Shown piece by piece: positions 1 through 64,000 of a DNA stretch of 64,000 nt. The notes beneath the pieces are model-generated. The model was given only the letters and a program-made list of their open reading frames with translations, made no database searches and had not been told where the DNA came from. The DNA comes from Hexactinellida sp. DTS-2022 (lineage: Eukaryota > Porifera > Hexactinellida), in contig JAPNXP010000012.1 in the NCBI GenBank assembly GCA_028753945.1, positions 3,596,001-3,660,000 on the forward strand. Reading direction: 5' to 3'. The translations under genes and the position numbers were made by a program. The stretch's first letter is position 1. Each line of letters begins with the position of its first letter.

Positions 1-838
1 GAAAAATTGCAGCCTGTGCCGACGCATGTTCCTTTGGTGGCACTATATTTTGTTGGTTGTTTATTGATAGTGCCTCCAAAGGAACATGCTGTCGGCGCAG
101 GCTGCAATTTAGGATTTTTTTCGCCAAGTCATCAACGCCCAAGGTGCGAAGAAGCATTTGTTAATTGGTCCGAGTCACAAGGAAGGGTAGATAAATTTGA
201 AGTTTGTTTCTATCATAAACCATCTAGAGTTTATTGCCATTTATTCATTATGTATTGATAATAAATTATGTTATTAGTTAGTTATTTTAGCAATGTTATC
301 CACGGTGATTTGAGTTTAGTCAACAAATTCCTTATATTATTATATTATATTTAATCCATTGTATAGTAATACTAGAATTAAATAGAAGCCAGCTGGAATT
401 TATGAGTTGAATCAATTTAATTATCGCAAGTTGAAACAATAGTGAAAGATTTAACAAGTTAAATCAATATAATTATTACAAGTTGAAACAATGGAATTAG
501 ATTTCACAGTTTTATTGAAATTGAAGTGTTGAGTAAACAAAGGAATTTCAACCCCCATTTATGGCAGAAATTAAACCAATTTTAACAAATTTTCTTCTCT
601 CATCAGACGCAGAATTTATAATGAATCTAAATATGAAATAAAATTTTTGGGTTTATTAAGACATATTTTGAGTTATGGACCAGACAAATTTTGAAAGGTG
701 TTAAAGATGTGTCCAAAATTTGTTAATCAAAAATCGTAACCCCAGGTGCAAATTAGACGGTCCAATCGCGCCTACATGCCAAGTTTCGGACCATCAACAA
801 TTAAGCTCTGGCCAGGGCACCGTCTACGGAGAAAAAAT
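1..838 (+). repeat. Composite hairpin repeat unit, short body (type A), forward
   Basis: Begins with the hairpin module (about 2-118), whose two arms share the core CTGTGCCGAC/GTCGGCGCAG around a T-rich loop. An AT-rich body follows, holding the block GAAGTTTGTTTCTATC, repeated CAAGTTGAAACAAT motifs and a conserved end (about 745-835) running from CCCAGGTGCAAATTAGACGG to CCGTCTACGGAGAAAAA. The end block itself carries the inverted pair TAGACGGT/ACCGTCTA. The same arrangement recurs many times in the window. Short open frames across the hairpin arise from repeat composition and are not genes. Confidence 0.85.
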
Positions 839-1617
839 TAGAGGTGCACCGGATCCGGCCGGATTTCCCCATTTTTTGTGGATCCGGGATCCGGCCGGAT
901 CCGAGATGAGGTTACCGGATCCACCGGATCCGAATCTGTATGCGTGTCAAGTGTTTAATTGATTCTATTAATCAAAGTAGCCTCTAATTACTTACAAAAA
1001 ATATTCAATGCTCTACGCCAATTCAAATTTATTTTAATTTTATGAAGTAATAGGAGACATAAACTATTTAAATATCTTTGATTGACAGTTTGAGGAAAAT
1101 ATGGATAAGAAACTTCGAACTCACGTTTGATCAGGATTGCTTAAAAAATTTATTATTTTGAATATACAATTAGTTACAGTGGAATTCGCTTAGAAAACTA
1201 CTCAGCTTAAAATGTACTATGGGATAATCCGCACTATTCTCTAATATTGATTTTTTCCCCTATCAAATGCATTATACAATATTCGGTTAATACCTAATCG
1301 GATAAAAAGTTCCTCGGATAAGACCTACCGATTTTTATTCTCTAGTAAATATATCTATTATATTTCGGTTGGTACGTACTACGTACATAAAAACTGTTAG
1401 CTGGACTCAGTTAGTATTTTGATTTAGTGTACGTGACAACTATAATACATTAATTTTTATCGTTAGATATGTTAGAGTCTTGTATTCCCTACATCGTGTT
1501 CATATCATCTAACAAGTCCGTGGTAGACTGATGGAATATGCAAAGGCGGATCCGGATCCGGTAAAATCCGGATCCGGATCCGGCCGGAACCAAAATAGTG
1601 GATCCGGTGCATCTCTA
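839..1617. mobile_element. hAT-type non-autonomous element (MITE), 779 bp
   Basis: Terminal inverted repeats TAGAGGTGCACCGGATCC and, at the right end in reverse complement, TAGAGATGCACCGGATCC. A perfect 8-bp direct repeat GAAAAAAT flanks it at 831-838 and 1618-1625, the target-site size of hAT transposons. Subterminal regions are packed with GGATCCGG motifs, probable transposase-binding sites. There is no coding capacity; the centre is plain AT-rich DNA. It sits in the A-rich linker just after a repeat-unit end. Confidence 0.9.
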
Positions 1618-1625
1618 GAAAAAAT

Positions 1626-2400
1626 ATAGAATAATATTAAAGGCAGTAAGATTAGAACTGGGCCATTATACTATAGTATAGTCGGCACAGTAATAAAGGC
1701 AGTGATTTCAATACTGGGCCACTCTACTAAAGTATAGTCGGCACAGTAAAATAAAAATATAGGCAGTGATTTCAATACTGGGCCACTATACTATAGTATA
1801 GTCGGCACAGTAAAATCGTGACCCCAGGTGCACATCTGTAACCCATGAGAAACCTGTCCTGAAAATTTCAGTTCTTAGTAATTATAACTCTGTTCTGTGG
1901 AGAGGATACGGAAGGATAATAATTACTAACCAAAATACTAAGACCAATACTGGGCCACTATACTACAGTATAGTCGGCATAGTAGTAGTAATTACTGTGC
2001 CGACTATACTATAGTATAGTGGCCCAGTATTGAAATCACTGCCTTTATTATTACTGTGCCGACTATACTATAGTATAGTGGCCCAGTATTGGTCTTAGTG
2101 CTTTGGTTAGTTATTACTGTGCCGACTATACTATAGTATAGTGGCCCAGTATTGAAATGAGTGCCTTGGTATATTATTATTATTACTGTGCCGACTATAC
2201 TATAGTATAGTGGCCCAGTATTGGTCTTAGTGCTTTGGTATATTATTATTACTGTGCCAACTATACTATAGTATAGTGGCCCAGTTCTAATCTTAGTGCT
2301 TTGGTTACCGATTATTACTGTGCCGACTATACTATAGTATAGTGGCCCAGTATTGGAATCACTGCCTTTATTATTATTATTTTTATTATTTTTATTTCTC
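1626..2400. repeat. 55-bp palindromic monomers in two opposed arrays
   Basis: Three forward monomers (about 1640-1816) are followed by a unit-end fragment (1817-1920, the GGTGCACATCTGTAACCC variant), one degenerate forward monomer (about 1935-1985), and then at least six monomers in reverse orientation (about 1991-2370). Each monomer has the core CTATACTATAGTATAG inside a wider imperfect palindrome CTGGGCCACT...AGTCGGCACAG. Spacers are (AAT)n. The left half differs between monomers (AGTGATTCCAATACTG, AGTAAGATTAGAACTG, ACTAAGACCAATACTG), so several monomer subtypes were spread before the array formed. The head-to-head orientation makes the block a large inverted repeat. Confidence 0.85.
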
Positions 2401-3346
2401 CGTAGCAGGTGCCCTGGCCACACCTGTATACATTATGGGCTGAAATTTGGCATGTACAGTCGAAATCGGGTTTTTTTGCCCCCCAAAATGCACGACAAAA
2501 GGAGGCAAAAAACCCAATAAGCAAAAAAACCCTATGGAAAACACATTAAGATATCACATTTTTGCACGACAAAAGGAGGCAAAAAAACCCAATAAGCAAA
2601 AAAACCCGTGGCAAAAAAACCCGATTTCGACTGTAGTTGCGAAGTGACCGTCTAATTTGCACCTGGGGTTACGATTTTTGATTAACAAATTTTGGACACA
2701 TCTTTAACACCTTTCAAATTTTGTCTGGTCTATGACTCAAAAAATGTTTTACTAAACCCCCAATTTTTCTTTCACCATTGGACTCATCATAAAATTCTGC
2801 GTCTGATGGGAGGTGAAATTTTTTAATAATGGGTTTAATTTCTGCCATGAATGGGGGTTGAAATTTCTTTGTTTACTCAACACTTCAATTTCAGTAAAAC
2901 TGTGAAATTTAATTAATTCCATTGTTTCAACTTGTAATATTTATATTGATTTAACTTGTTAAAACTTACTCTATTGTTTCAACTTGGGATAAATATATTG
3001 ATTTAATTTATACATTCCAGCTGGCTTCTATTTAATTATAGTATTATTATACAATGGATTAAATAAAATAATATAATATAAGGAATTTGTTGACTTAACT
3101 CACTCACCGTGGATAACATTGCTAAAATATATAACTAATAATATAATTTATTATCAATACATAATGAATGAATGGCATTTAACTCAACATGGTATATGAT
3201 AGAAACAAACTTCAAATTAATCTACCGTTCCTTGTGACTCGGACCAATTAACAAATGGTTCTTGACACCTTGAGGTGATGATGACTTGGCGGAAAAAATC
3301 CAAAATTTCAGCCTGTGCAGACATCATGTTCCTTTGGAGGCACTAT
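2401..3346 (-). repeat. Composite repeat unit, reverse orientation
   Basis: Reverse complement of the type A body at 120-838. It starts with CTCCGTAGCAGGTGCCCTGG and ends in the first arm of a hairpin (3297-3346). The second arm of the same hairpin lies 5.6 kb away at 8959-9032 because a gypsy element landed in the loop. A 177-bp MITE interrupts the unit at 2457-2633. Confidence 0.85.
2457..2633. mobile_element. TA-inserting MITE with CAGTCGAAATCGGG ends
   Basis: Terminal inverted repeats CAGTCGAAATCGGGTTTTTT and its complement, flanked by TA on both sides. Other copies of the host repeat read straight through as GGCATGTAGGT, giving an empty site. Internally a segment of about 45 bp containing GCACGACAAAAGGAGGC occurs twice in direct orientation (about 2490 and 2564). 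TA target choice and CAG termini fit the Tc1/mariner/pogo superfamily. No coding capacity. Confidence 0.85.
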
Positions 3347-3519
3347 TGTGACGAAGATTTAGTTGTTAGTCAACCTTAGCTAAATTAGTTAATGTAGAAT
3401 ATGTATTAGTACTCGCTTTAGTCAAGTTTAGTGTATATACTTTTGAACTACAATTATATTTCTTATGGATTACAGTTTACCGTCCCAACTATCGTGATCG
3501 TAAAGGTTAATTCCCGACA
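3347..3519 (+). repeat. 5' LTR of the gypsy element
   Basis: 173 bp, TG...CA ended, starting TGTGACGAAGATTTAG and ending TTAATTCCCGACA. Compared with the 3' copy I count one substitution and two small length differences. Confidence 0.92.
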
Positions 3520-6500
3520 CAAATATAATTGTTCAAATGGCTGAAGGAATTTCCGCTCCTACTCTAAAACCCGGCGAACGTATCCAGGATTGGAAACCCC
3601 TATTCGAAGCTGCCACAGCTAGACTGCGTGCTACCGAAGGTGGAGTCCTAAAGGCGTTGCAGATGTTGGCGAACTTTGTCAACCGGACTTACGCGGTACG
3701 CAAGCTGGTGATTGAGGTAATAGAAGAGAATCGAGAAGCAGATGATTTGGGAGCGGCGTTTGAAACGTTAATGAAACAAATCGACCCCCCAAGGATCCCC
3801 TTAGAGCCCTACGCGAACTCCGCAAGACTGATTGGCAAGCAGGAGAGAGCATAGACGATTTCTTTTATAGGATGAAGGACTTGGTCCAGGAAGCCAAAGC
3901 ACCAAATACGTTAGCATACAACATTTTCTTTTCGCAGCTCCCGATTAGTGTACAGCCCCCTTTGCGCGAATGGCTAGATGCACAAGGGGAGTTGGTACTA
4001 AAGAAGCACGCGAGTTGTTGATCAAGGTAAAATCGGCTTTGGTGCAAAAGGAGATTCCGATGGATTTTGGTTACAGGGAATTGGGTCGGATCGCTCTATT
4101 GGAACAGGAAAAGGGATCAGTTGATCCGATCAAACCGGAATCGAAATACCAGAATGAAGTCACGAATGACCAGGACACGGTATATGTAACGTCTAAGGAA
4201 GAGTACAGGGGTGCGACGAGCTATCGTGGTTATGGAAGGGGTAGAGGCAGAGCAGGAAGGTCATATTCAGGGAATCAACTTCGAAACACAAAGAATTCTC
4301 GCTGCTATATATGCAACTCTGATAGACACTTCATGGCGCGATGCCCTGAGCAACACTGCCCAAAGTGTGGCGAGAAGGGTCACCCAGTATGGGACTGTCA
4401 CCACACAGGAACTGGAAGGAAAGTGCTTAGCGCTACTACAAGACATGCTGTAGTAAGAGATGCAGCAGTGATGATACCCGTCAAATGGGACAACAAAGCG
4501 ATAGATGTATTAATTGACACAGGGGCAGATCCTTAAGTGGTAGACAGAAATACGGTCGAAAGGATGGGGATATCTTACACGGCGAAAGAAGATCGAGTCT
4601 ATGGGCTGGGTAGGGCCTCGCTAGCGGTATGCGGTACGGCTCGTGTATCGATAGATGTGGGAGATGGTCAACCGGTGGATCACTTAGTAGAGGTTTTGGA
4701 TACAAACGCAAGGACAGCGATTTTAGGCCGACGATTCTTATCGTTATTCCGACAAACGGTTTTCGATTGGGAAAGGATGCAAGTTAAGCTAGGGACTCAT
4801 TGGATAAGCTCCTTAGCCATGGTACAGGGTGGCCAGGCCGTCACGAGAGCCGAGGTCGTACAAATGGAGGTGAAAGAGGTCAAGGGTGCAAGGGTTACGA
4901 AATATAACGTAAATCCCAGTCTCTCCCCGCGGGAAATTACGGTGATACACCGAGTATTGGAAAGATGGGGCGAGGTTTTCGCGGATAATCCAAAGAAGCC
5001 TAGAGAGGTCAAGACCACAGAACATGTAATCACGCTATTGGACGAGCGCCCGGTCCGACATCGTCCCCTCCGAGTATCTCCTGAAATTGAAGCAGAGGTA
5101 ACGAGACAAATAAACGAGATGCTCCAAAACAATATCATACGTCCCTCGACCTCTCCATGGGCAAGCCGAGTCATATTAGTTAAAAAAAAGGACGGATCGC
5201 ACCGTTTCGCTGTGGATTATCGTGACTTAAATGATGTTACGAAAAACGATGCTTACCCCATGCCAGACGCACGGGATATTTTTGACCGAATAGGGGGGAG
5301 CACGATTTTCTCTAAATTGGATGGAGCTTCTGCTTACTGGAGTGTACCAGTGAAGGAAGAATATATGGAGCTCACTTCGTTTGTATCAACAATTCGAGTT
5401 TAACCGTATGCCATTTGGTCTTTCGAACTCACAAGCGACCTACCAAAGGGCTGTGGATCAGGCTCTCCGAGGATGCCCGAATGTGCAGGCGTTCGTGGAT
5501 GACACATGTATTCATTCACCTGATTTCGAAGCGCATCTGAGCCACCTGGAGGGCGTACTGGAGAGGTTCTATGAGGCTGGAATTCAACTAAGAGTGGAGA
5601 AGTGTTCTTTCGGGTATGAGGAAGTGGAATTCCTAGGACATTTGGTATCTAAGGATGGAAAGCGCCCCTACTTATCACTTTATGGAGGATCGCACAGTTT
5701 CCACGGCCTATCTCGAAAAAAGAGGTGCGCCAGTTCATTGGACTGATAAACTGGTATTGGGAGTATATCCCAGTGTTTCCATTACCGCGGAACCACATAA
5801 TGAACTCACGAAAAGCGGGGTTCCGTGGATGTGGACTAAAGAGTGTGAGATGAGTTATCAAAAGTTGAAGGATCAACTGGTTAATGAGCCTCGGCAGTTG
5901 GCCTTCCCGAATTGGGATAGGCCATTCTTTGTGGAAACAGACGCGTCTAAAACTGCTGTCGGAGCTGTATTGTCCCAAGATGATGGGGATGGAAACCGAA
6001 AACTTCTTGAGTTCTGTTCGAGTAGTTTGAACGATGCGCAAAGGAAATACTCCGCAGGAGAGCTGGAAGCATACGCGGTAATTGCTGCTCTAAGGAAATG
6101 GAAGGTCTACTTACAGGTAGCAAAGGAAGGTTGTAATAATTACAGATCATCATCCGTTGCAGTGGCTAAGACGGCAAAAGGATCCTCGCAATAAATATGC
6201 CAGGTGGATCCTGGAGTTTGAGCCAATAAACTATGAAATACAGTTTCGCAGGGGAAAGTCCAATGGCTGCGCCGATTATTTAAGTCGAACACCTGTGAGT
6301 GTGGACAGGTTCATGAATGATGAGGAGAGTTTCGAGCGAAACGTGACATACTAGATCAAGAAGTGGGTGCACTTCGTTACGAACTCCGGGATGGACAGCT
6401 CAGAGACCAGAGCATTGTGAACGCCTGTCAACAACTTAGGGAGCACGGGAATATATCGGTTGGACCATATAAGAAGCAAGAAGGCATGAGGATAGACGTA

Positions 6501-7818
6501 GAGGGAAAGCTGTTTCTCAAAGAGCTTTGGTAATACCCAACCGTTTAAGGTTAAAGATGACCGAAATAGCACATCGGATATCACACCCAGGGATAGAAAA
6601 GACGTATGCCTACCTCCGAGATTGATTCTACTGGGTGGGAATGCGAAAAGACGTAGAACAAATGCTGTAGGGCATGCGTCATATATCTAGAGAACAAGAG
6701 AGCTACTAAGAAGAGGGAACCTCTGAAGCCCATCGAATTAGATGTAGCAGAGCCAAGAAGAATGATAGCCACCGACATTGCAGTCTCCGTGGTCAGCCGA
6801 CGGATACCGATATATTCTTATTATTGTGGACTTGTTTTCGAAATTTGTAGAGGTAGTCGCTATGCAAGACCAGACTGCTGAATCTGTACGGAACGCCATA
6901 GAAACAGGATGGGTGTATAGATATGGGGTACTAGATGTATTACTGTCGGACCAGGGGCGAAATGTCGATGGGGAAGTGATACGTCAGATGTGCACTTATT
7001 TCGGGATTGAGAAGAGGCATTCTTCACCTTATCACCCCCAAGGGGATGGCCAAGTAGAGCGTACAGTAGAGATCGTTAAACAGGCTCTACGATGTTTGCT
7101 GTCAGCGAAAACTGGACAAGACTGTTTGGCCGAATATCCTGCAGGAAGTGGCCTTCAATGTGAATTCACTGAAGAGTAGCAGCACCAACTTTACACCCCA
7201 AGAACTGATGTTTGGAGCGAAAATTAGGTCGGCGCTGGACCAGACGATAGGAACTAGCAAGTACCCGACCACCGAAAAGAAAGAAGAATGGCACGAAGCG
7301 GAAGAACACATGATCCGCAGCAAGGCGCATAGTAAAGAGTACTACGATAGAAGAACAGTTGGCGCACCTACGTTAGTGTGTACTGGGCAAACGATAATGT
7401 ATAAGAACTTTACTCGGAGCGATGGTCTAGAGAAGATGTACACTGGACCGTACTCGGTGGTCGATGTAAAGTTTCCAAACGTTAAAATCAAAAAGGGAAA
7501 TATCCGATTTTCATGGATCCACCTCAATGATTGCAAAGTTATGCCCATGTCTGCCACGGATCAGTCGTTGGAGTTGGAACACGAGCATGAAGGGTCAGAG
7601 GCAGGACAAGACAGCTCGGGAGAAGTGGGGTTCGGTACGGATGAACAGTCTCAAGACCGAGATACTGTGGTAGTCGAGAAACTACCTGGAGAACAAGTCG
7701 GGATGGAATGCTCGGAGCAGCACATATTGAGGCGTTCATCCAGGATTCGGAAGGAACCGGATAGGTTCGGCAACACCATACACTAGCATCAACACCTCAT
7801 ATTTGGGGAGGGAGATGA

Positions 7819-8958
7819 TGTGACGAAGATTAGTTGTTAGTCAACCTTAGCTAAATTAGTTAATGTAGAATATGTATTAGTACTCGCTTTAGTGTATATG
7901 TTGCAGTGTATTAGAAACTTCTGTGTGTTCACGAATACACAATGTTATTGTGTGTGTATGAGTTTTTATTGATTATGGGCGCACAAAAAAAATTATATTC
8001 ATAGTTTATGCATTGCATATTGCATAAGCTTGGACTAAGAGCGGGGATTGGTAGGGCCCTTGTGACTCGGACTTAGGTTTGGTTGGCCAAATATAACGAT
8101 ACAAGGGAAAACCTTTTCAAAGGTTTTTCCCTGTACCCAATGGGATTTCTGCACTAGTCAATATCACAGTTCCAAACTGGATTTGTAGTAAGAGAAGGGG
8201 GTTTTAAATTATGTAAATCTAAAAGCAAAATGGCTTGACAAATTGGAAATATAAAATGTTAACTTAGAAATCATCTAAGAACCCCTTTTTAAATCAAGAA
8301 TAAATAATTTGAACGTACATAGCCTTAGATTAGGAACTGAAAATTATTCAAATTTATACATATACGTATAACGGGATGGAAATTAAATAAGCACTAAACC
8401 TATATACATACATAAGCGTTTAGTCCGGGATGGTTGGCAGTGTCATGAGCCAATGGCCCTAACAATAGTTATCTTCCGTTATTTCAAATAAAAGTGGGCC
8501 AACCAAACCTAAGTCCGAGTCACAAGGGCCCTACCAATCCCCGCTCCTAGTCCAAGCTATGCAATATGCAATGCATAAACTATGAATTTAATTATTTTTG
8601 AGCGCCCATAATCAATAAAAACTCATACACACACAATAACATTGTGTATTCGCGAACACACAAAGTTTGAAACTGTGTGTTCGTGAACACACAGCAAATA
8701 TTGTGTGTTCGCGAATACACATGTGTGTTCGTGAACACACAGAAGTTTCTAATACACTGCAACAATGGTATCAAAGGGGTTTTTTTGTGCACCCATAATC
8801 AAGAAAAACTCCAATACACACAATAATATTGTGTATTCGTGAACACACAGAAGTTTCTAATACACTGCAACATATATACTTTTGAACTACAATTATATTT
8901 CTTACGGATTACAGTTTACCGTCCCAACTATCGTGATCGTAAAGGTTAATTCCCGACA
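7819..8958 (+). repeat. 3' LTR of the gypsy element, split by a foldback insertion
   Basis: LTR sequence occupies 7819-7898 and 8873-8958; the intervening 974 bp is a separate foldback element. Alignment with the uninterrupted 5' LTR shows the joined sequence AGTGTATATACTTTTG, which gives the insertion point directly. The insertion therefore post-dates an already young retroelement. Confidence 0.9.
7899..8872. mobile_element. Foldback element with ~250-bp inverted arms
   Basis: Ends TGTTGCAGTGTATTAG and CTAATACACTGCAACA, with TATA on both flanks (4-bp or TA-type duplication; the site is TA-rich, so the exact size is ambiguous). Long complementary arms include GGGCCCTTGTGACTCGG (left, about 8055) and its complement near 8515. 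Subterminal DNA has many short GTGTTCGTGAACACAC palindromes. The right end is duplicated: a complete-looking terminus ends at 8763 and a second copy of the terminal ~105 bp runs to 8872. No coding capacity. Confidence 0.8.
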
Positions 8959-9097
8959 CTATCAATAAACAACCAACAAAAATATAGTGCCACCAAAGGA
9001 ACATGCGTCGGCACAGGCTGCAATTTTGGATTTTACTGTGCCGACTATACTATAGTATAGTGGCCCAGTTCTAATCTTACTGCCTTTAATATATATA
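8959..9097 (-). repeat. Second hairpin arm plus one 55-bp monomer
   Basis: Continuation of the hairpin interrupted at 3346 (arm 8959-9032), then one reverse 55-bp monomer (about 9034-9090) and a short TA run in which the Tigger element inserted. Confidence 0.85.
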
Positions 9098-9236
9098 CAG
9101 GTAAACCTCCCAAAGCGGCACCCATCGGGAGAATGATTTTGTGCCGCTTCTCGGAGGTTGCCGCTACTCGGAGGTTGCTCGTATACACCCTAAATATATT
9201 ATTCAAAAGCTTAAATAGCATATATTGATACTAATA

Positions 9237-9335
9237 CAGTAGTAATCGGTTATAAGAACATCGGTTATATGAATCTAAATTGGTTATAAAGACGTTTTTC
9301 TCTACTTCCGATGCTCTTATAACCGATTACTACTG
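9237..9335. mobile_element. 99-bp palindromic MITE inside the Tigger 3' region
   Basis: CAGTAGTAATCGGTTATAAG at the left and its near complement (CTTATAACCGATTACTACTG) at the right, forming a long hairpin. TA precedes the left end, while the right flank is GGGGCC, so the duplication is lost or the boundary is mutated. Either a young nested MITE or an internal hairpin of the Tigger element; TE-type CAG ends favour the former. Confidence 0.6.
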
Positions 9336-9379
9336 GGGGCCTAATTAATACTAAAAAAAATCACTAAGGGCTGATTGGC

Positions 9380-10969
9380 TCAATCCCTTGAGCTGTAGTC
9401 CACGCATGATTCTATTGTGGCAGCAATCCCCGATGCCTCTGCTCCATGGCCACGCACTTCCAAGAACTTTTGAACATTTTCCAGGGCCACTATCACCTCT
9501 TTATAAGTATTCAACACTAGTGGAGCATCCTCTACAATTTCTACATCTTCAATGTGGTCACTTTCCGTATCTGTGATCTCACCTTCTTGGGCAGGTTGAC
9601 CGATATCTTTCAAAAAATTGTCTTCCCAATTACAATCTAGATTTGTACACACTGATAGATCCCCATCGCAATGTATATATTCATTTACGTTACAACCTTC
9701 ATGAACGGTCTTGTCAATAAGAGTCTGTAGTCCTATTAGATATTGATCTGATTCTAAAAATGGGTCATCGCTGTCATCATTTTCGTAGAGTCCACGATTA
9801 ATAACATCCATGGAACCACTCAGAATACCAGCATTTCTGAAACATTTAGAAATAGTTTCAGGATTAACCATGTCCCAAGCATTGGCTACCCATTGGATTG
9901 CCTTAAGTATATTCACTGATTTAGAAACATCAGATGCTGTGTCGCATTCATCAATCTTAGCAAGAACATATCTCAGAAAAAAGCGGCGATAGTGAACTTT
10001 GAAATTTTGTATGACCCCAAGATCTAGAGGCTGAAGCTTGGATGTAGTATTAGCAGGTAGAAAGCAAATGCTAATATTCGTGAATTTTCCTAGTAGATTA
10101 TCTGGATGGCATCCTGCATTATCCATGAATAGTAAGACTGAGCGAGATTCGCGAATCAATCTGGAATTTATTCGCGTGAGAATAGTTTTTAGGATATCAG
10201 CAGTCATCCAAGCTTTCTTCTGATCAAAATATATAACAGGCAACATACTTTTATCCATTTTCCCGAAGCATCTTGGATTTTTTGATTTCCAAATGACTAC
10301 AGGTGTTTCTTTTTCACCAGTAGCTGTGACTATAAGAGTCACTGTCAGTCTATGCTTGCTTTTTTTCCCTCCTGCACATCGTTTTCCTTTCTCTATGAAT
10401 CCACGATCAGGCAAAGCCTGCCAAAATAAACCAGTTTCATCTAGATTCCAGATATTTCGTTTTCTATAGCCATGCACAATCTCTGGAACCTCTCCTTCCA
10501 AGAGTCAATCGTCGTTCCAGCTACATCACCAGATTCTCCACAGACTTTTAATTATTTCATGTTATATCGTTTTTTCCATTTCTCCAACCAGCCATTGCTC
10601 GCTTTAAAATGATGCTCCCCGAGGCGTGTAGCGATCTGCATTCCCATTTCAATCAGTTGTGGGCCCCCTGGGTAAATCTTTTTCGAGCATGCAAGTGTAC
10701 CATTCATATAACAACCTATTAATTTCAGTATATTTTGATATGCGCTCAATCTTACCAGTGAACACTCGGCTTCCTGAAACATTTTTGAGATACAAAGACA
10801 TGATAGAATCCTTACTCCTCAGTATTTTAGATATTTGTGTTTTTCCACATCCGAAAATCTTCCCTAAGGCTGCTATTTTAATTCCAGGATTGTTATCATG
10901 TGTCTTGATTACATCTACTCTCATTTGTAACGTTAAATATTTCTTCTTTTGGAGTGAGGTTGATGCCAT
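9380..10969 (-). pseudogene. Tigger/pogo transposase (CENP-B-like HTH and DDE), inactivated
   Basis: Read on the minus strand from MASTSLQKKK at 10969. The N-terminal 106 aa contain a psq/CENP-B helix-turn-helix (IAALGKIFGCGKTQISKIL). A second HTH region follows (GWLEKWKKRYN, near 10560). The DDE catalytic core has LDETGLFW, LLFMDNAGCH and QPLDLGVIQNFK, i.e. the Asp triad of pogo elements, and ends in an acidic tail. Three lesions are visible: a frame change near 10660, an in-frame stop just after the second HTH (near 10550) and a frame change near 10500. The long 3' frame (9380-10501) stays open. It would cut and paste DNA at TA in trans if intact; this copy is probably dead. Confidence 0.9.
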
Positions 10970-10982
10970 TCAAGAGTAAAAA

Positions 10983-12142
10983 AATCCAAAATTGCAGCCT
11001 GTGCCGACGCATGTTCCTTTGGTGGCACTATATTTTTGTGTTGTTTATTGATAGTGCCTCCAAAGGAACATGCTGTCGGCGCAGGCTGCAATTTTGGATT
11101 TTTTTTCGCCAAGTCATCAACGCCCAAGGTGTGAAGAAGCATTTGTTAATTGGTCCGAGTCACAAGGAACGGTAGATAAATTTGAAGTTTGTTACTATCA
11201 TAAACCATCTAGAGTTTAATACCATTTATTCATTACGTATTGATAATAAATTATATTATTAGTTAGTTATTTTAGCAATGTTATCCACGGTGATTTGAGT
11301 TTAGTCAACAAATTCCTTATATTATTATATTATATTTAATCCATTGTATAGTAATACTACAATTAAATAGAAGCCAGCGGGAATTTATAAGTTGAATCAA
11401 TTTAATTATCGCAAGTTGAAACAATAGTGAAAGATTTAACAAGTTAAATCAATATAATTATTACAAGTTGAAACAATGGAATTAGATTTAACAGTTATAC
11501 TGAAACTGAAGTGTGAGTAAACAAAGAAATTTCAACCCCCATTTATGGCAGAAATAAAACTCTTTATTGAAAGTTTTCTTCTCCCATCAGACGCAGAATT
11601 TTATGGTGAATCCAAATATGAAATAAAATTTAGGGGTTTAGTAAAACATATTTTGTGTTATGGACCAGACAAATTTTGAAAGGTGTTAAAGATGTGTCCA
11701 AAATTTGTTAATCAAAAATCGTAACCCCAGGTGCAAATTAGACGGTCCCATCGCACCTACATGCAAAGTTTAAGCCCATCAACTATAAAGCTCTGGCCAG
11801 GGCACCGTCTACGGAGAAAAAATAATAAAAATAAAAATAAAGGCAGTGATTCTAATACTGGGCCACTATACTATAGTATAGTCGGCACAGTAATAATAAA
11901 GGCAGTGATTCCAATACTGGGCCACTATACTATAGTATAGTCGGCACAGTAATAAAGGCAGTGATTCCAATACTGGGCCACTATACTATAGTATAGTCGG
12001 CACAGTAATAATAATAATAATAATAAAGGCAGTGATTCCAATACTGGGCCCACTATACTATAGTATAGTCGGCACAGTAAAAATAAAGGCAGTGATTCCA
12101 ATACTGGGCCACTATACTATAGTATAGTCGGCACAGTAAAAA
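10983..12142 (+). repeat. Single complete composite repeat unit inserted in Tigger
   Basis: Starts with the hairpin (10983-11100), continues with the type A body (11101-11820) and ends with five forward 55-bp monomers (about 11840-12140). Tigger sequence resumes immediately. An 8-bp direct repeat AGTAAAAA is seen at 10975-10982 and 12135-12142, consistent with a target duplication but A-rich and so not decisive. This isolated copy is the best evidence in the window for where a unit begins and ends. Confidence 0.8.
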
Positions 12143-12422
12143 TGCTGTTTGGTAAGACAAATTTCAATAAATTATTCAAGTCAACATGCTTGTATAGTAA
12201 GTAATCAAACGTTACAAGAATGACATGATTGTTAGGAATCTCATGGTCATGTAACAAGTATTCCCTAAAAAGGGATATTACAATGTTGCCAGTATAATAC
12301 GTGTCTTCTATAGTAATTCATAGCAATTCTTATACTACAAGAAAACGAAATCATGAGTATGGATACAATACTATCTTTGAGTCTAATATTGAAAACATTA
12401 TTCTTGCTAAAACAGTTTAGCT

Positions 12423-12818
12423 ATGGCAACAAGTTCATGTGCTGTTAAGTTGGAAATGTTAGAAATCAAATCATTTGTGAGAGGTTACCATGCTTATATG
12501 GATATTTGGACTCCAGAGGAAGGAGAACGTTTGAACTTAATCCGGGAGCCAGACCATATTAAAGATAAGTATGCAGTATCAGTTATGAAAGATGGCCTGG
12601 TTGTAGGCCATGTCCCTTATAATCTAGCACCAAGAATTTCACAATTTTTGAAGAGAGACATAAACAAAGCCTTTGCTGAGGTTAAATCTAAACCAATAAA
12701 CCGAGGAGCAGGTTTTGGCCTAGAGATTTCGTGTGTCTATTATCTGTATGGACCCAAGATTTACATAGATAAAATGAAGGAAATTGTGGATGCCCTTTCT
12801 TCAGACGGACTCCTCTAA
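12423..12818 (+). CDS. HIRAN-domain protein carried by the Tigger element
   Basis: Open frame of 131 aa from an ATG to TAA, no introns. Residues about 15-125 form a HIRAN domain: the opening FVRGYHAYMDIWTPEEGE, then IREPDHIKDKYAVSVMKDG and VVGHVPYNLAP, the usual HIRAN signature of a conserved REPxNxxDxxAV segment followed by GHVP. HIRAN domains bind DNA ends, classically the 3' single-strand end in the remodeller HLTF; here there is no helicase attached. It lies inside the Tigger boundaries (9098-13167), divergent from the transposase, and ends 350 bp before the right terminus. No disabling change is seen, unlike the neighbouring transposase. The role in transposition is inference; a captured host gene is the alternative. 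Confidence 0.85.
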   Translation: MATSSCAVKLEMLEIKSFVRGYHAYMDIWTPEEGERLNLIREPDHIKDKYAVSVMKDGLVVGHVPYNLAPRISQFLKRDINKAFAEVKSKPINRGAGFGLEISCVYYLYGPKIYIDKMKEIVDALSSDGLL

Positions 12819-13167
12819 TAACCTAATTTCCTAAAATCATGTAATATAGACGATATGTTATAAATATGTATATATATTTTAACTTCTTATTTGAAACGTT
12901 CTTAAAGAATGGCATGTATATGTATATGAGTGACTGTTACATATACATCTGATTGGTGCCGTATCTCGGAGGTAATTTTGTATTAAAAATTTCAATCGGG
13001 AGTTCACTTAACTGCCGTATGTCAGAGGTTGCCGTTACTCGGAGGTGCCGTTACTCAGAGGTTCAGGAAGTACTATTAGTATAGGAAAATAAATCGGTGG
13101 AATGGGATGATGCCGCTTCTCGGAGAGTTGCCGCTACTCGGAGGTGCCGCTTTGGGAGGTTTACCTG

Positions 13168-16100
13168 TATATATATATATATTTTTCTCCGAGACAGTGC
13201 CCCGGCCAGAGCTTTATAGTAGATAGGCTGAAACTTGGCATGTAGGTGCGATGGGACCGTCTAATTTGCACCTGGGGTTACGATTTTTGATCAACAAATT
13301 TTGGACAGCTCTTTAACACCTTTCAAAATTTGTCTGGTCCAGAACTAGAGAAATGTTTTACTAAACCCCCAAATTTTATTTCACATTTGGATTCACCATA
13401 AGATTCTGCGTCTGATGGGAGAAGAAATCTTTCAATAAAGGGGTCAATTTCTGCCATAAATGGGGGTTGAAATTTCTTTGTTTACTCACACTTCAATTTC
13501 AATAAAACTGTTAAATCTAATTCCATTGTTTCAACTTGTAATAATTATATTGATTTACTTGTTAAATCTTTCACTATTGTTTCAACTTGCGATAATTATA
13601 TTTATTTAACTTATAAATTCCAGCTGGCTTCTATTTAATTGTAGTACTACTATACAATGGATTAAATATAATATTATAATATAAGGAATTTGTTGACTCA
13701 ACTCAACCAACCGTGGATAACATTGCTAAAATAAATAACTAATAATATAATTTATTATCAATACATAATGAATGAATGGCATTAAACTCAAGATGGTTTA
13801 TGATAGAAACGAACTTCAAATTTATCTACCTTTCCTTGTGACTCCGACCACTTAACAAATGGTTCTTCACACCTTGGGAGTTGATGACTTGGCGAAAGAA
13901 AATCCAAAATTGCAGCCTGCGCCGACAGCATGTTCCTTTGGAGGCACTATCAATAAACCACCAACAAAATATAGTGCCACCAAAGGAACCTTGCGTCGGC
14001 ACAGGCTGCAATTTTGGATTTTTATTATTATCCTTCCGTATCCTCTCCACAGAACAGAGTTATATTTACTAAGAACTAGAATTTTCATGACAGGTGTCTC
14101 ATGGGTTACAGATGTGCACCTGGGGTCACGATTTATATTACATTTTTTTACTCATTTTTAAACCTGTTCAATGTTAGAAAAGGAACAATAAATGGTGCCC
14201 GAATATTTAATTTATTTGCAATCGATAGAGAATTAAATTCTACACCTTTTCACAGTGCACGAATTTTCGAATTTCGCTTCGTTTGTGCCACAATTGAGTT
14301 GCAAATTTCCTTTGTTTATTAACACTTTAGTTCTATTGAAAGTGTTAAATCTAATTCTATTGTTTCAACTTGTGATTATTATATTGATTCAACTTGTGAG
14401 ATCGAGTAGGCTTCTATTTTCTAATTGAAAACTAAGATTTTACATTCCATAACAACGACAGATTATGTGATTATATTTACTTCTGCGAGAGATTATTGTA
14501 CTGTTAATATACTGACGTAATTAATTATAAATAATTCAGTCAGTACATGACTTATATAGATGCTTCCAATTTGTTTTTAGGGGTTATCGGGTGTGCGGAA
14601 TGGAAATTTGATAGCCATATTAATTAATTTATTATTTATTACAAAATAATTTAACTTAATAATTGTAAGGTGACATTGAAATTGGTGTTATATTATAAAT
14701 AATATTAATAATTATTTATACTAATTAATTAAATATAATAAATCTCAGAGATTATACGAGATAGAGACAAACTTCCAATTTATCAATTGATTCTTATGCC
14801 ACGCAACACCTCTACCAATGGATCTTGACACCTTGAGGTGTTGATGACATCGTAAAAAAATGTGTTTTCACAATTTTGTGAATTATATAATTCAAATGGG
14901 TCGGTTGGTTTTGGGTAGTCACCCAACACGCACATAAAAAATGCTGACTCATCACTTATTATATTCTACTAAAACTTGAATATCTTTGAAATGAAATGAG
15001 CTAAAACGAAACTTCCCACTCACTAAGGGTCGTAGCCTTTTGAAACACCTTTCTGAAATAATTTAACACCTTCATAGTGATGATGACATGACGAAAAAAA
15101 AATACAAAATTGCAGCTGAGCCGACAGCATGTTCCTATGGAGGCACTATCAGTAAACAACCAACAAAATATAGTGCCACCGAAGGAACATGCGTCGGCAC
15201 AGCTGCAATTTTGGATTTTTTTTATTTTTATTTTTTCTCCGTAGACGGTGCCCTGGCCAGAGCTTTGGAGTTGATGGGCTAAAACTTGGCATGTAGGTGC
15301 GAAGTGACCGTCTAATTTGCACTTGGGGTTACGATTTCCGTTCAAATTTCTTAACATCTATTTAATCTAATTATACTTCATAACATTAAATAATAAATAG
15401 TGAGCTTCATAAAATTTACATATTTGGATAGAGAATTAAATTCTACACCTTTTCACAGTGCACGAATTTTCAAATTGGGCTTAGTTTGTGCCACAATTGA
15501 GTTGAAAATTTCCTTTGTTTACTCACACTTCAATTTCAGTAAACTATTAAATCTAATTCCATTGTTTCAACTTGTAATAATTATATTGATTTAACTTGTT
15601 AAATCCTACTCTATTGTTTCAACTTGCGATAAATATATTGATTCAACTTATAAATTCCAGCTGGTTTCTATTTAATTGTAGTATTACTATACAAAGGATT
15701 AAATACATTAATTTAATAAATGGAATTTGTTTATTTAACTCACTCACCGGGGATAACATTGCTAAAATAAATAACTAATAATATAATTTATTATCAATAC
15801 ATAATGAATGAATTTCATTAAACTCAACATGGTTATGAATAGAAATAAACATCAAATTCAACAATCGTTCCTTGGTCCCGCAGCATATTGTTAAATGAGT
15901 CTAAACACCTTGAGGCATTCATGACATGGCGAAAAAAATCCAAAATTGCAGCCTGTGCCGACAGCATGTTCCTTTGGAGGAACTATCAATAAAACACCAC
16001 CAAAAGATAGTGCCACCAAAGGAACATGCTGTCGGCACAGGCTGCAATTTTGTTTTTACTGTGCCGACTATACTATAGTATAGTGGCCCAGTTCTAATCT

Positions 16101-17900
16101 CACTGCCTTTATTACTGTGCCGACTATACTATAGTATAGTGGCCCAGTTCTAATCTTAGTACTTTGGTATATTATTACTGTGCCGACACAGTTCTAATCT
16201 TACTGCCTTTATTATTATTTCTCCTTAGACGGTGCCCTGGCCATACCTTATACATTGAGGGCTGAAACTTGGCATGTAGGTTCGTAGTGACCGTCTAATT
16301 TGCACCTGGGGTTACGATTTTTGATCAAATAATTTTAACACCTATTTAAACTAATTATGGCTATTACATGAAATCATACCTTGTGAACTTGATAAAATTT
16401 TCATATTGGATAGCTAATTTAATTATACACCTTTAGGAAAAACAAAAATATTCAACTGTGCGTTATTTTATGCCACAAATCGGTGTTTAAATTTCTTTGT
16501 TTACTCACACTTCAGTTTCAGTAAAACTGTTAGATCTAATTCCATTATTTCAACTTGTAATAAATATATTGATTAAACTTGTTAATCTTACACTATTGTT
16601 TAAACTTGCTATACTCATATTGATTCCACTTGTGAAATCGAGTAGGCTTCTATTTAATAATTGAAAACTAAGATTTACATTCCATAACAACAACAGATTA
16701 TGTGATTATATTTACTTCTGCGTGAATATTCTGCACAATGGATACACTGACATAATTAATCGCTCTGTCTTTAACTTATAGAGACTGTTCCAATTATATT
16801 ATTGGGGTTATCGAGTTCGCTGAATTAAAATATTAGAATGAATTCAATTTAGATTAATAATTATTGCATATAATTGAACTTATTTTATTTTGGCTGTACA
16901 TAATAATGATGTTAAATTTTTATACTGATTAGCTCCCCCCCTCAGATTTGTGTCTGGATCCGCCTCTATGTTCACCCAACACCAACCAACCCATTCGAAA
17001 TATACAATTAACGTAATTGTCAGAGCACATTTTTTTTTTACGATGTCATCATCATCTCAAGGTGTCAAGATCCATTTGTAGAGGTGTTACGTGGCATAAG
17101 GATCAATTGATATATTGGAAGTTTGTTCCTATCTTGTCTCATCTCTGAGATTATTGCTATTTAGAAAAAATCTCTAAATAATTAACACTATTTCAATGTC
17201 AACTTAAATTTATTAAGTTTCATTATTTGTTCTAAATTGTAAATAAAATTAATTTGGCTACCCGACATATTAATACTGACTGAATTAATTATAATTAATC
17301 GCGTCAGTAATTCACAGTGCAAGAGTGTTCTTGCAGAAGGAAATTTTATCACATATTATTTCGTTGTTATGGAATGTAAATTCTTAGTTTCCAATTTGAA
17401 ATAGAAGCCTACTCAAGTTGAATCAATTTAATTATCACAAGTTGAATCAATAGAATTAGATTTAATTAACACTTTCAATTGAATTCAATTGTTAGTAAAC
17501 AAAGGAGATTTGCACCTCAATTGTGGCACAAACTAACCACAATTTGAAATTCGTCCACTGTGAAATGGTGTAGAATTCAACTCTCTATCGAATGCATATA
17601 ATTTGAATATTTCAGGCACTAATTATTATTCCTGTTGTGACATCGAACAGGTGTAAAAATGTGTCCAAAAAATTGTAATTAAAATCGTGACCCCATGTGC
17701 ACATCTGTAACCTGTCCTCAATAAAACTTTGTTCTGTGGAGAGTAAACTGACTAAAACCTAATCAAGGCATTCATTTCATTACTGGGCCTCTATACTATA
17801 GTAAATTCGGCACATTAATAAAGGCAGTGAGATTAGAACTGGGCCACTATACTATATTATAGTCGGCACAGTAAAAATGTTGATCCGGTTCATCTCTAGT
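13168..17900. repeat. Composite hairpin repeat sea, first block (mostly reverse)
   Basis: Reverse type A body 13185-13900, hairpin 13901-14020, reverse long-body variant 14026-14850 ending in the GGTGCACATCTGTAACCC type, reverse type B segment to 15100, hairpin 15101-15217, further body to 15936, hairpin 15937-16053, three reverse 55-bp monomers (16055-16205) and another reverse body to about 17030. There the orientation flips to forward (TCATCATCTCAAGGTGTCAAG) and the block ends with two forward monomers (17780-17877). No gene is seen. Positions 17879-17900 hold a lone hAT-like end (GATCCGGTTCATCTCTAG). Confidence 0.8.
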
Positions 17901-18232
17901 TTATTGTAGGCAAACTAGTATGCCTATTGCAGATTTAGTATTGACAACTTTACAATAAGAATAAATAGTGATTTTTTCTTCAATTTAACCACGTAACTAA
18001 TTGTAGAGTAACTAGATTATGACGAATAAAGTGTAGCGAAGCGAACGAAACCATTGGATCATAATTAATAGTAGTAAGGAGTTGATACTTGATAGTAGTA
18101 TAAGAAACACAATTTCAAGAAAATACATACGTACACCTTATGCATGTTTATAATAATACTCCTTCCTAGTGTGAATTGTGCGCCTGTAGCAACCTGTTCT
18201 CCTCTGTCTCCGCCCCTAGACGAGACACTTAC

Positions 18233-18395
18233 TCAGCGATTCCCAACCTTTTCAACCGTTGGACCCTTATAGAAAATATTAGAAATTATGTGGACCCCCT
18301 CCCATTCCACATAATTTCTAATACTCCCAATTACAAATTTTGTGATCTTGTTGACCCCCTACTGCTCTCCGTGGACCCAAGATTGGAAACTACTG
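18233..18395. mobile_element. Probable hAT-like MITE with perfect internal palindrome
   Basis: Left end CAGCGATTCCCAACCTTTTC and right end, in reverse complement, CAGTAGTTTCCAATCTTGG are of the common hAT 'CAGnGnTTCCCAACC' kind. No 8-bp duplication could be confirmed. Internally ATTAGAAATTATGTGG and its complement flank CCCCCTCCC (about 18276-18323), giving a strong hairpin. Confidence 0.55.
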
Positions 18396-19796
18396 CAGAC
18401 TGCACTAACTCTATCAATAATCAGGTTATTTTATCGTACAATGTGCTATACTTGCAAACTTAATATGCATTCATACTTGTAATCAACCAAAATCAAGAAT
18501 GTGATGGATCTAACTATTCTTCTCATTAAGAAGTTCTCATTAATTAACATACATAGCTAAATGGTAGTTAAATATTTAAGATACAAGAATTTGGAATATT
18601 TCTCAGCTCAGCTCTAATTGACTATTATTGTCTAAGGTCATTTCAGAAACTGAGGCAACTGACCTTTACAAGTGCTGACCATAATACAAATATGTGCTAC
18701 TATATAAGTAGGTTCTTAACATTTGTAGGCTTCAAGTAATGTAACTGCCAAAGCAACTTATCGATATTCGACCCAATAACGAAATGGTTTGTTTCTGAAT
18801 CGGAAAGTATTATGGGGCACTGGTCCAGGCCGAGGCAGGAGGCCTTGACCCCACTTTGAGAATTTGCAAAGTCAATGCACTCGTAACAATACAGTACCTG
18901 TAGCCAGTTACTGACTCTTTCTATCGTTGGCATGTAGTCAATCCGAGATAATAATAATTCTATAGTATCTATAGTTTTTCTAGAATAGCCAATTAAATTA
19001 CTTCTGAGTACTATATAAATAAATAAAATTCTGGTGGAAACCCCTAGACCTCTTATAAATCGTTAGCTATGCTCGCTTTATTCCGTGGCCCCCCTTTTGA
19101 ACATTTATAGATCCATTAGTCAATTTATTTGTCCGACAAATTCAAATCTTCGAGGTCTCCGCCTGGGGGTGTCTACCATGCAACCATGGTGACTACCCAC
19201 TGGCTCCTCCAGCCCTGTTTTTTGTTTTACAATCTCATTATTTCTTAATACGAACACGATAGGAAATATTAAAAAAAAAAACACGAACACACTAACAAGA
19301 ACAAGAAAAATACAGTTCAACATGGCACGAACACGATTCGTGTTCATGTTGTCTTTGCTCAGCTCTAGCCCATAACAGTCAGATTTAATTGGTCAGGTTG
19401 TACCATACTTGCAGTACTTAAAATATCTCCTACCAACATGCTATACATATGTAACAGCCCGTTAAGTCCCTTGGTCTAGTTAACTAGTGTAATCTTACCT
19501 AGCCCAATTTATTTATCTGGCTGAGGGGGGTTAATCTGGCCTAGGTCTTTTTTACCCCCTAGCTTAGAATAACCACTCCAGCATATTTTATACCTTGGGT
19601 ATATTCTTGGGGAGTTAATCTGGATTTTAAGTCCTAGTTATGAAAACAAACTGTAGGAGGAAGAGAATCTGTTGAAGAAATAATATCATATTACATTTCT
19701 AGCTTAGGTATTTACGATATCGATAGTTCTTGTGTCCAATTACTGTGAATTTTATTAGTGATTCAATAGAAATGGATCAAATATAATGCTTCCAGT

Positions 19797-20084
19797 CAGT
19801 GCCGGATTAACTATGAGCGAGCCCTGGCGCAAGTTGGGATTTTGGGCCCCATGTATGAGTGAAAATATAAATGTAGGAATAGATAAAACATATTTAAATT
19901 GCGAGCATGAATTTATAATATAGATTGTATATTATTTTGCTTCAAATTATGCCAAATCAATGAAAATATAATATATCAGAATTGTCGCCTATGTGATAAT
20001 TCTGAAACATTTTTTTGTTGGGCCCCCTAGAATTCCTGGGCCTGGCGCATGTGCGCCAAGTGCGCCATGGTTAATCCGCTACTA
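19797..20084. mobile_element. hAT-type MITE, 288 bp
   Basis: Ends CAGTGCCGGATTAACTATG and, in reverse complement, TAGTAGCGGATTAACCATGG. Perfect 8-bp duplication CTTCCAGT at 19789-19796 and 20085-20092. GGGCCCC motifs sit subterminally on both sides. No coding capacity. Confidence 0.9.
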
Positions 20085-20579
20085 CTTCCAGTAGTTTTTG
20101 AACTATCATTAAATAAATAGACGTCATAAACAACTATTCATGAGAATTATTCACAATTTTTGCCATTTTTCAATTAATTAGTCAACTTAGGTTTGGACAT
20201 ACTCATAGACCGCTTAGAGAAATTTGGGTTAGAAAATTTGATTTTGAGTTACAGAGAGAGGCTTTACTTAATCATTACAATTTATATAATAAATATTTAT
20301 TTATTTCGCATATTCGAGTATAAATTTGTTTATTTGATTCATTATTTCAATAATTTCGCTTAATACATCAAAACCTTCGATAAATCGGGTCAACATTATA
20401 TTATAGTATTATGCTTTTATAATAGATGTTTATACTAACAAATTACAAATTTTCTGTTAATTGTTCTTGCTTAATGATGTTGAATTATCACCAGACCAAG
20501 ATGGCCGATAAGCGGAGTTAACTTGCATTGAAATGTATAGTTACAACCACTAGAATATTAGATATTGTTAATCTTTAAT

Positions 20580-21163
20580 CAGTGTTCCTCCTAAGCCTTT
20601 TGACCGGCCGGCTGGCCCGTAAAAACGCCAATTTGATCACCCAGCGGCCGGTCAAATCGACTCTGCAGCCGCTCATAATGACTTCCAAAATGTCTTTTTC
20701 CCCTCAAAATCGAAAGCAAGACCATTTTCCGGAAAGAGGGAATGGTTCCTATTTAATTTGAAGGTTGCATGTAGTATGTAACAGTGTTTCATACAGAATT
20801 TGCATACAAGGGGGGCAATCTGAATTATATAAATTCTCAAGGGGGGCACCTGGGATATGTATGTTCTTAAGGGGGGGGGGGGGGGGGGGCAAAATTAAAC
20901 TTCGTAGTGTAAGTGGTTTTTCTAGGGGGGCACTTGAAGGAACAGGGGGAGGGGGGATCCCCCCCTACAACCCCCTATATGAAACCCTGTGTAAGCATAG
21001 TATATGCACGCCTTTTAGAGTTTTTAGCGTGAGAGCGTGAAATATTGTATTCGTATGTTGAAAAAGTGTCGTATTCTCCAGCCGTTTATTAAATTTATCA
21101 GTCGATGAAGCTGGAACGAGGCCGGTCGAATGAGACCCATAACTTGGCTTAGGGGGAACACTG
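20580..21163. mobile_element. hAT-type MITE, 584 bp, with nested element
   Basis: Ends CAGTGTTCCTCCTAAGCC and CTTAGGGGGAACACTG with a perfect 8-bp duplication TCTTTAAT (20572-20579, 21164-21171). A second TIR element is nested near 20784-20991. Confidence 0.9.
20784..20991. mobile_element. Nested G-rich MITE with a long poly-G tract
   Basis: Left CAGTGTTTCATACAG and right, in reverse complement, CAGGGTTTCATATAGGGGG. Between them are several GGGGGGC blocks and one run of about 19 consecutive G near 20871. No clean duplication was found, so the exact edges are approximate. Confidence 0.6.
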
Positions 21164-22452
21164 TCTTTAATAAATATATTTTATAATTTAGCTAACATTT
21201 CTCGAGCCCACTATTTAAGTATCTCACACGGGGGGGAGTCACATCCCTTGTTAAGAATCTCTGTTTTACGGATAAGAAGACAAACAATAGAGAGAAAGAG
21301 AGTCTAATTATCTGGAATTTTATGTTACTTAAATTAAAAAAAGTAGTTTGCCAAGATTCGTCAATATCGTAGTCAATAAGATAATCTAAAATTACAGCTG
21401 TTCCGATATTATCTTCTTTGGAGGAAGTATACAGTAGAACTTCGTTAATGCGAATATAATGTAAAATATATTTCCTGTTAAGGGGCCGTTCAAACGTTAC
21501 GTAACGCAAAATTCCCGAAAATTGGACACCCCCCCTCCCTATGTCACGCTATGTCACAATATTGCTTATACCCCCCTTCAAAAAGAGTTATGCCAATATG
21601 ATGGTGTAAATTCACACTCATTGATATTTCTTCGAAAAGAGAACTTCGATTTCCAAAGAAATTAGTATTTTCGAATTTAATACGTTATTGTCACTTCATT
21701 GATGTACATTACACCTTAGTGTGACATCCAACTTTTGGTGCTTTGCAAGTTTCTTTCTACCATGCACCTCAGCCGCGGCACGTCTTTCGAAAAGTGGCAC
21801 GGCGGAGAATTTTGCATTATTTGAATGTCTTCAGACGACGAGACGCTGTACCAGATATTCGTTTAAGGTCCGGCGACGCCGCACCAGTTATTCAATGTGG
21901 TTCGGCGATTATTAAATCATTAATTTAATAAATTATCAATGAATTGTTTAATTTCGAACAGATACAGTACGTAGTTTATTACGTTAATTTTTCTAAAGCA
22001 ATTTAGTTTGCTTTAATGATTAATCCATTATTTGCAAATATGTACTACCACAATTGTATAAAAGATAGCAATATTTGAGTTGTATACTGTTGAATGACGA
22101 CTGAACCAATATCACTATGAAATAACATACTATATATAACCCAGTTTTTCTAATAGGGAATTCAGGCACTGAGAATGGTCACTTTTATAACTTTTTTTAG
22201 TTAAAGATTGAAATAGATCTGGCTTAGTCAGTTTGCAAACAATCTTATTATTAAAAAATATATCTCTCTGAGTCTCTAACTGACTTGTTCGACAGCTAAT
22301 ATATTACAATGACTATATAATTCGCTTACTCTTTCCCTGAAAAAGATACGTAACTTTTATTTTTTCATTCCCAATTTTGCACCGTATTTAGATTCGATTC
22401 CATGCGAATATTGTAAACTTAGTTTAATCCTAATTTATTTTCCAATAGTGAG

Positions 22453-25400
22453 ATGAAGTTTGTTTGCAGAACTGCTTACGTTACCTTGAAGAGGTACAAC
22501 CGTGTTAGTTTGAATATGCTTCTGGTAAACACTTGGAAATTTCAAGTTCGTAAATTGTCAATTGGACACATGGATTTCAAGTTGCCATTTAACCCTGCAT
22601 TTAACGTAGAAGAACCAACTATATCTCCCAACAAGAATCACCTCTGCATTGAATGGAAATCAGAGAATGTAAGTAACAAGTTTTATGCTGTCTGGCTGAG
22701 ACACCAATGTCACTGTACTGAATGTTTCCAAGCAAGTTCTGGGGAGAATTCAGTACATCCTGATTTTCTCAATCCTCCAATTTCATTGGAGAATGTTAGA
22801 AGAAATTCAGATTCATTGTCAATTACATGGAAATATGGAGATGGTCATATTCACAAAGGCTTTCTTCCTCTACAGTGGCTCTATCAAATGAGGAAAATAC
22901 CAAGCAACTGTAAGTGCTCTTATTCATGATTGAACATTAGCCTAATTTGTAGACAAAAATGGTAACTAACTATCAAAGTACAGTCAACTCCGCTTAATTG
23001 GGACACCGGTTAATCGGTTTCTCCGCTTAATCGGGTCAAAATTTCACAGGATTTATAGGACAGAATTACAGTTTGGCTTACAATATTTTCGGTTAATCGG
23101 TTTCTCCGCTTAATCGGGTCAAAACAACCTGGTCCCGATGTGACCCGATTAAGCGGAGTTGACTGTATACTATATTTATAGGCATTTTCCCTCCAAAATT
23201 TGAGCTACACACTTTAGAATTTGATGAGATCCTCTCCTCTGAAGAATCACTATACAATTACTTATCTCTATTGAACAAGTTTGGAGTAGTTAAGGTTGTT
23301 AATTCCTCTGAAGAAAAGGCTTGTGTTAAACTAGCCGAGGCTATCTCCTTTCGATATAACTCTTGTTATGGATTAGAATGGGAAGTTAAGTCAGTTGATG
23401 ATCCAGTTAGCTCTAGTTACTCTGATGTCGGCCTCATGCATCATATTGATCTACCGTACTTAGCTAATGTGCCCGGACTTCAACACCTAAATTGTGTTAG
23501 GATGGATCCTTGTGTAAAAGGAGGGATCTTAACACTGAAGAATATATTTGAAATTGCTGAGAAATTCAGACTAATTGATCCAGAAAGTTTTAAATCATTG
23601 AGCTCTATATCTGTAATATTTCACCATATTACTTTTCGTTTGAAAACATACTTTGAGTGAGTTAGACTCAGTTAGTTATTTCAAAATGGTGCAGAAATTA
23701 TTGTTTATTAAAATGGTCACATCTCACATGATACCCATGGCCCATCTTATTTCATGAACTCTTAAACTCTACGATCTACTACTATGTGTGATGAGTCCTC
23801 ACTTGATTTCGCTATTTAATTATACTAGCGTGCTTGGTCATTTCGCTACATAATTTTATAATTGTAACATTAGTTATATTTATCGCGTAAATAGACTCTA
23901 AACTGTCAAATTTATCGAATTGAAATATTAATTATTATGTCTCATTCGATAATGAGTAAAACGCTTGTTATATTAAATTTTTAGGTTTTATTCATAGAGA
24001 CTGCGAATTATGACCGATTAATTAATTTCACACTTTATACAATATAAGAATGACGCCATAACATATATACAGGTAAACCTCCCAAAGCGGCACAAAATCA
24101 TTCTCCCAATGGGTGCCGCTTTGGGAGGTTTACCTGTATATATTTTCTAAAACTCTTAGAGTGCCAAAGGTTATACGTGTAAGCAGGGCCGGCGGAAGCT
24201 CGTGAGAGGTGGGGCGGCCTTGTATTATGATGATAATTGTGAGGATTGCAGAGTCAAAAAACACGCTCGGGAATTTCAGAGTACCAAAAATATCACAGAA
24301 AAAGTGGGGCGGCCTGGGCCGCCCCAACCGCCCTCTTCCGCCGGCCCTGCGTGTAAGCCAAATCAGTTTTGTTTTGTGACCGTCCAGCCTTTTCAATCAA
24401 CTCGTTTAATATAGTGGGATAAGATTCTTAATCCATCCATTAACTATATTTATCTTTATCAATTTACCTTAGTTCAAGAAGTCCTCATATCATACTCAAC
24501 AGAAATAATGAAATCACAAACATAATTTGGAGTCCATTCGTGCAAGGCCCAGTCGTTGACTTTCAGGATCCCAATATTTTGGATTCTTACTTCAGAGCAT
24601 ATACGAAATTCTATAAATATGTTGAATCTTATCAAGCAAAGGTAATATAAGTTAAAACAAAACAATTTTTTTGTATTATTTTCTGTTCCGACTATTATTT
24701 CATAGGCATAGAGTAGCAGTTGCCCCAGTCCAGTGGGAGAATTTCCAAGTAGAAACATATTGTTTTTAATGTCATACCTATAGAGCAATGTTTCTCAACC
24801 TCTTTGGAGGCAAAAAAGAAGCCAAAATATATGAAAATGTACCACTGATATAGGTGGCTTTTACAACATACCCTATTTTACTTAGATTAAAAAACGTCAG
24901 ATAGGTCTACTCAACAAACAACATACCGGGGATGTAGAATTATTTAATTAGCGGTTATGTCATGCCATATATGCTCCCCCCTCGGTTAGTCCGGCCGGAC
25001 CATGTACGGCGCCGTGGATCGTCCATTCCGCCACATTAGGTTCCTCCGGAACATCCATGGCGCCGTACATGGTATCCCCCCGGACCATCCATGGCGCCGT
25101 ACATGGTTCCCCGGAACCATTCGGGGTGCTCTGACTCTAATCTGCCGTGTAATGTATATACCTCCGGATATTCTTCGGCGCCGCAAGTTCATCTCTAGAC
25201 ATGCGTCTTGCTTAGCCTCATTTATCAAATTATAGAGAACGATCAAAACCTCTACAAAGTGATACTATTATAAAACGTGGGAGGCACAAGTCTTTCTAAT
25301 GACTGACTACGTACCTATATACTAACAAGACTAACACGAAGTGGTACTATTCTAATTTCAGGGTTGCTCCCAGTAAAATCTCAGTGGAGTTTTTTATTCA

Positions 25401-28400
25401 ATATTAATAAGGGGACCATCCACGGCTGCCATGGATGGTCCGGCCGGACCAATTACGGCGGTGGATCATTTATGGCTTGACTGTTAGGCTATAGCCAGAG
25501 AATTCATATCTATATTTTAAAACTCACTTGTTGTGTGTTTGTTTGTCCGGAGTTAAAACAACGGAAAATGGTAGTTAGGGATGTAGTATGACGATAACAA
25601 ATATTTACTAACTATAAAATCAATGGTTTAGTGCAGGGTTCGGCAACCTTTTGAGTCTACGGGCCAAATTGAGTCATTTACCGCATTACTCGGGCCAAGC
25701 AATCTACGTCCTTTGGTCTTACTCTTAATTTATCCGTTGTAGTATTGTTAATTATGACTACGTAAATATGTATTTACTTATCTTTAATAACGTTAGCACA
25801 CTAATATCCTTTAAATATTTTAGATTTCAATCGAATGACCCAATCGGAGATCACGATAAGCATTTTATTGAGATCCGCCGAACGGATAATTTCGCCACGC
25901 GGGCCGGGAGTTGCCGACCCATGGTTTAGTGAGAAGGCCGCATAGCGGTCGTCAACTTTAAGTGTGTAGGGTTTAATTTGGGGCCCCCCCCCCCCAAATT
26001 TAGGGAGGTCCTCCCCAAATAAAAATCCTGTTCTTTTTTCTTGGGGCCCCCCCCCCAAATTTAGGGAGGTCCTCCCCAAATAAAAATCCTGTTATTTTTT
26101 CTTGGGGCCCCCCCCCAAATTTGGAGAGGTCCTCCCCAAATCAAAAATCCTGTTATTCTATTTGGGGGTCATCTCCAAATCCTCTTTTATCTTTATGGAA
26201 CAAAAAATATACAGTTAAAATATACAGAAAATATTGTGAAAACGCACAGTAATCATGTGGTAAGCAGGTGTCAGATCGGTTTAAAAATTGCATACACCGA
26301 TATAACACATTTAAACTATCTTCTTGTGCAAGGAATACCTAATTCCTAATACGTAGATTAGTTCAATTTTATTGAGTATACGTCATATTTTGACAATGAG
26401 TAAGCATGTTTGTGATTTTGGGTTGGGGATATATTGCTACTATTAATCTGCATATTATATTAAACTTTCACAATTCTATATCTCATGGAGTGTGAGTTAA
26501 AGCAATTAGGTGGATTTTCACACTTTCAAAAAATGTGACAATGACGTCATAATAACAAATAAATAACGCGGTAGCGACCTCTAAAAATGTTCCGATTAAC
26601 AACAAATTTTACAAGGAACATTTTCTTTGGAACTTAAACAAATTTAGAGGGTGGCCCGTTTAGAAATTTAAAAAAGTTTTCAAGGACCAACCTAAAGTCT
26701 TATCTAATATCTTTGTGTAAATTCAGGAACTTAAGTTAGTGGACCCCAATAGTGGTAACTTTTTGGACTTGTATAGTAGTGGAGTTGCTTTATTAGCAAC
26801 TAATAATTTGTTTCAAATATAGTTGTTAATAGGCGAAGTTTCTAACAAGGGAATTTTCTTTAAAAAATAGTAAAACATGATTTTACGTAGTTATTCGTCA
26901 TGTTAATTCTCTTAATATATACGAGTGTGAAGTTGGCAGGCGAATTCAGCAGCGAAACACGAGCATCTATCTATCTATCTATCTATATATCTATATATAA
27001 AAAGAGGAATTGTTGTTTGTTTGTGTGTTTGTCCAGAATTAATTGGAAAGACTACGAGTCCCAGAAAGCTGAAAATTTGTATACAGGGGTAATTTTGTAC
27101 TGCGACAACGATCTATTGGTTTTTGAAGAGAAATATTCACATTTGAAGGTGACAAAAAATGTTAGCCAATTAAATTCGAGGGTTTGTTCGTATGGATTAG
27201 CAGATTTCATCAATTAGTATAAATAGCCTGCGGATAATAGAAATATTTTTCTGAGGCTCCAATTTGATTGATTGAAAATTAATTCATTTAACCAATCAAT
27301 CATTTGTCTATATATATTCTATTGCCTGTTTTTCTTTTAGTATTATTTTGATTCTAGCTTTCTTATCGTGCAACTGAAATTTATTGAGCTATTAAAACTC
27401 AGTATTAATGTGATTGCTTTTGGGGAGGGAAAGGCCGCGAAGCGGCCGTTAATTGTATCGCGTAGTGCCTAACACGAACAAACAAAAGTCGCGAAGCGAC
27501 TTTTGTGAGAGAGTGATCCGTCGCGAAGCGACCGAGACCGAAGGGCTCGTACTATTGAAACACAATTAATCTTTATATATATGTCTATGTATAGGGCATT
27601 AGTCGATCGCCAAAAAATTGATCGCGATCTCGATCCCGATCGCATTTTTACAAATGATCGCCGATCCGATCCCGATCATTTTTGCGATCATTTCTTATTT
27701 ACCGTAGTAACTATTCAGGATGCTCAGGTTTCAACTTGACCAACTTTTAGAAACAGTGAAATTAGATTTCCAACAACCTGAAAATATTTTATTGTTACGG
27801 GCCAGTTCTATGGATAAATTGAATTAATAATCGTATTCAAATTAAATACATAAGTGGTAAACAAATTAGGTGGTTTGGTGGATGAATTTAATTGGGCAAC
27901 CTATTCTAAAAGATCGGAATGTAGGATCGAAAATTTATGCAAAAAAATGATCGCGATTTCCATTTCGATCGTTCTGTAAAATACGATCGACGATCCTGCT
28001 TCGATCGTCTAAAAAGGATCGCGATTGTGATCGTTCGATCCTAATGCCCTATTAGTTAGTGAATTTTAGCCCAAATTATAGGTCAACCTTGAAAAAAATT
28101 GTTACCAAACAATTTCTACACTAGCGTCTTCTTCTGTGTCCGAATAAACATAGGAAAAAAGTTGCAAGCCCAAAGCTGTGAGGAAAATTTTTTACACCCC
28201 TTCAAACCTGTGGACCATGGGCCAAAAATCGCCGATATTTTTTACCTTTTTCTTTTCATTAAAATCAATTCATATGGTGTATTTTGGAACAAGGAATTGT
28301 TTAGAACCACCCATTTTATGCTAGCATTAATAGAACCTCTCGAACTTGGAACATTTACTCTAAAAATTCGAATATCTGAAATCTAATACAGTGGAACCTC

Positions 28401-31400
28401 TATAAGTGGGGAGCATGGGACGGGGAAAATTTCAATTGCCCCCCATTCCCCGGTTATAAAATTCAATTGGAAAAACATTATATATGCTATATTATACAAA
28501 GTATTCATATAACACACACATTAATGCACGTTATAGTTATTATTTGTATATTATGACAATTTAGTTAACTGCTGATCTACACTAGGTGATTTCTTCTAAA
28601 AACATCAGAGTAGATCAATCGAAAATATTTTTTCTGTAGAACTTTAGAGTCGATTTATTGGAAATATTGTATTATTTTATAAGAATCATGTTAGGATTTG
28701 TCCATTCCCCCCATTTATGGAGGTTGTTTTGTATGCAGATAAAAACTCCTTGAAATTTATGGTCCCCCATTCCCCACTTCCCCGCTTATAGAGGTTCATT
28801 TGTATGGATATATACGAATATGGTAAAAAAATTCCCCCACTTATGGAGGTTCCCCATTTATAGAGACCCCACTTATAGAGGTTGCACTGTACTACAAAAG
28901 TTAGGCCCTATCAAATAAATTACTTGTTGAATATTCCCGCCCGTCCCAATTTTTACACTCCGTCCGGATTCATTTACTATTAACTTATGAACTTAAAAGT
29001 GCAAAATATTAGCTATTGACTGATGTTAACTTTAAATATTCCTAATGTATCAATTTTAATAAGTCCAGAATTTTAGAGCATTACTTTTATATTTTGGGCA
29101 TTGCCTTGTGTTTTTCTAGTTAAATTAAATGAGAATATGTATTATTTTATATTGGATATGTTGTTTCATATTAATGGAATTAAAAAGAAAAAGAAAATCC
29201 CGTCCGCCGTCCATATTTTCTAAAAAATCTGGATGATAAACAAGTAAATTTTTTACATGTATTTATGTTGCGGTGTGTACCCACACACACTGTCATGTTA
29301 GTGTGTGCAGCTACACACTGCTGTATGACCGCACACAATCAGTGTATTAGTGTGTGCGGGCACACACTGGTACCTGCACACAATTAATGACTAGACTACA
29401 TTGTATCAATAAACACTAAGGAGTTTGTGTAATTGGGAAAGAGATCGAATGCTGGCTGCTATCGTGTATTCGGTACGTACAAACCAGGGAATGAAAGGTT
29501 CACGAACGAACTTATTCAACTTGAACTGAACGAACTGAACGCAAGACTTTTATGGCATTTACGTTGAACGAACTGAACGAACGTCAACGGTTGCCTGAAC
29601 CAGGCACGTAGCTACGGGGGGGGCGAGGGGGGGCGACTGCCCCCCCAAAAGTACTTCTCGCCCCCCCCTCCAAGAGAATTTAGGAAGTGTTCGTTATAGT
29701 AAATAGAGTGATTCGTCCCCCCTTGCCCCCCCGACTCCCTGCACTTGCCCCCCCAACATAAAACTTGCCCCCCTGAATTACATACTCTAGCTACGTGCCT
29801 GGCCTGAACGGCAGTTGAACGAACTGAACGAACGCTGGTGGTGTTGAAGTTAGGAGGTGAACGTGAACGAACTGAACGTGCGTTAATTTGAAATGAACTG
29901 AATTTGGTTTATTAAGTCCGTTCGTGAACCTTAAGGAGTTGCTTAGGGTTTTCATGTAGGTACTAGGTAGACTCCATGGTTCTCCATGGATAGCGAACCG
30001 ACACGAATATTGCTTACAACTGTATAGTTAGGCTGGTCACGGGGCTGATCTATAAAGCTGTATTGCCATCCTGAAAAAATGATGTAATTTATAATCAGGG
30101 CTGGAAGGAGCTGTTACAGCTAACAGCAAATATAACAGCCAACTGTAGTTTAACTAGTAACATTAAATGCGTCATTAACAGCATATTAAGGGTCTGATAT
30201 TTACATTAATCTCCTTTTGTATCTCATAGGAGACATTCTATAATAATTGGGATCGAAATTCAACTGTGAAAGAACGATTTGCAATTACTGGGCCCTCTTA
30301 ATTAAAAGCGAATACACGTAGTTTCTTATTTCTAGAAACTAAAAAAAAGCTGCTAAATACAATTTTACCTTCTGTGGCTTAAATATACTGACAATTGTTA
30401 GTGTACTTTTGTGTAAGCAGGTGAATAGATAAATTTTCAGTAGTGTGGCGCTTACACCGCAAGCAGAGTAATATTATATACTATATGTATAGTATGGGCA
30501 TATAGTTTACAGTTTGTATAATATCTGGAGTGATTACAACTCCTCTACCCCCCCTTATCTACACCCATCGTAAGTGTTTCCAGATACTCTATACTTGATT
30601 AATTTACTGAAAATTGGCTTGATAAAAATTTCTAAAGAAGGAGTTTAAAAAATAAGCTGTAAACAGCAAGAGTAATGCTGTTAACAGTTAACAGAAAAAT
30701 AGGCTATTACAACATTTCTAACACTCCTGTTTATAATTAAATAATTTTTATTACGGAATAAAAAATTATAGTTTGTATGTACCGAATACACGAGGATAGC
30801 AGCCAGCATTCGATCTCTTTCCCAATTACACAAACTCCTTAGTGTTTATTGATACAATGTAGTCTAGTCATTAATTGTGTGCAGGTACCAGTGTGTGCCC
30901 GCACACACTAATACACTGATTGTGTGCGGTCATACAGCAGTGTGTAGCTGCACACACTAACATGACAGTGTGTGTGGGTACACACCGCAACATAAATACA
31001 TGTAAAAAATTTACTTGTTTATCATCCAGATTTTTTAGAAAATATGGACGGCGGACGGGATTTTCTTTTTCTTTTTAATTCCATTAATATGAAACAACAT
31101 ATCCAATATAAAATAATACATGTTCTCATTTAATTTAATTAGAAAAACACAAGGCAATGCCCAAAATATAAAAGTAATGCTCTAAAATTCTTGACTTATT
31201 AAAATTGATACATTAGGAATATTTAAAGTTAACATCAGTCAATAGCTAATATTTTGCACTTTTAAGTTCATAAGTTAATAGTAAATGAATCCGGACGGAG
31301 TGTAAAAATTGGGACGGGCGGGAATATTCAACAAGTAATTTATTTGATAGGGCCTAACTTTTGTAGTATTAGATTTCAGATATTCGAATTTTTAGAGTAA

Positions 31401-32604
31401 ATGTTCAAAGTTCGAGAGGTTCTATTAATGTTAGCATAAAATGGGTGGTTCTAAACAATTCCTTGTTCCAAAATACACCATATAAATTGATTTTAATGAA
31501 AAGAAAAAGGTAAAAAATATCGGCGATTTTTGGCCCATGGTCCCCAGGTTTGAAGGGGTGTAAAAAAATTTCCTCACAGCTTTGGGCTTGCAACTTTTTT
31601 TCTATGTTTATTCGGACACAGAAGAAGACGCTAGTGTAGAAATTGTTTGGTAACAATTTTTTTCAAGGTTGACCTATAATTGGGCTAAAATTCCCTAACT
31701 ACAAATTAGAGGCCCAAAATGGGCTTCTAATTTTTCACAATGGACCTCTAATTTTTAACGTGCTAAGTACTGAATATCATGAAATGTAGAGTTAGGGCCT
31801 CTAATTGTTGGGGTGAGGGCCTCTGATTGTTGGTAGGGCCCTCTAAGCAAATCCTTTAAAAAACACTGTTCACACCTACCATGGAATTATGTTTGTCAAT
31901 TACAACATACTATAGTATACTATTACACAGGTTTAAGGCCGATCTTGGTGTAAATTTAGCACCAAGTCTTTTTGGAGTTACACCACGATTCGGGTCGGCC
32001 TGGGCCTGTGCAGTGTTGAGTTACACCAAGGCCGCGCTGAGTTACATCAAGGTCTCAACCTTAAAAAAACCCCTGCTATTACATCTTAATTGACAAATGT
32101 ATGCAGTTGTCACATTTGGTCAATTATTTTGTGCAGCTCGGAAACAAAACTAATTGTGTATATGTTTGTCGCATTATGCAATTTGGCCAGATTCGTATGA
32201 ATATTCGTATAAACCCTAATAAGACTTGGTTATTTTATAATTTCTGGCTTTAACCTATACTATACACTATTGTACCTACTTTGCGCGCACAAATTTCAAG
32301 CGGACTATGCTGCACTCCCAGTGTTCGTTCTTTATCTATTATTGTCCACAATTCAATTTTACTACTGAACTTCTTTATATAGTACATTATTTATTGTATA
32401 TCATTTTAGGCAGATTTCTTTTTCAAGAAGGGAGACATAGTATCGTTTCATAACTATAGAATGGTGCATGGCCGAACCAAGATTCATCTGAATGGTGGGG
32501 TAAGACATTTATATGGATGCTATACACCCATTGATGAGTTCAGGAGCAGACTCCGATTTCTCAGTATAAAATTAGGCAAACAGATGCCTCCAAAGATATT
32601 CTAA
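22453..32604 (+). CDS. Gamma-butyrobetaine / trimethyllysine dioxygenase homologue (4 exons)
   Basis: Exons 22453-22909, 23182-23656, 24473-24641 and 32410-32604; every junction is GT-AG and in phase (phase 1, 2, 0), giving 431 aa, close to BBOX1 (387) and TMLHE (421). The N-terminus is basic and poor in acidic residues, like a mitochondrial presequence. Exon 1 holds the zinc-binding GBBH N-terminal domain (WLRHQCHCTECF, later GDGHIHKGF). Exon 2 holds the first iron ligands in HHIDLPYLANVPG (HxD). Exon 4 holds the distal histidine in NYRMVHGRTK and the closing GCYTPIDEFRSRLRFL. The family uses Fe(II) and 2-oxoglutarate in carnitine synthesis. HxDLPY resembles BBOX1 while GCYTPxD resembles TMLHE, so the substrate is not assigned. 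Exon 2 could be mistaken for a terminal exon because its frame stops ten bases past the GTGAGT donor. Intron 3 is 7.8 kb and full of transposons. Confidence 0.9.
22981..23165. mobile_element. TA-inserting MITE in intron 1 of the dioxygenase gene
   Basis: Ends CAGTCAACTCCGCTTAATTG and its near complement, TA on both flanks. TCCGCTTAATCGGGTC motifs repeat inside. It ends 16 bp before the exon 2 boundary (23182), so it occupies the polypyrimidine/branch-point neighbourhood. Confidence 0.9.
24070..24136. mobile_element. 67-bp mini-Tigger: two termini back to back
   Basis: CAGGTAAACCTCCCAAAGCG on the left and its exact complement on the right, separated by CACAAAATCATTCTCCCAATG-type sequence matching the first ~60 bp of the Tigger element at 9098. 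TA flanks both sides. Lies in intron 2 of the dioxygenase gene. Confidence 0.9.
24184..24349. mobile_element. hAT-type MITE, 166 bp
   Basis: Ends CAGGGCCGGCGGAAGC and CTTCCGCCGGCCCTG; perfect 8-bp duplication CGTGTAAG at 24176-24183 and 24350-24357. Subterminal GTGGGGCGGCC on both sides. Intron 2 of the dioxygenase gene. Confidence 0.92.
24960..25460. repeat. GC-rich GGACCATCCATGGCGCC repeat cluster
   Basis: Island of high GC in AT-rich intron 3. Copies of a ~35-45-bp motif (CCATGTACGGCGCC, CCATCCATGGCGCCGTAC) recur in both orientations at 25000-25115 and again at 25410-25475, ending at about 25199 with GTTCATCTCTAG, which resembles the hAT end at 839. Likely a decayed hAT-type MITE with expanded subterminal repeats. 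Frames read here are repeat-derived. Confidence 0.5.
25505..25600 (+). repeat. Fragment of the 'TTGTTGTGTGTTTG' repeat family
   Basis: TTGTTGTGTGTTTGTTTGTC followed by CGGAGTTAAAACAACGGAAA. The same opening is seen at 26990, 32780 and 47540, so this is one of four family members in the window, here only ~100 bp. Confidence 0.5.
25634..25923. mobile_element. hAT-type MITE, 290 bp
   Basis: Ends CAGGGTTCGGCAACC and GAGTTGCCGACCCATG; perfect 8-bp duplication GTTTAGTG at 25626-25633 and 25924-25931. Subterminal GGGCCAAATTGAG/GCGGGCCGGG. Intron 3 of the dioxygenase gene. Confidence 0.9.
25980..26165. repeat. ~62-bp minisatellite, three copies
   Basis: Three direct copies of a unit containing CCAAATTTAGGGAGGTCCTC and AAATAAAAATCCTGTT, each led by a C run of 9-13. 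The last copy is slightly diverged. The next 800 bp (26166-26960) hold nothing I recognise. Confidence 0.85.
26970..27550 (+). mobile_element. Unclassified repeat ending in the GCGAAGCG hairpin block
   Basis: Opens with an (ATCT)n/TATATA run and GAGGAATTGTTGTTTGTTTG, then GAAAGCTGAAAATTTG, and closes with a 125-bp block (27420-27545) of three hairpins, GGCCGCGAAGCGGCC, AAAGTCGCGAAGCGACTTT and GTCGCGAAGCGAC, ending in AAGGGCTCGTA. The same opening and closing blocks bracket 47515-49630, so they are probably the two ends of one element family. The family is unknown; a rolling-circle element is one possibility because of the terminal hairpins. Confidence 0.6.
27592..28051. mobile_element. Foldback element with GATCG-rich termini
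   Basis: Ends AGGGCATTAGTCGATCG and CGATCCTAATGCCCT. Inside each end are many GATCGCGATC and GATCCCGATC motifs. No target duplication is clear, partly because another element begins immediately at 28053. Termini are hAT-like. Confidence 0.7.
28389..28889. mobile_element. TA-inserting MITE nested in the left arm
   Basis: Ends CAGTGGAACCTCTATAAGTG and TTATAGAGGTTGCACTG, TA on both sides. The uninterrupted right arm reads AATCTAATACTACAAAA at the matching point, an exact empty site. Internal copies of CCCCACTTATAGAGG type. Pogo/Tigger-like termini. Confidence 0.92.
29498..29934. mobile_element. Foldback of GAACTGAACGAA repeats
   Basis: Ends AAGGTTCACGAACGAAC and CCGTTCGTGAACCTT, with many GAACTGAACG motifs between. 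It is interrupted by the MITE at 29601-29801. No duplication determined. Confidence 0.65.
29601..29801. mobile_element. hAT-type MITE, 201 bp, C/G-run rich
   Basis: Ends CAGGCACGTAGCTACGGGG and CTAGCTACGTGCCTG; perfect 8-bp duplication GCCTGAAC at 29593-29600 and 29802-29809. Interior is dominated by GGGGGG and CCCCCC runs. Confidence 0.92.
31706..31846. repeat. Small inverted-repeat element with GGGCCTCTAA ends
   Basis: TTAGAGGCCC on the left and GGGCCCTCTAA on the right, with internal GGGCCTCTAATTGTTGG copies. Short and of uncertain class. Confidence 0.35.
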
Positions 32605-33890
32605 GATTTATTTTAGCTGTGCATAATATTGTTAGAATATTTATAATCCCTAAAGGCTACAAAGGATAAATTATACTTAGCCTTGTTAATTACGTACGTG
32701 TGTTTTTGTAAGCCATTCTATATGTTGACTGCTTTGTATGTGGAAAATCTATATTATTTATATTCGATTGTTGTGTGTTACGTGTTTATGTGAATGTTTG
32801 ATCGTTTGTTTGTCCGGATTATATTAAAGTGACTGAATATAGACCATTTATCTTTGAAATAAAAAACTAACTTCCAAGTGTTCTATTAGGCATAGGCGCC
32901 GATGTTGGGTACCTGATGGGGTCCACTGGAGGATACTTGGGATATTTCGCAGCGATTTCGTTCCACTGGAGGCAAGTTATGACTCAATTAGGCCACATAA
33001 AATACATTACTGTTTATCATCCCCACTCGTACCAATTTTATCCACCGTCTGAAGTCTGGACAATATATATTTTATTAGGCAACCCATGACCTACTATATT
33101 ATATGGCTAGATAAGTCAAGTATTTGCTCCTTTCATTTCCAGGCCAGTTTTACTTTCTAATTGCTAGTAAATGAATTACCTATTGTCATGGAATATACTA
33201 AACTTAGGTTTTCAAATACGCTAGAAACATTTAAAATACTTTTGAGAATGATTTATCATCGGATTTAACCACAATGACGTAATCAAATATACATACCCAT
33301 AATGGTGATTAATACTAATTATTATACTTGACTTTAACCATATTTAAACATTCAGGAGTTATTCTCTCTATTCTCTAATAAGACAAGAACACAGTATATC
33401 CACTACAATATGTCAAGGTACGCAATTAACTTTTCTGCCGCTTGTTGGATTTAAATGTGGTAACTTGATCCTTACGGTAGGTTTCACTAATTTGCTTTTT
33501 CAACGAAGTATCCCACTCAGTTGTTGTTAGATTGAGTAAATCTTAAGCTAGAGTTTTCCAAGGAAAGTCATAAACTCGAATTTGTCCTGAAATTTCTAAC
33601 AAGCAGAATGCACTCGACACATTGATGTAAAGCTGTATTATGAAGAGTTAAACCTTCACATTGTTGAAGTAGTCAGATGAAAATTGGTCATTCTGCAAGA
33701 AACATAGACAGTCAGGACACTTCAATCTTTCAGCGACAAGGAAATATATCCGGAAATGTAAACAACTACTTGTGGGAGTCTCCATTTAATAGTAAGTAAT
33801 CTGAATCATTTATGAGTAATTCATGTGAGTATTCCTTGAATGATGAATTGAATCATTGGTGGAATATAATGAGCTGATGTCGATGTTTCT
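32605..33890. other. 3' flank of the dioxygenase gene, little recognisable
   Basis: Positions 32745-32870 carry a fragment of the TTGTTGTGTG repeat family (GTTTGTTTGTCCGGATT). The rest shows no open frame, TIR or known repeat. A polyadenylation signal for the dioxygenase cannot be fixed with confidence. Confidence 0.4.
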
Positions 33891-34831
33891 CTTTAGGAGA
33901 GATTTCAACTTTATTATTGACTCAGACCTGAGCACTTCTTGCTAACTCACTAAAAACCGTCCTCCACTCAGCTGCCGATACTGTGAAAACCTTCGTTCCA
34001 ATGGATCACTTTGAAACGACCAGTTAGTACGTAATCATATCTTTCAATGATCAATTCAAGAGAGGAGTTCAGTTATGGAATAATTCGTCTGTATTAATGT
34101 TTGTTGTGATGAACCCAACTTTTTGGAGTCTTGCCATGCATCCAGCCAATTAAAAGAAAATGAGAAATTCAATGTTTGTTGTGATAAACTCAACTTTTTT
34201 TAGTATTGCCATGCATCCAGCCAATTACTAAAAGAACAGAGAAATTCAGTTTTGCAATCATTTGAAACTAAAGCGTTTCCTTGACTTAAAGGGTGAAACT
34301 TAACTTTAGAATTACACAAAGCCACCAAACCAGAATTATGTTAAAAACCGCAGCAATAGTCTCTTCTTCAGGAATGTATAAACGATTGCCTGCTATAGTC
34401 GTCTCGTGGAATAGAGCAAGAAATAAAGCAACAGATTGCTTGTTATTTCCTGGGTGTAGTACTGAAGAGTTTATTTTATTTGCAGCACTGAGGTGTGCAG
34501 ATAAAATTAGGTCTCTTTCATGATTAGTGTGTAGATGAGACCACCGAACAAATCCCGGAGGAAAAGAAATGTTGAAATTTGCAGAAATAAATTCAAAAGC
34601 TGGAATATCAAAAAACCTTTTTTACACTAGGTTATTTCTGATGTTCTTGATGAGGTGACAAGTGAGGAAATATCAAACGGGATCGATTTCTTGAGCGATA
34701 CAACCATAAAACATAGAATGCTTGTGTACATAGCCATATCTGCATTACAACCAATAAGAGGTGTCCATCGAATTGAACTTGAGGTTGGAGATGTATTTCA
34801 TCAAATAAAAGAGCTATGTAATTGCCAAATT

Positions 34832-35101
34832 CAGGGTTGATAAAAATCATGATTTTTTTGAAAAAATCAAAAAAGTCCGACTTTTTTTATTTAAATCAGA
34901 CTTTTTTTATTTAAATCAGAATTTTGATTTTAATAGTTTTTTTGCAATCTAAATCACACTGGCGTATATTATTTGGCTAATAGATCAATTACGTTGATTA
35001 TCAATGTATTTCTTTTCTTTTCGCAAAAAACAATAGACATAAAAAATCTGATTAAAATCAATAATTCTTATTTAAATCATGATTTAAATCAAACAACCCT
35101 G
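34832..35101. mobile_element. MITE of ATCATGATT repeats inside the P-like gene
   Basis: Ends CAGGGTTGATAAAAATCATG and AATCAAACAACCCTG. Flanks TTGCCAAATT and TTGCCAAT share TTGCCAA, suggesting an eroded 8-bp duplication of hAT type. Confidence 0.7.
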
Positions 35102-35683
35102 TTGCCAATACAGTTTGTATCACCTAAATATTGAAAAGCCTGAATCGAAGGAAACTTAAGTTTACGCAGGAGTGAATTGTTTGCGAGAGGAATGGATTGT
35201 TTAAGAAAATTAAGGGGTGAATTCGAAGTTTACCTCAACATCAGAGAAAACCGCAGAACTTGGGATGAGTACTTCGGTCTACCGCAAGGGCTATAATAAC
35301 AAAGTTGAAGTACTTTAATTAAAATAACATCAACATCAAAGTCTGAGTGAAATTCCGACAAAAATTTGGTAAATTTTCGAGAACATCTAGATGGGTTAAT
35401 TTATGACCAGTCGTCTCTTGGATATAATTTGGTAGAAGAATGGGAGATCCATCATAACTCAGTTTAAGATGGAAGTCTGTGTAAAATCACTGTAGAATAT
35501 AATACATTCCTTTACAGATGCCACACCAGAACAGATAACGAGATGGCAAGCAGTAACAAATCTTCTTCGATGAGTAGTTTAAAGTCAACATACTCTGGAG
35601 CTTGTCTGAGGAATTCAACTACATCTAGGAATTGCCCAATTCTGAATTTTTCCTCGAAGATAGAAATTTCGTCTTGCTGGAAG

Positions 35684-36066
35684 CAAGGCTGGATTCGGTT
35701 ATCCGGTTAACCGTTGCTGACATCGGTTAAACGGTTGGAGATTTTATTAACCAGTTAGCCGGTCTGTTGAATAACAGCAGAGTTATTTGGAAATTAATGT
35801 ATAAAGTATTTTTTTAAATTGTATTTTATCAGAATATGTAGTCCTAAATCCATTTCTCATCACCACTTAATAAATTTTATTGGACAACATTGATTTAAAT
35901 TTGCCTAAAGCACGAAATGTATCAGTTAATATACTTATGCAGTTATACTTTATACACCTTAGTCTTATTCCGTAGTATAATCAAATTTGTATAAAGGATT
36001 TATTGTATTGAGTAGGATGGGCGGTTTGTAACGGTTGCCTCAGATCGGTTAGCTAACCCCACCCTT
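35684..36066. mobile_element. hAT-type MITE, 383 bp, splitting the THAP region
   Basis: Ends CAAGGCTGGATTCGG and GCTAACCCCACCCTT with a perfect 8-bp duplication GCTGGAAG (35676-35683, 36067-36074). GGTTAACC-like motifs fill both subterminal regions. Coding-like P sequence resumes exactly on each side. Confidence 0.88.
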
Positions 36067-37426
36067 GCTGGAAGGCGTTCTTTAGCTGGCGAACGTGATT
36101 TAGTTGGAACGCTAGCCTGGCTCTTATGGATTGGTCAGGATGAATAGTTGTAATAGGGGCAGAACAAATGAAAGAATCTGCTGGTCTGTTGAGAAAGAGT
36201 AACCATTTAGCAATAAGTTCTTTGTCTCGAGGGAAATTTAAACGAGGATAATCTGGTCCATTTTTATAACCAGATTTACAACCAACCACAGAGCACTTGT
36301 TTGGCATATATTCTAATTTGAGATTGAAAATACAGTATTGAAAAAAAAAAATCTCGTTAATGCTATTTTACCACCTTCTACCACAAAAGGATGTACATTC
36401 TAATTCTATTTGAAGAAAACCAATTCGTTTTCACCACCTGTCACTTCAACAATTATGCTACGCCCACGGGCTTCAGCTTGTAATACAAGACCTATTTTAT
36501 AAGAAACAATCCAGTAGCTTGCAAGAAATTTATATTTATTCAAATGAATATGAAAATCCAAAATTGCAGCCTGTGCCGACGCATGTTCCTTAGGTGGCAC
36601 TATATTTTGGTGGTGGTTTATTGATAGTGCCTCCAAAGGAACATGCTGTCAGCACAGGCTGCAATTTTGGATTTTTTTTCGCCTAGTCATCATCACTATG
36701 AAGGTGTTAAATTATTACAGAAAAGTGTTTCAGTAGGCAACGACCCTTAGAGTGGTAGAAGTTTCCATTAGCTCACTTCATTTGAGAGATATTCAAGTTT
36801 CAGTAGAATATAATATGTGATGACTCAGCATTTTAAAGTGCGTGTTGGGTATTCACCCAACTCCAACCAACCCATGCGAATTATTTAATTCACAAAATTG
36901 TAAAAATACATTTTTTGACGATGTCATCATCACCTCAAGGTGTCAAGACCCACTTGTATAGGTGGTACGTGGCATAAGGACCGATTGATAAATTGAAAGT
37001 TTGTTTCTATCTTGTATCATCTCTCAGATTAATGAAATTTAGCTAATTAGTATAAATATTTAATTAATACATTAATAATTTAACACCATTATTATATACA
37101 GCAAAATAAATAAAGTTCAATATTATTTGCACTTATTATTAATTTAAATCGAATTTCACTATCATATTTGAATTCAGCGCACTCGATAACCCCAATAATC
37201 CAATTGGAACCGTATATAAGTTAAATACAAAAGGAATTAATTATAATTAATTACGTCAGTACATTAATTGTGCAAGAATATTCTCGCCGAAATAAATATA
37301 ATCACTTAATCTGTCGTTGTTGTGGAATGTAAAATCTTAACGGTTCTATCATAAACCATCTTTAGTTTAATGCCATTCATTCATTACTTATTGATAATAA
37401 ATTAAATTATTAGTTATATATTTTAG

Positions 37427-37607
37427 AGAATGCTGATATAGAGCTGAGCTTTGTAGAGTCCAGATTTTTTCCCATACTAAAAGCCCAGGCTTACTTTCCA
37501 AAGGTCAATTTCAAAGTTTGGGAAATAACTGACCTTTTTCAGTGCCTGAATACACATACTGAATAACTGAACTCTACTAGAGCTGAGCTCTATATAAGTA
37601 ATTTCTG
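37427..37607. mobile_element. MITE, 181 bp, with TAGAGCTGAGC ends
   Basis: Inverted ends containing TATAGAGCTGAGCTTTGTAG and GAGCTGAGCTCTATA; 8-bp duplication TATTTTAG at 37419-37426 and 37608-37615. Uninterrupted copies of the repeat read TTATTTATTTTAGCAATG here, an empty site. hAT-like by duplication size. Confidence 0.85.
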
Positions 37608-38451
37608 TATTTTAGCAATGTTATCCACGGTGAGTTGAGTAAAGTCAACAAATTCCTTATATAAATTAATTTAATTTAATCCATTGTATAGTAATGCTAC
37701 AATTAAATAGAAGCCAGCTGGAATTTATAAGTTAAATCAATATAATTATCGCAAGTTTAATCACTAGAGTAGGATTTAACAAGTTAAATCAATATAATTA
37801 TTACAAGTTGAAACAATAGAATTAGATTTAACACTTTACTGAAATTGAAGTGTGAGTAAACAAAGAAATTTCAACCCCCATTTATGGCAGAAATGGACCC
37901 CTTTATTGAAAAATTTCTTCCCCCATCAGACGCATAATTTTATGGCGAATCCAATGGTAAATAAAAATTGGGGGTTTAGTGAAACATTTTTTGAGTTATG
38001 GACCAGACAAATTTTGAAAGGTGTTAAAAATGTGTCCAAAATTTGTTAATCAAAAATCGTAACCCCAGGTGCACATCTGTAACCCTTGAGACACCCATCC
38101 TAAAAATTTGGGTTCTTAATTAATAAAATTCTGTTTTGTGGAGTGGCTACGGATAAAAAATAAAAAAATTCAAAATTGCAGCTGTGCCGACGCATGTTCC
38201 TTTGGTGGCACTATATTTTTGTGTTGTTTATTGAAAGTGCCTCCAAAGGAACATGCTGTCGGCGCAGGCTGCAATTTTGGATTTTTTTCGCCAAGTCACC
38301 AACGCCCAAGGTGTGAAGGAGCATTTGTTATTTGGTCCGAGTCACAAGGAACGGTAGATAAATTTGAAGTTTGTTTCTATCATAAACCATCTAGAGTTTA
38401 ATGCCATTCATTCATTATGTATTGATAATAAATTATATTATTAGTTATTTA

Positions 38452-39198
38452 CAGTAATACCTCGTTTTACGCGGTTTTTTATACGCGTTTTCCTTTTACG
38501 CGGAACAATTTTTTATAACCAAAACTTTTTTACGCGATCCTCAACTCGTTTTACGCGGTTTATCTATGATTTTCATACAATTAATTCTCTTTTTTATGGA
38601 GTTTTTCCGATAATTTTTAATATTTAGTCGAAACAAAGCGATTCTACATTTCCAAAAAATCAAAAAATGATTATTAAGGGTTAGTAGATAGTTAGCGATA
38701 TGTATTTGTCATATAGTGAGTTCATCCAAATATATTATTGGTCAAATGAATACATATTTGCTTCACTATAAACACTAAATATACCCGGTTGTGGGAGGTA
38801 CCCGAAGGTGTAGGGTTGCGTTGTGAAGGAAATTTTAATTCCCTTCACAACACAATTCCCTTTCTGTGGGAATTCCCAAATATTCTCACAAGTTGGTTTC
38901 TTTTAGGATTCCCATAGGTTAAAATAATTTCCATTCAAATCTCATATTGGAAATCCCATGGGAATTCCCAGGGGATTAACATACACACGTAAACCTTGGC
39001 TATCTGAGAGGTCCGGATGTTGGAGGTTTGAGTGTTTAAACACTAGGTATTTAAAATTTTATTCGATGTTGATAATTTTTGGAAACGCATCTATTGGTTT
39101 AATATGTGTTACTATGAGAATATACCGTTTTTTTACGCGATTTCGTTTTACGCGGGCTTTTCAAGGAACGCATCTACCGCGTAAAAGAGGGATACCTG
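38452..39198. mobile_element. Tigger/pogo-type non-autonomous element, 747 bp
   Basis: Ends CAGTAATACCTCGTTTTACG and, in reverse complement, CAGGTATCCCTCTTTTACGC; TA both sides, and other copies read TTATTTATTTTAGC as the empty site. TTTTACGCGG motifs repeat at both ends. The middle (38770-39040) has separate palindromic sequence (AATTCCCTTCACAAC, GGAATTCCC), perhaps a further nested insertion. No transposase frame. Confidence 0.88.
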
Positions 39199-42100
39199 TA
39201 TTTTAGCACTGTTATCCACGGTGAATGACTAAAATCCACAAATTCCATATTTAATTTAATTTTATTTAATCCATTGTCTAGTAATACTACAATTAAATAG
39301 AAGCCAGCTGGAATTTATAAGTTAAATCAATATATTTAACGCAAGTTGAAGCAATAGAATAAGATTTAACAAGTAAAATCAATCTAATTATTACAAGTTG
39401 AAACAATAGAATTAGAATTAGTTTTACTGAAATTGAAGTGTTGAGTAAACAAAGGAAATTTGCAACTCAATTGTGGCACAATCTAAGCCCAATTTGAAAA
39501 TTCGTGCACTGTGAAAAGGTGTAGAATTTAATTCTCTATCCGTACATTTAAATTTTATCAAGCTCAATATTAATTATTTCATGTTATGAGCCATAATTAG
39601 TTTAAATAGGTGTTGAAATCATTTGATAAAAAATCGTAACCCCAGGTGCAAATTAGACGATCACTCCGCAACTACATGCTAAGTTTCAGCCCTCAATGTA
39701 TACAGGTGTGGCCAGGACACCTGCTACGGAGAAAAAATAAAAATAAAGGCAGTGATTCCAATACTGGGCCACTATACTATAGTATAGTCGGCACAGTAAT
39801 AAAGGCAGTGATTCCAATACTGGGCCACTATACTATATTATAGTCGGCACAGTAATAAAAAATCCCAAATTGCAGCTGTGCCGACGCATGTTCCTTTGGT
39901 GGCACTATATTTGTTGGTTGTTTATTGATACTCCAAAGGAACATGCTGTCGGCGCAGGCTGCAATTTTGGATTTTTTTTCGCCAAGTCATCAACGCCGTA
40001 GGTGTGAAGAACTATTTGTAAATTGGTCGTTGTCACAAGGAACGTTAGATAAATTTGAAGTTTGTTTCTATCATAAACCATCTTGAGTTTAATGCCATTC
40101 ATTCATTATGTATTGATAATAAATTATATTATTAGTTATTTATTTTAGCAATGTTATCCACGGTGATTTGAGTTTAGTCAACAAATTCCTTATATTATTA
40201 TATTATATTTAATCCATTGTATAGTAATACTAGAATTAAATAGAAGCCAGCTGGAATTTATAAGTTAAATCAATATAATTATAGCAAGTTGTCAATTGAG
40301 TAGGATTTAACAAGTTAAATCAATATAATTATTACAAGTTGAAACAATGGAATTAGATTTCACAGTTTTACTGAAAATGAAGTGTGAGTAAACAAAGAAA
40401 TTTCAACCCCCATTTATTGCAGAAATTAAACCCTTTATTGAAAGTTTTCTTCTCCCATCAGACGCAGAATTTTATGGTGAATCCAATGGTGAAATAGAAA
40501 TTTCGGATTTAGTATAATATCTTTTGAGTTATGGCCCAGACAAAATTTGAAAGGTGTTAAAGATGTGTGCAAAATGTGTTAATCAAAAATCGGAACCCCA
40601 GGTGCAAATTAGACGGTCCATACGTACCTATACGCCAAGTTTCAGCCCATCAACTATAAAGCTCTGGCCAAGGCACCGTATACGGAGAAAAAATCCTAAT
40701 AATAATAATAAAAATCCAAAATAGCAGCCTGTGCGACGCATGTCCCTTTGGTGGCACTATATTTTGTTGGTGGTTTATTGATAGTGCCTCCAATGGAACA
40801 TGCTGTCGACACAGGCTGCAATTTTGGATTTTTTTTACATGTAATCATCACTATGAAGGTGTCAAACCATTTCAGGAATGTGTTTCGGAAGACAACGACC
40901 CTTAGTAAATTTGAAATTTCGTTTTAGCTCACTTCATTTCAAAGATATTCAAGTTTCAGTAGAATATAATAAGTGATGAGTAAGCATTTTTTATGTACGT
41001 GTTGGGTGATCACCAACACCAACCAACCCATTCGAAATATATAATTCACAAAATTGTAAAAACACATTTTTTAAACGATGTCATCATCACCTCAAGGTGT
41101 CACGACCCATTTGTAGAGGTGTCACGTGCCATATGGTTCAATTGATAAATTGGAAGTTTGTTTCTATCTTGTATCATCTTTGAGATTAATGATATTTAGC
41201 TAATTAGTATAAATATTCAATTAATATTATTTATAATTTAACACCAATTTCAATGTCAACTTACATTTATTAAGTTAAATTAATTTGTCATAAATAATAA
41301 ATAAATTAATTTTGCTATCAAATTTCAATTCCGACACTCGATAACCCCTAATAAACAAATTGGAAGCATTTATATAAGTCGTAACTGACTTATTAATTAT
41401 AATTAATTACGTCAGTATATTAACAGTGCAAGAGTATTCTGCAGAAGGAAATATAATCACATAATCTGTTGTTGTTATGGAATGTAGAATCTTAATTGTC
41501 AATTAGAAAATAGAAGCCATCTCACAAGTTGAATCAATATAATTATCACAAGTTGAAACAATAGAATCAGATTTAACACTTTCATTTGAACTGAAGTGTT
41601 AGTAAACAAAGGGAACTTGATACTCAATTGTGGCACAAACGAAACCCAATTTAAAAATTCATGCACTGTGAGAAGGTGTAGAATTAGATTCTCTATCGAA
41701 TGCATATAAATAGAAAATTGGGGCACCATTTATTGTTATTTTTCCAACATTAAACCGGTGTAAAAATGTGTCCAAAAAAATGTCATCAAAAATCGTGACC
41801 CCAGGTGCACATTTGTAACCCGTGAGACACAAATCCTGAAAATTTGGGCTCTTAGTTGATAAATTTCTGTTCTGTGGAGAGGCTACGGATAAAAATATAC
41901 CAAGGCACTCATTTCAATACTGGGCCACTATACTATAGTATAGTCGGCACAGTAATAATATCTAACCAAGGTAGTAAGATTAGAACTGGGCCACAATACT
42001 ATAGTATAGTCGGCACAGTAATAATTAGTGTTGTAACGTCGGAAAATTTCCTAGGATATTTCCGGAAATTTCCAAAAAATAGCTAAATTTCCGGAAATTT

Positions 42101-43110
42101 TACAAGGAAAAATTATTATACATACCTAGTTTTTTTAATTTTGATAAACCATATCAATAATGTAGAGTTGTTACTGTGCGCTTGTTATTCTCCCTCATGA
42201 CAGTCTAACTTAAGTAGCACTGTTGTATGAGATTTCTACTACTTTACATACAAGGACCATGGACACACTTTTGCTATGAGATTCTTACTACCAACTTCGT
42301 TCATAATATCCATTGTTTATTATTAATTGCTCTCTTCTATTTAATAACTTCTAGCACAGTATAACTCGGGCAATACATACTCTTTCGGGAAGAAAATTAT
42401 GTGCGTATTATCCGATTATACTGTCACGAAATATTCGGTCCGACCGGACCAAATAATTCGTGACAGTACTTATACGAGCTGAATTAATTAAGTAGATAGA
42501 AATAAAATAAATGGAAAGTTAGTCATTAATAAGCATAAGTAGCCAGGGGCTTCAGCTAAGACCTGTTTTTAAATACAGTTCTAACTTCTAATACATAATA
42601 ATTAGTACGTAGTTTCAAATTTTATAATCAAATGATTTAATTGCGATTCCAGATTTGCCTACGATTCTTTAATATTCGTAATGAAAATTCGCTATTAAAT
42701 CGATAAGCGAAACTTAAATTATTGAAAATTAGTGTATATTTTTTTAAATACAATAATTTATATCTAAGAATATTAATGTCCTTTCGATATAGATCCCAAA
42801 TTGGATAAAAGGTCGATTTTATAACCATGTTAACTGATCGTATTATTAAATTAGATTAATTTCAATACAAAATTTACCAAATAAATTACATAAACTCTAC
42901 ACACTGACTTTTGGCTTTATGCTGCAAGGTTGTGTAAACAACACTACAAAGTTTTGACCTTAAAATATAAGTGATAATTATTGGTGTGAAATGCGTCATT
43001 CATTATAGAGAAAGACCTCATCAATAATCTAATTTATTATGAAAAACATCAGCTAATTACTAAATAAATTTTAGGAATTGAAAACAAAAAAGATTTGTCT
43101 TGACATATTT

Positions 43111-46100
43111 TCACTCATCATCTAACACCACGATACTACTAAAACTATCTGTAGTGAAGTAAGATTCGTAACGACAGTTTATCAAATCTGTCACAGGCTC
43201 AAAATGGTCGTCAACGTTATTAATATATAGAGCCTGTTTAGTGTAATCCGTCTTGTTAGGATGGTAGCGATACCATCTAATTTGATTCCAATTTTTCTTA
43301 GTATCAGAGTGTTCGTTTGCAACAAACAGATCTACATCTAACATAAAAGAAGTTGCAAGTATTTCAACATCAGTTGCCCAAGTAGTTTCAATGTCCATAT
43401 TAGAACGTAAGAGATATTCTCTTGGTGACTCCCCATTGAATTTCAATTCCAAGTAACGAGAAATTAAACTTGCTCCTTGTACGGCTATAAACCTGCATAT
43501 TTTCTCCACGAAGTTTTTTATGGTAATCTTGTGAACCGCTTAACACAGCAGAAATTGCACGGAAGAAACAATTACCATCGGGCTCGATAGGGTGTAACTC
43601 GAGGGGGACAAAACTGCCCAATGGCTTCCCAATGTAATAATTTGCCTGAGATAATTCCTTCTCGAATGGTATGCCCAGGAGATCGCATTTAGATATTTGC
43701 CAAACTTTAGATATAGGAGAATAAAGAGGAGAAGATTGCAAACTATTATGTTGACGAATAGTGTAAGGAAGAAGTTTAAGATCGTCTGTACATCTCGATA
43801 TTATGAGTTTTTCTTCAATATACTCAACGACCTAATAAATAGATTAACATTATTACATTTTAGAATTAAAGTATTGAATAAACTTACTGTAGCAAGAAGT
43901 ATTTGATAGACATAGTCGAATGGTTTTTCCCTGGGTGATGTACTCATTTCAGAAAAGGCTGTTGTAGTCCATTTTAACAGACAGTTAATGATTTCCTCTA
44001 GCTATACAATAAATGTGTGTAAATAATAATTTGATATTCACAAAAATGACGTACAAAAACAACTAAAGTTATTCATATTACCATTTCTGATCGACTTTTA
44101 TCCTTTATCACGTCTAATAATATTGAGATAGGTTGCCTAACAACCTTCAATTTTGATTCGCATAGATCTTGATGTAGTTGAGATATATATGTCTTGCTTC
44201 TAATATGCTTTATGATTTCTTCCTAAAAAAGTACATATAACTGTGTATATCCACTTCTTTAAATATACATTTATTCGAAGCATATCCATTTATTTATGAA
44301 ACATTAAATAACTAACAATATGTATAAACCAAGCAGAAAATTTACAATTTCATTGGCTAGGGTGCAAACAAAGTTTGTTGATAACTGAATATTCAAGTTT
44401 TATTGCATATTTCGCAAGCTCAATAATTTAATGAATATGCTCAAAATTCCTTTATCAACTATCTGAGCTTATCAGCACGAAATTTATAGTAACTATGTAT
44501 GTCAATAATACCTTCAGACAAATTAAATTGCAGCTGATTGCTTTGTGTGGGATGCCAAAAGTAAACGTTGAAGAACATTCCTTCGTAACCTAGAAAAGGA
44601 TGTTATGCTACTCTCAAATCATGTGGATAATTTTGTCATCCAAGTACGGTATAATAAATTTGTCAAAGTAGTCATAATATATATATTATTAAAATAATTA
44701 TTCTTGTATTTCTGTATGTCTGCCAGGATTGTACGTATCAGAAAGATGAAAACTGCGTTTGTAGCTCAGATATAAACTAGTGGGTATACTATGTAACCAA
44801 TTACAAAAATTTCGTAATTATTATTTTATAATATCAAGCAGGGTTGTAAATCAAATCAAATCTTCTAAATAATTGATTTGATTTGAATGAAGAAAAAAAT
44901 ATTTATTTACAATCCTGAAATTTATTATAAAGAATCGAGTTCTTGTTGACAATGTATAAAGTGAGACTGTTATTACCTTTACACTTTTGGTATTCCTGAT
45001 ACTATCCATTTGAATGATTAAATGTGAACATCGTTTTCTTTCCAGAATTTGTCCATCAGATTTTATATCCTGTATAAATAGAGTTTAATAAATATGTAAA
45101 TGTAGCTAAACATCGTGTTTTTATATAATACCTCATCTAATCGGGGATAATATTTTCTTGTAAGATGGATTGGGTATTTCATTATCTTATCATCCTTTTT
45201 CGTAATCAAGTGACTGTCTGTCTTATCTGTTACTTGAAATGGCCCCTTGTATCTTGGCTTTTTCTTCGTACCTGGCATCTTCTTTTCCTTATCCATGTCA
45301 AGAACCACAAACAAATCCCCAGTCTTAATTTCTGGCCTAAATATGCACGAAGTAATATGTAATTTGTGGTATACAGTGGAGCCTCCCATAACGGACACTC
45401 CAAATAGCGGACAACCTCTAAATAACGGACAACCCTCGAGGCACGGATTTATGTATTTAGCATATGTCTAATAGAAAAGCAACCTCTAAATAGCGGACAA
45501 CCTCTAAATAACGGACAACGGTTCCGGTCCCGAGGTGTCCGTTGTTCAGAGGCTCTACTGTATTTACTTTAATTTAATGGTTAAAAAATAAACCTGTTGA
45601 TTTCTACTTTCATGTCATATGATCTTTTTTGCTTTGTTTGTTCTATTTTTATATTTGTTCGAGCATTGTCACGTTCAAAACCTCTTTGTTGTTCTAATTC
45701 GATAGTCCAGTTATCTTCTCCCGCTTGACTAGCTTCTTCTTCCACCACAGTTTGCTCAGTTGAATAGTTATCACTCAATAAACGAATGAGCGGGAGATGA
45801 TCAAAATCACGACCGTACATCAATTGGAATGCACTATATCCGGTAGAACGTTTTCGATAACTATTAGCAGACAATACTGCTAGCTGTAACTTTTGGGGCC
45901 ATTCGCCATCATTGTCAGTTATCATTTTAGATATTTTTCTAAATTAATATAGAAAAATATCTAAAATATCAATCTACTTAGTAATTAATAATTATCATTA
46001 TCTTTCAAATTACGTATCTTACATCTTAAGAATTTTATTATGTGCCTCTACCAGTCCATTTCCTTGAGGTCGGTAGGCAGTAGTTGCTCGATTATCAACA

Positions 46101-49100
46101 TTGAGAACAGCATGATATTCTTTGAATTCCTATACATTATTAGTTGAATGGATTACAATTTAAAACACAATTGTTGTCAGTTTGTTTGTGCATTATTAAC
46201 AGGAAAGAAGATCATTTTATATGTTGTCAATAATCTATTGGTTTTATCCAGGGTTGCCAATCCAATCCAATCCAATCCAATCCAATCCAATCCAATCCAA
46301 TCCAATCCAATCCAATCCAATCCAATCCAATCCAATCCAATCCAATCCAATCGATAATCCAATCCAATCCAATCCAATCGATAATCCAATCCAATCGATG
46401 TAAATTTTGGCAATCGATATCGATAACCAATCCAATCGATGATATGATCTGACAATCCAATCCAATCGATAATCGATAAAAATCATCGATTATTTTTCGA
46501 TTATTTGTCGATATTCTATCTATTATTTGTCGATTTTCTCTAGAATATTTGTCGATTATTTGTAGATTTTATATCGATTATCAATCGATTATATTATTCA
46601 TCGATTATTTATCGATTGTGTGTAAATCATTTTAAATTATAGAATATAAATTCAGGGTTCTTTATCTTGTCTCCATGATTAAGAAATATGACACTACCCA
46701 GGCAAAAGTATTTGAACAACAATATTATGAATTTATACATTTAAGTTTAGAGCAGCATAATAACATCTATAGATGCTTCAATATGGATATTCACATAAAA
46801 AGACACCGTATATAAAGTATAAGCAAACAGCAAAAATTTTGAATTCACATTTTTATGGAGGTGTTTAACCCATTAGCTATAATTTTGTCAAGTTTTTCAT
46901 GCATATTCGTCCAAACAAATAATTATATTAATATTATTCGCATTACTCGTAAATCGAAAAAAATCGATAAAAAATCGATAATCGATAAAAATCCGTCGAT
47001 AATTATCCAATCGATGAAAACTTCGGGCAATCCAATCGATAATCCAATCGATACAAAATTCAGCAATCGATAATCGATAAGTTCTCTCAATTGGATTGGA
47101 TTGGCAACCCTGGTTTTATCACTAGTATATGCATTGGATGTACGCAAAAATTCTATACATCGTAATATTTTCAATTTTTGCTTGGTTGTGCTCTTTTGGC
47201 AGAAATAGACCTGTTTTGTAAAAATATGTCCGGCTGTAATAATATGTCCAGCTATTTATATGGACATATTTTTACAAAACCATGGATACTTTGTAAAAAT
47301 ATGTCCACTTACGATTAGAGTAAGAATCTCCGCATTTTAGTCTATTTTCTAGAGATATCACGTCCATTCTGGGTTTTGTAACAGCACAGATGTTGTGTTT
47401 ATTTACGGTCACTCATTTATTCAATTCCCGAATACAAGAATCAATGCTGTTTTTGATTATTCGTTAATACTTTAGGTATCTCTGGGTATCTTAGAAACTA
47501 AGTTGTCTAAATTGATTTATCTATATCTATATATTAAAAGCGGAATTGTTGTGTGTTTGTTTGTTTGTTTGGATGTTTGTCCATATTAATTGAAAATACC
47601 AACTATACCGGCTAGAAAGCTGAAATTTGGTATATATGTTAGGTAACTAAACGAGATTAGCAACTGATAATTATGCGGTTCATTAGCAATCAATCCCCGC
47701 TCACACGAGATATGCGCATTCACTAATTAGTAGATTATATATAGACTTACAACACCTAATTTACTAGTACTGCTATATCTAATCGTTATTATTCATAATT
47801 GTTCGTGTACATATATTTACTTATCAAACGTATAACTTGGGCACAACATATAGGAGTAGTTTGTCATAGCGACATGGGTCTATTGGTTTTCTAAGCGAAA
47901 TATTGTAAGTATGACATCACACGGTAACCTTTCCCTTAATAACTTTTGCAAATTTGACTCGGTTAGTATAAATTTTATATGAAAATAGACAACACATAAT
48001 GGAACACCTTTGTGAAAATTATCAATTTTACGAACTTATATAGCGAAGTTATTAGTTAAAATGTGTCCAATTATTTGTAGCATTATGTGGGTGATCTGAT
48101 TTGTTTGGTTAACAAGAATGCGCTTAGAGTAGTTAACTTCTCTGTAATAAGACTATCAATGGAATTACGTAATTTTAACCTAGGATTTCTACTTCTGCCT
48201 AACGATGAGATTTACAGTCAACATCCGGTAACTCGACTGCCCGTTAACTCGAACATTCGCTATCTCGAACGGATTTTTCATTCCCCTGAGGGTTCGAGTT
48301 ACCGGATGTTGACTGTATTATGTTAATTATTGCTATCAATTAAATTAAATAATTCACTAACCCAGCTCCTGCAAATTAATTGTTCATGGTGAGATGTATA
48401 AATGTTTATTACTATTAAATCTAATATTTTGCAACCCTGAATTTACCTCTGCATAATAATAGTTTAATGGTGAGAATAAGACCGCGAAGCGGTCTTATTC
48501 TCATCTTTAAACCATTATTATGCAGAGATTAAATCCCGAGTTGGTAAATTACTTTGCAATACAATTTACTGAAATAAATAAATAAATTGTGTATAATTTT
48601 ATTAATTTATCAACCACAGGTTTCAATTTATTTGAGCTAACAAGCTAACGTATTAATATATACTAGTCAATTGCCCGTCGCTTTGCTGACGTAATATAGA
48701 AATATTTTCATGATACATTTGATATCCATACTATTAAAAGAGTATTGTCTGTGTCTCAGCAGCCGATTGGTATGCCCCAGTGGTCGTAGAAAGTCGAGAC
48801 CGATACCAAAAGATGTGCAATGTTTACAAACATCGGAATTTTTTAAATTATAATTTCAAAATTTCACCACCTCTTTGAGATATGGTGACAAATGGTCTCG
48901 ATATTACAGTGATTCGCCTTTTCGAATAGTTTTTTTGTTTCGCATGCGCATATGTTACTCCCTATCTGAGACATTATCAGCTGCACGAACTTCGGGATTA
49001 AGGCGTGTTTTTCTTTTCAACATTTTATTGCGCCATAAAAGCTTTATGTCACACATTGCCTTAGGTTTTCGATGAGTTTCCCGGGTTTGTAAAAGGTTCC

Positions 49101-51309
49101 ATTGAATGTTTAACAAAATGATTTTTGTTTCCGAATGTGGTATTTATTCAAAAAATGAATGTCAACAATGCATATTAGGAGATAAATATTAGTGGTTGAA
49201 TTGGGCCAATCAAAATGCGATTTGAGATCGGTTGCGGACACACACACAGACACTGCTCTATTAATAGTATAGATTGCTGAACGAACTACCCTTAAGAATT
49301 ATTGAGCTATTAATTAACTAATAATTTATAACTAATGAGCAATGAGAATAACTTACATAACATAATTTCCCAAACAAATTACAGTAACTAATCACAACCC
49401 AAAATGAATTTTAGGCACGGGTTATTAAGTCATAGTCACTAAGTGTGTAATTCACTAGCCACAGGTGAACTCATTATTAATATTATTGCTTTTGGGGAGG
49501 GAAAGGCCGCAAATCGGCCGTTAATTGTATCGCGTAGTGCCTAACACGAACGAACAAAAGTCGCGAAGCGACTTTTGTAAGAGAGTGATCCGTCGCGAAG
49601 CTACCGAGACCGAAGGGCTCGTAATTGTAATATTCTGACAAATTCTGAAAAGTGTAATCTCTTATACAATAATTACGCAATAACACTGCTAATATTTAAG
49701 AGATCTGTTAACTAGTAAATAAATTCTGTAACCGTTAACCGATTAACCAAATCCTGGTTTGCACTGGCTGTTAGGTAGGTTCAACTGTAATTATAACAAG
49801 TCACAATTGAGCTAATTGTTTCTAATCTAGTGGACATTTGACTGTATTTGTAGGTTAACTAATACTACAGTCCAACTTCTTATTCTCGAAATAAAAATTT
49901 GTCCTACTCTCCCCGGTGCAGTGTTTGCAACTTTGCATTAACAAGAGTCATAGCATCTATACACTAAGGCAATGGCGCGCTTATAAATTTTGAATTAATA
50001 CTAGTTATAATTATCACTAGGGTTTGTCGGACATATTTTTACACCCGGACATATTTTTACAAAGTATCCATGGTTTTGTAAATAAGTGTCCATATAAATA
50101 GCTGGACATATTTTTACAAAGTATCCATGGTTTTGTAAATAAGTGTCCATATAAATAGCTGGACATATTTTTACAGCCGGACATATTTTTACGAAACAGA
50201 CCTGTTGATTTGGACCAATTTATGACAGAGTGCTTCAATTAACAAATTTATCAGTCACAACCATATTGATTACAACTAATATTCAATAAACCTGAACATA
50301 ACAATATTACATTACATATTCGCTTACTTTCAATTACCAAATTGCATTCTATAACAACCGCACATCAATGGTGTTACCATTGATGTATTCAATTCCTATC
50401 TGACTTGTTATACAAATTGTAATTGGACATTCCATATAGTTAAACTAGTATATTACATCAATGAGTTTACACTATTAGTAATTAATAATGATCACCTATC
50501 TTAGCTTCCAAAAAAATAATCAACTGAATTTATATATTTACCTTGCTAGTAAATTCTTTGCCCTGATCATGTTGAATGATTGTCGGAATACCATAGATCA
50601 GATAAATTTCCGAAAGAGCATCAGTAACTGATTTAGTAGTTTTCGAAAATAGTACTCTTGCGGCAACAAATTTGCTTAAATAACATACTACTACTAATAA
50701 ATGTTTATGGCCTTGAGAGTTTACTGGTAAATCGGTGACCAAATCCATTCCAATATGGTACCAGGGTGTTTTGGGCGGGGGGATGGGTTTCAGTTTACGC
50801 TGCGGATGCGAAAGAAGCGATGCATTCATTTGACATTGGTTACAACTTTGAACCTAAAATTTGAAAATAAATTCTGTATTAATTAATTAATTATTGGTTG
50901 TTAAAACGAAAGTTTACTTACATAATCGCGAATGTGTTTATGCATGCCCTTCCATCGATATTTGGACTGTACCATTTCTGTCGTGTGATTGATGCCAGAA
51001 TGCTCTGGGTCGTGGTATAACCTGAGTATTTCGGGAACTTCATCTTTAGTGGGATACAACAGTCGTACTGTATTTTTGTTTTTTAGTGAATAAATCTTTC
51101 GAAATAAATAAACAATATTAAATTTTACTGAATATTCATCAGTAAATAATATTGCAAACCTTATAAAGATGACCATCTTCATCTAATTGAAACGTTGAGG
51201 CGATGTTTCTGTAGTTAAGCCTTGAAAACTTCGTCGATGAATATAATTGACAAGGTAATGTGTTCGTTGTCAAATAATTTAAAATATCCTTGTAATCAGA
51301 GAGTTCCAT
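43111..51309 (-). CDS. Integrase-like transposase fused to OTU protease (11 exons)
   Basis: Exons (minus strand): 51309-51160, 51095-50922, 50853-50542, 46129-46023, 45938-45594, 45336-45132, 45069-44977, 44589-44512, 44222-44082, 44001-43888, 43831-43111. All introns are GT-AG and all phases match; total about 812 aa. Exon 1 starts MELSDYKDILNYL. H2C2 zinc finger: YHDPEHSGINH (exon 2) and CNQC (exon 3). DDE core: IGMDLVTDLP and QHDQGKEF (exon 3), PQGNGLVEAHN (exon 4), with exactly 35 residues between Asp and Glu. STGYSAFQLMYGR (exon 5) and YKGPFQV (exon 6) match the GPY/F tail. Exon 11 holds an OTU domain: EPDGNCFFRAIS (Asp, Cys) and NVDDHFEPV (His). One frame change lies in the OTU region near 43500. 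Resembles Ginger1/KRBA2-type proteins; no reverse transcriptase is present. Intron 1 uses a weak GTTTGC donor. Intron 3 (4.4 kb) carries the large insertions. Confidence 0.82.
45374..45560. mobile_element. TA-inserting MITE in intron 5 of the integrase-OTU gene
   Basis: Ends CAGTGGAGCCTCCCATAACG and TTCAGAGGCTCTACTG, TA both sides. Internal AACCTCTAAATAACGGACAA copies. Pogo/Tigger-like. Confidence 0.88.
46249..47112. mobile_element. hAT-type MITE with expanded (TCCAA)n array
   Basis: Ends CAGGGTTGCCAATCCAATCC and GGATTGGATTGGCAACCCTG; perfect 8-bp duplication GTTTTATC at 46241-46248 and 47113-47120. About 20 uninterrupted TCCAA pentamers follow the left end, then ATCGATAATCC variants on both sides. 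Long frames of SNPIQ or GLDWI repeats are microsatellite translations, not proteins. Confidence 0.92.
48215..48315. mobile_element. 101-bp TA-inserting MITE
   Basis: Ends CAGTCAACATCCGGTAACTC and its near complement, TA both sides. Almost wholly palindromic with GAACATTCG/CGAACGG in the middle. Pogo/mariner-like. Confidence 0.9.
48728..49270. mobile_element. TIR element with ATACTATTAAAAGAG ends
   Basis: Left ATACTATTAAAAGAGTATTG followed by TCTGTGT; right ACACAGACACTGCTC then TATTAATAGTAT. About 540 bp, no coding capacity, class uncertain. Confidence 0.6.
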
Positions 51310-53799
51310 TGTAAACGGATTATAAAATACAATACCATAATTAAATTAATTAATATGTTATATAAAGTTTATACTGTATAACAATATACTAAACCCAAAT
51401 GATAAACAATGGACGAAAAAGTTTTTTCCTAATAATGTTTTAGGAGGTAAGAATTTCATAGCAAAAGTGTGTCCATGGTCCTTGTATGTAAAGTAGTAGA
51501 AATCTCATGGTAGTAGAAATCTCATACAACAGCACAAACATTTTGGCAATTTCAAATACAGTTACTAAGCATAATTTGAAATATGTAGTCTTTCCAGAAA
51601 TTTCCGGAAATTTCCATAGAAAACAAAATTTTGGGAAATTTTACAACACTAGTAATAATAACCAAGGCAGTAAGATTAGAACTGGGCCACTATACTATAG
51701 TGTAGTCGGCACAGTAATAAAAAATCCAAAATTGCAGCCTGTGCCGACGCATGTTCCTTTGGTGGCACTATATTTTGTTGGTTGTTTATTGATAGTGTCT
51801 CCAAAGGAACATGCTGTCGGCGCAGGCAGCAATTTTGGATTTTTTTTCGCCAAGTCATCATCACTATGAAGGTGTTAAATTATTTCAGAAGGTGTTTCAA
51901 AAGGCAATGACCCTTAGTGAGTTGTAAGTTTCGTTTTAGCTCACTTTATTTCAAAGATATTCAAGTTTCAGTAGAATATAATAATTGCTGAGTCAGCATT
52001 TTTCAGGTGCGTGTTGGGTGATCACCCAACACCAACCAACCCATTCGATATATATAATTCGCAAAATTGTAAAATACATTTTTTGACGATGTCATCATCA
52101 CCTCAAGGTGTCAAAACCCATTTGTAGAGGTGTTACGTGGCATAAGGATCAATTGATAAATTTGAAATTTGTTTCTATCTTCTATAATCTCTGAGATTAA
52201 TGATATTTAATTAATTAGTATAAATAATCATTAATATTATTCATAATATAACACCAATTTCAATGTCAACTTACAATAATTAAATTAAATTATTTTGCCA
52301 TAAATAGTAAATTAATTAATTTGGCTATCAAATTTCAATTCCGCACACTCGATAACCCCAATAATCTAATTGGAACAGTCTCTATAAGTTAAAGACAGAG
52401 CGATTAATTATGTCAGTGTATCCATTGTGCAGAATATTCACGCAGAAGTATATAATCACATAATCTGTTGTTGTTATGGAATGTAAAATCTTAGTTTTCA
52501 ATTATAAACAATAGTGTAAGATTTAACAAGTTTAATCAATATATTTATTACAAGTTGAAACAATGGAAGTAGATTTAACAGTTTACAGAAACTGAAGTGT
52601 GAGTAAACAAAGAAATTTATACCCCGATTTGTGGCATAAACTAACGTAAAGTTGAATATTTTTTATTTTCCAAAAGGTGTAGAATTAAATTAGCTATCCA
52701 ATATGAAAATTTTATCAAATTCACAAGGTATGATTTCATGTAATAGCCATAATTAGTTTAAATAGGTGTTAAAATTATTTGATCAAAAATCGTAACCCCA
52801 GGTGCAAATTAGACGGTCACTCCGAACCTACATGCCAAGTTTCAGCCCATCAACTATAAAGCTCTGGCCAGGGCACCGTCTACGGAGAAAAAAAAAAAAA
52901 TTGCATCCTGTGCCGACGCATGTTCCTTTGGTGGCAGTATACGTATTTTGTTGGTTGTTTATTGATAGTGCCTCCAAAGGAACATGCTGTAGGCACAGGC
53001 TGCAATTTTGGATTTTTTTTCGCCAAGTCATAATCGCCTCAAAGTGTCAAGAACCATTTGTTAATTGGTCCGAGTCACAAGGAACGGTTGATTAATTTAA
53101 AGTTTGCTTCTATCATATACCATGTTGAATTAAATGCCATTCATTCATTAGGTATTGATAATAAATTATATTATTAGTTATTTATTTTAGCAATGTTATC
53201 CATGGTTGGTTGAGTTGAGTCAACAAATTCCTTATATTATATTATTTAATTTAATCAATTGTATAGTAATACTAAAATTAAATAGAAGCCAGCTGGAATT
53301 TATAAGTTAAATCAATATAATTATCGCAAGTTGAATCACTAGAGTAGGATTTAACAAGTTAAATCAATATAATTATTACAAGTTGAAACAATAGAATTAG
53401 ATTTAACACTTTACTGAAATTGAAGTGTCAGTAAACAAAGAAATTTCAACCCCCATTTATGGCAGAAATTGACCCCTTTATTGAAATATTTTTTCTCCCA
53501 TCAGACGCAGAATTTTATGGCGAATCCAAATGTGAGATAAAATTTGGGGGTTTAGTAAAACATATTTTGAGTTATGGACCAGACAAATTTTGAAAGGTGT
53601 TAAAGATGTGTCAAAAATTTGTTAATCAAAAATCGTAACCCCAGGTGCAAATTAGACGGTCCCATCGCACCTACATGCCAAGTTTCAGCCCATCAACTAT
53701 AAAGCTCAGGCCAGGGCACCGTCTACGGAGAAAAAATAATAATAAAGGCAGTGATTCCAATACTGGGCCACTATACTATAGTATAGTCGGCACAGTAAA

Positions 53800-53917
53800 A
53801 ATCCAAAATTGCAGCCTGTGCCGAAGCATGTTCCTTTGGTGGCACTATATTTTGGTGGTGGTTTATTGATAGTGCCTCCAAAGGAACATGCTGTCGGCAC
53901 TAGCTGCAATTTTGGAT
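53800..53917. repeat. Representative hairpin module (21 copies in window)
   Basis: Left arm AATCCAAAATTGCAGCCTGT then GCCGA.GCATGTTCCTTTGGTGGCACTAT; the right arm is its near-perfect complement from ATAGTGCCTCCAAAGGAAC to GCAATTTTGGATT; arms ~48 nt, loop ~20 nt (TTTGGTGGTGG or TTTTGTTGGTTG then TTTATTG). Asymmetries are shared by most copies (GGTGGC versus GCCTCC; GACGCATG versus CATGCTGTC), so they were in the progenitor. An RNA from either strand would fold into a long hairpin. Confidence 0.9.
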
Positions 53918-56900
53918 TTTTTTTCGCCAAGTCATCATCACTATGAAGGTGTTAAATTATTTCAGAAAGGTGTTTCAGTATGCAACGACCCTTAGAGTGG
54001 TGGAAGTTTCCATTTAGCTCACTTCATTTGAGAGATATTCAAGTTTCAGTATAATATAATAAGTGATGAGTCAGCATTTTTATGTGCGTGTTGGGTGATC
54101 ACCCAACACCAACCAACCCACTCGCAAAATAGAATTCATAAAATTGTAAAACACATTATTTTTAACGATGTCATCATCGCCTTAAGGTGTCAGGACCCAT
54201 TTGTATAGGTGGTACCTGGCATAAGGACCAATTGATAAATTGAAAGTTTGTTTCTATCTTGTATCATCTCTGAGATTAATGAAATTTACCCAATTAGTAT
54301 AAATATTTAATTAATAAATTAATAATTTAACACCATTATTATGTACAGCAAAATAAATAAAGTTCAATTATTTGCACTTATTATTAATTTAAATCGAATT
54401 TCACTATCATATTTGAATTCAGCGCACTCGATAACCCCAATAATCCAATTGGAAAATTCTATAAGTTAAATACAAAAGGAATTAATTATAATAAATTACA
54501 TCAGTACATTAATTGTGCAAAAAGAATATTCTCGCCGAAATAAATATAATCACTTAATCTGTCGTTGTTGTGGAATGTAAAATCTTAACGGTTCTATCAT
54601 AAACCATCTTTAGTTTAATGCCATTCATTCATTACTAATTGATAATAAATGAAATTATTAGTTATGTATTTTAGCAATGTTATCCAAGGTGAGTTGAGTA
54701 AAGTCAACAAATTCCTTATATAAATAAATTTAATTTAATCCATTGTATAGTAATGCTACAATTAAATAGAAGCCAGCTGGAATTTATAAGTTGAATCAAT
54801 ATAATTATCGCAAGTTGAATCACTAGAGTAGGATTTAACAAGTTAAATCAATATAATTATTACAAGTTGAAACAATAGAATTAGATTTAACACTTTACTG
54901 AAATTGAAGTGCGAGTAAACAAAGAAATTTCAACCCCCATTTATGGCAGAAATTAAACCATTTATTGAAAATTTTCTTCACCAATCAGACGCAGAATTTT
55001 ATGGTGAATCAAAATATGAAATAAAATTTGGGGGTTTAGTAAAACAATTTTTGAGTTATGGACCAGACAAATTTTGAAAGGTGTTAAAGATGTGTCCAAA
55101 ATTTGTTAATCAAAAATCGTTACCCCAGGTGCAAATTAGACGGTCCCATCGCACCTACATGCAAAGTTTAAGCCCATCAACTATAAAGCTCTGGCCAGGG
55201 CACCGTCGACGGAGAAATAAAAAATAAAAAAAATCCAAAATTGCACCCTGTGCCGACGCATGTTCCTTTGGTGGCACTATATTTTGTTGGTTGTTTATTG
55301 ATAGTGCCTCCAAAGGAACATGCTGTCGGCGCAGGCTGCAATTTTGGATTTTTTTTCGCCAAGTCATCAACGCCCAAGGTGTGAAGAAGCATTTGTTAAT
55401 TGGTCCGAGTCACAAGGAACGGTAGATAAATTTGAAGTTTGTTTCTATCTTAAACCATCTTGAGTTTGATGCCATTCATTCATTATGTATTGATAATAAA
55501 TAATATTATTAGTTATTTATCTTAGCATTGTTATCCACGGTTGAGTTGAATTAAGTCAACAAATTCCTTATATTATATTATTTTATTTAATCCATTGTAT
55601 GGTAAATTAAATAGAAGCCAGCTGCAATTTATAAGTTAAATCAATTTAATTATCGCAAGTTGAATAAATAGAGTAAGATTTAACAAGTTAAATCTATATA
55701 ATTATTACAAGTTGAAACAATGGAATTAGATTTAACAGTTATACTGAAACTGAAGTGTGAGTAAACAAAGAAATTTCAACCCCCATTTATGGCAGAAATA
55801 AAACTTCTTTATTGAAAGTTTTCTTCTCCCATCAGACGCGGAATTTTATGGTGAATCCAAATGTGAAATAAAATTTGGGGGTTTAGTAAAACATATTTTG
55901 TGTTATGGACCAGCCAAATTTTGAAAGGTGTTAAAGATGTGTCAAAAATTTCTTAATCAAAAATCGTTACCCCAGGTGCAAATTAGACGGTCCCATCGCA
56001 CCTACATGCAAAGTTTAAGCCCATCAACTATAAAGCTCTGGCCAGGGCACCGTCTACGGAGAAAAAATAATAAAAATAATAAAAATAAAAAATCCAAAAT
56101 TGCAGCCTGTGCCGACGCATGTTCCTTTGGTGGCACTATATTTTGGTGGTGGTTTATTGATAGTGCCTCCAATGGAACATGCTGTCGGCACAGGCTGCAA
56201 TTTTGGATTTTTTTCCGCCATGTCATCATCACTATGAAGGTGTTAACTATTTCAGAAAAGTGATTCAAAAGGCAACGAACCTTAGTGAGTTGGAAGTTTC
56301 GTTTTAGCTCACTTCATTTGAGAGATATTCAAGTTTCAGTAGAATATAATATGTGCTGAGTCAGCATTTTTAGGTGCCGTTTGGGTTTTCACCCAACTCC
56401 AACCAACCCATGCGAATTATTTAATTCACAAAATTGTAAAATACATTTTTTTGACGATGTCATAATCATCTCAAGGTGTCAAGACCCACTTGTATAGGTG
56501 GCATAAAGGATCCGGCATAAGGACCAATTGATAAATTGAAAGATTGTTTCTATCTTGTATCATCTCTGAGATTAATGAAATTTAGCTAATTAGTATAAAT
56601 ATTTAATTAATTTATTAATTATTTAACACCATTATTATATACAGCAAAATAAATTAAGTTCATTTATTTGCAATTATTATTAATTTAAATTGAATTTCAC
56701 TATAATATTTGAATTCCACGCACTCGATAACCCCAATAATCTATTTTGAACCATCTCTATACGGTAAACACAGAGCGAATTAATTAGAATTAAATATGTC
56801 AGTACATTAATTGTGCAAGAATATTCTCGCCGAAATAAATATAATCACTTAATCTGTCGTTGTTGTGGTATGTAAATCTTAACGGTTCTATCATAAACCA

Positions 56901-57531
56901 TCTTTAGTTTAATGCCATTCATTCATTATGTATTGATAATAAATTATATTATTAGTTATTTATTTTAGCAATGTTATCCATGGTTGGTTGAGTTGAGTCA
57001 ACAAATTCCTTATATAAATTAATTTCATTTAATCCATTGTATAGTAATGCTACAATTAAATAGAAGCCAGCTGGAATTTATAAGTTAAATCAATTTAATT
57101 ATCGCAAGTTGAATCACTAGAGTAGGATTTAACAAGTTAAATCAATATAATTATTACAAGTTGAAACAATGGAATTAGATTTCACAGTTTTATTGAAACT
57201 GAAGTGTGAGTAGACAAAGAAATTTCAACCCCCATTTATGGCAGAAATAAAACTCTTTATTGAAAGTTTTCTTCTCCCATCAGACGCAGAATTTTATGGT
57301 GAATCCAAATGTGAAATAAAATTTGGGGGTTTAGTAAAACATATTTTGTGTTATGGACCAGACAAATTTTGAAAGGTGTTAAAGATGTGTCAAAAATTTG
57401 TTAATCAAAAATCGTAACCCCAGGTGCAAATTAGACGGTCCCATCGCACCTACATGCCAAGTTTCAGCCCATCAACTATAAAGCTCAGGCCAGGGCACCG
57501 TCTACGGAGAAAAAATAATAAAAATAATAAA

Positions 57532-57764
57532 GGCAGTGATTCTAATACTGGGCCACTATACTATAGTATAGTCGGCACAGTAATAAAGGCAGTGATTCTA
57601 ATACTGGGCCACTATACTATAGTATAGTCGGCACAGTAATAAAGGCAGTGATTCCAATACTGGGCCACTATACTATAGTATAGTCGGCACAGTAATAGAA
57701 ATAATAATAAAGGCAGTGATTCCAATACTGGGCCACTATACTATAGTATAGTCGGCACAGTAAA
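57532..57764 (+). repeat. Representative 55-bp monomer array, four copies
   Basis: Four copies of AGGCAGTGATTCTAATACTG / GGCCACTATACTATAGTATAG / TCGGCACAGTAAT. The outer half forms an imperfect 33-nt palindrome, CTGGGCCACTATACTA facing TAGTATAGTCGGCACAG. Spacers vary by units of AAT. The CTGTGCCGAC motif is also the core of the hairpin module next door. Confidence 0.9.
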
Positions 57765-60700
57765 AATACAAAATCCAAAATTGCAGCCTGTGCCGACGCA
57801 TGTTCCTTTGGTGGCACTATATTTTGGTGGTGGCTTATTGATAGTGCCTCCAATGGAACATGCTGTCAGCACAGGCTGCAATTTTGGATTTTTTTTCGCC
57901 AAGTCATCAACGCCTCAAGGAGTCAAGACTCATTTGTTAATCGGTCCGAGTCACAAGGAACGGTAGATAAATTTGAAGTTTATTTATATCATAAACCATC
58001 TTGAGTTTAATGCCATTAATCCATTATTTATTGATAATAAATTATATTATTAGTTATTTATTTTAGCAATGTTATCCACGGTTGAGTTGAATTAAGTCAA
58101 CAAATTTCTTATTTAATTTAATTTGTATTAATTCATTAAATAGTAATACTGCAATTAAATAGAAGCCAGCTGCAATTTCTAAGTTAAATCAATATAATTA
58201 TCGGAAGTTGAAACAATAGAGTAGGATTTAACAAGTTAAATCAATATAATTATTACAAGTTGAAACAATGGAATTAGATTTCACAGTTTTACTGAAATTG
58301 AAGTGTGAATAAACAAAGAAATTTAAACCCCCATTTGTGGCAGAAATTAAACCCCTTATTGAAAAATTTCTTCTCCCCTCAGACGCAGAATTTTATGGTG
58401 AATCCAAATGTGAAATAAAATTTGGAGGTTTAGTAAAACATTTTTTTAGTTATGGACCAGACAAAATTTGAAAGGTGTTAAAGATGTGTCAAAAATTTGT
58501 TAATCAAAAATCGTAACCCCAGGTGCAAATTAGACGGTTCCATCGCACCTACATGCCAAGTTTAAGCCCATCAACTATAAAGCTCTGGCCAGGGCACCGT
58601 CTACGGAGAAAAATAGAATAATATTAATAATAATATTAAAGGCAGTAAGATTAGAACTGGGCCACAATACTATTGTATAGTCGGCACAGTAAAAAAAAAT
58701 CCAAAATTGCAGCCTGTGCCGACGCATGTTCCTTTGGTGGCACTATATTTTGTTGGTTGTTTATTTATAGTGCCTCCAAAAGAACATGCTGTCGGCGCAG
58801 GCTGCAATTTTGGATTTTTTTTTCGCCAAGTCATCATCACTATGAAGGTGTTAAATTATTTCAAAAAGGTGTTACAGAAGGCATCGACCCTTAGAGTGGT
58901 GGAAGTTTCCATTTAGTTCATATAATTTTAGAGATATTCAAGTTTGAGTAGAATATAATAGCTGATGACTCAGCATTTTTTATGTGTGTGTTGGGTCATC
59001 ACCCAACATCAACTAACCCATTTTAAATATCGAATTAACAAAATTGTAAAAATACATTTTTTTGACGATGTCATAATCACCTCAAGGTGTCAAGACCCAC
59101 TTGTATAGGTGGTACCTGGCATAAGGACCAATTGATAAATTGAAAGTTTGTTTCTATCTTGTATCATCTCTGAGATTAATGAAATTTAGCTAATTAGTAT
59201 AAATATTTAATCAATTTATTAATTATTTAACACCATTATTATATACAGCAAAATAAATTAAGTTCAATTATTTGTAAGTATTATTAATCTAAATTGAATT
59301 TCACTATCATATTTGAATTCAGCGCACTCGATAACCCCACTAATCTATTTGGAACCATCTCTATATGTTAAATACAAAATGAATTAATTATAATTAATTA
59401 AGTCAGTCATTAATTGTGCAAGAATATTTTCGCCGAAATAAATATAATCACTTAATCTGTCGTTGTTGTGGAATGTAAAATCTTAACGGTTCTATCATCA
59501 ACCATCTTTAGTTTAATGCCATTCATTCATTATGTATTGATAATAAATTATATTATTAGTTATTTTTTTTAGCAATGTTATCCATGGTTGGTTGAGTTGA
59601 GTCAACAAATTCCTTATATTATATTATTTAATTTAAACAATTGTATAGTAATACTAAAATTAAATAGAAGCCAGCTGGAATTTATAAGTTAAATCAATAT
59701 AATTATCGCAAGTTGAATCACTAGAGTAGGATTAAACAAGTTAAATCAATATAATTATTACAAGTTGAAACAATAGAATTAGATTTAACACTTTACTGAA
59801 ATTGAAGTGTCAGTAAACAAAGAAATTTCAACCCCCATTTATGGCAGAAATTGACCCTTTTATTGAAAGATTTCTTCTCCCATCAGACGCAGAATTTTAT
59901 GGCGAATCCAAATGTGAAATAAAATTTTGGGGTTTAGTAAAACATTTTTTGAGTTATGGAACAGACAAATTTTGAAAGGTGTTAAAGATGTGTCCAAAAT
60001 TTGTTAATCAAAAATCGTAACCCCAGGTGCAAATTAGACGGTCCCATCGCACCTACATGCCAACTTTCAGCCCATCAACTATAAAGCTCAGGCCAGGGCA
60101 CCGTCTACGGAGAAAAAAAAAATCCAAAATTGCACCCTGTGCCGACGCATGTTCCTTTGGTGGCACTATATTTTGTTGATTGTTTATTGATAGTGCCTCC
60201 AAAGGAACATGCTGTCGGCGCAGGCTGCAATTTTGGATTTTTTTTCGCCAAGTCATCAACGCCCAAGGTGTGAAGAAGCATTTGTTATTTGGTCCGAGTC
60301 ACAAGGAACGGTAGATAAATTTGAAGTTTGTTTCTATCATAAACCATCTAGAGTTTAATGCCATTCATTCATTATGTATTGATAATGAATTATATTATTA
60401 GTTAGTTATTTTAGCAATGTTATCCACGGTGATTTGAGTTTAGTCAACAAATTCCTTATATTATATTATTTTATTTAATCCATTGTATAGTAATACTAGA
60501 ATTAAATAGAAGCCAGCTGGAATTTATAAGTTGAATCAATTTAATTATCGCAAGTTGAAACAATAGTGAAAGCTTTAACAAGTTAAATCAATATAATTAT
60601 TACAAGTTGAAACAATGGAATTAGATTTCACAGTTTTTTTGAAATTGAAGTGTTGAGTAAACAAAGGAATTTCAACCCCCATCTATGGCAGAAATTAAAC

Positions 60701-63700
60701 CAATTTTAACAAATTTTCTTCTCCCATCAGACGCAGAATTTTATGGTGAATCCAAATGTGAAATAAAATTTGGGGGTTTAGTAAAACATTTTTCTAGCTA
60801 TGGACCAGACAAATTTTGAAAGGTGTTAAAGATGTGTCAAAAATTTGTTAATAAAAAATCGTAACCCCAGGTGCAAATTAGACGGTCCATACGCACCTAC
60901 ATGCCAAGTTTCAGCCCATCAACTATAAAGCTCAGGCCAGGGCACCGTCTACGGAGAAAAAATAAAAATAATAATAATAAAAATCCAAAATTGCAGCTGT
61001 GCCGACGCATGTTCCTTTGGTGGCACTATATTTTGGTGGTGGTTTATTGATAGTGCCTCCAATGGGACATGCTGTCAGCTCAGCTGCAATTTTGGATTTT
61101 TTTTCGACATGTCATCATCACTATGAAGGTGTTAAAATATTTCAAAAGGTGTTACAGAAGGCATCGACCCTTAGAGTGGCGGAAGTTTCCATTTAGTTCA
61201 CTTCATTTTAGAGATATTCAAGTTTGAGGAGAATATAATAGCTGATGACTCAGCATTTTTTATGTGAGTTTGGGTCTTCACCCAGCTTCAAATAACCCAT
61301 TTTAAATATCGAATTCACAAAATTGTAAAAATACATTTTTTTGACGATGTCATCATCACCTCAAGGTGTCAAGACTCACTTGTATAGGTGGTACGTGGCA
61401 TAAGGACCAATTGATAAATTGAAAGTTTGTTTCTATCTTGTATCATCTCTGAGATTAATGAAATTTAGCTAATTAGTATAAATATTTAGTTAATAAATTA
61501 ATAATTTAACATCATTATTATGTACAGCAAAATAAATAAAGTTCAATTATTTGCACTTATTATTAATTTAAATCGAATTTCACTATCATATTTGAATTCA
61601 GCGCACTCGATAACCCCAAAAATCCAATTGGAACCGTCTATAAGTTAAATACAAAAGGAATTAATTATAATAAATTACGTCAGTACATTAATTGTGCAAG
61701 AATATTCTCGCGAAATAAATATAATCACTTTATCTGTCGTTGTTGTGGAATGTAAAATGTTAACGGTTCTATCATAAACCATCTTTAGTTTAATGCCATT
61801 CATTACTTATTGATAATAAATTAAATTATTAGTTATTTATTTTAGCAATGTTATCCACGGTGAGTTGAGTAAAGTCAACAAATTCCTTATATAAATTAAT
61901 TTAATTTAATCCATTGTATAGTAATGCTAGAATTAAATAGAAGCCAGCTGGAATTTATAAGTTAAATCAATATAATTATCGCAAGTTGAATCACTAGAGT
62001 AGGATTTAACAAGTTAAATCAATATAATTATTACAAGTTGAAACAATAGAATTAGATTTAACACTTTACTGAAATTGAAGTGTGAGTAAACAAAGAAATT
62101 TCAACCCCCATTTATGGCAGAAATTGACCCCTTTATTGGAAAATCTATTCTCCCATCAGACGCAGAATTCTATGGCGTATCCAAATATGAATTAAAATTT
62201 GGGGGTTTAGTAAAACATATTTTGAGTTATGGACCAGACAATTTTTTAAAGGTGTTAAAGATGTGTCAAAAATTTGTTAACGAAAAATCGTAACCCCAGG
62301 TGCAAATTAGACGGTCCCATCGCACCTACATGCCAAGTTTCAGCCCATCAACAATTAAGCTCTGGCCAGGGCACCGTCTACGGAGAAAAAAAATCCAAAA
62401 TTGCAGCCTGTGCCGACGCATGTTCCTTTGGTGGCACTATATTTTGGTGTGGTTTATTGATAGTGCCTCCAATGGAACATGCTGTAGGCACAGGCTGCAA
62501 TTTTGGATTTTTTTTCAGCCATGTCATCATCACTATGAAGTTGTTAAATTATTTCAGAAAGGTGTTTCAAAAGGCAACGACCCTTAGTGAGTTGTAAGTT
62601 TCGTTTTTGCTCACTTCAATTCAAAGATATTCAAGTTTCAGTTGAATATAATAGTTGATGACTCACCTTTTTTTATGTGAGTGTTGGGTCATCACCCAAC
62701 ATCAACTAACCCATTTTCAATATCGAATTAACAAAATTGTAAAAACACATTTTTTTAACAATGTCATCATCACCTCAAGGTGTCAAGACCCACTTGTATA
62801 GGTGGCACGTGCCATAAGGACTAATTGATAAATTGAAAGTTTGTTTCCATCTTATATCATTTCTGAGATGAATGAAATTTAGATAATTAGTATAATATTT
62901 AATTAATCTATTAATAATTTAACACCAATATTATGGTCATCAAAATAAATTAAGTTCAATTATTTGTAAGTATTATTAATCTAAATTGAATTTCACTATC
63001 ATATTTGAATTCAGCGCACTCGATAACCCCACTAATCTATTTGGAACCATCTCTATAAGTTAAACACAGAGCGAATTAATTAGAATTAAATTTGTCATGT
63101 ATCCATTGTGCAAGAATATTATCGCAGAAATAAATATAATCACATAATCTGTCGTTGTTATGGAATGTAGAATCTTAGTTTTCAATTATAAAATAGAAGC
63201 CTACTCGATCTCACAAGTTGAATCACTAGAATTATCGCAAGGTGAAACAATAGAATTTGATTTAACACTTTCAATTGAACTGAAGTGTTAGTAAACAAAG
63301 GAAACTTGCAACTCAATTGTGGCACAAACGAAACCCAATTTAAAATTCGTGCACTGTGAAAAGGTGTAGAATTTAATTCTCTATCGAATGCATAGAAATT
63401 AAATGTCGCGCACTATTTATTGTTATTTTTCAAATATTAAACAGGTGCAAAAATGTGTCCAAAAAAATGTAATAAAAAGTCGTGACCCCAGGTGCACATC
63501 TGTAACCCATGAGACACCCAACCTAAAAATTTGGGCTCTTAGTTGATAAAACTCTGTTCTGTGGAGTGGCTACGGATAAATAATAATAATAATAATAATA
63601 AAATCCAAAATTGCAGCCTGTGCCGACGCATGTTCCTTTGGTGGCACTATATTTTGTTGGTGGTTTATTGATAGTGCCTCCAATGGAACATGCTGTCGGC

Positions 63701-64000
63701 ACAGGCTGCAATTTTGGATTCTTTTTGCCAAGTCATCATCACTATAAAGGTGTTAAATTATTTCATGAAAGGTGTTTCAGAAGGCTACGCCCCTTAGAGT
63801 GGTAGGAGTTTCCATCTTGCTCACTTCATTTGAGAGATATTCAAGTTTCAGTAGAATATAATATGTGCTGAGTCAGCGTTTTTTTAATGTGAGTGTTGGG
63901 TCATCACCCAACATCAACTAACCCATTTTAAATATCGAATTATCAAAATTGTAAAACACATTTTTTTAACGATGTCATCATCACCTCAAGGTGTCATGAC

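Follow-up and report, generated by a model that had tools for sequence, protein, structure and literature searches.

Gene model and domain content

A 64,000-nucleotide stretch of the hexactinellid genome of Hexactinellida sp. DTS-2022 (contig JAPNXP010000012.1; hereafter the window) contains a minus-strand gene in which an integrase is followed by an OTU-like domain. Is this gene part of a cut-and-paste transposon, a domesticated host gene, or a retrotransposon fragment beside an unrelated protease, and what might an OTU domain do there? An earlier note, made from the letters alone, had favoured a Ginger-like element carrying an eleven-exon gene with ten in-phase junctions.

We modeled the gene with ten exons, GT...AG at all nine introns and nine in-phase junctions (Table 1). 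The previous exon count was off by one because a frame break in exon 10 had been taken for a tenth junction. No counterpart of exon 7 was found in the relatives L021, L022 or L101.

The predicted H2C2 zinc finger and integrase core were both recovered above the cut-off in a Pfam search (PF17921, E 7.9e-11; PF00665, E 4.5e-9). Counted by hand on the translation, the second Asp (HDQGKEF) is separated from the Glu (GLVEAHN) by 35 residues, a spacer that intron 3 interrupts, in agreement with the split D-D-35-E core described earlier. The GPF module was likewise read in exon 6 as RYKGPF, where the Pfam match to SH3_Tf2-1 was weak and below the cut-off (E 0.03). In exon 1, the register Y..P..F..Y (NYL, LP, STF, LYK) is plausible for the YPYY motif that Ginger1 has immediately ahead of the zinc finger; L021 is similar, and L022 lacks the corresponding Pro.

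The OTU motifs EPDGNCFF and DHFEPV fall at the positions where aligned relatives have retained Asp, Cys and His, which upholds the claim of an OTU domain with these three motifs. In Pfam, the Cys half of the window domain gave E 0.0014 (19.6 bits versus a cut-off of 23.3), the His half gave no OTU match, and the OTU domains of relatives passed with E values of 1e-10 to 2e-9. Because the window halves alone yield a weak match or none, the OTU call rests on the aligned relatives. The predicted catalytic Asp, Cys and His are present in these candidate deubiquitinases. The frame of exon 10 breaks near 43505-43520, inside the OTU, and the window copy can no longer produce the full integrase-OTU fusion in one frame. 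The earlier impression that almost everything is open is to be qualified accordingly.

Table 1. Positions of the element and its parts in the window
Feature	Positions	Strand	Remarks
Whole Ginger1 element	42221-51531 (9311 bp)	-	Defined by termini and empty sites
Left target-site duplication (TSD) copy	42217-42220 (4 bp)	none	GCAC
Right TSD copy	51532-51535	none	GCAC
Left terminal inverted repeat (TIR)	42221-42293	+	Starts TGTTGTATGAG; 3' side of gene; common to L021 and L101
Right TIR	51447-51531	-	End is CATACAACA
Exon 1	51160-51309	-	Start codon, YPYY-like stretch
Exon 2	50922-51095	-	H2C2 zinc-binding region, PF17921
Exon 3	50542-50853	-	Zinc-finger CxxC and two catalytic Asp; rve, PF00665
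Intron 3	46130-50541 (4412 bp)	-	Enlarged by nested repeats
Ginger-like non-autonomous element nested in intron 3	47212-50198	none	Ends TGTTTTG...CGAAACA; TSD GACC/GACC at 47208-47211 and 50199-50202
Exon 4	46023-46129	-	Catalytic Glu of D-D-35-E
Exon 5	45594-45938	-	From splice model and relatives
Exon 6	45132-45336	-	GPF module, RYKGPF
Exon 7	44977-45069 (31 aa)	-	Open, GT/AG borders; least certain exon
Exon 8	44082-44222	-	Kept in L021 and L022
Exon 9	43888-44001	-	Kept in L021 and L022
Exon 10	43111-43831	-	OTU-like domain; contains the frame break

Ends and insertion site of the element

The element terminates in TGTTG...CAACA inverted repeats, whose arms align over 62 nt at 98% and 23 nt at 100% identity. 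Inverted repeats at both ends had been noticed before; they begin and finish beyond the 43111-51309 interval then assigned. Both the TGTTG start and the arm lengths lie within those of Ginger1 (TGTNR, about 40-270 bp). Allowing up to two mismatches, the first 22 nt of the TIR occurred at 89 places in the genome searched (112.4 Mb, 18 contigs), versus 2 for a reversed-pattern control. Twenty further inverted pairs with the same ends were found, of which 15 were flanked by identical 4-bp TSDs, three by TSDs with one mismatch and two by TSDs with two mismatches.

Among the matches listed, the left flank has 39 other scored copies; 15 of these run straight into the right flank, and two more fit this empty-site pattern once unaligned bases are allowed for; the remaining copies had no right-flank match among those listed. 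The empty-site copies represent the repeat into which the element inserted, with flanks that join exactly where the insertion is absent. The element is precisely inserted into an older repeat. Because the ends, the target scar and the uninterrupted copies of the insertion site are all present, we identify it as a transposon.

No reverse transcriptase was recognised by reading the open frames of 42000-52500 or in exon-level searches. A Ty3/gypsy integrase would be expected to have a reverse transcriptase beside it and LTRs on either side; neither was recognised here, and the element ends in inverted, not direct, repeats. The earlier statement that no reverse transcriptase is near is thus correct at the scale of the element, and too broad for the window, where a Ty3/gypsy-like ORF was recognised by reading at 4537-5403.

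Relatives and selection on the OTU-like domain

Two coding relatives, L021 and L101, have the same ends as the window element. When paralogues with the same fusion were sought, as had been proposed, 62 of the 150 integrase hits listed had an OTU downstream in the same orientation (controls: 2 upstream, 1 on the opposite strand), and this order recurred at similar spacing, with a median of 2.1 kb among the matches listed. Conversely, 88 of the 150 OTU hits listed had no listed integrase match within 8 kb upstream. No relative with an OTU clearly belonging to a gene separate from the integrase was found among those examined in the genome sequence, so the homologues do not contradict the fusion.

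On aligned blocks only, and with synonymous sites saturated, comparison of the window copy with L021 gave pN 0.14 and pS 0.69 for integrase exons 2-4 (197 codons), and pN 0.22 and pS 0.77 for the OTU exon (237 codons). Both parts have been under past purifying selection; the OTU codons are constrained, and therefore the domain was kept by selection.

Recent copies occur among the related families, for example L025 and L028, with 99.6% identity over 4.4 kb. In the family L035-L038 no OTU was found; this family carries an open frame of 432 aa that contains Cys and His stretches and matches no Pfam family, and that could be a different protease in the place of the OTU. In family B (L031-L034) we could read a right or a left end, never both sides of one copy, and for this reason we claim no TSD for it.

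Main reading and less probable alternatives

Our main reading is of a single Ginger1 DNA transposon in decay, 9311 bp long, with an H2C2/D-D-35-E/GPF integrase-type transposase and a C-terminal OTU-like domain, its frame now broken, which would have moved by the steps proposed below; we give it a probability of about 0.93. It is very improbable that the gene is instead an immobile host gene domesticated from Ginger1, with many introns like GIN1/GIN2. With nine introns it is closer to the GIN genes, which have six to eight, than to published Ginger1 elements, which have 0-4, and it was under past purifying selection, but selection is also expected in an active transposon lineage. Intact inverted repeats, the TSD and above all the empty sites largely refute a host gene, the coding relatives elsewhere share the ends, and the reading frame in the window is broken. 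Slimmer still is the chance that a Ty3/gypsy fragment placed an integrase beside an OTU gene by accident. Although the best solved-structure relative of the integrase exon is the Ty3 polyprotein (7q5b, E 4.3e-7), DNA-transposon ends and a 4-bp TSD enclose integrase and OTU jointly, introns run throughout the gene, the integrase-OTU order is repeated elsewhere, and neither reading nor the exon-level searches revealed an LTR or a reverse transcriptase between the ends. Eleven exons, with a small intron removing the frame change, can hardly be the answer either. Some GT and AG dinucleotides are visible by eye near the break, but the two OTU halves share one frame across this position in all 14 relatives (from 13 loci) that have both, 13 of them stop-free in the stretch tested and L031 with one stop, and such an intron would remove residues that the relatives keep. 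We rejected it on their continuous frame.

For the OTU, protection of the transposase against silencing or turnover linked to ubiquitin, as the earlier note supposed, is a reasonable guess. A substantial minority chance goes to a domain acting mainly on ubiquitin of DNA-repair or chromatin proteins at the transposition site rather than protecting the transposase. Such a role was suggested for Ginger1 in Bao et al. 2010 (PMC2836005), where OTU/Ulp1 domains are proposed to be active in transposition, with DNA repair as an example; the present data do not distinguish between the two roles. Against it, analogous deubiquitinases of Helitrons have been suggested to prevent proteasomal degradation (Nat Commun 2022), in a passage which also states that transposon OTU domains have not yet been activity-tested.

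Proposed transposition and target preference

By analogy with its family, a transposase multimer would bind the inverted repeats and free the element, and its 3' ends would be joined over a 4-bp stagger at the palindromic target TTA-GNNC-TAA, with host repair filling the gaps to give the GNNC duplication. Less surely, the OTU may strip ubiquitin from the transposase or from chromatin and repair proteins at the insertion site. Shorter elements that share these ends are numerous and were probably mobilised in trans.

All 24 perfect TSDs were GNNC, centred in TTA-GNNC-TAA, and none was CCGG or CCGT. Ginger1 in Hydra, in contrast, has TSDs of CCGG (75%) or CCGT/ACGG (24%), as given in Bao et al. 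2010. Since this published preference was derived from 112 Hydra elements, we take the difference as one of lineage. We tentatively speculated that the genome holds a large Ginger1 radiation whose changed, palindromic target, TTA-GNNC-TAA, is common to three or more families that differ in their ends, and whose OTU has remained under selection in separate lineages. If so, the OTU would be a working part of transposition, not a passenger. A GNNC target would broaden the known target choice of Ginger1, and could already be in print, for example in Repbase. The genome contains a number of related Ginger1 families, recent copies among them, whose ends can be read and in which the OTU is conserved; the question posed in Bao et al. 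2010, on the role of a ubiquitin-protease tail in transposition, can therefore be tested with natural elements.

Comparison with known systems

The integrase-OTU fusion is not new. A literature search combining Ginger, sponge and OTU found no paper, and the fusion has been a published feature of Ginger1 since Bao, Kapitonov and Jurka (2010, PMC2836005) described it in several families, so the novelty implied by the earlier note is unsupported. In that account, the Ginger1 transposase has H2C2, DDE and GPY/F modules and a C-terminal OTU or Ulp1 domain (OTU in Ginger1-1_HM and Ginger1-1_AC), and the element has TGTNR termini, TIRs of 40-270 bp and a 4-bp TSD. The window element resembles the OTU-bearing members in all these respects, and our putative assignment to Ginger1 is made by matching domains, ends and TSD to this description. 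Unlike the published elements, it has nine introns rather than 0-4, and its 9311 bp, due partly to nested insertions, exceed the published range of about 2.6-7 kb.

The vertebrate genes GIN1 and GIN2 descend from Ginger1 and share with the window gene a Ginger1-type integrase and several introns; they are host genes without TIRs, whereas the window copy has ends, a TSD and empty sites. Ginger2/TDD elements are also integrase-type and cut-and-paste, with TGTNR ends, but Ginger2 is described in Bao et al. 2010 as lacking GPY/F and YPYY and targeting AT-rich RTATAY, in contrast to the GPF module and GNNC core seen here. Helitrons and Helentrons with OTU or VTD domains, as described in PMC9741609 and PMC6431247, likewise couple a transposon protein to a deubiquitinase-type domain; their enzyme is a rolling-circle Rep/helicase, whereas that of the window element is a DDE integrase.

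Structure of the integrase-OTU gene

The window (C4:3596001-3660000) was analyzed within a searched genome of 112.4 Mb in 18 contigs. The integrase-OTU gene lies on the minus strand, with 10 exons bordered by GT...AG and nine in-phase junctions. Searching the exons for domains recovered the expected PF17921 and PF00665, and the exact D-D-35-E core of the earlier note was borne out, with 35 residues from the second Asp to the Glu, spanning intron 3. Of the 18 splice sites, 14 have GT or AG at the homologous position in L021, a coding paralogue elsewhere in the genome. The donor of exon 5 and the acceptor of exon 6 did not lie at the homologous positions checked, and no counterpart was found there for exon 7 and its two splice sites.

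Exons of the integrase-OTU gene in the window
Exon	Position	Strand	Match or motif
1	51309-51160	minus	
2	51095-50922	minus	PF17921, E 7.9e-11
3	50853-50542	minus	PF00665, E 4.5e-9
4	46129-46023	minus	
5	45938-45594	minus	
6	45336-45132	minus	RYKGPF
7	45069-44977	minus	
8	44222-44082	minus	
9	44001-43888	minus	
10	43831-43111	minus	

Intron 3 carries a nested second Ginger-like insertion (47212-50198) with TGTTTTG...CGAAACA ends, inverted repeats of about 100 nt and a GACC/GACC duplication. The same intron holds an ATCCA-type tandem repeat block (46248-47113) between 24-nt perfect inverted repeats (CCAGGGTTGCC...), which looks as if it were a mobile or satellite unit. Elsewhere in the window, long open frames at 4537-5403 and 7070-7786 (plus strand) and 9380-10504 (minus strand) read, by eye, like Ty3/gypsy pol pieces and a pogo/CENP-B-type transposase.

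Frame break and conservation of the OTU domain

The two halves of the OTU, one with the Cys (LHPIEPDGNCFFRAIS) and one with the His (ALYINNVDDHFEPV), lie in one exon but in different frames, which had been taken as an eleventh exon and a tenth junction. Both halves share a frame in all 14 relatives that have both, and the stretch tested between them is stop-free in 13 of these. Because the relatives keep one frame there, the change is a break rather than an intron, and the extra exon and junction are withdrawn. Two relatives with the same ends are also broken: L021 by frame changes in exons 5 and 10, L101 by a frame change in exon 3 and a stop in exon 10.

The window Cys half falls under the Pfam cut-off for OTU (E 0.0014), and a Pfam search with the His half returned no OTU model. 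The OTU domains of the relatives L025 (1e-10), L022 (1.2e-9) and L031 (2e-9) exceed the cut-off, and the window OTU lines up with all three at the Asp, Cys and His residues. Comparing the window with L021 gives a pN/pS of 0.22/0.77 for the OTU exon and of 0.14/0.69 for integrase exons 2-4, as rough ratios from aligned blocks only, with synonymous sites saturated. Amino-acid change was nevertheless clearly held back in both. In the text cited, Bao et al. 2010 (PMC2836005) suggest a part in transposition and repair for the Ginger1 OTU; for related Helitron deubiquitinases, an excerpt of a Nat Commun 2022 paper suggests protection against proteasomal degradation, and its authors there describe transposon OTU domains as previously untested.

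Element ends, target-site duplications and empty sites

The inverted repeats reported at both ends were confirmed, starting at 42221 (TGTTGTATGAG) and finishing at 51531 (CATACAACA), with GCAC on either side; L021 and L101 have matching ends. With at most two mismatches allowed, the genome contains the repeat's first 22 nt at 89 places, versus 2 for the control. From these places 22 inverted pairs were chosen by eye, window included, and 20 of the other 21 were retrieved: 15 of the 20 have an identical 4-bp duplication, three have one mismatch and two have two. Among 10 family A pairs chosen by eye, eight duplications are identical and two have one mismatch. With the 7 imperfect pairs excluded, the pooled perfect duplications (23 pairs plus the window) all read G..C (24/24), mainly GTAC and GGCC, in surroundings that prefer A or T and form the palindrome TTA-GNNC-TAA. 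GGCC also flanks both sides of three additional family A loci, and four family C loci show, by eye, GCAC (3) or GACC (1). Two shorter elements, L099 and L100, share the ends of the window element and retain remnants of its gene. At L021 (C11:6640364-6640367), a family A element begins right after the 4-bp site ending the window-family copy, so that two Ginger1 elements stand head to tail with GTAC common to both.

The window element is inserted into an older dispersed repeat (flanks 42021-42220 and 51536-51655) with at least 40 scored matches per flank, part of 156 and 1224 first-pass candidates. When 40 scored left matches (39 without the window) were paired with 40 scored main right matches, at least 15 flank pairs abutted exactly, with a single GCAC and no insertion; 2 further pairs fit once unaligned bases are allowed for.

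Integrase and OTU across the genome

We scored the best 150 of 858 candidate places for the exon 3 protein and the best 150 of 440 for the OTU model. For 62 of the 150 listed integrase matches, a listed OTU match follows downstream on that strand at a distance of up to 8 kb (median 2.1 kb), compared with 2 that have one upstream and 1 that has one on the opposite strand. Among the matches listed, 88 integrase and 88 OTU matches have no such partner, some of them due to scoring only the best 150 of each list. In family C (L035-L038) the search found no OTU. These loci carry a 432-aa open frame downstream of a Ginger1-type integrase (L035, 5768-7066); it has no Pfam match, and its Cys and His stretches, judged by eye, suggest a protease. 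Further OTU matches (C1:885884, C9:445475, C18:2008865) lie within repeated open frames of ~1260 aa, with no integrase nearby among the matches listed; these are perhaps another transposon class.

Comparison with Ginger1

That the window element is a damaged transposon of a known kind is well supported. The integrase-OTU fusion itself is of modest interest; the target preference and the evidence that selection kept the OTU are of somewhat greater interest. In the portion cited, Bao et al. 2010 (PMC2836005) describe Ginger1 proteins with H2C2, DDE, GPY/F, YPYY and a C-terminal OTU or Ulp1, and Ginger1 DNA with TGTNR ends, 40-270 bp repeats and 4-bp duplications. The window element agrees with Ginger1 in the tested features other than the target and YPYY. 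For YPYY the picture is mixed: exon 1 reads Y..P..F..Y in a plausible register and L021 is similar, whereas the Pro is missing in L022. However, its target sequence differs from that of Ginger1 in Hydra, and it has more introns than published Ginger1. The shared features therefore place it within Ginger1, as a member that differs in target preference and in its larger number of introns.
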